Shown piece by piece: positions 1 to 64,000 of a stretch of DNA of 64,000 nt. The stretch is taken from positions 132,001-196,000 of the forward strand of contig CM035321.1 of NCBI GenBank assembly GCA_000497125.2. Direction: 5' to 3'. A model generated the notes under the pieces. It was not told the DNA's origin. It worked only from the letters and a program-made list of their open reading frames with translations, and did no database searches. The position numbers and the translations under genes are program-made. Numbering within the stretch: the first letter of the stretch is position 1; the number at the start of each line of letters is the position of its first letter. Source of the stretch: Spironucleus salmonicida. Taxonomy: Eukaryota > Fornicata > Diplomonadida > Hexamitidae.

Positions 1-114
1 AAATTTTATTAAATAGCTTTTTTAAGAATAAATTTAGTATATATATTTATGTGGTTACGTATTAATTTTTTTAAATAAATTTGTAATAATAAAAATATGA
101 ATCATACAGTATAT

Positions 115-1131
115 TCATTATTTTATTATATTCTGAAATGATGAATTGGATATAGACCATTGTAACTCTCTAGATTCTAGAACATAATTATTCATTACTT
201 AATGATGCTAGTATTTAAGCAAAAAATTAACATTATTTAATTTCTATTATAGTTCATAAAGTTACGGATGCATTGTTATTTATACAGTCATTAACTCTTA
301 ATTTTTTAATTAATATTCATTTAGCTTTATTAGGGCATCTTATTATAATTATTTTCGGATTATTTCAAATTTTTGGTATTTGAGGTAAAGGTGCGTGTTA
401 CACATAAGTAAATCTTGAAAATTTTAATCTATTATTGTAAATAACTTAATAAAAGCATCAAAACTACAACTAATATATTAATTTAGCAATGTATTAGTAA
501 AAAATACAAGATTGTTACAAAATCGTATATATTTAATATAATGGCAATGTAATTATTAAAAAGTATTAAGACAGACAAGCTTGGTTTTTGTATCTGAAAA
601 GAAGATAGCTAATTTATTATGTACCTACTAAAACTCAAATTAAGAATCTATTTTAATTTCTATTTAAGTATTATTATCAACACCTCTAATAAAATGATCT
701 TAGAACATAAGAAGTGAATTATTATGAACAATAAACGAAATATATGTACTACCCTTTATTTTTTAATCAAATTTGACACAACCATTCAACAAAAATCCAA
801 TTTCATTATCTATATTTGATACTACAAGCACATTTTAAAAAATTGTATAACCACAAGAGATTATATCTTAATTGGAATAAATAGATTCTATTTAACTTTA
901 GTTAAACATGAATATTTATCCATCCAGAATACCAATAAATTTTTAATCATATTTAAAGGCTATATGGTTGAATGCATCTAAGGTTTCTACATAGTTAAAA
1001 TCAATTTAGGTTTGCTTTACCAATTTACAGTTTTCATCGTATTTATAATAAGTATTATTTGCATATGCATGATAATGTTAATCTTAATAATGTAAAAAAT
1101 ACTTCGATTAAAATGTTTATTATTCATTCAT
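115..1131 (-). CDS. Hypothetical protein, propeller-like N-terminus
   Basis: An open frame of 338 residues under the UGA-only stop code, starting at the first in-frame ATG (complement of 1129-1131) and ending at a TGA complementary to 115-117. I do not recognise the family. The first 200 residues alternate short hydrophobic beta-like stretches with polar turns (for example FIGILDGQIFMFN and KLAIFFSDTKTKLVCLN), which suggests a beta-propeller or WD40-like fold. The last 90 residues are polar and Gln-rich, with helical heptad character. Glutamine is mostly TAA or TAG. It is divergent from the acetyltransferase gene, with 132 bp between starts. Coding is inferred from sustained amino-acid composition, not homology. 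An overlapping plus-strand frame at 138-383 is weaker and was set aside. Confidence 0.6.
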
Positions 1132-1263
1132 TAAATAGTCGTTAATAAAAACAAATAATTTATTATATTATAATGTCACTCCTCCTTCCAAAAATATACT
1201 ATTAATTGTATATTTAAACTTAATGTATTAGATTATTATGTATTTTTAATAAAAGAAAATAAA
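1132..1263. promoter_or_regulatory. Divergent intergenic region
   Basis: A 132 bp AT-rich spacer lies between the start codons of two divergent genes, so it should hold both promoters. This is inferred from geometry alone; I see no recognisable motif. Confidence 0.3.
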
Positions 1264-1941
1264 ATGCTAGTTAAAGAAATATTGTAAGATATTTTCTATA
1301 CAATAAAATATATCAAAAATAATGACCCCTCTATATCATTTACGATAGAATTTTTACTATATCCAATATTCTATGCTTTAATTTTGCATAGAATATCTCA
1401 TTAAATGTATATTTTAAGAATACCTTTTATTCCGAGATTATTATCTTAAATATCACGTTTCTTTACATCAATAGAAATACACCCAGGTGCTTAAATTGGA
1501 AAAGGACTCTTCATTGATCATGGGGCTGGTGTTGTTATAGGATAAACAGCAATAATCGGAGATTTTTGTTTATTATATCAAGGTGTTACATTAGGAGGAA
1601 ATGGTAAGGAAATAGGAAAAAGGCATCCTATTTTAGGTAATAATATTGTTGTTGGTGCAGGTGCAATTGTTCTGGGCAGAATAACAGTTGGAGATAATTC
1701 AAAGATAGGTGCTGGTAGTGTTATTGTGAAAGATATACCAAAGTTTTCAACAGTTGTTGGAGTTCCAGGTAAAATTATTTACAAAAATACAGGACAAGAT
1801 ATAAAATAATGCTTTCATGACAGACTGACTTAGTTGGAGTATCCAGATTTATTATAAAAATTATAAGATTAGTTGAATGAATGCTAGTTAAAAATATAGT
1901 AGTTAGAATTATTAACAGCTACAGATAATGTAATAAAATGA
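1264..1941 (+). CDS. cysE: Serine O-acetyltransferase, bacterial EpsC/CysE type
   Basis: Makes O-acetylserine from serine and acetyl-CoA, the first step of cysteine synthesis. 225 residues. The N-terminal helical part (NNDPSI, then [17 protein letters not shown]) leads into a left-handed hexapeptide beta-helix with the family signatures [47 protein letters not shown] and a final STVVGVPGK. The catalytic His and Asp region (IDHG) is present. The tail ends in a Gln/Glu-rich helix, as in short bacterial EpsC-type enzymes. The ATG at 1264 gives exactly the bacterial short-form start, with no long plant- or E. coli-type N-terminal domain. In-frame TAA and TAG codons show it is adapted to the ciliate code, so it is not contamination. 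Bacterial origin by transfer is an inference. Confidence 0.93.
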
Positions 1942-1992
1942 TTTATTATACTTTATATATAAATATTAAATAATATTATTTTCACTTCTTAA

Positions 1993-2745
1993 ATGGAACT
2001 TTTGTAAATAGAGAAAAATACAGAAGCACTATTAAAATTTATATCTTCTTATGCAGACACTAACTAAGCATTTTATGATTTATTTCTGTTCTCTTATGCT
2101 CTTTTTAATGAATAAATAAATAATGGTATTGACAACTTAGTTGTCATTTTAAAGCACGATTCATAAGTATAAGTTTAATTTTTTTCTTCGTAAAATTCCA
2201 GGTTTATCTCTTTGATAGATAGTTACAAGATTTTACTTGAGAAACATCTTCAGTTTCCTACTTAAGGTTCTGAAAAATAGTTAAATATTTTTGGTATATA
2301 GTTAGAACAAATAGTAACTTACCTTAAAATTATCATTCATTTCTCTTCATAAGCAAACATAAAAGATATACTTTTAAGGTTTATGTAAATTAATATACAT
2401 TATAATATAGTTAGCATTTAAAATTATGTGTTCTAATTAGGATCTATTATTTTTAAGTCTAAGAAAAATGCACTAAAAATGTTAGAATGCGCCAGTTTGC
2501 TACCTAAATAAGGGAAAAACAAAACAATCTATATTAGATATATTGATAAATAATCACATTTAAATGATTGTTGTTTTTACAAATAAATTATAGAGAGTTT
2601 AATTATAGGGTTAGAGGTTGGTCTTAATTGGCAGGTTGTATGTTTATGTGCTGGGCAATGCAAATTAGATGACAAAATTATGAAAATATTTAGTACAGGA
2701 GATGTTGAGAAAATATAATTATTTTTAAAATAATGCATTCAATGA
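1993..2745 (+). CDS. Hypothetical protein
   Basis: A 250-residue frame from ATG to TGA, 51 bp after the acetyltransferase stop and 50 bp before the kinesin start. I do not recognise it. It looks alpha-helical, with many Leu/Ile repeats (LIDSYKILLEKHL, QIVTYLKIIIHFSS) and a cysteine-bearing C-terminal third (DCCFYKQ, VVCLCAGQCKL). There is no obvious signal peptide or clear membrane helix. Length, composition and the tight fit between neighbours support a real gene; function is unknown. Confidence 0.6.
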
Positions 2746-2795
2746 TATTAATATTATATTATGTATACTTATATCTTTCAATAAATTTTCCTAAA

Positions 2796-5243
2796 ATGGA
2801 TAAAGTTGGTACTAATGTTATTTGTAAGTAAACCGGAAAAAAATATAAGATAAGCTTTACAAAACACGTATCTCAATATATAACAACTAATCATATTATT
2901 TAACATATAAGAATGATAGTTCCAAATATTAATAATTTTGATCTATTTTTCGATGGAGTTTTGCTTTAAAATGGTGAAAATTTACATAAAGCTATTAATA
3001 AAGATATTTAAATGATCGTATAGAATCAATCAGTATTAGATGATTCTTAGGATGATTATTAATAGCTAGACCATAATCAATAAACTCCATAGAAACTATA
3101 AATAGTGTAGAGCTAACCCAGTATCTATTAATACAATGAATAAGAAAATATATTAACTAGTTAAAAAGTAGAAAGAATTAGATCCATTAATAAGATGATT
3201 TCCAGTAAAAGTAATGACTATTAAATTCTTGAGAAAACAGAAAATTCACTTAATTAAGAAAAATTCTATCAGAATAACTAAAATAAACGCTAAGCAGTGT
3301 TAAATTCGACTTAAAATCTATAAATATAGTTGGGTGATAATAGTTTTTATGAAAATTATCATATAGATAATATTTAAGAAATCATACTTACAAAACGCTC
3401 TATCACACCACTATCGAATTAAAAAAATATTACTACACATTCTATTAAAAAACCAACAGATTAAATTGTTGAGAGAAAAGTTCTATTTTAAGATAGCGAA
3501 AGTATTAATCAGTAACAGATTTAATTGTTATAAACAGAGGTGAAATCTTTAAAACAATAGCTAGAAAATACAATCTTTTAATAAACATTTACTAGTACTG
3601 ACTAAATATACTAGATTGTAAACGAAAAAATATAGCAAGCTGCCGAGCTTTCCAAATCTAGGATTAAAAGCTCTTAATATAAAAAGACTTAAAATAGTCA
3701 GTTAGATGATTCTTTAGTTCTATCTGTTAATAATTAACCAGATGCTGAATTTCTCACTCATAATGCAAAATTAGATACGAAATAGCTTGAAATATAATTA
3801 ACTGATATTACATCACCAATTAATAAAAAATAGCAATCCATCTTATAGCATTAAGAATAAAATTCTTTTGAATAAAAAAGGATTTAAGCCGAAAATAGCA
3901 GCATAGAAATTGAAATTTTATCACTTACAGAACTTCTTGATCTAAATACATAGAAACTTGAAATTTTCTCATAAGATCTCAATAATACATAATAGCAACA
4001 TAATTAATTAATTTAAGAAATTTAAAATATCAAAAACAAAGCATTATGTTACCAAAAAATTGATAAGGATATCTTCGATTGGAGTTTTTAAGCTGCTGAA
4101 TTAAAGTAACAAATTAAAGAACTAAAAAAATATAATGATGAGTTGGTTTTAATATAAAATCAAAGAAGAAAACTTCATAATTTATTGGAAGATCTTAAAG
4201 GAAACATCAGAGTTTTTGTGCGCTTGCGACCTTTATTAAATGAAGAATTAGAAAATAATTTCTTAGCATCAAATTCTTCTAAGATCGAAGATTATATTAG
4301 TATTACTACATAACAATAAATAGCATTAAATTTACCATTTAGTCTACCCTAATTTAATTAATAGTAGCTGTTTAATTTTTATCGAGTATATAATTATTAA
4401 ACTTCATAAAAAACTGTATTTAGTGATATTAAGCCCCTACTTACTTCGGCAATCGATGGGTTTAATATTACTTTACTTTGCTATGGATCAACTGGATCAG
4501 GTAAAACTTTCACTCTTATTGGTGATACAGGCGATTCTGATATATACTGTGACGAAAATGATAAATTTTCACGTTTAGGAATCCTTCCACGATCTGTTGT
4601 TGAATTATTCTAATTATTGAATAATTAAACTCGCCAATTTAGTGTATCCACGGCGGTGGTGGAATTATATTTAGACAATTTTATTGATTTACTTGCTGTT
4701 GAATAAAAAGAATTAAAGATACGTTATTAAAATGAATAATATTTTATTTAGAATTTAGATTTTAAAGATGTCACATCTCCACACCAATTATTGCAAATAT
4801 TGAGTAATGCGTTAGAATCTAGACATGTTTCGTCTACAAAATGTAATTCAAGGTCATCACGTAGCCATGCGATTATTTATGTTCGTGTTAAAATAGCAGG
4901 AAGACTATCTACGATTATATTTGCTGATTTAGCTGGCTCTGAACGGGTTGAAAAAAGTCAAAGTGAAGGACTTAGATTCAAAGAAGCATAGTTTATTAAT
5001 TAAAGTTTAAGTGCCTTGGGGGATGTAGTAAATGCACTTAGTAATTAAAACTCTCATATTCCTTTTAGAAATAGTAAACTTACATAAGTCCTATAACCTG
5101 GACTAGGTGGAAATAGTAAAACATTATTGTTTGTTAATTTAAATCCACTATATGCAAATTTATAAGAGAGTTATAGTAGTTTAGTTTTTGGAACTAGATC
5201 TAAAGCTGTTTAAAATGTTGCGGTTAAAGGTTTATTTGAATGA
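2796..5243 (+). CDS. Kinesin-14 family C-terminal motor
   Basis: Minus-end-directed type microtubule motor, 815 residues. Residues 1-460 are a Gln/Asn-rich and coiled-coil region. The kinesin-14 neck (LHNLLEDLKGNIRVFVRLRP) then joins a motor domain at the extreme C-terminus, the defining layout of the Ncd/KIFC group. Motor motifs in order: P-loop YGSTGSGKTFT near residue 564, switch I NSRSSRSHAI, switch II FADLAGSER near 711, then QSLSALGDVVNAL, IPFRNSKLTQ and a short tail. The P-loop has Ser where most kinesins have Gln (GQTGSGKT). Spindle or ciliary-base roles are known for the family; which applies here cannot be told. The start is the first ATG after the upstream stop. Confidence 0.93.
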
Positions 5244-5480
5244 ACTTTTTAAAATAGTTTAATTTTCTGATAAAGTTCTTCTTTTCCAAAACATATATAC
5301 ACATATTCACTCAGATTCAATAATACTTATACTTTATATCATTGTAGTAAAAACAGTTACATTATTATATGAAACTCGTTTCATTAAGCTAATAGTTATA
5401 TACTGATTTATTACTATAGCTAGTATATAGAAAGTCAGATATAATAAAGCTATATAACAAAAACTATGATAAAATATTAA

Positions 5481-7382
5481 TCAGTCATCATCTTCTTAAT
5501 CTTCTTACCTTCTTTCATCAAGTTCATCTTCACCTTTGTTGACTTTTAGTGATTTGATTGCACCAATGACATCACTAGCATCTTATACGTTTAATAACTA
5601 CATTATTTCTCCAGCTTCATCCGGTGAAAAAACTCCCACTTCATCGGCAGCTTATATTGCAATAGCTTAAATAGCTTCTAAAATTTTGTTAGTAGATGAA
5701 GTTTATTATAAACCTAAAATTTTTTTGATTGCCGTCACAAGGGTTCGAGATTATTCAGTAAAATTTTATACTTCAGTTAATCGTGTTATCATTCTACCAA
5801 TTGAATTAGTATTAAATAATCTACCAAAATGATTAAGTACGAATATTATTGCCTAAAATGCTTCGTAGGATTCTGTATCTGTAAGTCGAATTAGTATTTT
5901 GGGTTAATCTTAACATGCTTATCTAACACACTATTTAACATATTTCTAACGCTCTTCGCCAGATGAATAAAGTACAGTATCTGCATAGGTAATAAGATTT
6001 TGATTAATTGGGTTTGTTCCAATTTTAGCTTCTCTACACCTCGCCGAAAATTCTTCAGCGGCTAGAAATGCTGGAGATACAGAATCTCGTTAGTTTAATT
6101 GTAATTATAACTTTTCTAAAATTTCTGCATTTAATTTAATAACCTCATATATACTTTATGGATTTTTACTTATCCCTAAAAGTTACAAAATTCGACTTCG
6201 TAATCTATTCAATTCGCGGAGTTCCATTAAACTTGCTTCAACACACCCATATTATTACTCACATCGCTTTACAAACCCATCAAACAATTATGAGTATCCA
6301 TTTTTAATTTAATAATCATCATTTCCAGGAACTTAGCTCGCCAACGCTTACAATCGTTCAGCGCCTAGTGTAAATGCCTATTTTAATTATGAAAGCTAGT
6401 TTGAAGCATTTTTGGAAGCTTTAGTCGCTTCTAATAATTATTCCGGGGTTTAACATTAATGAAACTGATTTAATTTAAGCACTAAATTCTTAATCTATGC
6501 TGGCTTTAATTGATTAATTTTTTAATCAAATTATCTTTCTTCAGCTGTCTCTGGCATTAAAAAGCTACTTGGTATGATATTTTCATTATTATCATCTTTC
6601 CATTTAGACTTAAGTGACTTTAATTCATCCGAATTATCATCAGCTGGTAACGATTTTAAAATATTTCCTTTCTTTATAGTCTATTTTGCACATTCTGGTA
6701 AGTTATTATGTGAGTGTTAAACCTCAATTTTCTTTAGCATTCGTTCAAAAATATTTTGAATCGAATTTTCCGATAACTTTGGAGTTATTTTCATGTCTAA
6801 TGCTTTTTATGCTCTATTTATGAGTTACTTCCACGTTTTTTCAGTTATAACTGATTGATTAGAATCATTGGAATCAATAGAAACTTAAGAGTCATTTTAA
6901 ATACTTTGTTTTTGATATTATTTCTTTTACTACTTTGGTACAGCTATATTATTTTATGGATAATATCTAGGATCTAATATTTGCTATGGTAATAATTCTT
7001 CTGGTAACTATGATATCATTAAATTTGGAGTCACAGAATTAGAAAACTAATTATCAAGATCATTTGGTATTTAAGGTTGGTTTGGATATTATTAATGTGA
7101 GAATTAATTGTAAATTTGATTATTTTATCCTTAATATTACTAGTATTGTTATGTATTACTATATTATTAAGCGTGTACCGTATTTAACGGTGTTTATCTA
7201 TTTCGATAATTAAGATACTTGTTATTTTATACCTGTGAATATGACGCAATATCAACTTCCCTAGGCTAGTTAGTTGTCCAGTATTCTTATTATTATAAAT
7301 GATTATTAAGATCCGTATTAACAGAATTAAGAGAAGCTGTTTATGAAAACAGTAAAGAACTTTCAGATACTTAGGATGACAT
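5481..7382 (-). CDS. Hypothetical Gln-rich protein
   Basis: 633 residues, unrecognised. Residues 1-190 are a low-complexity Q/N/P/Y-rich region (for example QQYSNTQQYQQYQGQNNQIY) of prion-like composition. From about 200 on, the sequence becomes a charged, mostly helical globular region (NIFERMLKKIEV, LQALASQVPGNDDY, LMELRELNRLRSRILQLLG), ending in a helical segment and a very acidic tail (DELDERRQEDQEDDD). The start is the first ATG in frame, 127 bp from the divergent Rpt4-like start. The repeated VIGAIKSL and IMQLLNVQDA helices could be an adaptor domain, but I cannot name one. Confidence 0.68.
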
Positions 7383-7509
7383 TTTAGAATTTGAAAAATA
7401 CTATATTAATACTATATTATATGGTTATCTCAGAATATAAATATTTTTATTAATTTTATCGTTAGTATCCTTATATATAATTAAAATATCTAGTTAAAAA
7501 TCCTCTAAA
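7383..7509. promoter_or_regulatory. Divergent intergenic region
   Basis: 127 bp between the start codons of the Q-rich gene and the Rpt4-like gene. It should carry both promoters, judged from geometry only. No motif was recognised. Confidence 0.3.
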
Positions 7510-8706
7510 ATGTAGTTTACTCAAACTAATGAAGCTATGTTACGTTAATATTATAAATCTATTAAAATGTTATAAGATGTTGAAGAGTAGTTAAGAAAGG
7601 AACGTTTTGATCTTAAAACAACATAGGCAGAATCAGAAGATTCTGAAAGATTATTAAAGGCAGCTAGAGAACCAGGTTAAGATACGGCCGAGGTATTGTA
7701 GTGCTTAACACCAAACGAAATTATTGTGCGTAGCTCAAACGGTCCCAGATATCTAACCAATAAGCGCACAATGATTCCGTATGAAAAGCTAATCCCAGGA
7801 GCTAGAGTATCATTATCCCTGTAATCATAAACTATTTTAAACATATTACCTCCTGCAGTGGATCCGCAAGTATTTAAGTTTTCTGAAGCTGGTGCCAATA
7901 AAATAACTTTTTAAGATATAGGAGGACTGAATGAGGAGCTTTAACTCATAAGAGAGGCTATAGAACTTCCTTTAACAAATCCAGAGATATTTTTGAAAGT
8001 AGGTATAGAGCCTTCTAAATCTGTACTGCTTACAGGCCCTCCTGGAACTGGGAAGTCCATGATTTGTTAAGCGTTTTGCAATTCCTTAAACTGCACTTTT
8101 ATTAAGCTAGTAGGATCATAAATTGTATAAAAATATATTGGTGAATCCTCTCGCTTGATTAGAGAAATATTTTCATACGCTAGGCTCAAGGCCCCGACTA
8201 TTTTAATGATAGATGAAATTGATTCAATTTGTGGCAAAAGATCGGCTTAGGGTTCGTCTTCAGATCGTGAAATTGCTAGAACAATGCTAGCTTTGCTTAC
8301 AGAATTAGATGGATTTTCATCCAAAGAGAACGATCGTGTGAAGTGCGTATTTTGTACAAATAGGCCAAACTCTTTAGACCCTGCATTTTTGCGCCCTGGT
8401 AGAATTTCTAGAAAAATCTCAATCAAACTTCCAGATACAGTTGGTAGATACGAGATATTGAAGATTCATAGCTAGGGAATCAAATTTGATGATTCGTGTG
8501 ATTTTGGTCGTGTTGTTGCTATGACAGAAGGCTTTAATGGCGCTGATTTGAAATGTTTGATTACAGAAGCTGGATTGTGTGCTATCAGAAGAGATCAGGA
8601 AATGGTAGCGTAAGAAGATTTATTGGAAGCTGTCCGTGTTATGTAAAAGAACAAAATTTTAGAAGGAAAAACTTGGGATCAGGGAACCGACGCTATGAAT
8701 AAATGA
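7510..8706 (+). CDS. RPT4: 26S proteasome regulatory ATPase, Rpt4 (PSMC6) type
   Basis: AAA+ subunit of the proteasome base, which unfolds and translocates substrates. 398 residues against about 390 for the family. Order: N-terminal coiled coil (10-55), OB region ([13 protein letters not shown] to VSL, 74-105), linker AVDPQVF, DIGGL (136-140), Walker A GPPGTGKS (176-183), pore-loop region [18 protein letters not shown] (207-224), Walker B ILMIDEID (231-238), [16 protein letters not shown] (283-298), and the sensor/lid EGFNGADL. The RLIREIF stretch and the absence of a C-terminal HbYX tail fit Rpt4 best among Rpt1-6. Walker A ends in Ser where most Rpts have Thr, and the sequence is rather diverged (SKSVLLTG for PKGVLLYG). 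The stop lies 6 bp from the convergent gene's stop. Confidence 0.88.
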
Positions 8707-8712
8707 CGAAAT

Positions 8713-9738
8713 TCAATCACTTACTTCATCGTCTTCTAGACATTACGCTACAAAGTTACTAAACTAAGAGCCTTGTCTTCTTTATACAAACTCGGACCTT
8801 CCTTCACCAGGTTCATACGGATTCTTCTGATGTTTAATTTTATCTATTGTTTCAGAAATTTGTTACGCCCTAGATACAGGTCTAAACGGCATGGGAAGAT
8901 CAGGTTAATCAACTATATTATCAAATTATGATATTCCAAATTTTTCTATAAATGACTTATAATTTTTGACATAAAACTACATATTTAGTAATTCTCTGGC
9001 TGTAGCAAACTCAGCAAAAATATTATAAAGAAGTGTTTAAATTTTAACAGTCTATGATGTTTTCTGGGGTTTTTTAATATCATCCGAATACGGCTAAAAG
9101 AATATCTGCTTATTCTTTTAAACCTTTTCTCTCAATGAACTAATTAGAGGTTAGTTTTAAAGTTATTTTCTTCTTTCCACAAATCTTTAATACATAAGCA
9201 TAAATGAGTGAAATTCTGGGAACTATGCATCTGAGCGTATATTGTATGTAAACTAATCAGAATGAATGGATCTCAGCGCTTCATAAATTTCAGTGAGAGT
9301 CAAAGGATTCTAAAAGTTAAGAGATCGATACTTAAACGGAAACATTAAGTCTAATGCAGTTAAAGTAAATTCTAATTAATCTAAGGAAATAGATTCATTT
9401 TTTTCACAAAATATAAAATCCTCCTCCGTTAAATCATAAAAAATATTTTATTGATGGTTATCAATTTGATGAACATAGTAATCTTAATTTGGCATATATC
9501 CTACTGTTTCGTATTCATTATATTATATTGTTTTCTTGGTTGGAATTTTTTCGTTTTACTGAACAGCTTTGAGCAAATGTAATTCTTTCTCTTCTTATTC
9601 TGAATATTTATCGACACCTAATGATACGTGGTTTCTTTTTGGTTTAGACGATTCTAGTTCTTTATCAAATACAGGTTGTGATGTCTTAAAAAGATTTAAT
9701 TTTTAAAAAATGTCTATAGATATTTTTTGCTCGTCCAT
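8713..9738 (-). CDS. Hypothetical protein
   Basis: 341 residues from ATG (complement of 9736-9738) to TGA, reading without break. I do not recognise it. It has a lysine/glutamate-rich start (ELESSKPKRNHVSLGVDKYS), an acidic aromatic stretch (NIFYDLTEEDFIFCEKNESI), a region of helices with conserved-looking aromatics (LDLMFPFKYRSLNF, FHSFMLMYQRFVERRKQL), and an acidic C-terminus (LEDDEVSD). No membrane segment. It is convergent with the Rpt4-like gene (6 bp between stop codons) and upstream of a co-oriented coiled-coil gene's terminator. Probably nuclear or cytosolic; function unknown. Confidence 0.62.
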
Positions 9739-9794
9739 CTAAGTGAAATGCAAAATTATATATAATATTATTATATATAAACATATATAAATAA

Positions 9795-11261
9795 TCAATT
9801 TCCTGAATTTAAGAGTTAAATTAACCCATCTAATTCATCTTCTTCCATTTAGGTGAGGCTGCTTCTAATTTTTTGCTTTTGAATTAAATCTTAGTCTATT
9901 TTTTAGTGATAAATTTCATCTTCTAAAACTCTTGCAGAACTTACTTTTAGAAGAAAGCTTTCGTCAAATTATGGTGAAATAGAGCTAGAAAACTTATTTT
10001 TATTTACAATAGCTTTTTTAGCTTCTTAAAACTTTATTAATGATTAATTCATTATTTATTATCTTTCTTCTTTTTTCAATGATAGCTCTGACTCTTGAAA
10101 TCTTTAAGTTGTTTAAATTTTAGTAGTCTGGAGATCATCTGCTTTTAATTATACAGGAGTATCTGGTGATGGCAGAGACTCTTCATGACTTGATATATCT
10201 TTAAATTGATTCTTTTTCTTTTCAGACTGATACATATTAGCAAAAGCATTTGTTTGATTAAACTAGTTGAATCGTTATGTTTAGGATTACTTCTTAAAAT
10301 TCTCAATTTATTAGCTACTATCAAAGTTGTTCATAATATTAGTATCTAATTCTGTAATTCCAATAGATTCAAGTGGTTTACTGTGATTAGATTATAAAGT
10401 AGTGTTTTTCTAAATTATTATATCTAAATCTAAGTTTTAATTACGCTTTTAGTTTTTTTTAATATTTACTACATCATAATTAACAGTATTATTTAAATAT
10501 TAGGGTTAGATCATAGAATATTATACAGATTAATTAATTTATGGGATAGACGTTACATTTTCTTATTCCTATCTTAGGTATATTTGATTAGACTAAGGTG
10601 TTACTTCATCTGAAAAACTAACATATTGCAAAGAATTCATTCTGGACTCAAAATATTTTAAATCAGGAAGACATGATTTAATTTCTTAAGTTATATCCTC
10701 GGCAATAAAGTTATGTTAAGGCCTTATAGAAAAAATAGTAGGTTATGATATCTAAGATTATTGTGAATTATTTTTATGTAAAACCTCTTCTTATTTATCT
10801 TATAATAACTCTGTAGATGGTAAAATTTATTTAATTCGACTTTATATAGACTTTAAGATTATATCCTCGGGCTAAGCAGTAGAATTATATAATAAGCTAG
10901 GTGATAACTCTTTTTAAACTTTTAAATATTAATAACTACTATCATCTTCTGGTACTTATTAATTCAAACCAACTTAATTATTTTAAATATTAGTTTATCG
11001 TGTTTTTTAGGGCTAAAATTTTTACTATTATTGTTCACCCAATTATTGATTTAAGTTGTCTATTACTTTTCCCTTCTAGTTTAATTATTACAAAATTTAT
11101 TTATTTTCTTTTTTTAGTAATAATATTTCCTATTTATATTTTTGCTAGCACTTAATTAACTATGTCTTCAACAATTCATTTTCTTAAGTAGCAGCAGCAA
11201 ACTCATCTAAAATATGTTATAGTTTCTACTTATATTCTGGTTTAAGATCTTTGAAACTCAT
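9795..11261 (-). CDS. Coiled-coil, Gln/Asn-rich protein
   Basis: 488 residues, unrecognised. The N-terminal 110 residues form a coiled coil (KLQHILDEFAAATQENELLK, then KYKQEILLLKKENKQIL). A long low-complexity middle region rich in Q, N, S and P follows. The C-terminus is again charged and helical (SLKKEERQQIMNQS, LLKVSSARVLEDEIYHQK), ending LIQLLNSGN. Glutamine is almost always TAA or TAG. The frame was followed line by line with no TGA. It sits tandem to the 8713-9738 gene on the same strand with 56 bp between them. A cytoskeletal or scaffold role is a guess. Confidence 0.65.
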
Positions 11262-11318
11262 AAATTCAATAAATAATAATTATTTTTTAACTATATAATA
11301 ATAAGATATTAATTTAAT

Positions 11319-11603
11319 ATGAAATTATCAAAAACAGGAAATATAAAAGCAACTTTCTCACCAACACCTTATACTTTGTCATTATAATTTTAAGATGATA
11401 AACTCTTAGTGAGATCTAAATCTTAATAAAACTTTCGTAAGAAGATTATCATTGAAAAAATGGATCTAAGATATAGTGTTGACCCACTACCGCGTATACT
11501 TCTTTAACCTTTAGGCAAAGTTATCATACCTATACCATTTGATTTTCTTGATAATGAACCACACTTATAAATATTTTAGAGCTAAAATTTACAGCAAGAG
11601 TGA
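11319..11603 (+). CDS. Small hypothetical protein
   Basis: 94 residues from ATG to TGA, 57 bp from the divergent coiled-coil start and 86 bp before the convergent cyclophilin stop. It is basic at the start (MKLSKTGNIK, SKSQQNFRKKIIIEK), with a strongly protein-like core (MDLRYSVDPLPRILLQPLGK followed by VIIPIPFDFLDNEP). No domain recognised. Length is marginal under a one-stop code, so support rests on composition and spacing. Confidence 0.45.
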
Positions 11604-11689
11604 GTTTATAAATAAATAAGAATAAACGAAATACGATAGTATAAAGATTTAAAGAAAACTGATATTTAATATAAATAGCAACATTAAGA

Positions 11690-12196
11690 TCACACTTTTC
11701 CACTGTCAACAATAACAATTGGCTTGACAGGCTTATCGCCACGACCAGTAGGGTTTTTCTCCATAGCTTTAAGAATGTCCATACCTTTAGTGATCTTACC
11801 AAAAACGCAATGCTTACCATTTAACCATGGGGTATCAACAAAGCACAAGAAGAATTAAGAGCCATTGGTGTTGGGGCCAGCATTAGCCATAGAAAGGCAA
11901 CCTGGGAAATGCTTAACTTTGAAGTTTTCATCAGGGAACTTTTCACCATAGATGGACTTACCACCAGTGCCGTTATGATTAGTAAAATCACCGCCCTAAG
12001 CCATGAAGTCAGGGATAACACGATGGAAAGAAGAGGCCTTATAACCAAAACCTTTCTCACCAGTACAGAGCTACTTGAAGTTTTCAGCAGTTTTGGGAAC
12101 TACTTCACCAAAAAGACCAATTTCAACACGGCCAGCAGGGGCTCCTCCAATAGTAATATCAAAGAAAACGGTGTCTGTTATTTTAGTATCAGCCAT
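11690..12196 (-). CDS. Cyclophilin A-type peptidyl-prolyl isomerase
   Basis: Catalyses cis-trans isomerisation of peptidyl-proline bonds. 168 residues, the usual single-domain length, with no signal or targeting extension, so probably cytosolic. The family signature is complete: [46 protein letters not shown] with the catalytic Arg, [37 protein letters not shown], and [19 protein letters not shown] with the Trp that contacts cyclosporin. Base composition is clearly more GC-rich than its neighbours and few reassigned codons are used, typical of a highly expressed gene. It ends in [11 protein letters not shown]. Confidence 0.97.
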
Positions 12197-12451
12197 TTGA
12201 GGAAGTGGTAAAATTTGATTTCAAAAATTTATATAAAAATTTATATAATATTATAAATTTTGATTTCGATATATTCAGATAGACTTATTCTTTTATATAT
12301 ACATTAAAATATCAGCGTAATGGTTATTTAACCTAATTTATTATTAACACAAAATGTAGTTATTTATTTTTATATTATAAAATAATTTATTATTAAATAT
12401 TACAATATTTAAATAGAATATATTATTATATACTTCTGACTCCTCTCTAGA
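12197..12451. promoter_or_regulatory. Divergent intergenic region
   Basis: 255 bp, over 80% A+T by eye, between the divergent starts of cyclophilin and the 12452 gene. No ORF or RNA structure was seen. A promoter role is inferred from geometry. Confidence 0.3.
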
Positions 12452-12826
12452 ATGAAATCCATTAAAAAAAGCAAACGGGATGAATAAATTTTTGACTTTC
12501 AATTAAATCAGGCTAAGTAGCTTATTCAATTAAATTACAAAAATCATTAACTTATCAATAAGTTAGCTGAAAATGCGCAATTTAGCATTTAGTAAAATTA
12601 ATATATGCATCCTAACAATTTATCTTTCAATTATATAGATAAACGACCGTTATAAATTCTTCCAGCCCGTACACTTATAGATGCAGCAAAATCTTAATAT
12701 CGTAATATGACTACCAATCCAATAACAAAATATGAATCTAAAGTAGTTTGGAAAAATATCTAGGAAGCATAACCCTCATTCGATTACTAATCAAGAACTA
12801 CTGAGAAAAAAAGATGGCGAAAATGA
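12452..12826 (+). CDS. Small basic hypothetical protein
   Basis: 124 residues. Lys-rich start (MKSIKKSKRDEQIFDFQLNQ), a short helix (YKNHQLINKLAENAQFS), then a Tyr/Gln segment (TNPITKYESKVVWKN) and a basic end (TTEKKRWRK). The layout is faintly like the short ciliary CFAP97/Hemingway-type proteins, but this is only an impression. The TGA at 12824-12826 is 5 bp from the stop of the convergent lipase. Another frame is open across 12730-12900 but has no start that fits and overlaps the lipase end, so it was not chosen. Confidence 0.45.
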
Positions 12827-12831
12827 TACTA

Positions 12832-14178
12832 TCACTAGATAATAAACTAGCCAATATTAGCTATGTAGTTATCTAACCGATGATCCGCAAAATCAAGAAA
12901 TGACTATACATAATCAAAAACTCCATATTTAGTGATCTAAAATATTGTATCGTCTATAATATGATAAATATTACCAGGACAATAAAAATCAGCTTTTTAA
13001 CCGAAAAATTACTCAACATATAATGAATATTATTCTGTTTAATAACCAGGACAGGCTTTCCTAACCTATTCAACATATCCATAAAATATACAAGCTCGTG
13101 GAATACAATCTTTATTATTAATATATAGCCTAGATATTCCACTGTTAAAGTTAGTTGAGCAAAAAGATGGACATCCAAACCCTACTGATTATGTTGGCAA
13201 CATTGGATATGCAACCCTAAATAATAATTATAAAATGCATGCTACTGCAGCTCCTTATGAATGACCAGAAAAAATTGCTTCATTAATAAATGTATTTCCG
13301 ATTAAAAATTAAACTATAATACTCAAATGGGCCTAAACATACTCAGCAGATTTATAAAATCCTTAGTGTATATACACCACTTCATCGTTGACATAATAAC
13401 TGATTGGATCTATGTCTATATCAGCAATGCTATCTTAAATTAAATCCCATGTTCCCCTAATAACCACATAAAGTATTTACTTCTCGATAAACACCTAGAA
13501 TACCGGTTTATATGGTTTCCCGATTGAGTTCTTAATAACTACGTTTGCGTTGATGTCTCTTTTTTCATAAACCTCGTTGCTTAAAATACATAGTTTCAAG
13601 TCTAGTTTTAAATCATCCTGGTTGATGTGTTATGGAATTTCTGAGACCTCTGCAAAGTCAGTACTCTAAACTTTTAACAATATGTCTGGTTGGCTCTTAT
13701 TAATGGCTGTTATTCTAGACAACTAGCTCACAGCCTGTGCGAAATTATTAATAGACTCGTTCGTATTATAGTCCTCACTTGTAAGATAGCTTCGCTGAAA
13801 CTCTATTGCCTAATTGAGGAAGTGATGAGCAAGTGCTTGCTGCTACTGCGAATCTGCATAATATCCTGCGTCCTTTAGCAGCTGAATGCGCGTCTAGCCT
13901 TCGAAGGCCAAAGGGAAGAAAGATATTAACCGTGAAAGGGTCTAAATATCTGTTTGCATAAATTTTAAGAAGAAGTAAGTGTGGAAAATGATGCCACTAT
14001 CCGAATAAGTCAGGTACATCGCTTGGATGAACGATATTAATTTCTCTGGGTTAAAACCCTCAACCAGCACCTTTATACTTCTTAAATCGCTGCTTTTTTT
14101 GATGTGACGATGTATGGTTGCAAGAAAGTGAGGCTTGGGTGCCTGGCACCGAATGTTCATTTATAACGTATTGTGCAT
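12832..14178 (-). CDS. Class 3 lipase (alpha/beta hydrolase)
   Basis: 448 residues. A class 3 (DAG-lipase-like) triacylglycerol or diacylglycerol lipase domain fills the second half. LYVVIRGTWDLIQDSIADIDID is the oxyanion region and VYIHQGFYKSAEYV follows. The nucleophile elbow is FSGHSQGAAVACILQLL, then the fold-typical VGFGCPSF, the acid region NNKDCIPR, and the catalytic His in DFADHRLDNYI. The N-terminal half has several hydrophobic stretches (LISFIQAMYLTYSDSGIIFH) and no recognised domain. The chosen ATG (complement of 14176-14178) leaves 35 bp to the dynein stop; later in-frame ATGs at 14158-14160 and 13957-13959 are possible. The 5' half is GC-rich and continuous with the GC-rich dynein 3' end, while the 3' half is AT-rich. 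Confidence 0.88.
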
Positions 14179-14213
14179 AAAGATAGTATAATATAGTATA
14201 TATTGAAATTCCG

Positions 14214-17200
14214 TCACTGAGTTTAACATAATAATGCAGTACCTCTCATGGCCCACTGAGCGGGCCTCTTCTCGGATCTAAGCTTAACAGCGAAGATAAA
14301 GTTCTACCCGGTACGCATTGGAGTCTTGTAAACAGGGCATTCGTACAGCATGATGCCTGATTTATCTTTTACAGGCGCGGTGACGACATCACTGGTACTT
14401 TCAGTTGCTTCTACAAGCAGAACAGGAAGAGGCGCAAACATCTACTTGGACGCTGCATCAATAATAATTTCTTTCTTAGGCTCCCACTGGGCGCCTTCGA
14501 GGAATAGTCCATGGATATAAACAGCACCAGACATTTTAGGCTTATTTGTCTGGGCTTATTTTTCATCCTTGAACTTCATGACCGACGTCTGGATCATCAC
14601 CTTGTCTAAAGACCAAGGTGCACCATTAGTAGTGTTGCTACGAGTAATTTCTTGCTTTACAGATGTAAGGAACCCGTTAGGGTTAAAGAAACCAGTCAAC
14701 CAGAAAGAAGCAGGCTACTCCTTCATTAACCAGTTAGAATACTATGTACATCTGGCCGAAACATCTGATAACCAATATCCTAGCGTTGGAGAAAGCCAGG
14801 ATATATTTAACCAGCGTGCAGGCACTCTAGCATCGAAGATAGCATCCAATGCATCTTATAAATGTTCAGTCATAATAATAGAACCCGCCATAGCTTGCTA
14901 CAAATCAATAAGTGTGCTGCGAATCATGCTCAGCACAGCTTACATTCTTTCGATTTCCTATCCCAAGAAAACAGTCAGGGCCTTAGGAGATGACGAATCT
15001 CCATTGAGGGCTTTTAAGTATTATGGAACCTAGTGCTTAAGATCATACTTAGGTGGCAGTTTGGTTAAAATATCTTTGGCTTACTTGAGAACTACATCCT
15101 CTCTAGACCCTCCTGCTTTAGCACCACCTGCATCTTTAGGCTAAATACTAAGAATGGTTCCTAAAACTGCCTAAGTTTCTGCAGCCCTGAATGTTAACTC
15201 AGCATTAGGATGCATCATGAAAGCCTATGGCTTGTCAATCATAGGCAAATTATCAACAAATTTTCTGATATCATTAATATTAGGTTAAGCTCCAAAAGTT
15301 GGCATTTTATAAATTGGAGCACAGAATGAATAGTTAGGTTCGAGGACTTATCCTGAAACCCATTCAGCAGTATAAACATTCATTAACTTTCTGTCAAAAT
15401 CGTCCGTAATACGTCCACCGTAGTGCACTTCTGCTATCATGTAACAGATAGTTTTCCATGAAATTTGTTAGTTCTTTCTTGGGTCGAGAGAATACAAATA
15501 TGACTGCAGGAACTAGATAGAGGCATTAAAGTCATGCTAACCAAACTCATACTTAATGCACCAGCCAAGAGGGCCGTACTTCTTTCGCTCAATAATGGTT
15601 GAATGCAAATACGCGATTGAATATATAAGAGGAAGCCATTGTGGCTTGTCAACGGACTCGACAAGGTCCTACGTCATTTGATTAAATGTTCTCTTTAATC
15701 CAGCACGAAGGCCTGACGGAGGGTCGTTTGTAAGCTTAATCGACTTTTACAATAAGCCAATCGGGAATTTCTCGCTTCTTTCCGTAGTGAGAATAAGTCT
15801 GAAATCTGGATGAGGGCCCTACTTGGGGTTGAGTGCAGCGAAAATACCCCCAGTTCCCTAATTAGTGCCGATAGCAGGATCCAAGTCCTTGATGTCTTTC
15901 TTATCACGACTATCGCCATCATTGTCCCCTCCAAGGGCATTAATATAGGCATATCTTTCCCTAACATCTAATACCATGTCGTCAACCTCGGCCATAAACT
16001 TGATAGCAAGATGGGAATTGTTGATCATTGCCCATCCACCGTTAGTGATGCAGTCAGCGACCAGGCGTCGTGCCGCAGGTTCTTATCCTTATCCCATGGA
16101 AATCGACTTCAATTCGATCTTTCTCTTCTTAGCAAACATTTCTAATTGGCCGGTAGGGTCAGAACCCAATGAAAGCAAGAAACAAACTGGCATGCACTGG
16201 TTCGTCTCATTGATCAAAATGTCATCATAATCCGCCACTACAGGCTCAACAAACTCTTTCCCATCTTCTTTCATGCTCGGATCCTTAGAAGCAAAGCATG
16301 ATTAAATATATGCAGACGCAGCTAACATTGTCCTATCTTCACGCAAACATCTAATTAATAATAGTTTTTAGAATTCATTAAGTCTGCCTTCGTATTCTTA
16401 TGGTAATTTCGCTATTTCAATAGCTTCTTCGTTGTAATAGTTTTTCCATTCTGACTCATTTTCAGATATCTACTGTGGTAATTGTGCAAATTGTGGTAAT
16501 GCAGATAAAGCTAATGCATTAAGCCAAGCTATCTCAGATATAAATTATGGTTTTGCTCTGACATTAGCTAAATCTAAAGCAGCTCCTCCACGAATAAATA
16601 CAAAGAATTCTTAAGATGATAATCTTTCAGCCTTCATGTCAATCTTCAAGCATAAATTTAGGGTGAATAACATTTTATCGCGTTCATATAGACCACGCAT
16701 AACATACTTGAATAGTTTAAGCGTCATGTGTGAAATGATCTGCTGAATTCTTCTTGCAGCTATATTATTAGGAGGTGCTTCTAAAATAGAAAGATCGAAT
16801 AGATCCAAGAATTACTTGAGTGATGTTTAATACATGTTATTGACTAGCGTCATCTCGGTAATAAGGAAATATATAATAGCTCCGCGTGTGGCAACTATAA
16901 CATACTCTTCACGGGCTTCGTTAATTCTCTTTTCTGTTTCAGCTGCATTCGCTAGTTTTTCCTTAACTTCTTCGGTCGTTTACTTAGTTTTGTTGAGAAC
17001 CTCAACTAAAGAGGAGTCGTCAAGTAAATTTCCAGTCGTGTTGCTTAAACGCTCTAACAAATCTCCCTCCAACTGCAAGGCGATTTTCTTATTAGAGTTA
17101 ACCTCTTCAAGCAATTAGCGTCTCTGTTCTTCTAGTTCTTTGCGTTCAATATTAACTGTTCTGGACAACAATTATGATTCTAAACCACCAAATGTTACTG

Positions 17201-20200
17201 TAAAATCGATAATAGAGGTTTTAGCATAAGTTTCAGGGCTATATTTAGGGTTAGGGAGCTTAGTTGTGATGAACAACTTGAAGTTTTCATCGATTTACTT
17301 CGTTTAATCGCCAATTTTTACCTCCTTTCTTGTTCCAGTAATAATATATTGTTTTTCTAAGATGGGGTCTAATACTGGATCGATCTCTTCCTCAACATCT
17401 TCGATGAGCAGTGGTAAACCGTTTTCAACGGCATTCTCTAAAATCATTCTAAACCTCTTGTTATTCAGAGTGGTAACCTGAATATCTTGCTTGTACATGT
17501 TCTTGATCCAGGCAGCAGCCTGATTCTGGGGATCAACCATCAACGGATACCTTGATGATGAGCTTACAATAAGACCATTCTGGGTGGAAAGATCGTCAGT
17601 GGGCAGACCCTAAAGTCTCCACTCACCTATCTATGCCTCTGTCGTCAGGAACTAAATAATTTCGTTCTCGATGTTCTTAGAATATGGGATCTTCCTCTCC
17701 ACCATATCCTTCAACCATACTTGACTTAGCAGCATGGTCCTATATTATTGGTTGAATGGCCCTGCATAGCTTTAGAATGCAGCTGCTAAAGAGCAGTCTC
17801 CGACCAGACGTATGATGGCATCGTCTAGTTCCTTCGCCTGTATTCCCCATCTCTTTCTCTCACCAGACAGCCCGTTGATTAGTGCCGAAGCAGCGTTCAA
17901 CCGCTTCTGCGTCAGATCGGCTTCGTCTTGGAGAGCTTGCTTTTCCGCATTAGCCTTATTGAATACCTCTTCGAGGACATTAAGCGATTTTTGCTTATCG
18001 TCTAGTTCACCTTACGCCTTCTTTAACTTATCCATAGCTACTTTGAAGACTGCCTCCATTTCACGCACAAATCTACGCTTAGGTTCAACTTCCAATGCTA
18101 TAAAATGATAATCACGCATTGCAATAACCCATGAAAACAAACCAGCCACGTCACCAAAAGATTTCTACGCATTCTCAAACTTGAAATCAGGTGCCTCAAT
18201 ATAAGGCAACATTAATTCGCACATTTCATCAGTAATTGAATCTTTATCAAAAGATTAAAGTCTTTTCAATATATTATTCTACATCACGACTAAAGATTAA
18301 CTCCATGATGGTAAGCAACCTCTAACAGGTTCTTTTTCAGAATCATATACTAACTTTTCCATCTTTTCATTGAAAAGCACTAAGACAGTGTCAAAGATCT
18401 TTTAAATAATATAAGGTGGTTTACCAAGCTTCTTAACATTATTAATAGCATTGGCTGTGATAGAATTTAGAGCTGACTCGGCTTTTTCTAGTAATGGCAT
18501 TGCAGCAGCAAGACCTTGCTCAGCTACTTCCTTCTAGGCATTAATTTCGTCTGCCTAGGCCATACATGCGTCAGCATCCTTTTGTACAACAGCCTTCACT
18601 TTCTCTGCTTCGTTTTTCTTGATGGTAATATCTTTCATCATTTCATCGGTCTTGGCCTGTGCTACAGCTAGTTCTTTCTCTTTCTACTCTAAGTTGATCC
18701 TCATCGTTGCTACGTCATCTCCTGCTTATTAAAGGATATCCAAGCCTTTTTTAAGACGATTGTTCTATGACGATAGGTCATTAACCTTTTTAGTGTAGAG
18801 CTGCTTAAATGAGGATAGGAACGAAAGATATGACTTGGGGGTCACGTAAGTCTGTCTTCTGAACTAATCAAAATATTGTTATGTAATAGTACTCATACTA
18901 GAGTGTATGTTCGCAATAAACTGAACTAGACTTGGGACAGTTTAGTCATTGTTAACTTTAATATCAAATCCTTCGCAAAGCTCGCTTGCTGCTACCTATT
19001 CTAGGGCTTCCCTTGACCAAGACTGGAACCAGTCAGTGGTACAACCTGAGACTAGACCTGGGAACTTTCTAGATCTGGTTCTAAACTTATCGCCTACAGG
19101 TGAGAAGCATAGGATAATGTGCAAATTGGCCTTGTTGCGGTTGATGAAGAAGTTCCAAAGGTTTTCGTTGGTATCTGGCATACGAGCGTTCCATTTCTTA
19201 AAAATAGGTCTAATATCATTAATGATACCTTCAATTTCATCCTTGGGGAACAGAGCAGGAATTTCACCTGCAGTAAGTATATTATTGATTTTTTCTAAAA
19301 ATAACTCCTACTTGATGTCGTTATCGGTAAAAATAAAAGAACATCCTCGCCCGGTTAACCCAACCTATTTATAAAGCTTTCTAAGGTCCTCTTCTAAATT
19401 GCTTATATTGTAACTCCTAGACATAACCAATTAGAATAAATCATAATCTGCAATATGAGTTGCCATTCTCGCGCAAGATTATTTCCCGGAACCACCTACA
19501 CCGACTAGCAGAGCATGTCCACCAGGAGTTCTAATAATTCTAGATATTCTAAGAATATGATTAATACAAGAGTCGAACATAACTAACTTGAGCTAGAATT
19601 TACGGTTCTTATCGTTGTGGTCCTTCATATACATATTAAGTCTATTGATCATTACTTCTTTATCATACACAGGCTCATAAATTTTTGGAACAACAATTTC
19701 CTGGTCATCTGGCACATCATCAGGGGCATCTCTCATAAAATCAGCGATATAGATATACTTATTATCTCCTCCCTATTGAACATAGTTCTGTGCTTCCTAT
19801 GACAATTACTCATTAAGCTCTTCTTGTGCAACTACGTACAGTTAGTTGCTGAACCAGTTGATATCTTGCTCTGTTGTAAATTTATCAGGAAGAACTCTGC
19901 AGCACTCATTTGCCCAAAGATGAACCAATTATTTGGAGTTGGTGATAACATCATTCTCTGTGTTTATGAATCCCTAAGTAATTTTGCTCAAGTCGCGCAG
20001 GTTGAATACATAATGGAACTTAGCAGGGGTCGGAAGCATCTTAATTTTAGTAGCCTACCAGAGCTTTCTGGTTACTGCTACCAGCTTGTTGGCCGTTGTT
20101 GCAACTTCCTCACTGAACCCTCTGTCGATAGAATAATGGCCCTTAATGATAGTGCCAAAGATTACATCAAGTTGATCTGGGGCAGGAAGATTGATGTTAA

Positions 20201-23200
20201 AAGTGCAATAGTGTGACTTGAGTCTATCTGGTATGTCATTTCTACCACCACCTGGAATTGGCATAGCGCTGATAAAGGTAAAATCTTAAAAGCTGTGGAA
20301 TTCTCCAGGCTTATCAAGCGCGTATAAGCCCCTCTCCTCAATAATCTGACGGGTAAGCTCGTTTGTTGGCTGGTCCGTCCATTCATTGATAAGAGGAATA
20401 TTAACTTCATCAATGAAAACGATGCCTTTCTTTCCGGCAACGGGGCCATAGCTAGTACCCATTCTTTTTTCAACGAAAGCTTCAATATTGCTCTGCAGGA
20501 TACCTCCGGTAGTGGCTGATGAAAAGTTGACATTTCTGATAGCAAATTTCTCTTTGTCCTACTCTCCTAGGAACCTAAATATATCTTTTGTCTTTCCTGA
20601 ACCAGCTTCACCAGTGAAAAGTATATTAAACTAAGATCTATTTAGCTTCTAAAGAAGATAGTTAATTGTTGTATTATCTACGGTCGGAATAAGAATTTCG
20701 CCAAAAGGAATTGGCTATGGAGGAGGATACGTGTATGAAGGAACAATATCAGTCCACTTTTACCATTGACCAGAGTCATTTATGAAATAGTTGTAAATCT
20801 GGTCTTGAGTATTCTCTAGCGTAGGATAGTCTATTTGCGCATTCTTAGCAGCCTGATTATCATATAAAAACTTTTATAGAATCTTTTTATCGTCTAAATC
20901 TAAGACAGCGCCAAATGACCACATGATAGCAAACAAAATTATCTTCTTGAAAGCCATAGGATTAATCTTTCCAATAATCTGCGATGCATTCTCGGCGATA
21001 CATTGCAATTGTGCTTATTGAGCATTGCAAAAACCTTCTGTAGTCATAAACTAACCTGCACTAATAGCTTCCGCTAAAACTTCACCATTATTCTATTTGT
21101 CTTCCATGTTAGCCAGCTTGCTCTCGACACCGCTTCCATCATAGATAAGGGCGGTAATAATATTTAGAAGTTATCTTATCAATTACAGTGGTGGAACATT
21201 GAACAGAGGTTTAACCTCGAGATCGGTAAATTGATATAAAGCATCCAGTAATCCAGATGAATCTAACATCTAGGTCATGATGTTGACTTACTCGCCTTGC
21301 CAGCCCTTAGTCCACGAAATGTAGAATGGTTTCCATCCATATGCTTTAAACCCAGACATATAGATCATACCAGCTCTAGAAACTGTAGCCGGAGAAGCGT
21401 TGGCCAATGAGTCAATTTCCAAAATAAGCTTCAGATTCTTAGACATTGGGATTCTATCAGAATTTGCTAGTGTTAATGTCTTGTTGTCATCCATGACTGT
21501 GTTGAGATTTTCAATCCAAACTGCATCGACAGGTCCGTTTAGAGTCAGCATGATGAAATGTTCGGCCTTGACTGCCTTTCTCCACAGAGCTGAAAAAATA
21601 CCGTCCGTCCAGTCTCCAGTTGAAGCATCTAGCCTACCGAACATTTGAGGGGCTGTGATAGCTTTGGGGTTCATTTTAACAATCTGGAACTTCTGGCCAG
21701 TTATATTTTGCTGACATTTGGCCAATGTGTGAAGGGTGCACGATTTTCCAGCTAAAGTAGGCCCAAGAAGCATGATAGAGTGGCGCACGTTATATGTTTC
21801 GTAAAATTAAATAACTGACTTAACCCAGTCTGGTTACCTTTGTATATTGAGCTGCTGTGTCACAGTAACAATCATATTTTCTAGAGTCTCGTATTTATTT
21901 TCAGGAGGTTTGATACCTGGAAACAGGTCAGTTGTCAAAGATTCGAAGAGAGGGATATCAGGGGCGACCAACTTAGATCTGTTCATGTCCCGTAAAACAC
22001 GAAGCAAGATGAATGACTCAGTTAACGTTTTATCGTGAGCATTATCTCTTCTTTATTCTCCACATGTACGCAGAACGGACAGGATGTTTCTTAAACCAAA
22101 ATCATAATGGCGCTACTAGGATAATTGCTATTCGCACAATTGATAAAGAATGTAAAACTTTTTCGCTAGCATCTTGGATTCTGAGAACCCAGCTGCTGCT
22201 AACTTAACATCCATGATAATTTGGCGATCTGGTACCATCATGGCAACGGAACGGAATAATGCCTTCAGATTTTCTAGCAATTCTTAACGACCAGCATAAC
22301 CTGGGTTCATGGTAATGAAATATGCAGCAGAGGTAAGCAATGACACCATGCAACCGTCTGTGTAAAGGAACATCTTCTTTTTCTCCTTAATAGCAGATAA
22401 TACACAGAAGATCTATTGTGCGGCCACTGACATAACATCAAGTTCAATACGATTGAATTCATCAAAATCTCCAAAACAACCGCACTAAGCAATACCTCTA
22501 TAAATTTTACCGAGACCCTTATAATCCATCTGATCAGAACAATTGAACACAACTACGAACATACCTACTGCCTTTCCCATATCCTTTACAGTTTCGGTTT
22601 TTCCAGTACCAGCTGGTCCGGCTGGGGCTCCGCCTAAGCACATACCTATGGCCTGGGCCAATGTTATATAACATCTATCAGTTAAAGGAGTAACAACTAA
22701 TCTTTCGTTAACACCTAAATATTCGTAGTTGTAAATGAAATCAATGTCAGTAATCTATAAAATACATGTATCTTATTCAGTATTCCAATAAAATCTTGTT
22801 TATTTTAACCAGTCAAATTCAGTAACTGAACGAACCTTAGCTGCTATTAAATCATTAAAAATATCACGTTGATGTACATGAATAGTGATTAATGTTTCTA
22901 CGTTAGTTCTTTGTCTAGGAACCATTTCCTATTATTTAGTAATTTCAACTAACAGATCAAATACATCATTGTTCTTCTTAACAACATTCTCTAAAGCCTT
23001 TTTATCAGATTTAATTGTTCTAAATGCTTATTCACACCACAAAGTCCAAATGATTTATAAACATAGCAAGGTAACTTAAGCAGGATACGCCTCGAAAAAT
23101 TCTTTTAGTAGATCCTTGTAATCAGGTCTACTTAAATCTTAAGCAGCCTAACGAACAATATCTTTAATAGATCGCTGCATAACAGAAATTAAAGTATTCA

Positions 23201-26200
23201 ACCAATCTTCAATTGAACCTGATGCTACAACTGGGACAGATAAAGCAACCTTTTCACCATTTTTGTCATTAAGTGCTACAATATTATTACGCTTTTAAGG
23301 ATTTTTATCGAAATCTAATTTATATACAGCATCAAATATTGATAGCAAATGCTGCTATATTGCACCTGGATCTGATTACTAACCTAAAATTTCTAATAAT
23401 ACTGGATCAGATACGAAATAAAAGCGAGGGAATAAGTTACGCTTTTGTTCTAAATACCCTGACAGCGACTTTTGGCACTCTTCTAATTACTCTATGAGAT
23501 GTGGTAAAAGTGATTTAAGCGTGTCATCCTGGGAAGTCATATAAATAACTCCAGGGTTTAGATTGGCGCCGCCCATTATCTTTATCCAAGTCTTATCGAT
23601 GTTTCCGAACCTTTTCGCCTCAGCTGGCAGCTGACGTGCGATATCTCCAGAACTGAAAACAGCCTCCAAATAAATCCAGTTCTACTAGACCTACAACCAT
23701 AAACTGAGGGTTTCGTCAAGCGTCGATAAACGCTTAACCCACTAAAATATTTCATCTTTGAACGGCTTGTTATATCTGTTTGACTGAATAGAACTTAGGA
23801 GCATTTGAGAATCTTCCAATGCACTAATTAACTCAGACGTTTCTGCAGCATTGAGAATTACCTTGCCTCTTGACTTAAATTCGTCAAATACAAAGTTCAT
23901 GGATTTCCACTGGTCCCTAATTTAATTTACCTTAATCTCGATGTCAGTCTCTTTTGTTGCAGCATTGCAAATATCTTCAATATCTTCTGAATATTTAACC
24001 GGATCAGCAGATAATACATCAGAAAGCTTGAAAGATTCAGGTTCAGATAATATTTTAAGCACTGATTCTGATTTAGTTTTTTCTGAAATCTCTTGCCAAT
24101 GTCTAGGTTTCATTGCTGGATTCGACATGGCTTAAAACGTTGGGAGAATAAGATTAAAATCATCAACTTTTTATTTTAACTCAATAAAAGCATCCCAGTC
24201 TCTCATGTCTTTTGGTAAACGCATGCATCTGTTTTAGAAATCACCCATCTTGATTTATACCTCTTCAAAATTAAGATCAGACCATAATTTATCAGCGTAT
24301 CCATCAATAGTTGTTAAAACATCTGTGTACAAACCATAAAGTTAGTTTAATAACTTAAGATCTTTTTGTATAGTAACTAAATCTGAATATTCCGTAACAG
24401 GAAGACCAAAAAGTTTCTCACCTGTGGAATATGTTAGCCACTTTCTCTCCAATTCCGAAAATTACTATTAAAATTCTCTTAATCTTAATACTGCTACTCT
24501 TGGTGGGATACCTTACACCTTAGGTCCTTTTTCAGTCCATTCAATGCCGAAATTTTCTACAATACCAACAAAGTCTTTAACTGATGTTACAAGATCCTCT
24601 TTAAAACCGCCTTATAACTCTTTTAACTAAGACTAAACCGAAACTGCAGATTATTATATGGTTTTAAGCTTATAATTTAGTTGATCTACCTGTTCTACTT
24701 CTTCTGTAGAAACTTTGATATTGTGTTAGCTCAAAATTTAATAAGTTTATTCAATTGGATAGACTTTATTATCAAAATCTGCCTCTAACTCTCTTAATTT
24801 TACTAATGCACCCATTATTTTTCTTACATCATCCAAATCATTGATATTACCATTAACTTAGTTAGAAACATCATTAATTGTATTAGTCAAAATCGACAAT
24901 TACAACTGTGCAAAGTTATTGAGTTTTGTTGCATATTGTGCTTTCCAAGTTTAAGCCTCATTAGATAACGCTTGTTTAATTTACTCAGTTCTAAGCAAAA
25001 CAAAACCTTATTCTATAAATTGGGGGATTAAATCAATATTATGCGCTAATTTTTCATAATGAACAATTTAAGTGACATAACATTCCAATGCAGGTTTATC
25101 ATCTAAGAATTTTTTGAAAGTTGCTTCCTTATCATCTTTCCATAATTTAATAAAACTGGAAAACATTGTTAATTACTTTTCAATAACATCAAACATTTAT
25201 TTAAAATAACACTACACAGACATAACCAATTTTAGCATTTACCTTGAGTTACCAATATAGTTATAAAATGTATGATCTACTCCAATAGCCTCTAGCTGAT
25301 CTAACTTTGATATTGGTTAGGATAAATCGGCTGCAGCAACCCTTGAGGTAGCAGAACCGAATTGCTTATCAGTATTTTCATTCCATACAATCGATGCTGT
25401 GTTTTTAACATCAACGGTATCTTCTTCTACTGTTGAACTAGAAATTTATGTCTTAGTCATAGTAAGGCGTTACGCAATAGTATCTACCATGTTATCTTTT
25501 GTCAACGAAGTAATAGGCTAAATACTCTACAATACTATACTATAAAAATCTCCAGATGAATTCCACTTGGGAACTCTCTTGGAAATAGATAGCGAAAGCT
25601 CTATCATCGTGTCTAATGTAACTTAAATGTCTTGCGTATTTGGAATAATTGCTATGTTAGGATAAACTAATTCAACATCACAATACAATAAACTATCAAA
25701 TGCATATTCTGATGTAACAGATTACATTGGATGATTATGTGGATTAATATTACACATTCTTGCACCTAATGAACGCATTGTACGCTCACAAGATAAAAAT
25801 ATAGCAGCATGAACTCGTTCGTGCATTTTCTGTATAAAGGTTCTGATAGCGTCGCCAATAATTTAAGAGGTTGTTCTCTTAGAATCATCTGCCTTAATAT
25901 TAACAAAATTAGGATCGAAACATTGAGTTATTGACTGCATGACAACAGTTTTTAAGGACTATGAATTGTTGTTATCATTATTAGAAAGATATCTAGATGC
26001 TATAACAGTAACAATATCACATGTAGCGGCTGCTATAAACATAGATCTTTGGTAGATAGACTCAGCAACTTGTTAAGCGTGAGGTTTGGCTTTTTCAATG
26101 TATTTCTTAAACGATATAGCATTATTATTCTTTTCTAGATAATTTGAAAATAATCTTTAAGGATGTGAGGTGAATTCCGCGTTTTATTGATTATCCTGCT

Positions 26201-28799
26201 CGGGAGTAGATTTTTTAGCGAGTTCAGGTTGATCAAAAACAGTACCGCCCTTTGTAGAATCTTAGGTAGAGCCAAATATAGGTCTTAAGTGTAAAGGTAA
26301 GCAGGTGGTTTGAGCTATAATTTTTAGTGATTCTCCTATACGTAGCTTCATAACATCATTAATAGCTTTCTAGGTAACTTTAATTAAGTTAACTTAACCT
26401 TTTACAGATTCGATATACTGGTCTAAATTCATGGATGTCCAACAAACTGACTATAAAAGTGGTTAAATTTTCTTTTGCAATTTATACATCAAAGGCTACA
26501 TTAAGTCAATAGTATCTTCTTGTAATGAGTTTTAAATTACATCAATTTCTGTAACTAGTTCAACTAATTAGTCTCTGTTAGCGAACAATTTCTCTTCATG
26601 TAAAGTTATAGCCTTCACGTTATCAGGAATGTTGGTTCGGATTTCCTCCAACATTTTTGTTTCTCTACAAAGCTCAGAAATGATTCTATCAAAATTAACA
26701 TATAGCTTTCCGGTTTACTTATTTTCAACCAAAACAGTAGATTGTAATGATAATCTAATAGGTTAAACAGCATTAGCCCATCTTTATAAATGATCATTTT
26801 CGAATTATCTCAAACTTTCAATAGTTGTTGAAAATATTCTGCTTACATTTCTTCCATGCTTGTTATACTATAATAAAGGCATATAACCCATAGGGATATT
26901 ATCTGCAACTTAATTTTAGAGCATAAATAAATTATCGCTAGAATGAGCACCAATTCCTTGTGCCCACTGTTCTTTCTGTTCATCAGTAACTGGGACATAG
27001 ATACGCTTAAAAAATGAGTACGGGCGGGTAATTCTACCTTATACTAATCTACACCATGCTACTCTCCCGGCAATAGGCGTATAGTTTGCTGGAACTGGAA
27101 CCGGAAGATCTCCACGTCTAACCTTATTGTAATAATCAGCAATATGCTTAACATAAAGTGTGAATTTTTATAATAAAATATCATATTTAGACATTACTAA
27201 CTATTACAAATTAGGTCTATTAAGAATAGTATTCAACTATTACATTATAGAAATTAAATCCTATAATTTAATTTATTAGTCACCAAATTTATCATTAATA
27301 TAAGTAGTAAGCGAATTCTCTAAATCAATGATACCTTTTTTATAATCTTCATAATCCGAATCAAATTAGGCTAATCGATGAGATAAAGGGTCATAAGGTT
27401 TAGACTTAAGAACTTAAATAAGATCCTACTACTACTTAATAATAGGTTATAATCCCAATAAAGTAGCGGATTACAAACTGCTAAAATTTTATTTAGTAAT
27501 AATAACATCTGCAATCTTTTTTAATCTTGCACAAAATAATTCAAAGTTTCCAAAAACAGCTTACTCTGAGAAATTAAACTATTTCTCAGCTCCAGAAAGT
27601 AAAAGTTTTTCTTTAATTTTAGCATACTCATCAGAATAAGTGGACAATAATGTAATTGAATCATCAATTCTATGCAAAATTCCTCGATATGATGCTTCAA
27701 AAATTCTTTCAGTGAATTTTTCACCTTCAGCACCGCCGGCTAATACATATTCACGACAAGCTTTAATCATTTAATTGGAAATCTTGATTAACAAAATTGT
27801 CATATTTTCTCGATTACCATAATACTTAGCCATAGAGTGTACAACACGAACTGTTTCCATTAAATCAGGGACTGTTAACGTCATCTTTCCTGGTTCTCCA
27901 GAATAAAGAGGTTAAAGAATATCATCAATTGTTTACAAATACTTTAAGTTATCTTTGGCTTCATTTGTAGCTTCGAGGACTCTTTGCCTAACCTTCATCC
28001 ATCTTGAAACTACATTGCTTCCAGCCTATTATAAAACACGTAAACCCGCTGGTAACCATTCAATAGAAGACATTTAAGTACCAACACCATTGAACAAGGA
28101 CATTCTAGCTCTCCAAAATATTTATTCAGATTCTGGGCCTGAGTCATCTGAGTTTAATCTAATTTTTTCTGAATCAACTAAAAATTCTTCAATTTAATTA
28201 CAAAGAGCAGCCAACGCTCTTTCAATGATTTATAATTACTCTGGTGATTCTTAGAGAAGCTTTGCTATCTAAGTTGTGTCTGTAGGAAGTTTAGCAAAAA
28301 CTTCTGATACTGGAAGTTTTAATGTTAATTTATCTTACAAAATAATAGTAAACTTTTATAAATTATCAATAAATTTTCTTACCTAAGCTAAAAACTGAAG
28401 TTATTGTGTTTTATTCTACAAAGATCCCCAATCTTCTTAATTTTCAAGAAGAGGATAATAAACTCTTTACAATAATAACTAAAGAGAAGTAATATAGTCT
28501 GCTCCAACACAGCCATACATAATATCAACTTCTAAATTTGCCACTGTAACGTTTCTATTAACTGTTCTAAGAAGATAATAAATTTTCCCAGGGAACGGTT
28601 AATTTGGATCTGACGTATACGTTATTTTCTCACCATCCATAAACAAAAGAGCTATAGATTTACCTGCTGATGTGAAAATACTGGACAACGCATTAATATA
28701 GGAACCCCCTTGTAACTATTCAGATACAATTTCGGGTTCGACATCAAAACCTTCGGCGACTCTTTTAATGAGCCATTGCATTTTTGGTTCTTATGCCAT
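14214..28799 (-). CDS. Axonemal dynein heavy chain, outer-arm gamma (DNAH5/8) type
   Basis: Motor subunit of ciliary outer dynein arms, 4861 residues in one frame. ATG and TGA share a register, and lines checked along the length have no in-frame TGA. N-terminal tail from residue 1 ([19 protein letters not shown]). The linker carries the usual PRHW motif near 1570. AAA1 near 2066 has [18 protein letters not shown], Walker [21 protein letters not shown], and [13 protein letters not shown] followed by [14 protein letters not shown], the DNAH5/8-like wording. AAA2 P-loop GPTLAGKS near 2351; AAA3 GEAGSGKT near 2735; AAA4 GVGGSGKQS near 3105. The stalk coiled coils and microtubule-binding domain lie around 3350-3660. 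AAA5 and AAA6 follow, and the C-terminal domain ends [16 protein letters not shown]. The 3' half is GC-richer than the 5' third. Gamma assignment is from motif wording, not a tree. Confidence 0.93.
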
Positions 28800-29856
28800 A
28801 TTTCGAAGGAAGTGAAATTTTGCGGACTTTACTATAAAAACTATAAATTTTATTATAGTATAATTTATGTGATTAATAAAAAACTTAGTTAATAAATATT
28901 AATTATTATATTAAAAATATATATACGTGATTTGTTGTTTTATTAATTATTATATGATCATCTATAAACAAATTATGAAAGTATACCTATTGATATAGTG
29001 AGTATATGTTATCTATAAAGTAACACAAATTAATGATAGCACTAAAAAATCATAATTTTATCATATTTAAAGTTAAATTTAAACAAGTAAATACAAATTA
29101 TTATAATATAAATAAAAAATTTCAACTTATGTATTATCAATAGTTGCCAAAAATAATATTATCATTAAACTGCTATGACATAAAAATTATTAAATATTGA
29201 AATAGTGTAATAATTTTTTACATATGCTCTTAATAAATTATGATTAACTTATAAATATATTTCAATAATTACAAGAAACTGATGATTTAATGACTGAGTT
29301 GGATTAATATATATTAAATTATGTCATACTAAATTATTTTCATCTATATAAGCCAATTAATGTATTAATGATTCAGTAATATTATAATTTGCTGTATAAA
29401 TTTAATAATTATTTATTAAAAATTATAAACTTCCTAATTAGTTTTCAATTATTAATACCTGGATAATTTTAACTATGTTACTTTGTTTCATTCATAGGTT
29501 TATTTATAACTTAAAATACTAACTAATTTAGATAAATAAAATTTTACTAAAAGCTGATGCACAGATTTTTAATGTAATTACAACTAAAAGATATTTAATT
29601 AATAAATGAATAAACTTAATATACTTACCAAATGAATTACTAATAACGGATTATATAAGAAAAGTAACAAATTATATTAAAATAATATTTTAGTAAATAC
29701 TACATATAAATAACTTATCAAGCTATATCAAATAAATGTAATGACGGCATCTTTTAATTTACAGCTTTAGATACAATAATAATTTCGATTATTGAAAGAC
29801 CTTAATAAGATTTATTTATTATTTAATAATATTTATTATATTTTTCATTCCACAAA
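28800..29856. other. AT-rich intergenic spacer, no gene found
   Basis: 1057 bp between the divergent starts of the dynein heavy chain and INO80, by far the longest empty stretch in the window. It is extremely AT-rich with short A/T runs. Open frames on both strands are short and lack protein-like composition. I saw no tRNA-like box, tandem repeat or hairpin of note. It presumably contains the promoters of both large genes. Confidence 0.5.
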
Positions 29857-32800
29857 ATGTCTGATTAACTTTAATTTTATTTAAATAATGTTATGAGATA
29901 GTAAATTTTAGTACCAGAAGAAAGTTATGATACGTATAATATTTAGCTTCCATTTTCAGATATAGTAGGGTTAACATATGACGAAGTTAATAATTATTTA
30001 TCTTCAAATAATATAAAAAAAGATCCTGATGTAACTGATTTAAATGATTCTATAAGATAATTAAAACAATTTAAATAATATGAATAATTTAGTATTTGTT
30101 CAAATTTCGATTTGCCTTAAATGAGTAAACCAAATGATCCATTTAGCAGATTTAATAATGATGAAGTACTTTTATCTGCAAGTTTATCTTAAATGGAAAT
30201 TTTAGCAAATTCGCGGGTTTATTAAAAAAATTAACAGGAAAATGATGATAAGTTTTACGAAGAATGTTTGTAAAGTGCTACTAAAGCATTAAATTTCAGT
30301 AAATAAGAGAATTTATAATTGATAGAACAAGATTATTTTTGCTATAAAGAAAGTATTTCAAATAAATAAGTAAAATTAAATGAATAATTAATTAATATTG
30401 GATTAGATGCTTTAGAGACGTTAGCAATTGATAATCTTATGCCATAGCTAAATGATCCATTTTTAGAAGAACAGCTTAAGCTTATTTTTTCATAAATAAA
30501 ACATATCATCTAACCTATTTATGATTTTTAGGCAGTTAACTAACAGTCGGCATTCGCATTACTATAAAAATTAGCAATAGGTGAAACAGTTAATTTGATC
30601 CTAGAATGGTCAAGTAATACTAAAGAGTTTTAAGATTTAACATTCACTACAATTAATGGAGGAAATGTATAGTTGTCAGCAAGATATTTCGAGCCTGAGA
30701 TGTTTTAACTTAATATAATTCTCTGGTTATAACTGATTGAATAAATAGATATTTCTCAGATTTTATTATCTTCAAATGATAATTTACCACCTGATTATGC
30801 AGAATATTTTGAAGCTGAATTTGTTGAAAATGAATAAAAGTAGTTTTGCTAAAATGTAGAGTTTGATTAGCTTACTGCTTAAAATTCACTGTTTATTTTG
30901 GTACAATAGATTATTGCTTCAATATGCTGGTATTGTATTAAATAAAATTTCATAGACGAGGTTCATAATGATAAACACAGTTAAATTTTTTCTCATAATA
31001 ATTATGAAATTAATTTAAATTGTTAATAATATATAAGCTAAACAAATTTGAATTACTTATTAGAAATCTATTAAAAATAGTTTAACTATGATTATTCAAA
31101 TTTAATTGTTCCGAAACATTTTTCATGCTTGTTACCAGAGTCTGTTTTTTCACTTATTTCTAATTAAGGCACACTTTTTTAGTTTTCGAAGTTAAAGAAA
31201 ACTTATGAACCGTAATTAGAGCTAGTTTCAACATAAATTACTATTTCGAGACCAAAGGCAAAATAATAAATAAAAGATGTTTTAGATTAAGAGCATGATG
31301 TTATATGTTCTAATAACTAAGTCATTAAAATTTAAGAATATATATTTGATGATTTTAATCGTGATAGATCATATTACGACCAAATTATTAGAAATTTATA
31401 GAAAATTGCTTAGGCTGCCAAATCAAGGCTGGTAAAAAGATATAGAAGTAACAAGAATGCTAATTCTATTAATGCAGAATGTGTGAGAAGTAGAAAAATG
31501 TACAATGATATAGAACAAATTAAGAAAAGATTTATGAACGAAACAAAGTCATCTGGCGTTAAAAGAGTATTTTCAAATGTAAAAAGAGAAAAAAAAGATA
31601 AATCATAAATACAGTAGGTCAACTTATAATAGCAAGAAGCAATAAAATAAAAATTGGATGAGACTGAATAGTATATAAAAGAAATTACCGGTTAGCCATC
31701 CTCTACTGATTTAATACCAGTAGTATAAGAGAATGGATTAAATATCAAGATTTAATCAACCCCTACTTTATTTAAAGGTGTTTTAAAGGAATATTAAAAA
31801 ATTGGATTTAGCTGGCTATCTCATATGTATACATAAGGGTTATCATGTTTATTATGTGATTAAATGGGGCTAGGTAAAACGGTTTAAATTATAACATATT
31901 TTCTTCATATAGCTGAAACCTAAGGAACTTTTGGGCCATTTTTAGTTATCGCTCCTAATTCATTATTAAATAATTGGATTTAGGAATTAAAAAGATTTTC
32001 GCCTGATTTTAATGTTTGGCCGTATTGGGGTTCAATTTAATAAAGACAACAGATTAGGTAAGGATGGAGTCATTTGGTATATGTAAATTAAATATTAGAT
32101 AAATATAACGATGTTAATATAGATTTTTTACCCAGCGAAATATTTGGCTAGAAAAAATGCCCATTGCATATTATAGTGACATCATATTCTCTAGCGGTTT
32201 CTGATATTAAGCATTTGAACAAAGTTCCATGGATATCTGTTGTTTTAGATGAAGGCTAAATGATAAAATCTTCTGAAACCAAGAGATGGAGAACATTAAT
32301 GAATATCCGATCATAGTAAAAAATTATTCTTTCAGGTACACCTATTTAGAATACATTATCAGAATTATGGTCATTATTACATTTTGCGTTACCAACTGTA
32401 TTTTAGTCCAAGGATAATTTTGCAGAATGGTTTACTAAGGATATAGAATCTGCAGCTCAAAAAACTGGTCCAATTAAATTAAATTAAGAATAATTATAAA
32501 GATTATAGTAAATTTTATCGCCATTTGTTTTACGCAGAGAAAAAAAGGATGTAGCGTAATAACTAGGAGAAAAGAAAGAAAACAATATATTATGCAATCT
32601 TACTCAAAAATAAAGATAGTTATATCAAGGCATAAAATAAAAATTAAAATATTAGGATTTATTTAATTCAGGATCGGAAAATGAGTTGCTTAATGTAGTT
32701 ATGTAGTTGCGCAAGATTGTTAATCATCCATAGATTTTTGAAAGAAATCTAGTCTAGTCTCCTTATATTTTGATGATGAATTAGTAACACAGAACTGTAG

Positions 32801-34131
32801 AAATATTAGATCAAAATGATTTAGAAAGCGAAACTGAATAATCTATTGCAGACTCTGAGACCACAATTTTAACTTAGGTATCATATAAATAACCAAAAAT
32901 CAAATTTGAGACTTAATAACTTAATGATTTTGCAGAGTTAGTTTTGTCTTAACCGCATTATGACTATTAAAGAGATGTTTATATTGAAAAAGAAATTAGA
33001 AGCGATTAAAATAGATTTATTAGCTTTGAAATACCATAACTTATATTTTAAGAGTTTATTGAATATGAACATGACGTTAGATATTAAACTGAACAAGTAG
33101 CAAATAGTCATTTCAATTTTTCATGTATTTTCAAAAATATTTTCACAATTTTCGGTTTAAATTTTGATGATGTTTAATTGATGGTAACTTTAGTTGATTG
33201 TATGATAAATAATATTAATCCTTATACACGATTAGATTTAAATCTAAAATATTTAGCCAAATTGGTTCCTACATAATTTATAGAATATTGTTTAGATACA
33301 TTTATTTCATTAAAATAATAATAAGATATTTGTACCGAACATTAAGGGTAGTAAATTATAATTAAAAATCATATAGATGCGTTGTTTTAAGTTTATACGC
33401 CTAAATGCTTGGGGTTTAATCCATATTTATACACTAAGGCTCCTAATTACTGGTTCAAAAGATAGAAATATTTGTTTGATTATTGTGATAAGGATAGTTT
33501 TTATATTAAAGCATACATTAATTAATAGTCATTTAGCTAACCATTATTTTGTAGCGGAATTTCTTAATTAATAGAAGAATCAGGCAAGCTTAATGCGTTA
33601 GATTAGTTATTGAAAGATTTATATTCTAAGAACTAGGTTTGCTTAATATATTGCTAAATGACTAAGATGATGGATATTTTAGAAGATTATCTAACTTATA
33701 GAAGATATATATATGTTAGACTAGATGGTAGTTATTCAGTAGCTGAGCGTAGACAGGTTGTTGATAGATTTATGACAGACAATACAGTTTTTATTTTTTT
33801 GTTAAGTACTCGAGCAGGATCACTGGGTTTAAATTTAACTAGAGCTAATAATGTAATTTTTTATGAATAAGATTGGAACCCGACTCAAGATTTATAAGCT
33901 CAAGATAGAGTTCATCGTTTAGGTTAAACTAAAGAAGTTTAAATTTATAAATTAATAGCAAAAGGATCTATCGATGAGAAAATTTATGAAAGGGGTGAAT
34001 AAAAAATTACAGTGCAGAACCTGGTAATGCAAGGGTAGTAACGGGATGAATAAGGAAATTTAATAAATCCTGATATTCTTAAGAAAAAATCAACCAAAGA
34101 TATTTATATGGATATTTTAATGGATGAGTGA
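29857..34131 (+). CDS. INO80: INO80-type Snf2 chromatin-remodelling ATPase
   Basis: 1424 residues. Catalytic ATPase of the INO80 nucleosome remodeller, which slides nucleosomes and exchanges H2A.Z. The N-terminal 450 residues are Gln-rich. A basic helical segment ([20 protein letters not shown]) sits where DBINO/HSA lies. Lobe 1: DQMGLGKTVQI near 667, [16 protein letters not shown] box near 797, [30 protein letters not shown], and [10 protein letters not shown], all close to INO80 wording. [15 protein letters not shown] precedes a long insertion (about 980-1260) between the lobes, an INO80 hallmark. Lobe 2: [41 protein letters not shown], and [10 protein letters not shown]. The GQ glutamine is encoded by TAA, good evidence for the code. 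The DEGQ box differs from the usual DEAQ. Confidence 0.95.
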
Positions 34132-34132
34132 T

Positions 34133-34780
34133 TCAAATAATCTCATGCTATATTTTTAAAGACTCTCTTAGAAGATCATTATCATCTAACAGTCCATTGC
34201 ATTCATTGGTTAGTAGCTAATTTTTTAATGTTAACTCATTATTTAAAAGCACAAGTTCACCTTATGTATTTTTGAGAAGCTGTTATTCTAAATCTGATAT
34301 TACTATTTATTACTCTTTTATTAGTTAGTCTTTATATTAAAGCATATTTTCTAATCTATCAGATTTTTTCTAATACATATCTAGTTTTTACAATTTAAGC
34401 TAGAGCTTTTAAATCTTTGTCTGTAATAATGCCATTTCGTAAAGTAATATATCTTCTTCCTCTGCGGTTTTTTGCTTTTTAGGAATTTTAGGCGGTAGTT
34501 AACTTCCACGCAATGGAGGGGAAATTATACCAAATATTGACTGCTTTGGTTTTTTAGGAGAAATTTTTGATATACGATCATTTTCTTTTGAAAATGAAGT
34601 TTATCTAAGCTACTAAGTATATTTAATCGGTGTTAACTTATTAATGTTAGGTGAAGATAATTATTATGGGGATGGAGTTGCAGAAGCAGTTTTAGATACT
34701 TAGTAGATTGTTAATGTATTATTTTAGTTAGGGTCTTCCTCATTATCAATCTTTTTTAATGGCCGACAACATGCGAACAT
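34133..34780 (-). CDS. Coiled-coil hypothetical protein
   Basis: 215 residues, unrecognised. It begins MFACCRPLKK, a Cys-Cys pair followed by basic residues that could be a palmitoylation site (inference). A Ser/Pro-rich linker with repeated short basic-proline motifs follows (KISPKKPKQS, PPLRGSQLPPKIPKKQK). A continuous coiled coil runs from about 110 to the end (LLYEMALLQTKIQKLQLKLQ, RLENMLQYKDQLIKEQQI). The stop is separated from the convergent INO80 stop by a single base, so the two mRNAs must overlap in their 3' UTRs. Confidence 0.7.
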
Positions 34781-34876
34781 TAAAATATTTATATTACTAT
34801 ATATTTATATAATAAGGATAAATTTATTTTAAATAAAATTAATTAATATTTAATATTATAATTTTAATCACTGCAA

Positions 34877-35857
34877 ATGTGGTGTAATCGGTTTAGACCT
34901 AAATCTTTTGATGAGTTAGTAAATAATGATTCAACTCCAATATTTTCTGCATTGTCAACATCAGATAATCCTCCTCATTTATTACTTACAGGTCCTTCTG
35001 GGTCAGGTCGTCATACAAGAGCACTTTTATATTTACAGTAAATTTTTAATTTAAATTCGTTAAGTTTTGCATCATCTACATTAACTTATAAACACAATGA
35101 TTAAGACTTTGAAGTCCCAATTGTATCTTCATCTGTGCATGTAGAATTGAATCCCTCACTTTCACCTCATGATCAATCAATTGTTTCTTCTGTTATAAAA
35201 GAGGCTGCTTCTACAGCACCAGTTGTTGGAAAGTTTAAAGTAATATTCATCTAAGAAGCTGACAAACTGTCTTTTTTAGCGTAGTAAGCACTACGTAGAT
35301 TAATGGAGGAGCATTCAAAAACTTGTAAAATAATTATGTTTTGTAATTCCTAAACTGGGCTTATTCCACCTATTATTTCCAGGTGTTTTTAAATGCGCTT
35401 CAGATCTTTTAATAAAGATGAACTTAACTCTGTTTTGGTATCACTTCCAGGAAAAATAGAAGACGAGGATAAGTTAATAGAATATTCATAAGGTGACTTG
35501 AGACGATTATTATTATTGGCATAGGCTTAATCAGTTTAAAAGCAGATTACCTTGCCTAAATGGGAATAAAAAGCGGATGAAATTTTTTAAAATTATTTTA
35601 TTCAAGGTAAGCAATTAGATAATGATTTTAGAGTAGGCTTGGTTGATATTTTGAAGCTAGCCGTGCCACCAGAAGTAGTTTTAATGAAATTTTGGAAAAA
35701 AATTGATGATTTTAGTGAAAATGCAAAGTTGTGTAGTTTCAATAGTACCGTGGCTTGTGAATTTGATTGTAGATTAAGAGGAGCATAAATAGGGTTAGTG
35801 CACATAGAAGCATATTTATTGACTATGATTACTGCTGTATAATAAGCAGCAAAGTGA
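34877..35857 (+). CDS. RFC3: Replication factor C small subunit, RFC3 type, with altered P-loop
   Basis: 326 residues. Subunit of the clamp loader that opens and closes PCNA on primed DNA. It starts at once with the family opening MWCNRFRPKSFDELVNN. The Walker A position reads GPSGSGRHT (39-47) where active RFC subunits have GPxGxGKT/S and human RFC3 has GPSGAGKKT, so the invariant Lys is Arg. It continues with VELNPS, FKVIFIQEADKLSFLAQQALRRLMEEHSKTC, then CNSQTGLIPPIISRCFQMRF with the SRC arginine-finger motif, and the C-terminal collar helices. Human RFC3 (yeast Rfc5) is the subunit whose own ATP site is dispensable, which fits a degenerate P-loop. The RFC3 versus RFC5 naming depends on species convention. 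Confidence 0.88.
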
Positions 35858-35968
35858 GAGGTACTTCTTGTCTTATAGTTTATTAATAGTTTTTGGTTAT
35901 TGATTTATAAAAATGACCGTTAGAAATAAGTAATATTATATATAATTAATATACTATGTTTGTCTAAA

Positions 35969-36502
35969 ATGGAATATGACCACTTTTATCAACCTATGGA
36001 TCCAAATCATATGTATACCTATAATAACATTAATCATGATAAGTTTACAGCAACATTCAGCCCAAATTTTTATTCGACGTATATGGTTCATTCGTCTTCT
36101 TAATGTTTTGTTTCATTAGTTGGAACTTAAGTAAGAGGTTATATGATTGGCAAGGATGAAGGCTCACTATCTAAAGATGAATATCATGTCCATGTTTCAG
36201 CGGTTACTATTGCTCCTGCATCTAGAAAATAAAAATTAGCAGCTAATTTGATGCACTCCTTAGAATAGATTGGGAATTTGTATAAGTGCTCATTTTGTGA
36301 TCTTTTTGTTAAATAATTGAATATGGGAGCTAATTAAATGTATAAAAATTTAGGATATACTCTATTTAGAACAATAACCAGATTTTATGGGAACACAGAA
36401 GATGGATATGATATGAGGAAACCTTTACAGTCGGATACTACCAGCTAATGCATTAATAACTCAGGTTCCACTATTAAAAAGTGGATAGATTACCAATGGT
36501 GA
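35969..36502 (+). CDS. NAA20: NatB N-alpha-acetyltransferase catalytic subunit
   Basis: 177 residues. GNAT enzyme that acetylates nascent proteins starting Met-Asp/Glu/Asn/Gln, working with Naa25 on ribosomes. Recognised by NNINHDKFTATFSPNFYSTYM near the start, GYMIGKDEG, HVHVSAVTIAPASRKQKLAANLM, the FCDLFVKQLNMGANQMYKNLGYTLFRTI stretch with the terminal GNAT strands, and the NatB-specific end DGYDMRKPL. The CoA pyrophosphate loop, usually RRLGLA in this family, reads RKQKLA, so the central Gly is Lys. The rest is intact, so activity is likely but untested. The tail after residue 150 is Ser/Asn-rich and ends in KKWIDYQW. Confidence 0.9.
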
Positions 36503-36548
36503 GGTTACTAATTATTATACATATATTTAATTAAACTATGTTTTAATT

Positions 36549-36863
36549 ATGCCGCCAAAATGTGATTTTTCTTTAAGATATAAACCACTTCTACCTATAG
36601 TAGAATTAAGTAATAAATTTATATTATAAAACTATGAATATAAAGCTCCTGAAAGACTAATGGAGTATGCGATACCTTTTGAGGAATAAAAATTAACTAC
36701 TTTATCTTTGTCGAAATTGACACCAAAATTAACACTTACACAAATTAGCGATTCATATAGTCCTATTAAAAACAGTATTAACGACGATGTTTAATTTATT
36801 TCAGGAGATAATATAGATAATATTTTTGAAGCTGATCTTTAAGCAGGACTAAATTTAATTTGA
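36549..36863 (+). CDS. Small hypothetical protein
   Basis: 104 residues from ATG to TGA, 46 bp after the Naa20 stop on the same strand. The start (MPPKCDFSLRYKPLLPIVEL) and middle (EYKAPERLMEYAIPFEEQKL) look like a real soluble protein. The remainder is Ser/Thr-rich (LSKLTPKLTLTQISDSYSPI). No domain recognised. The opposite strand is also open across this interval but gives a hydrophobic, mirror-like translation, so the plus strand was preferred. Confidence is limited by length. Confidence 0.45.
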
Positions 36864-37332
36864 CTTGAGTGCATTGAAATCTGTAGTAACATATTTAAAA
36901 TTGTGAATTTATTTGTTGATTAAGTATCATATTTACTCTTATTTATAGCATCACCATAATCCTCATATTTCTAAACATTTATTTAAAATTAAGCTTGTCT
37001 TAATTATTAGGTAAGCTAAGGAAATTGCCAATTTATTTTATTAAATGATCAGAACATATATTAATAATTTGTGAATTATATAGCTCTGTTTATTGTTTTA
37101 ATTTCGTCAAAACTATTATTAGTGTAATAAATTTTAGAATTAATAACCAAATTAACATAACTTATAATTATTATATATATGTAAAGATAAATATATTTTA
37201 TGATCATTTGCAACAACTATAATAGTATGAATATACTAAAGATAATAATAACTAAGTTGTGGTTTATAAAATCATAACTTATATCTATATATGTATATAA
37301 TAGATGATATATTTTTAAATCTATTCCTTCAA
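36864..37332. other. Intergenic spacer with ambiguous open frames
   Basis: 469 bp with no assigned gene. After the TGA at 36861-36863 the same frame stays open for over 130 codons and includes a Cys/Gln-bearing stretch (SYFQTFIQNQACLNYQ) and a hydrophobic helix. Two minus-strand frames are also open over parts of 36870-37130. Under a one-stop code in AT-rich DNA this is expected by chance, and no frame has a convincing start. The right-hand half is plain A/T-rich DNA. Confidence 0.4.
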
Positions 37333-38007
37333 ATGTGTGAAGCTATTTATATCCCACAAAAACTTTATTATCGTCGCGGTTCTATGCATACTGTTGCTGG
37401 AGAAGTCAATTTCTAAAAGGCAGCAATCCTTTCTAATAACAGAGATCTTGATATTTCCTAGTAAGTAGCTGCTGAGTTCCATTAAGGACGTTGTTATCCT
37501 ATGCTTGTTAATGACTCTGTTTCTGATGAGGCATTATAGATTATTAACAATGCTATCAAGAACTGTGATACTTTAGTTGTAGTTGGTGATTATAAATTGT
37601 AAAACTTTGTAGCATAAGCAGTTGCTGATTTACCCGAACAAAAGTAGATTGTTGTTGTTCCAGTTGATGCCAAACCTATTCATCTTATGACTGGATATTA
37701 TAAGGCAGCAGATGGTGCTATTAGACACAGCCTTAATATTATTCCTGAATACGTTATACTTGACTCTGGTCTTACTGACAGAATTTCCAAGGATGATGTT
37801 GCTTTAGTCCAAAAGGTTGTTAGCTAGGAATCAGAAACTGTTATGATTGCTTTCACCAAAGAAGCTTAGAGAATATCTAAGGAGCTTATTGCCGGTTATG
37901 GGACTATTGATATGCCAGTCTGGAAGGAGCGTGCCACTAATGTCGTTGGTATCACCATGCTTGGTTAACCATGTGGTAAACATGTCATCGCAGTACTCGG
38001 GTTGTGA
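37333..38007 (+). CDS. Orphan domain resembling N-terminal half of iron-type alcohol/glycerol dehydrogenases
   Basis: 224 residues in GC-richer, highly-expressed-looking codons. The order of segments recalls the nucleotide-binding half of the Fe-ADH/GldA/dehydroquinate-synthase superfamily: IYIPQKLYYRRGSMHTVAGEV (family IPxxxxFG start), KAAILSNN and YPMLVNDSVSDEALQII, NCDTLVVVGDYKLQNFVAQAVAD (family GGG-S-x-D-x-AK position, glycines lost), QIVVVPVDAKPIHLMTG, and SLNIIPEYVILDSGLT (family P-x-x-V-I-x-D-P-x-L-T). The metal-binding C-terminal domain is absent; only about 60 residues follow. If right, it is a degenerate, probably non-catalytic relative. The family link is inference from motif order; it could be unrelated. 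Confidence 0.4.
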
Positions 38008-38134
38008 TCGTTTTAATAATATTATAAGTATTTATTAATTTTTTTTTCAATTAATTAATGAATACTGTTGGCTGTTATTGGTATCAAATAAGAAGAAATA
38101 CAATCCCCATACATAATATTAAATAGCAAAAATC

Positions 38135-41100
38135 TCAGTCAAATTCTACAATATTCTTAATTTCGAAATTAGAATTCTCCCATACATAATCGCCATAGCC
38201 TAAAGCATTGATATCAGATAGATAAGAAAGTTCACCATTAGCCCAATTTGTTACCTTATTGATATCTGGCCCTCCAGTTTCAAAACCAGCAGCTATCATT
38301 TAGTCTGGGCTAACTTTAGTCTGTTAATGAATTTTCTTATCTTAATAACAACATTTTGACCATTTAGCATTAACAAGAGTAGCATAAACATCACAAAATT
38401 CATCATGTAAATCAATGCTTTTTAATTAATTTAGAGTATGATATGCTTCGGTTTATAATTTATAATTTACTTATTCTAGAATTTTAAGGTCAGATTAAGC
38501 TTTGACAAGCTCTTCATATATTTCATCAGTTTGCTCTTTCTTAAGTAACAATTAATCTTCCAGCCTTCTTTCTTCCAGTTCTTATTTTCCTAAATGACCT
38601 AACGACAAAAATCTATGAATTTCTAAAGGTTAAACCGCAGATTCATCAGATGCTTCCCCATATGAAAGAATATTAAGCAAAGGATGTGCTTAAATGATGA
38701 TCTCTATTAATGGGGATAATTCTGTGACCTTATCAACAAGCTAGTATGAATCTTACCAAAAGTCAGCATTTTTAAGGACTTCAGATATAGCTATTTTATC
38801 ACCTTAGCACTGCCGAGATCTATGAATAACAATATCTAAAATTTTACTTCTAGTTTATCTAAAATCTATCTCTCGGTTCATTTTGCTTATGTACTCTTTC
38901 AGTATTTATTTACCTTGCAACTCTCTTGCTAACGGCGTACATTAGTCAAAAATATGCTTAAATGTCCCAACCATAGTTTACTGTATAAAATATGCGTTAA
39001 CTATTTCTGTAAAACAAACTGGAGCAGGTCTAGCCTAAGGTTGTAAAGATGGCAGTCCGCAGAATCTATCCAAACCATCTCTAAGCAGCTAACAAATAAC
39101 TGAAACTGCATATGTGCATGTTTTTGTAAATGACTATATTCGTTCTAACTCTGCACTTTGAGCCTTTGGCAAATAATATGGGCTCATATAATAAATTCCT
39201 CTCATGAAATTTTCTAACTGCATGAAGTTATTCGATGGTGGATAAAATACAAAACTAGTTTCAGCACATTTACAAGATTATATAGTATTAGTTTTCTATT
39301 AATTAAGCATTTTATCCTCTTAATTACAGGAGCTAGTCACAGGTCCAAATTAAGAGATTATTTCAACATGCCTTTGCTCTAAGGCAAATAGTGGCGATAA
39401 AAGAGAATCAATATTATTTTAGTCTAAACTAAAAAATGAATTATTAAATTTTGTCCAAAATTTAATTATTTCATCTACAGTTGATTCTTCACCACCTGCC
39501 TGTGGAGGTGGAGGTGCTTCAGTATCTAATAAAGCTGGTGTATTCGGCGGCATTTATGGAGATCCATATGGCGCAGATGCTCGTAGCATTCTTCCGAATA
39601 TATCATATATTGGCTCTTTACCTGTTTATTCTAATAGAGTATATTTTTTAAATAATGGAGCAGACATAAAATTTTCAGTTATTTTTTATAGTGATATATT
39701 TTTCTCTTCTGATATACTATTTTGACATTTGTACTTTAAAAATATATCTTGTGCCGATTAATAATTATAAAATTTTTGTACATTGATTTTAGCATCATCG
39801 GGTGATAATAACCCTGTTCTAAGCAAAAAACTTATCTAATAACCTCGTTATCTTGATAAAATTAATAGATCAGTTTTGGGAAAATCGCTAACAGACTTAA
39901 AGATTTACTAGCATTGTAACTCTTGAAAATTATATGATTAACTATTTGATAAATGATAATCGGTGAATGCCTTAGATTCTTATTTTTATGGATCATCCTT
40001 TAAATAGCAATTATTAGAATTAACCTCAAAATCTACATGTAATACGTCAAATTATTCAAAATTTAACATATCACATAATATATCCAAATTTTCAGCAGCA
40101 AACTTATAAATATTTTCATGTTATTAGTAAAAATCTTAAATATATGTAGGCTTTAATTATAATATATCAGCAATATTCTTGTTTTTGTACAAATTAAATT
40201 CAGATTTTTCTTATAATATAATTTACTTATCTTGATTAGTGGGATAATAAAGGTCTATCAATCCTTCTGGATAATTAAGGATCGATCTAAATTTTTCTAT
40301 ATATTTATTCTGGTCTAATATTGATTAAATTTTACGTCCCATTATGTTAAAGCATGAGAAGTTTTACGTCTTATATTCCCTGATTGCTTAAGCTAATTTT
40401 CTATACACTTAATTAATATCTAATAATGTCATAATATTTGATTATATGATTTACTCTTCTTACAGCTAATCAAATTTTTATTAAAGAGAAGTTGATAAAA
40501 TTTTAGTTATATCGGCTTATGAAAGCTGCGATTTAACTGAGAATAGATTACTTAATTAATTAAAATAAGCAGGTACATAATAATAACCAATCTGACTATC
40601 AAATATAAGAAACGGTGAAATATTATGCCCAAATTCATATAAGTCTAAAAATAAAGCTAACTCTTTAACATCAAATCCAAATTTTTACAAATTGTCTGCA
40701 CTTTGTTATTTGAAATCTGTTAAGTTTTTAATATTAAGCAAGTCAATAAAAATATGAGGAATGATGATATCTATATTGTCATCAAATTCAACAACTTCTC
40801 CATTTTATACCTCTAACATTGATGGTAAGTATGTTTTAGGAATATCTTAAATATCATTATTATCTTCACTTTCAGATTCTTCTTGTAACACTTTATAACC
40901 ATATTCTTATAATTTTTACAACATTTCAGTTTTATTTGATGTAATTTTAGCATCAGGTAATATATTTGAGACTGGTAACACCCCCATAAATTTTTTATTA
41001 ACTTAAACTATCCTTAATGATTAGTTATATTTAATCTCTTTATATAAGTTATTAAGACTAGAATAATTAGGAATGTCCTAGTTTTAATCAAATTTAAAAG

Positions 41101-42805
41101 ATAATTGTGGTTATTATTTAAAATTATTAAATTAATAAACATACACTGCTTTTAAATCGAAGGAAGCTTCCTCATAATCTAAAAATGGATGAGTTATCCC
41201 ATCAAAAGGTTTATCTTAATGCAAATAATGGCCTAGTATATGATCTGTAAAATTCTATACTGCTTCTGGTTTATTTTAATTATTGAGTTTAACTGCTAAT
41301 GCATTAATTGAATTTTTAGCAGTAATATTAACTTTATTTGTTTCTGAGTCTTTTGGATTAATAAAAACATATTAGATGTTATCAACAATTTAATTATAGC
41401 TTTCGATATTGTTATCAACTTAATATTACAATAATGATTATGATCCTGCCCATAGTGCGTAAGAACTGGAGATAGAGTGATGCTGAGATTTTTATATATA
41501 TGACTTTTTAGTGGCCAATGCTAATCTGGTATCAAGTGTTTATTAAATACCATTATGAAGATGAATAAGATCTTCAATGAATTATAGAGTATCAAATTTA
41601 TCATTAAGAAATGCAGTAAATAATGATCTTAAAAAATGTTTATACCCTAATTTTTAAGAAAAACTTCCAGTTAATAACATTAATAAATACTAATTATTAA
41701 CGATATAATCAAACGTGGTGTTATCTTATAACTAATTTAACTCTAATCTCATTTAACTAACTATATAGGTTATTTAATGATAAAATATATCTGGTGATGA
41801 GCCTTGAATTTATAAATTACCAGGTTGCTTATCTTTCAAAATGTTAAAAAATTCATGAAAACCTTTAAGATCTACTTATTACTAAATATTTTATGTAGTT
41901 TTAAAAGTTTCGTTTTATATAGATATACCTGCATTAATGAAATTTCCTAGAGTAAGAATACCACAATTTGCATCTTATACTATAGAATCATCACAAATAA
42001 CAGGATTTTCTTAAATTTGTTGAATTAATGATTAAACTTCATTATCATAATCTAAAAAAGATTTTGATTGCACTAGTTTATCATTTGATAGATTTACCTT
42101 TAAATAAACCGTATAAACACTTTGATCATCATCATCAAACTAATACTCTTCAAATTCATCTCCTTTAAGTACAGAAGTGAGCATATTTTCATTATTTTCA
42201 TCCTTTTCCACACCCATAACATAAATATTGGAACCTTTCATACTTGTTGGTATTTCTTTAAAAATTTCATAATGTCCATCAGACAATCTATATAATGCTG
42301 CATTAGATGTATCTAGCTTGATTTTAAATTTATCTAGTTCATCTTAGCTATAAATTTATAACAAATCAATACCAGCTTCTTATAAATATTTAATATCATA
42401 TTATCTAGCGATTGCTTTGGTTAATAATTGTTCTTCAGCTAAAATACGTAAATATGAAGGAATGTCAATCTATTTATAATTTTCATAATCTGAAGTTATA
42501 CCGACTAAAGAACAAGATCCCCTTGGCGGTGTAGACAATTGCTAAAGGGCTTCTTAAACAGTCAGATTCTATTACTTAGGACCTAGATTGTACAGTTTTG
42601 TTTATAAATGTGATGGAATCTATTATCCACTTATTAGGAACTCTGCAGCCTGACCTAATTCCAAAGGCATTTCCTAAAGATCTGACGATAATCTTGATCT
42701 TTACAGTGTGTTTCTTGCTATAATATTTCCTAACTAAAAACTTGGTGCTGTTGACGATGAGGTACGAAGCAATGCAGGAAATTCAAAAGTAAAGGTTAAT
42801 GGCAT
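38135..42805 (-). CDS. Large hypothetical protein (1556 aa)
   Basis: Start ATG (complement of 42803-42805) and TGA share one register. The lines I translated, covering well over half of it, are free of TGA. Not recognised. The N-terminus is Ser/Thr/Pro- and Gln-rich with LPL-type beta segments (GSCSLVGITSDYENYKQIDI, PSYLRILAEEQLLTKAIARQ). A long middle mixes short strands and helices. A proline stretch (EAPPPPQAGG) precedes a helical C-terminal 400 residues (RIQSFTKTCTYAVSVICQLL, EVLKNADFWQDSYQLVDKVT, ELEERRLEDQLLLKKEQTDE). A propeller-plus-helical-solenoid scaffold, as in nucleoporins or coat proteins, is conceivable but unproven. Convergent with the 37333 gene (127 bp apart). Confidence 0.65.
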
Positions 42806-42930
42806 TTAATTAAAAAAGAAGTGATAATACTAATATATAATATTATTAATATTATTAAATTATAAATGCCTTAATAATTAATAGAAATATATTTAATTAA
42901 ATCTATTAGTTTAAAATTTTAAAATCAAAA

Positions 42931-45000
42931 ATGAGTTAGACAGACTATAATTAATTTGATCAATCATCGAAGATATTAGATGTAAAATAAACTATTTAAC
43001 TAAATAAATAGATGATAAATAATCTTACCTCGTAGTTAAGACAGTTTGAATAACAAGTTACGTAACTTGAGAGTAGGAATTAATAATTGGTATCTTAAGA
43101 CTAACTATAATTATAAGATTTATAAAAACTATCTTAAAAGTGTTTAGATTATGAGCAAGTTTTGGGTGGTCTATATACGGAACAAAAAGATCATATCAGT
43201 TAATTACAAGCTTAATAAGATAAAATAAATATTCTGAACAATAAATTATAACAATAAGAATAGTCACAATAAGGTTCCACTTAGTAATAAGAATAAATAA
43301 AAATATAGAATAAGTAGCTATAAGATAAAGTATTAGAATAGTAAACTAAACTATTTTAAATTAACTAAGATTTATAGTTATAGAAAGAAGATAATTTTTG
43401 TATTAAATAAAGTATTGAAACATTAAAATAATAACATAGTTCACAACTATAGTAAGATAATAGTCTAAAAAATGATTTAGAAGATAAAATATTAACCCAA
43501 GTTAAAACAATTCGCCAATTTCAGGAAGTACAATAGTAACTCGATAACACTGTATTACTTAAAGAAAATACAATTGCTTAGCTCAAATAGTAGTTAATCA
43601 AAGCGAACGAAAAATAATCTTAAAGTATCTCTGAATTTGAGAAACATATATCTGATTAATAAATACTTAAAGTGTAACAGTAACAGCTTGTATCTAATCT
43701 TTCATCACACCAACAATAAAATAATTCTTTAAAAACTTAAGTGGAGTATTTAAATTAATAAAACCAACAGATTCAAACACAGTCTATGAATAATATAAAT
43801 TAGCTTAATTAGCAAATCAAGGAACTTAAATATGAGGTTTAAAACTAAAATAATAAAGAAAATGAAAAGTTTGAAGTTCTTACATAATAAAATGATGAAT
43901 TAATAGAATAAACCTAAAAATTGTAGTAGAATAACTTTGATTTAAAATAGGCTTTGACATAACTTTAAACTTAAAATTAGATTGAGAATGTAAAAATTAT
44001 TTAAAGAAATTAAGAGTTAGAATAATAAAATTAGAAACTTAAAGATGTCTAAAAAGACGTTATCTAGAGTAAAGAAAATGAATCAAAATTGAAAAAGAAT
44101 TTTTAAAATTTGTAGGCCGAGCATGATAATTTACTGAACGAAATCTACGGTATAAAAGATAACATTTAAGAAGAATACAGGATATTATAGGAAAATTAGA
44201 CTATGTTAGGGACATCAAAAATTATTAATTAGGATCTACTAGAAGTTAAAATTTCCGCCTTAGAAAATGCTAGTAACGCTCTTAAAATAGCTGTTAGTAG
44301 TTAACAAGGTGAGATTAATATGCTTAAAAATACATCTCAGATTAAGTCGATAAGTGCCTCTGAATAGTCGCCAAGAAGTTCTCATAACTCTGCTATTGGA
44401 GAGTTATAAAATTAAATTTCTGACATGCATAATTAGATATTAAATCTTAAAGCTTTAAATTCTTCATAATTTTCAGATTTACCAGGAAGTAAAAATAGTC
44501 CTCCATCGATTAAACTTTAGTCGTTTTAACCTGTTCATAATGATCGTTTGGTATTATCTTAAAGTAGCGAACATTAATTCTTAGATTAATCTGTGGTTGC
44601 ATTTCCAATATAAAAATAACTTATTTTTAATATTTTTTCGTCTTTCAGTCCAGATAATTAAAAATAACTTGCTAGATCAATAGGGCTAGAATAAGTAAAC
44701 GTATTTATATAAGCTGTTTTTAAGGAGTAAAGTTTAGATTAAATTTATGAAAACTGGGATTTATAGACGGAAATTTTAACTAAATAAAAACTTGTTAAGT
44801 TTTTTGAACAGTAGAAAATCGAAATTACAAGAAGAGATATGACAAAACTCTATGAATCTGATTTAGCTGATGATACTTATGTTACTTGGATAATGGGTTT
44901 ATTTTTCTTTGTAATAAGTTAAGGTGATATTGTTATCGATAGTGGTTGTGACATTTACTAGATATCAGGAGTAAAAGTAATGGTAATTGAAAATGAATGA
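42931..45000 (+). CDS. Gln-rich coiled-coil protein
   Basis: 689 residues. Nearly the whole first 470 residues are coiled coil, with very high Gln content written mostly as TAA/TAG (for example LNNKLQQQEQSQQGSTQQQE). A Ser-rich linker (SASEQSPRSSHNSAIGELQN) follows, and then a distinct globular C-terminus of about 130 residues (FSSFSPDNQKQLARSIGLEQ, QKIEITRRDMTKLYESDLAD, GLFFFVISQGDIVIDSGCDI). Likely a centrosomal, basal-body or Golgin-type scaffold by architecture only. Divergent from the 1556-residue gene with 125 bp between starts; 62 bp upstream of the CFAP70-like gene on the same strand. Confidence 0.72.
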
Positions 45001-45062
45001 TTTCGATTTAATTTTTAATTATATTTTATATATAAATTAATTAAAATTTCAATTCCGCAAAT

Positions 45063-48000
45063 ATGTAAGTTACTTTTAGCATTAAGGATTTAACGCCTTT
45101 TCCTATGCTTACAGATCCAACAATGATATTTCCTACAATTTATTTTGAAAACTAATTATATGCAGCATCTGTTCCACATACCACATTCTCCGAAGGTACA
45201 TTTTGTTAAACTTCGGCAACTATATCTTTACAAGGAAATTCTAAAGATATTATTGAAAAGTTTTTAAAGAAGTCATTTTATGTTGTGTTAAATTCTATTT
45301 ATCCTGGGAAAAAAGCCAAAAAGCCTGCAGACGGTATTAGTTACTCGGATTTACTTTTAGCACCTTTTAGCTAGTTCAGTGAAGTTAAGATAGATCCATT
45401 GGTTGGTGAAGAATACGAAGAATATCTTACTCAAAAGTTATAGCTATAATTTAATGTTTTCACAAATTCTGTATTATTCGTTGACGTTGATTTCCGTATA
45501 TTAAATTATAAAAAATTAAACTATTAACCTTTTAATATTGCTATTGGTGGAATCTAAATACCTGGTAATTTAAAAAATGTTAAATCGTCTAATTTTAAGG
45601 GATTAGTTCCTTGTAATTATTAGGTTGAAATTGAGTTACCATGCTAACGAAAATTAGAGTTAGTAAATGGCTATTTTAGTACAGTTAAAAATGAAGTTTT
45701 AGACTCAATAGAAAATATTGATGATATTTTAACCATTGCATAAAATTAATTTAACTATATTAATTTTCCATAAGTTACTAGTTTTGTAGATAACTAGTTA
45801 GCTGATTAAAGTTTTTTGAACCTATATCAAGTTATTGGTGATGCAAAGGGCTTTGAAAAGATGAAGCAGGTTGATTATTTATAATATTAGTAAAAATTTA
45901 CAACTTTCGCCCAGTAACAAGTTAAGTAAGCCGATTTCGTAGATATATTAAATATATTAAAAGAAGCAATTAGCAGCTCATTTACGTAGGCTATCCTATT
46001 ACACAATGATCAGGTAATAAGTTCAAATACTGACCCCAAAAAGAAAATTGATCCTAAAAACTTTGTCCAACAGGTTAATTTTACTATCGAAACAATGCCT
46101 ACATTTTTATTATAGGAGTAATTTGTTAATAATTATTCAACGTACTTATTATCTGACGAAGAAGCGTAGTAACTTAGAAATAATTTAACAAAAAAAGCTA
46201 AAATTAACATTAAACCTTCTTAGTTTTGGGCAAGTTTAGATGTTATTATTGAAGACTTTGAATGCACTTGTGAAATGGATTTTAGCGAAATTTTAAGAAA
46301 ATAAATTATAAGCTAAGATATTAAACTAGAAATGACTGAGTAATAAATTGAAAAGTAAAATAAGATACCAGAAATTGATCCAAAAGACAAAAAGAAGACT
46401 TAGCCATCATAATATTATAATATTATTACTTCAAATTATGGATTGATGGGCATTTCTTTGAGTTTGAAGCACACTGAGTTAATCAGAAGTGAAAAATAAA
46501 TAATATAATCAATTTATGAGGCGATTACACCTGCAAATAAACTAATTCTCAAAAATAAGACATTTTTAACCAAGCGAATGGTACTGGATTCTTTTTTACC
46601 ACCTTCATTAGACTCTATGACACCAATTGAGCAGGTATGTTTTAGATTGCGGGAAGATATTAAAGAGGCATATGCTAGGTCTACACAAGATAGTGTTATA
46701 GATGTACTAAAGCCGTTTGTCAAGAAATATATGAATGAAATTAATTAAATTATGCCAAATACATCTATGGCAGAAAAACATGCAATTATTATGTCTAATT
46801 CACAATAAGCTGTAAAGCAACTTAATATTAATGAAAAGTCGGCAGAAGAACTTATTAATTTTGGCGAAGTATTAATTTAATCTTAAAATATTTAGGATGC
46901 ATAACGTGCATAACTACTTTTTGGATCAGCTCTTACACGTGAAAGACGTTCACGAAGTTAGCACTAACACACCGTTCTATTAGAATAAGCAGTTTTAGGT
47001 GGTCTTAAGTGTGCAATTATTTCTAAAAATACGCAGCTATTAATGAGAAGTTTAATTAGGGCATATTCACTATCATAGATATTAAATGAATCTAAGCTTT
47101 ACCTATTTGAACTTTCCATGCTTGGTGCTGCTGAGCTAGTTGCATTAGGAGAAAATCCAGAGTTTGCACTTACATTTTTACATTTTTATAAAGACATTTA
47201 TTCTTTTGAATTAGAAAATGTTTAAGAAAGTATAATGATCAAAACACTAAGTTATTGCTTATTAGAACTGCTTTAAAATAAGCTTTTCAAAGAATTGGAG
47301 CTAATTTTAACAGATTATATTAGAAAGGTAAATAAAAGCCAAGAATATTTCTCAGCAATCACCAAACATGACTCTGATGAAGTTATTATAGTTAATTTGA
47401 AATTAGCACTGTGTGAGTGGCTTATTCTCCGTGGAAGTAGTAGATTTGCAAGTATTGTATTATAAAATATGTAGAATGAATTTTAAATATAGAATTAGGT
47501 ATAATAAGTAAGCAAGTTCACATATATGTTTGATGAGAGATTTAGTTGCGATAAAGACTTGCAAGTTGATATTGAAGATGATGTTGAAATTCATATAGAT
47601 CAAAAGCGCCATTTCCATATTATCTAAACAAAATCTGCATTATTAAGTGCTAGAATATTATATATAGAAGGATATTTCAATGAAATGCGTAATGTTCTGC
47701 TTAAATAGTTATATTAATAAAAATAACCTAAAACCTCCGAAAATAACCCTCTAAAAATATTGTCATATTTATAATCAGATGAATCACTTGATGCTTCATT
47801 TTTAGATTTAATAGAACCAATACTTGATTAAGTTCCTGGTGTGTTAGCGAGTGTAGCATTGTCTTGTGTGTAAAATCATAAGGTTCCCTAATTTTTAAAA
47901 CATCCTGGAAAATTACCATAACTACTTGTATGTGCAGCTATTTAAGGGCGTTTACCATCAAAGCAATAGCTGGCAATTTCGACTCATACATCATTTAAAA

Positions 48001-49187
48001 ATTTAACGGATTCTGTAAAGAGTAATTATACACCAACTTAGAAGAAAAAGTAGTTATTCCCAGATGACATGATTATTTCGAATGACTTAGCAGTACTTTT
48101 GTCAGATTAGACATTCTCAACAATTTTATTCAATTCTAGAGTATCTTTTGACATGGCCTTATAATCTCTGTCGTTAGCTGCTTAGTCAGAGAACTATAAA
48201 GGATATTGCGGTATTTTGGACTGCAAAACTCTTTCCATCGATCTACAAAACGATTAGTCTTTCGTTTTTGCTCTTTCTAGACTTTCAATTCGCTATCTAC
48301 CTCTTCTTGACTTAGTAGCTTTCCCTCGCCCATTTTCTCCACCATCCGATGATGAAATTAACGTAGCAAAGCGGATTTTCCATTAAATTTAACCAAATCT
48401 TACTGATTTTACACCTAATTACCTGAAAAACCAACTAACTACAGATTATTTGGCAGAAATATAGATTAAAAATCCTCTAGAAATCCTTGAAATTTTGACA
48501 TCGTTAACGTCAAAATACATCAATTTGGACTACTAAAACCCGCGTTAACTGTCGACCTCAGGAATGCTATATCTGTACCAGAACGACTTCTAAACGGCTT
48601 TATCTTGCTTCTAAAGAACTCTTTAACTCGACTCAACAGAATCGACTGCCTGGCGTGGAATTTCGCTCATTCTTGCACACAATTTGACTCTGACAGAAGA
48701 CGATGAATTTAAAAACCAAATTAGAGTCAAAATATGTGAGTGCGTGAACAGATCAAGTTTGCCGGCTAGCGGTGAAATTGCCGTCGCGATCGCCCAATCG
48801 TTGCTGAATCCGCACGCCGAGAGGGCAACGTACTATGCTCTTTTGGCTTCTAAGATCCTCAAATCGATCAGTTTGGTACCCTAACTAATGCCAATTATCG
48901 CGTTCAGCGAACAGATTTACCAGATCGAATTTAGCGATTCCAGGGCCAGTGAGAGCCAGTGGTACATCAACCGGCTGCTTGCAATTGCCAATAAGAGCTG
49001 CGGGCGCCCTGAGGACGTTGCTGGTTATCTGAATAGCGCACTGAAGGGAATTGGGGGCATTAGGCCCGGTAGGAGCGTTATTGAGATAGCAGAGAGAATT
49101 CTGATCATGACGGAGACAGCGCAGGCCTGGAACGATGCCGGAAACAGCGAAAATGCGGAAAAAGTTATGGCGGAAGGCTTGATGTGA
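45063..49187 (+). CDS. Large protein resembling ciliary CFAP70
   Basis: 1374 residues in one frame. The start (MQVTFSIKDLTPFPMLTDPT) and following 250 residues look beta-rich, like the Ig/C2-like N-terminus of CFAP70. A helix at about 560-580 with KKYMNEINQIMPNTSMAEKH resembles the QTMP region that precedes the TPRs of CFAP70. The C-terminal half is helical repeat, TPR-like in places (YLYQNDFQTALSCFQRTLQL with an aligned W, NDAGNSENAEKVMAEGL). CFAP70 sits at the base of outer dynein arms and helps assemble them. The assignment is from layout and short similarities recalled by eye, so it is tentative; another TPR protein is possible. Composition shifts sharply: the last 550 bp are GC-rich with ordinary CAA/CAG glutamines. 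The stop is 16 bp from the convergent channel gene. Confidence 0.5.
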
Positions 49188-49203
49188 TCGACAATTTACT
49201 CAC

Positions 49204-49893
49204 TCACGAGATCCAGTTCGAAAACAGGATAGACAAATAGGCCACGGAAATAAGCGTTTGGGGAAATACAAAAAATCTCGACAATGCTACCCTTGGGTTG
49301 ATGTCGCCGAAGCCGACAGAGGACTAGCACACTGAGCTAAAATAAATAAAGTCAAAATACTACTAAATTGTGCGTAGGCAGCCAGTGTAGTTGACTATGC
49401 TGATTCCGTTAAAAGAATTGGGAGATCCAACTTCTATTTCGGTGTAAATTAAAGCAAAAAGCATAACTAGGGAGAAATATAGGTAACTCATAATTTTAAT
49501 TCTCGCGGTTCTATTAATAAGGCAAGAAATCTATTCCACTGTAACTAGAATTAGAACAATAACCCATATGATTGTTAGAGAAAGCAAGAAGAAGGCAATA
49601 ATTTACAGTTAATGAAATGTCATTGTGACCACTTCTAACAATGTAAATATTGAAAGAATAAATAGAGTAAAAGCTATAGATGATGCAATACAATTTGCTC
49701 TAAATATGACATTAATAGCTAATTAAATATTTTTAGACTTAAAATTAAATAGTTGGTCTTACTATTCATCATTACTTTCTAATTTAGCTTCGATAATTAT
49801 AGAAAGATCTACGATTTTCTACTCTAAGTTGGTTAATGTAGTTATAAGATTATCCCTAGTCAAAATTGTTTATTCTTTAAGTTAAATTTCCAT
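49204..49893 (-). CDS. Small K+-channel-like protein with one pore
   Basis: 229 residues. A polar helical start (1-55) is followed by four hydrophobic segments at about 62-88, 97-120, 134-152 and 203-226. Between the last two lies a pore helix and selectivity-filter stretch FDFIYFSSVCQSSVGFGDIN (180-199), close to the TVGFGD/TVGYGD filter of potassium channels, followed by the usual polar turn before the inner helix. The protein ends right after the last helix (LSILFSNWIS), with no cytosolic C-terminal domain. It could be a minimal K+ channel or a subunit needing partners. The 3' half is GC-rich, continuous with the GC-rich end of the convergent neighbour. Four segments is fewer than voltage-gated channels have. 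Confidence 0.75.
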
Positions 49894-49939
49894 TCTTTTA
49901 TAAAACAAACTATATATTATAATATAAAACCAATATAAT

Positions 49940-50638
49940 TCAGATAATTTTTGATAATTTGTTTTTTAGTTCATCAAACTTAAAATCAAAATGACCACAA
50001 TCATATTTCTAGACACCATCAATGCTAAATTCCTTAAATTTATCTGTTTGTAAGCCTTCCGTATATTCATCTTTATTACCAGATAAAACATATAGCTTTA
50101 GCACTTTTTCTTACAATATTAAATCAAAGTTTAAAGAATCTAATTCATCGATATCATATTTTGTGATACTAATATTCTTGCCAAAAAATTCTTTTTACAG
50201 TGTCGTCCCTTTTCGGACACTATCAATTTAATCTTAGACATCAGTACCGTTGAACTAATTGACAAAAAATCTTGGAGCAACTGCCACAACAGTTGAACCA
50301 GGCAAAGCAGTTAATATTGCAAGATTTGCTCCTTTAGAATGTCCAATATAAATTATTTCTGTATATTTTTAAAATGTCTGACTAGCTAATACTTCCTTCA
50401 GTTATAAAAGTTAGGGAGCAAATCCAAACTATATTTCTCCCTCCGATCTTCCTTACCCAGTAAAATCAAATCGTAGTGTGGCATGCTGAGTAAATTAAGG
50501 AATATCTCTAAAAAATACAGAGTTACGTGTACCAGCCAATCCATGTATCATAACTACTAGCTTTTATGATTCAGAATCTTTATAACATGCATATACATGT
50601 CCTGCAGTTGTAGGAATATAAAAGTTTTCTTCTGCCAT
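49940..50638 (-). CDS. Alpha/beta hydrolase (serine hydrolase), copy 1
   Basis: 232 residues, a compact single-domain serine hydrolase. Motifs: oxyanion HG in VVMIHGLAGTRNSVFFRDIP (HG at 32-33), the strand RFDFTGQGRSEGE typical of monoglyceride-lipase and esterase relatives, nucleophile elbow IYIGHSKGANLAILTAL with Ser101, the acid-loop candidate LYVLSGNKDEYT, and catalytic His in CGHFDFKFDEL near the end. The elbow has Lys after Ser (GHSKG) rather than the usual Gly/Met/Gln. No signal peptide, so probably cytosolic. The next gene upstream on this strand is a clear paralogue with the same features. Confidence 0.88.
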
Positions 50639-50722
50639 TTATAAAATATTGAAAATGCATTAGAATTACTTAAATAATAAAATTAATTGTGGTTTAAATA
50701 AAGTATATAATTTTATATTGAA

Positions 50723-51415
50723 TCAATTTATACCTAAAATATAGGTTAATTAATTTAAACAATCAATTTCAAAATCAAAATGTCCATAATCATAATAATA
50801 AATTTGCCCATATTATTAATATTCCTAAATATGATCATATGAAGCTATATCATCGTTTTTGCCTCCTATTACAATTAATTTCAACATTTTTAAGGACAAT
50901 AACTAATGAAGATCATAATTTTCCAATTCGATCAGATCTTATTTGCTAAATTTTATTTTTTTCCCCCCAAAAATAGGAAATAAGGTTTTACCTAAACGTA
51001 TTTCTTAAATTTACGTCTATGTCATTCCGTAAAATTAATTTAAGAAAAATCTTGGAGCTATAGCTATTACAGTTTCATATTTCTTAGCTACAAACATTGA
51101 TACAGTGGCTCCTTTTGAATGCCCAATAAATATTTTTTCGGTATACTCTTGAAATATCTTATCTGTAAGCAACTCTTCCAATTATTATACAAGATATGAA
51201 TATGAGAAATATATTTCTCCTTCTGACCTTCCTTACCCTAAAAAGTCAAATCGTACAGTTGCAAATTAAGATTAAAATGGTATCTATCTAAAAAATATCG
51301 AATTTCTAGTCCCAGCCACACCATGAACCATAATGATTAATTTTTTAATTTATGACGGTTTGAAACAAGTATAAATTTCTCCTAAGCTAGTTTATAAATA
51401 AAAAGATTACTCCAT
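50723..51415 (-). CDS. Alpha/beta hydrolase (serine hydrolase), copy 2
   Basis: 230 residues, tandem paralogue of the preceding hydrolase with the same length and motif order: LIIMVHGVAGTRNSIFFRQI, RFDFLGQGRSEGEIYF, IFIGHSKGATVSMFVAKKYE, APRFFLNQFYG, LIVIGGKNDDIASYD and DYGHFDFEID. The rare GHSKG elbow is shared, so it predates the duplication. 84 bp separate this start-side copy from the other gene's start. This copy is more AT-rich and uses more TAA/TAG. Substrate unknown; a small ester or acyl compound by family. Cytosolic by lack of targeting signals. Confidence 0.88.
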
Positions 51416-51455
51416 TTATAAATTATATTATTTCACGTATAATATAGAATATTTT

Positions 51456-52433
51456 TCACTCAACTCGTACCAAATCAAAAATCAAATCATCAGCTCCCAG
51501 TTTTTATTCGTACGCTTTATCAAAGCAAATGAGCAATTACTCGTGAACTTATTTAGCTAATTTAGTTATCTATGCGGTGTCTCCATTATAGTTAACACAT
51601 CTTTCATGAATACTTTTAGAATGTTCTTTAAATATACCCCTAGTTCGATAAAAATACTATTTGGCTTTTTCAATCATAAGCGATAAATCGTTCCATACAA
51701 TATTAACAGCCCACTCTAATTACATCTCTTGAATGAACACTGTTGAATTATTTTGACCAGAAACTTACATAATTGCATACAATGCTGCATTTTTCAATCT
51801 ATCCAACTCAGGTAAATCATCAACTATTTCTTAGCTACACTAATTCATAGTAATTCCCAATCTTTTCAAAATAATCATACGCTGATCTTGAACTAGCTTC
51901 CCTACCTCACTATATTTAATTCCACTATATAATTTACACTATACAAAAGTAGCACCGTCATAATGTTTTACACGCCCATGCCATATATTTTCTTAAAGAT
52001 AAATTTTCTTGGAAAACCCACACTTTGAAAAATACTCTATGGCAGAGTTATCAGCATATGTAACTATATCAGTGTATCCATCTAAAATGAGTTAATCTTT
52101 TAAATAATTCATAATTTTAGCCCCAATTCCCATATATTTACGGGTCGATGCTACAGCACAAAAGGCAATCTCTGCAAGCTTCTCTGGCTTGAAACGGCGA
52201 TAACAAATAGCACCAAGAAGTGGATTTTCAGAATTTTCAAAGAGCATACATGTAGTATGATATGGATTAAAAACAAGCCGAGTTACGTAGTCTTTAGGCA
52301 TTCTAGGTAACTCGGAGCAAAAAAGATCCTTGGCCATTGTAAGTTTAATTAACAGTTTAGGGTTATATGGATTAGTGGAAGGATTGTCTAGGTCTAACGA
52401 GACGAATTCAAATTTAGATACTTATTATGACAT
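51456..52433 (-). CDS. GCN5: Gcn5-type histone acetyltransferase
   Basis: 325 residues. Acetylates histone H3 tails as the HAT of SAGA/ADA complexes. HAT domain: LFCSELPRMPKDYVTRLVF, GAICYRRFKPEKLAEIAFCAVAS with the catalytic Glu, the acetyl-CoA loop RKYMGIGAKIMNYLKD, IVTYADNSAIEYFSKCGFSK, and WHGRVKHYDGATFVQCKL. The C-terminal 140 residues align with the Gcn5 bromodomain, keeping ERCVNYNGDTAQITKLAKQV with the acetyl-lysine-contacting Asn, but the ZA-loop signature (WPF...PDYY) is not recognisable. The start used (complement of 52431-52433) restores the first HAT strand (VSKFEFVSLDLDN), missed if the later ATG at 52335-52337 is taken. There is no long N-terminal extension as in animal GCN5/PCAF. 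Confidence 0.93.
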
Positions 52434-52473
52434 TTTGTGGAAAGAAAAAATAATATTATATATGTAAATTTAA

Positions 52474-53184
52474 TCAGAAAAACCAAGCACCAAATCCATC
52501 CTTTTCATCGACTTCAATGTTAGTGGAAAAATCAACCTCGATGATTCTTTTTTATTTCTTATATTCATTCAAAATATTTAGTGCGACCTCATCAGCAGTG
52601 TGAAATTTATCCCATTTAACCTTTATTACCGGAATTCGTTTGCTAATATCATCTATGAAAATTTGATATTCGTTATATAGTTCTTAAAGATATTCAATTG
52701 GAATGCTAGATTCACAATTTCTGGATCTAGACTTGATTCTTTCTACAGCTTCTTCTGGGGAAACATCTAAATAAATTAATAAGTTAGGATGCTTAAGAAA
52801 GTTACTACATTACCTAAACATCTCTAAATATGTTCCATAATCACGTTCAGTCATATTACCTTACTTCATTAATACTTTTGCAAAGATAGTATCTTCATAA
52901 ATTGATCTATCTTAAACTGCAGACTTTCCACTCCAAATTATCGTTTAATGTTAAGAAAAGCGTTTAGTAAATAAGTAAATTTACATAGCAAACCCATATT
53001 TTTTCATATCTGTATAGAAATCTTCTAAATAAACGTTTTCTTCAACAGGTTCATAATAAACTGGTACATTTAAATGTTTTCCTAATGCTGTGGCTAGTGT
53101 AGACTTTCCAGCACCAATAAGGCCACAAATAGATACAAATAAATTCTAAGTAGGTATGTGATCATAGTTTGCTGGCTATGTCAT
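52474..53184 (-). CDS. Deoxyribonucleoside kinase
   Basis: 236 residues. Phosphorylates deoxynucleosides to monophosphates in the dNTP salvage pathway. Motifs: P-loop VSICGLIGAGKSTLATAL, EPVEENVYLEDFYTDMKKYG with the substrate-site Glu, MQIYLFTKRFSQH, the family DRS motif in AVQDRSIYEDTIFAKVL, YLEMF, LLIYLDVSPEEAVERIKSRSR with the Arg-rich lid, and IPIEYLQELYNEYQ. The dCK/dGK/dAK-like layout fits; the base preference cannot be told. A 30-residue acidic tail ends in DGFGAWFF. No mitochondrial leader is evident. It lies 40 bp from the Gcn5 start on the same strand. Confidence 0.93.
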
Positions 53185-53348
53185 GGTTTTAGAGAAGGGA
53201 AAAATAAAATAATTTCAAACATAATATAATATTTATTAAGTCTAAAGTTAACCCGGGAAAATTATAATTACATAAATATATAACATATAATTAAATTATT
53301 TTATAAAATATATTAATTTGAAAATAGTTGAATTTTTAAATAAATATA

Positions 53349-54626
53349 TCACTAAAGAAATTTTGCATCTAAAATACTAGTATAGATTTAAGTTTCAAAT
53401 TAAATACTATCATAATTAATTTAATTATTATTACTTAGATTAGTATGATATTTACTGACTATTTCAGGTTTTTATACCTACTATATTTTTACTGATAGTT
53501 AATACTAGGTTTCTAACCTGTCACTTTATATTATATGAAGTTTTAATGCATCTACATTAAGCTTTTCTGCTTCAATAATTTAAAGATTGTTTCCAATATG
53601 TATAAAATTATGCTTCAAATCTATTCTTAATTATTAGCAGCTATCTTAAATTATTTTACTATTTCTAAAGACATTAAAAAGACTGTCTTACTCTCCTATT
53701 ATATCACCAAATTTATCTAATAAGATCTAGTCCTGCGTACAATCTGATAGCATCTGAATATTATTGTCAATAGGATTATAAACACGTTAATATTAAAATA
53801 CAACTAAGGCTTCTAAAATTCTTTATTAATATTAACTCATGTTTACAATACCTTCTGGAAAATCCCGATTTTTACCTTTTTTTAATATCTCACTGCCAGC
53901 AAGTGCAGTTTAACCTTATAAAATAGCCTATTACGCTTTTTTCAATCCAACACCTTTTAAACTCCCAAGATAATCACATCCACTAAGGATAGAACAGTTT
54001 TTCAGTTATTACACTTCAGTAAATAACGTATTTTCACAATTTAATACCAATTTTCCAGAATTTAATCCAAAGTTATAATTAAAAAGTACCTAATCTACTC
54101 CATATAAGTAAATATCAGAGTCTAGAGTAATAATTACATCTGCAAGGTTTGTTCTATTCAAAAATGCAAGTTAAGCATCTGCTTCAAATGGAGATAGAAA
54201 ACAGTAAAACTACTCATTTTGAAATTTTGAAATTAGAAATTCAGCAACATCTTTTACCTATTCAAAAGTAAAACTAATTGATTTTTATAATAATTTTGTT
54301 TGATGTGAACCAGATGATGATATTGCTTCTTTTAAGGATCTATCCCTATTAATTTTTCTTGCTTCATTTGTAGGACGTTTAGCTGGTAAATAACCTCCAT
54401 CAAAAACTAATATTGTATATTTAGAGTATTTTACAAATTGTAGTAAATACTTGTAAGTTTAATTTGCTATCTCAATAACAGATTTATGAATTAAAAGCTA
54501 TTAAGAAAAATTTTAAGCAGCTTTATGTAATAAACAATGACCATCTATACCAATAGATTTATTTTAAAGAGATTTTAGTGATGTCTGCTATCCAGTCATG
54601 TTTTCATTTAGCCCAGTAATCCCCAT
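53349..54626 (-). CDS. EXO1: EXO1-type 5'-3' exonuclease (XPG/Rad2 family)
   Basis: 425 residues. 5'-nuclease of mismatch repair and double-strand-break resection. Begins MGITGLNENM at the invariant MGI start. N-region SIGIDGHCLLHKAAQNF, YTILVFDGGYLPAKRPTNEARK, I-region FLSPFEADAQLAFLNR with the paired acidic residues, VIITLDSDIYLYG, and the helix-hairpin-helix SILSGCDYLGSLKGVGLKKA, whose wording is EXO1-like rather than FEN1 or XPG. The usual Glu before DSD (ITEDSD) is Leu here, though both Asp remain. The domain closes at NPIDNNIQML; the remaining 130 residues are a short Gln-rich tail with no recognisable MLH1/MSH2-binding region. The protein is far shorter than human EXO1 (846 aa). Confidence 0.9.
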
Positions 54627-54683
54627 TTTTAATATTTTATACATATTATATAGTTTTAAATATAAAATTTTCTTTTCACTCAT

Positions 54684-57600
54684 ATGGATAGCGAGGATGG
54701 AAGAATATTATTTTTGAAATAAAGAGTTATTTAAACTCTCAAACCTAGGGAAGAAAAATGGAATAAATTAATAGACTAATTGGATGTATATGAAACATTG
54801 TTATAATATTTTGAGTCAACAGAAGTAAATTAAATATTTATTTATTTGGATAAATAGGATAATTTACATCTAGAAAGGGAAGCTCCATCAGAGTTTAAAA
54901 AATATGCACTAGCATTTGCAAAATTTTCAGATTAAGAAAAAATTTAAATAAATAATATTAAGATGATATTTTAATAGTATACTTTAGCTTCAAAAGAAAC
55001 AATTGGTAAGTTATAATTATTATATGGACCTTTGTTTTAGTAGTTTACAGATGATTTACCTGAAAGTGTTAGGCTTACCACACATTCTACATTATCAAAG
55101 CTTTATTTATAATTGTCTAGACCAGAATAAGGGGTTGCTCCGGTATTACCAGAATTACCAGATGAAATATATAATAAAATTAGTAATAAGTACAGCAAAG
55201 TTCCTTCATTGTTTTAGACTAATATTGGTCCTGAAAGAACAGTGGAAACATAATAGTGTTTGAGAGAAGCCGAATAATACTTATTAACCTGGAATAAAAT
55301 AATACTCTAAGAAATTAATTACAATTTACTTATTCAATATCCACACGAGGAGTTATTATTTTGGTCCAGTAAGTTATCCAACTTATAAGATTTAGAGATA
55401 TAATTTGAACATATTAAAGTATTATCTCTTAAACGATTCTTAACTAATTAAAAATCACCTTTGTTAGAAGTTATAGGCAAAACATTGGATACTATGAAAA
55501 ATAAAATTACTGAATGTGATAATAATTTATTATTTCTTAAGCCCTTAGAAGAGATTTTTGCTTTACTTGAGGATATATCGCAACTATCCAAAGTTACTAA
55601 CACATTCTTTAAAGCCTGCTCAATAATTACTGAGAATTCGTTATACTATAATAATCAAGAGCGTATAAAGATGTTCTTTAGAAGTTTTATTAACTAATTA
55701 ATTAAAACTATTTAATAATTTTTAGAGTTTGATAATATTTTAAAGGCAGATCCAATAGATTCATTACCTTTGGTTAATAAAGCAATTTTACTGTGCAAAT
55801 AAATTATATAAATTTATGACATTCATTACCTATCCTCTTGGCCATTTGCAAAAGAATTATTTTAAAATTTGAACTAATTTTATAACAGATTGAATGATAT
55901 CAAAACTATGTTATAAATCTGGATAAATCTGATGAAGTTAGAAAAATTAGAAGTTGGAGGATAAAACGGAGAATTAATATTTCATTAAGTTACCTAAATT
56001 TATAATTAATTCATCAATAGACTAATGATTTTATAAGAACCAGATTACGATCCTACTGATATAACTTAAAATAAATTTGACAAGGTATATATGGAATTTT
56101 TAAGATAATTTACAGAATGGGAAAAAAGATTAATTGGAATTTTATAAATGACTCTTTAATAAGATAATAAAATAGAATTTTATTGTGCAGTTATTTAACA
56201 ATTTTATGGTATATTAGAAAAAAGTGTATTAAAAGCAACTATAATAAAATAATTTTCATAATTTTAGAAAAAATTTCTAATTTTTATGCAAGAAAAATTA
56301 GTACTTATTTCTGAAAAATATAAAACTGTTTTATTTTCTGAATAAGTAAGATATAATATATAACTATAGTAAGTTATTCTTGAACAATTTGAGAAGGTAT
56401 AAATGATATATGAATCCATTGATGATGATTAGGTTTAATAAAAATTATAATCCATTGAAAAATAAGTTTAGTAAATTTCTACCAATCAGAATAACAAAAA
56501 TCAAGAATTATTTTAATAATGGCTACAATAAAATGATATATAGTTTTAACTTAGTAATTAATTATATTTAGTTAACATTGAATCAATTAATATTGAAACG
56601 GATTTAATAAAAATTTAAAGACATCAAGAATTAGACGAAAAATATACTCTAACACTTAATTATCATTCTGCTATTAAAGATTTTTTCTAAGACGCACATT
56701 CTTTTTCCCTGCTAGGATTTATTATACCTGAAAATTTAGTTGAAATTATTTATTAACATTCCCGGTTTGTAAATATTTAAAATGAGCTGAATATAAAATT
56801 TGAAGAATTTAATTATATTTAAAAAAATTTATCTTCAATAACCAAACCATTATTTTACTATGAGTTGGAACAAATTATAGATGTGATCTAACTAAATAAA
56901 AATAATCTAAAATGGAATTCAGCGGATTATCTTATTTAAGAATTTATTGATAAATTAGACATTATATCATCACTTAATATGAAAGTATTGTAACTGCGCC
57001 AGTTTTTTAAAACTTAAGACTAAATTGTTAAATAGCTGACTTAGTTATAATTATTTATTAAAATTAAATCATTATTTAATTTAGTGGACATCTAAAAATA
57101 GATCCCAATAAAGTTTAACACTATTAAAGAAAAACATTTTGATAATACAATTGAATAACTGTCATAAATTAAATAATCTGTTACAGATAGTAATTTATAA
57201 AATTGGGATAATTTTTTAATGTTTTAAACCTAAACACTTGCAAACTAACTTATATAATTAATTTTATTTTTATCAAGTAAGTTGATGAGTTAAATAGATG
57301 AATCTGAATAGTTTTCCTATTGTGATCTATTTTAAAAATAAAATCTCTTAAATGAAAATGCTTAACATTCAATTGAAATTTAAGCTATATTAAGACCCCC
57401 AATAGCATTATGTGATCCTAGTATTACTGATATTGATGGGCGAATAACTTTAGAAAAATTATTTTTAAATATATTTGATGAAATTTGCCAATTAGGTAAA
57501 TACTTGCCTAATTTAAGTGAATATGTAGATTAAAAATATTTAAGGTAAAATGAATATAAAAATTATGTTATTTATTGTTAAACTGCTTAAGAAGTGACCA

Positions 57601-60600
57601 GTTAAAAGAATAAGATTAGACATAAAATTTAAAGAAGGTGTAAGCTTGTTTAAGAAGAAATGAACATTCTATAAAAATATTATTATTTATATGAAATAGA
57701 CAAAAAATAATTCCTGTAAAGCTATTTAACATATGGACCTAATATAAATTGGCAAGGTATTCCAGAAGAATCAAAATTATAAGAAACTTAAAAAGTTATT
57801 AGAGAATAGTAGATTTAAGGTGAAGATGAAGTTACCACTATTAAGTCAGAAATAGATGTCTAATACTATAGAGAACCAGATCTGTATGATTTTAACGATA
57901 CTTTAAAAAGGTTTCAACAAATTGGAGAGGAATTATCCGCAGACTTACCTTTATAAAAAAGATTAGGGTGGATTTTACTTAACTTCAGACCCGTAAGAAG
58001 GTAACTGCAATAGAGTTCTGATCTTTTTAAATAGATGTTCCTGTAGCATTTAGTAACCTCTACATAACAACAACTGGAAAATTATGAACGATTTTTCGAT
58101 GAATCTCTTACATTGTTATAAAAAGCTGAATAAATACCAATGGGTTTAGATTTTGAGTAATTGCTAAGAACATATAAGTAAGTTAAATCTGAGGAACGAG
58201 TAATTAATTAAAAGTTTGAACCTCTTAAGAATACATTGTAGTTGCTAAAATCTCTAGAAGCAAATTATCCTGAATAATTAGAAAAGCTAATTGAAACTTA
58301 GCCTAACAAATGGATAAATGTAAAATAAGTTTGTCTTAAACAACAAGAATATATTTATTCAAAATAGTAAGAATAAGGAGGATTGTATTAAGAATAATAT
58401 TATGAATTCGCACAAGAGATAACAATCTATAAAGAGAAATATTTATAAAACCAAGCATTTAGTATTTAAGATAATGATGAAGCTTATTGTTTAATTGATA
58501 ATGTATATTAATATATTGAAAATTTATTACTTAAAGCCTTAATCTATGATGAGAAGTTGAAAATATTTGATTTTTCTACATAAAAGATTCCAGAGATAGA
58601 TATTATTGATCAACTTAAAAATGATCTAAAACTTCTTAAGACAACACGTGATGTTGGCGATATGATTTAAACATGGTTTTCAGAATTTGGAAAATCATTA
58701 TTTAAAACAATAAATACTGAAATATTAGAAGATAATATTAAAGCCTTAACTAAAGAATTCAAGAATATAAATAAGAATGCAAGAAAATTTGAGTATTATA
58801 AATATTTAGATAACCTTTTGAAAAATTTTTCAAAACTTTTACCTATTATAAATAATTTACGATCTCCCGCTGTAGAAGAGAAGCATATAAATTAAATTAA
58901 AGAAATAACAGGTAAAGATATTAATTTGTAAATGTCATTTAACGAGATTGTATAATTAGGTTTAGGCGAATTCGAAGAAGAAATAGTAACAGTTGTTGCA
59001 AAAGCTGAAAAAGAATTAACAATAGTGGAGTATATGCGTAATTTAGGTAGTTTTTGGTAAGTTCAAGAATTCAGTTTTATAAGAGTAGGCGATTAAACTG
59101 GATAAATTATGACAGTAGATGATGTTTTAAAAGATAAAGAATCTCAATTATATTCTATCATGATATCAGAAGATTTAAATGATACATTAGAATCAGATTT
59201 GATGACATTAGGTTAAATGTTAGCGAATAAATTGTTAACAGATTCACATCCAAGATTTAAAGAATGGTAAAATAAATTAGTTATATTAGACTCAGTAATT
59301 CAAACTTGGTTGAATGACTAAAAAGTTTGGTCTTACTTATATCCAATCTTTATGCTATCAGACGATATAAAATAGTAAATGCCAGAGGAAACCATCATTT
59401 TTTAGAAAGCACACAGTAGATATATTACGGAAATAAAATATGCTATCTATCATCCAGTAGCATTATAATTAGCAATTAAAGAAAACTTTTTGGGTTCATT
59501 AGAGGAAATTTAATTAAACCTGCATACGTGTGAGAAAAAATTAAATGACTACCTTGACCAGAAAAGAAAAATTTTTCCAAGATTTTTCTTCATTTCATCT
59601 GTTGATCTATTAGATATCCTCTCAAAAAGTAACTAGCCAATTTTAGTTGAAAAGCACTTGTCAAAACTAACCGATAATACTAAAAATATGTTATGGAACG
59701 GGGATAAAACTATTGGTATGGAATCATCTGAAGGAGAAAAAGTTAATTTCCCAGAAATACACCTAATTGGTCCAGTAGAAATATGGATGGAGTAATTTTT
59801 GGTATCTTCCAGAAACTCCTTAATGCAATTAATTAACTAAGCTTTAATTTTTATTGCAGAAAATAATGATAAATTAGCATTTTTGAATAATTTTCCAGCA
59901 CAAATAACACTTCTAGCACTTTAAATTGTATGGACTCAAGAAACCTTTGCTATTTTGGAGAAAGCTGAACTAGGGGACGATGTAGCTGTAAAAGAATATA
60001 ATAAGAAATAGAACGAGTAGCTGCTGGAATATATTAAACTTATTTAAACAACGTAAGACAAGTAATTTAGACAGAAAATATCAACCATATGCACAATTGA
60101 AGTACATAATAAGGATGTTGTTAGTGATTTAGCAAAATAAAAAGTAGATACACCGAACGCATTTTAGTGGTAATGTTAACTCAAATTTCATTATACAGAT
60201 ACATGTTTTTCAACAATCTGTGATGCAAGGTTCTAATACAGTTATGAGTATCTAGGCAATAATACTAGACTCGTTATCACACCATTAACGGATCGTTGTT
60301 ACATAACCTTGACATAAAGCCTTCATCTTATGCTGGGGGGAGCCCCAGCAGGGCCTGCTGGAACAGGAAAAACGGAAACTACAAAGGATTTAGGTAAGGC
60401 ACTGGGTAGAATGGTATATGTGTTCAACTGTTCACCTGAGATGGACTTTAAGTCATTAGGCTCCATTTTTTACGGGCTGGCAATTTCTGGTTCATGGGGC
60501 TGCTTTGATGAATTTAATAGAATAGAAGTTGAAGTATTATCAGTTGTTGCAATGTAAGTTAAAACAGTACTAGATGCAATTAGGGCTTAAAAAATATTTT

Positions 60601-60947
60601 TCTCATTAGATTAAGATGAAGAAAATCCAACTACACGACTTAATTCTGACGTCGGATATTTTATTACAATGAATCCTGGTTATGCTGGTAGAACTGAGCT
60701 TCCAGATAATTTAAAAGCATTATTCAGAGGTGTAGCTATGGTTGTTCCTGACTTTTGTTAAATTACAGAGATTATGTTAGTATCAAATGGTTTTATTTCT
60801 GCACGAAATCTAGCAAAAAAATTCACTACATTATATAGTTTAAATAGAGAACTACTATCGAAATAAGATCATTATGATTGGGGCTTAAGGGCTATTATAG
60901 CTATTTGTAGGACAGCTGGCATGTTGAGAAGAGAGATGATAAAGTGA
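54684..60947 (+). CDS. Dynein heavy chain, outer-arm beta type, ending after AAA1
   Basis: 2087 residues in one frame from [17 protein letters not shown]. Tail (about 1-1350) and linker (about 1350-1850) are followed by AAA1: [20 protein letters not shown] with P-loop near 1887, [40 protein letters not shown] (Walker B near 1940), [42 protein letters not shown], and [15 protein letters not shown]. The wording matches the DNAH9/11/17 beta group. A TGA comes 8 codons after TAGMLRREM, where ordinary heavy chains run on for about 2500 more residues with AAA2-6, stalk and MTBD. The linker motif usually reading RHW is KHI. The downstream 55 bp leads into an opposite-strand gene, so no remainder is here. 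Truncated functional protein, locus break, or a frame disrupted by assembly remain open. Confidence 0.88.
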
Positions 60948-61002
60948 TCCAGGTATTCTTTTTAAAGGAACAAACAATTATATACTTGAATAAATATTTC
61001 AA

Positions 61003-63999
61003 TCACTCACACTATTAATTGCTCTATCTCTAATTAAGCACTTTTATTAAATATTTCTATTAATCTAATTGTTAAAGTAAATCCCTATTTTCCTATCGTA
61101 GTTTAATCATTAAAGATGAATTTGATGTCTAATAATCTTCATCAAAAGATAACTATAATGTACTAAAAGAACTATTTAAATTATTATGTGATCTAATAAG
61201 TAATTTTTATTCTTATAACTAACGACGCAGATCTAAGCATTGTTTGACTAATTATTATGTATTAGTATCCGTAATGCTTTATATAGTATAATCTAAATCT
61301 TTTTATAATTATATTATTTATTGATTTTTAAGATCAAAGTCTTTATTGAAAATTGACTGTTTACTTGTTTCCTTCATACTCAGTTAACTTTTCTCAATAA
61401 TAAAAGAACTAGATTATAAATTATCAATAGTAGCTGATGTTTATTCTAACTAGTTTTTCTACAAAATGATAATATTTTCTTTTTATATGATTACTTTTTA
61501 TAGCTCATCAATTTAATCCTTGGCATATTACAGCTATACACTAATACTTTATCTTTCTATTTATGAATTATTTAACATATCTTCAATTTACTATTCCAAA
61601 ATATTCATTTCTTCTTACTTAGAATTCATAGAGCTCTATTAAAGATCCATATTATGTTATTAAATGAGCTCAGACTATTATTATAATTACTCAATATGCT
61701 ATTGCTAAGAGAATAACCTGAGTTCTAGAATCTTAATACTTTTATGATTAGATTATAACAACTAATCCTAGCCAATTTTTTCATCCTAGCATTTCGTAGT
61801 TAAATCATTGCTTTGACTCAATTATTATTATAGACTAGCTTCTATGATTTAATGTTCTTTGATAATTTCTTCTAGTTTAAATTCTAATTACTATATGACT
61901 ACAATAGCATCTTTTTTTTGTTATTCAATAATACTGACCTAATTTTTCAATCTATCAACTTAAACAATAGTTTACTAATTCAATACCTGTTGTTATAGTA
62001 ATTTTTATTGATCTGACTAACAATTTGACATTTTATTAAAGTGTATTTCATGATCATTTTATAATTGCTAGCATTTATGTTATATTAAACTTAATTCCTC
62101 TGAAATCTAGACCTGTTCAGATATAATATCTACTATAATATTAGTTAAATCTTTTGTTTCATCATAAAAATTAGGTAAATTTAAACATTAATCAATATTC
62201 TTGAGTAATTTAGAAAATTTTAATATTTATTATTCCAAATTTTTGATTTTATTTTCAGCTTAACGTAATGTTTTTTAACTTATATTATGACTTTCTTTTA
62301 ATTAATTAACTTATGAGTTTAATATATTTTCATGATTATTAGCAGAATTCTAATATTAAAGTATTTCTCTATCTTTCAGTAAAATTACTTTTTCTAGTTC
62401 TAACTATTAGTGTTTTAACTCTTTACATTCTATATTTTATTAATCTTGAATATTTTTAGCCAAAATATTACTATTATATACTATTTGCTATTAATCTTGC
62501 TTTAACTGCTAAATTTACCGATCCTTTTCTAATTCTATTTAGAAAACTTAATCTTTGGCTCTAATAAGTTTTTAAGAAACAATCTATAATTCCTCTGTAA
62601 AATTTTATGATTCTCGCTCATACAACAATTATTTTTGCTAGATTTAATTTTAATAATCTTCAGTTTATTATTAATGAATGCGACTTTAATTAGTAAAATT
62701 ATATTCCATCTTATCAATCTCTTCCTATTTTTATACATACTAAGCTTTTAGTTAAGTTAATTTATCAGCTATATTTTACAGTTCTTCTTTTTGATCTGTC
62801 TCTCTACTATAAAGAGTTCTTATCTTTTTTGTTAGCTACTCGACTTCATATTCTAGTTTTTAATTTATTTCCACAATCTTTGTCAATTAATTACTATCTA
62901 GTATGCTTGAATTATCTTAATTTTGAATGGGCTATTTAATAGATTCTGTGCTAGATTTAAGTTAGCATAATAGGTTTTCATTTTATTAATTTACAAATTC
63001 TACTTTTTTTTTAAGTTAATGTGAGTCTTCTTTTGCTTATTATAATTTTAATGTTACTTCTTTAATGAGCTCATCTTACTCTTTTATAAGTTATTACTAA
63101 TTTATTAAGTTTTAAAATGATAGTTCAGTTTAAATAATTCTACTACAAATAAAATGCTCTGTCTCAGAACTTTAATCATATTTTTCTATAACATGGTTAG
63201 CTTTTATAGTTATCAGTAGAAGCTAATCTTGTAAGGACTATTTTTCAGATTATAATAAATTTAAATCCTATTGGATTAATTCATAATTATATTTCAACGT
63301 CTCATACTAAATATGTAATTTACTACTTTATATTTCTTATTCCTCATATTCAAGCATTTTTGTATTTAAATTTAGATTTTGTCTCACTAATTACTCATTC
63401 TGATGTAGTAAATTAGTAACTATTGAAGTTTAGTTTTACAATTGGTTAGATTCTTAGGTTAATTAGTCTTATAATGAAACAATTTATTGCTATTTACAAT
63501 TATTTTAATTATTAAATTCATCAATTTACCCAAATAATAGTAATATATTTTAAATTATATCTTGCTCTTGGCATTAAAGTGTATTCGCTATTTCAGATAA
63601 AATAAACTCGAAATTTGTATTATCACTACATTTAGATATGAGAGTCATGTTGTGTTCTTGATATTCCTATAATTATACTTTTGTATCTCGATTCTCTGAT
63701 TAAGAAAATAAAAATAAATGTTATAGCATTGAAAATGTATTAGTTAATGATAATACTTACTTATCTAGTAAATGAAGTTTCTCTTATAACAAATTTGAAA
63801 TATTATATATATCAGGAGGTTATTCTTATACTAAAGAGGTAAACATACTTGAAAATTGACTTTTTTATCCAAGTATTTCATTAAATGAACATTAAAGTGA
63901 AGTTATCGCATTTTAATTGGTATCTATTATACTAACTCCTCGAGTAATTTGCTGAGATTTAGATCTATTTCGATAGGGAGATTGCTATTAAAGTTTTTA
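61003..63999 (-). CDS. Long coiled-coil protein, 5' end beyond the window
   Basis: The frame is open from the right edge to a TGA complementary to 61003-61005, giving at least 998 residues. An internal Met at 63646-63648 could start it, but the same frame continues to the edge with protein-like sequence (QQQSPYRNRSKSQQITRGVS, SFNEILGQKSQFSSMFTSLV), so a partial gene is the better call. From about residue 190 of the visible part to the end it is nearly unbroken coiled coil, rich in Q, K, E, L and N. Glutamine is overwhelmingly TAA/TAG. Architecture suggests a basal-body, centriolar or tethering protein; no family named. Convergent with the truncated dynein gene, 55 bp apart. Confidence 0.75.
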
Positions 64000-64000
64000 C

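What the first reader, a model, noticed from the sequence alone, without database searches (positions are those of the whole stretch)
54684..60947. Dynein heavy chain that stops directly after AAA1
The frame is intact through tail, linker and a complete-looking AAA1 (P-loop, Walker B, sensor motif), then ends at TGA. Five AAA modules, stalk, microtubule-binding domain and C-terminal domain are missing, and the next gene starts on the opposite strand 55 bp later. A 2087-codon frame without decay argues against a plain pseudogene. The protein could occupy a heavy-chain slot in an outer arm or its docking site without being a motor, or act as an assembly dominant. The degenerate linker motif (KHI for RHW) suggests relaxed mechanical constraint while AAA1 stays conserved.
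Basis: partly seen in the sequence, partly recalled or inferred. Interest (0 to 1): 0.85.

Follow-up and report, generated by a model that had tools for sequence, protein, structure and literature searches.

The report
Spare front half of split dynein
The gene is not a broken motor: in this fish parasite and its relatives one flagellar dynein is encoded as two separate half-proteins, and this gene is a second, diverged front half that probably shares the single back half, so one engine could carry two different tails.

Summary
The frame 54684-60947 is real (2087 codons, TAA/TAG = Gln, no internal TGA) but ends inside the AAA1 lid, not after AAA1. The missing modules are encoded elsewhere: an orphan 2502-aa gene (C4:216045-223553, +), with its own ATG and a start-proximal promoter-like element, runs from the rest of AAA1 to the C-terminus. 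On DNAH17 the two pieces map to 222-2037 and 2042-4461. This genome (Spironucleus salmonicida) has two such N-halves, the window gene A and B, but one C-half was found. Seven further N-halves (B, Hexamita, two Giardia-type, Dysnectes, Kipferlia, a metagenome) stop at the same place and form, with A, one side of a supported branch. The stop is therefore inherited from an old split of the outer-arm beta heavy chain. No splice signal exceeds chance. A is a hexamitid duplicate: it departs at 93 of 258 otherwise invariant tail and linker columns, but at 5 of 129 in the AAA1 core and 0 of 37 in the lid beside the break. Best reading: A joins the shared C-half non-covalently as an alternative N-subunit. 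A two-polypeptide beta chain was, as I recall, predicted for Giardia in 2012; a second N-half for one C-half appears new. Expression and pairing are untested.

The parts
54684..60947 (+). N-half gene A: tail, linker, AAA1 core and first lid helices of an outer-arm beta-type dynein heavy chain, 2087 aa, TGA at 60945-60947
55278..56924 (+). DHC_N1 match (residues 199-747)
58608..59843 (+). DHC_N2 match (linker, residues 1309-1720); contains KHI in place of RHW at 58872-58892
60237..60935 (+). Partial AAA_6 match (residues 1852-2084, profile 1-229 of 327); profile 233-327 is on the C-half gene at C4
60351..60371 (+). Walker A GPAGTGK
60501..60518 (+). Walker B CFDEFN
60759..60935 (+). AAA1 lid up to the split (residues 2026-2084): A departs at 0 of 37 columns invariant in the seven other N-halves
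60924..60947 (+). Split site: LRREMIK then TGA; the other seven N-halves carry 9 to 17 residues after LRR, A only 4

Best explanation
The window gene (A) is the N-terminal half of an outer-arm beta-type dynein heavy chain that was split into two genes before Kipferlia, Dysnectes and diplomonads diverged. N-half: tail, linker, AAA1 core and first lid helices. C-half: rest of the AAA1 lid, AAA2-6, stalk, microtubule-binding and C-terminal domains. Each half is expressed from its own gene and the ring is completed by non-covalent assembly across a break in a loop of the AAA1 lid. A arose by duplication of the already split N-half in the hexamitid lineage; since no C-half of its own was found, it most likely uses the single C-half on C4, giving a second heavy chain with the same ring but a different tail and linker. 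Shown by sequence: the split, its conservation, the copy numbers in the held assembly, constraint on A. Inferred: separate translation, assembly, sharing, place in the outer arm.
For: Orphan C-half and two N-halves, the ends abutting on DNAH17. Copy numbers: 16 DHC_N2 loci against 11 Dynein_C loci, accounted for by ten loci with both, A, B, four divergent chains and the orphan. Seven of seven own-genome chains aligned across the site run through it. Seven other N-halves stop at the same place, Hexamita has the matching C-half (P0002); one side of a branch, 100/100 and 97/97. Unsplit fornicate Aduncisulcus. Own start and shared CTTTCCGCAAAAT before the ATGs of B and the C-half. No splice signal above chance. 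A: AAA1 81% identical to B although fourfold sites agree only at chance level (27 of 81, expected 0.35), dN 0.16 in AAA1 against 0.63 linker and 0.81 tail; lid 0 of 37 departures.
Against: No expression, proteomic or interaction data. A lacks the promoter-like element seen before B and the C-half, is more AT-rich than B (third positions 20% against 28% GC), has lost the basic C-terminal extension, and its branch is the longest: 1.57 against 0.38 for B in linker+AAA1, 0.33 against 0.11 in AAA1 alone; all fit weak or decaying use. Lid against AAA1 core is not significantly different (p 0.59). AAA1 could be conserved for its own fold. The 2014 genome paper states that homologues of Giardia's split-intron genes were found intact in S. 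salmonicida (PMC3916229, passages), which sits ill with a two-piece beta chain. A third search with residues 1-900 found no relative at all.
Confidence: 0.62

Rival explanations
1. A is a headless N-half: AAA1 is kept as a folded nucleotide-binding cap, but A never binds a C-half and acts as a structural filler, docking piece or regulator of arm assembly.
For: No C-half of its own; linker and tail strongly diverged, linker motif degenerate; basic C-terminal extension lost.
Against: Walker motifs and all 37 invariant lid columns intact; a C-half that fits exists in the same genome.
Confidence: 0.22
2. The two halves are joined at RNA level by spliceosomal trans-splicing, as in Giardia.
For: [quoted passage not shown] The AAA_6 match divides cleanly at 232/233. 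B has a GTATG inside its last codons.
Against: No Spironucleus donor or acceptor motif, Giardia cleavage motif or complementarity beyond shuffled controls, except a marginal 9 of 12 match to the cleavage motif before the C-half (11 of 200 shuffles as good) that overlaps the promoter-like element (flanks of 160-164 nt only). The GTATG of B lies in conserved codons and is absent from A. Stops in frame in eight N-halves. C-half has its own ATG in Spironucleus and Hexamita. Published searches found no trans-splicing in S. salmonicida (PMC5224939; PMC3916229 passages; PMC6679479 cis-intron search, passages).
Confidence: 0.05
3. A is a duplicate on its way to becoming a pseudogene, still open by chance or because the duplication is young.
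For: Long branch, AT-rich composition, no promoter-like element, lost basic tail.
Against: Synonymous sites between A and B are saturated, so the duplication is old, yet 0 internal TGA against about 46 expected and AAA1 dN only 0.16.
Confidence: 0.09
4. Assembly error at the TGA or a missing second C-half.
For: The held assembly is 14.47 Mb in 37 contigs, the published one 14.7 Mb in 42 scaffolds (PMC9509377, part 1 of 3), so a little is missing.
Against: A ends where seven other sequences end, 55 bp before a convergent open frame and far from a contig end.
Confidence: 0.02

Closest known systems
Giardia dynein heavy chain beta (Roy et al. 2012; Kamikawa et al. 2011)
   Same: As I recall the 2012 abstract, it is predicted to be assembled from two separately translated polypeptides; the G. 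muris N-half and the Giardia-like P0127 stop at the same residue as A; PMC8494341 (passages) uses the names Dhc-beta C-1 to C-3.
   Different: In Giardia two trans-spliced introns are added (table seen). Spironucleus shows continuous genes, and has a second N-half. The 2012 text is not held.
Outer-arm beta heavy chains DNAH9/DNAH17 and Chlamydomonas beta
   Same: Best PDB matches of A, B and the C-half; A, B and C-half cover the chain collinearly.
   Different: One polypeptide there, two here.
Hexamita inflata split pair P0123 and P0002
   Same: N-half of 2355 aa and C-half of 2536 aa with the same break; P0002 is named Outer-arm dynein beta.
Chlamydomonas truncated heavy-chain mutants (titles in the reference list seen; content recalled)
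   Same: A tail without a full motor can sit in an arm (recalled).
   Different: Laboratory mutants of one-piece genes.

Membership tests
Outer-arm beta dynein heavy chain | Closest to beta/DNAH9/DNAH17 over tail, linker and AAA1 | tested here: met
   DNAH17 best, residues 218-2083 of A on 222-2037; no tree with gamma or inner-arm chains of other species was made
Outer-arm beta dynein heavy chain | AAA1 to AAA6, stalk and C-terminal domain in one polypeptide | tested here: not met
   Divided between A or B and the C-half on C4
Fornicate split beta N-half | Stop directly after the LRR of the AAA1 lid | tested here: met
   A and seven others
Fornicate split beta N-half | Falls with the other N-halves in a tree | tested here: met
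   100/100 and 97/97
Fornicate split beta N-half | Basic C-terminal extension after LRR | tested here: not met
   A has only EMIK
Fornicate split beta N-half | Assembles with the C-half as protein | not testable with these tools
   No complex prediction or experiment
Giardia-type trans-spliced gene | Donor, acceptor, cleavage motif and complementarity at the junction | tested here: not met
   cleavage motif marginal before the C-half
Giardia-type trans-spliced gene | Chimeric reads | not testable with these tools
   No reads held
Pseudogene | Internal stops, loss of constraint | tested here: not met
   0 internal TGA; AAA1 dN 0.16 at saturated synonymous sites; tail and linker relaxed

The most novel reading that the evidence does not exclude
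A combinatorial dynein: two alternative N-subunits (tail, linker, AAA1) share one common C-subunit that carries the rest of the ring, so the cell builds two beta-type motors with identical rings but different tails and linkers. I know of no such modular heavy chain elsewhere (recalled; searches as listed).
Probability: 0.5. Interest if true: 0.85.

Novelty: new variant of a known kind. Interest (0 to 1): 0.66.

Why it matters
The dynein heavy chain is usually one giant polypeptide whose linker and ring are covalently continuous through AAA1 (recalled). A lineage that has kept it in two pieces since before Kipferlia and diplomonads parted would show that the ring can be completed in trans at the main ATPase site, and gives a natural split point for structural and engineering work on AAA1-AAA2 coupling. 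A second N-half for the same C-half would make tail and linker exchangeable on a fixed motor, a natural experiment on what they contribute. It also suggests that trans-splicing in Giardia was added to a chain already split at protein level.

Tried and rejected
A second orphan C-half was sought with AAA_7, AAA_8, Dynein_C and AAA_9 over the genome: none found; the tool warns that counts of large families are lower bounds. A candidate third N-half (C5:1329000, AAA_6 match also ending at 231 of 327, 70.8 bits) is part of a continuous 5540-aa divergent heavy chain, and C3:467083-480039 is one continuous frame of 4318 aa; in both the AAA_6 and DHC_N2 matches lie in the long frame. The other two divergent loci (C5 near 442-449 and 1367-1375 kb) were not read; they have AAA_9 matches downstream. 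RNA-level joining not supported. Gene conversion as cause of AAA1 similarity rejected by saturated fourfold sites. A search with residues 1-900 of A found only A itself, not even B, so it is limited by shared words. AlphaFold fragments were weak (mean pLDDT 62 and 58): last helix of A to residue 535 of 536, first helix of the C-half at residues 5-21, both ends below pLDDT 50; no fold search was run. NCBIfam gave no match at all for P0137 and P0128, Pfam gave Hom_end_hint for P0137. AU test of B+Hexamita without A: not rejected, p 0.118; A+B 88/78, not starred: the time of the duplication is open. The exact 13-mer promoter-like element with up to 2 mismatches is not enriched in the window (6 matches, mean 2.7 in 100 shuffles, 6 shuffles as many).

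Literature: searches. One search (Spironucleus + dynein) gave 21 papers, 20 listed. Papers opened, all as passages unless said: PMC6679479, PMC3916229, PMC10711314, PMC7641422, PMC11787283, PMC2239267, PMC12338079, PMC8494341, PMC3610916; PMC5224939 parts 1 and 2 of 3; PMC9509377 part 1 of 3. In what I saw, no split heavy chain in Spironucleus and no second N-half is reported; most subscription papers are not in that library, and the 2012 Giardia paper and two reviews are not held.
Full report
What is there. The window lies on contig C6 (1,673,122 bases) of a 14.47-Mb genome in 37 contigs. The organism is Spironucleus salmonicida: gene B on the same contig gives exactly protein P0124, named 'Dynein heavy chain [Spironucleus salmonicida]', from a contig of that length. 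TAA and TAG are read as Gln. The frame 54684-60947 codes for 2087 aa with DHC_N1, DHC_N2 and a partial AAA_6, profile 1-229 of 327. It has no TGA but the last; Markov simulations give 46.5 on average and at least 25 in 300 trials.

Where the rest is. A genome search with AAA_6 gave 20 matches. A (358 bits) and B (C6:1326491-1327201, minus, 355 bits) stop at profile 232 and 230; one match over the cut-off (77 bits, C4:216072-216356) is an orphan that starts at 233. B is a 2296-aa gene with its ATG at C6:1333357, minus; the orphan is a 2502-aa gene, C4:216045-223553, beginning MSFNLEEIVKEEEKVICRALRD. On DNAH17 (chain 9fqr_I4) A aligns to 222-2037, B up to 2037, the C-half to 2042-4461. The break falls in a short loop that the unsplit Aduncisulcus chain P0005 bridges.

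Copy numbers. DHC_N2 has 16 loci, Dynein_C 11, AAA_8 12, AAA_9 13. Ten loci carry both DHC_N2 and Dynein_C; the eleventh Dynein_C is the orphan C-half. The other six DHC_N2 loci are A, B and four divergent chains; the two of these that I read are continuous frames of 5540 and 4318 aa, the other two have AAA_9 matches downstream. So the held assembly has two N-halves and one C-half. Seven other heavy chains of this genome aligned across the site all run through it.

Age of the split. Of the 226 proteins returned I looked at the ends of 15, chosen by domain content and organism. Seven N-halves (Hexamita inflata, B, Giardia muris, the Giardia-like P0127 with 30 members, Dysnectes brevis, Kipferlia bialata, metagenome P0129) end 9 to 17 residues after the same LRR; A ends 4 after it. 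P0002 is a Hexamita C-half beginning with Met near the site. The other seven run through. In trees of linker+AAA1 (16 rows) and AAA1 alone (17 rows) the eight N-halves are one side of a branch, 100/100 and 97/97, and A falls with B and Hexamita, 100/99 in both. Aduncisulcus, also a fornicate, is unsplit, though its record is partial. The stop of A is thus best read as inherited from an already split gene: A never had its own AAA2-6.

Separate expression. The stops are in frame, the C-half has its own ATG, and CTTTCCGCAAAAT stands within 6 bp of the ATG of both the C-half and B. The 12-mer CTTTCCGCAAAA occurs 12 times in the genome (5 for the reversed control) and 10 of the 12 lie within 6 bp of an ATG. 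This resembles the C-rich motif near start codons reported for 16.7% of genes (PMC3916229, passages). Splice and cleavage motifs and complementarity do not exceed simulated controls, but for a marginal 9 of 12 cleavage-motif match that overlaps the promoter-like element. Published searches report no trans-splicing in S. salmonicida. In tension with the two-piece reading, PMC3916229 says that homologues of Giardia's split-intron genes were found intact there; it may refer to the pieces.

What A is. A is 23-28% identical to B in the tail, 38% in the linker, 81% in AAA1. Fourfold sites in AAA1 agree at chance level (27 of 81; expected 0.35), with dN 0.16 there, 0.63 in the linker and 0.81 in the tail. 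Of columns invariant in the seven other N-halves A departs at 44 of 106 (tail), 49 of 152 (linker), 5 of 129 (AAA1 core) and 0 of 37 (lid). For columns invariant in the six without A and B, A and B depart at 54 and 15 of 121, 53 and 8 of 160, 8 and 6 of 135, 0 and 0 of 37. AAA1 against tail plus linker gives p 7e-18; lid against core p 0.59. On the trees A is nevertheless the longer branch in AAA1 too, 0.33 against 0.11. A lacks the promoter-like element and the basic C-terminal extension. The simplest reading is an N-subunit with changed tail and linker whose AAA1 must still fit a ring; the only free partner found is the shared C-half. Pairing is inferred, not shown; a headless role remains the main rival.

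Known or new. As I recall, the 2012 Giardia paper predicted that the beta chain is assembled as two separately translated polypeptides (text not held). I saw no report of these in the searches named under Tried and rejected.

Noticed in passing
P0137 (Kipferlia bialata) and P0128 (Dysnectes brevis): Both dynein N-halves carry an intein-like insert of 404 and 414 aa inside the AAA1 Walker A motif, between GPAGTGK and TETTK; Pfam Hom_end_hint matches in P0137 at E 6e-29 and is listed for P0128. No paper on it was found.
   Followed up: partly
P0132, P0133, P0134 (Eukaryota sp. TZLM3-RCL, GEM-RC1, TZLM1-RC): Three beta-type N-parts run through the fornicate break and all end inside AAA2 with similar lysine-rich C-termini: possibly an independent second split of the same chain, or gene-model ends.
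   Followed up: partly
window about 14-24 kb and C6:113-123 kb: Two near copies of a complete heavy-chain locus about 33 kb apart; 3897 of 3993 ungapped positions equal around AAA1, so a diverged duplication.
   Followed up: partly
L016-L027 (12 genome places of CTTTCCGCAAAA): Among the ten ORFs starting at the element I recognise, by eye only, an LC8-like dynein light chain (L027), two RIIa-like proteins (L018, L025), a MAPK15-like kinase (L021) and an annexin or alpha-giardin (L023): perhaps a flagellar promoter variant.
   Followed up: partly
C5:1320828-1337450 (minus): A continuous 5540-aa, very divergent heavy chain with an altered AAA1 P-loop (SPSGQGKT).
   Followed up: no
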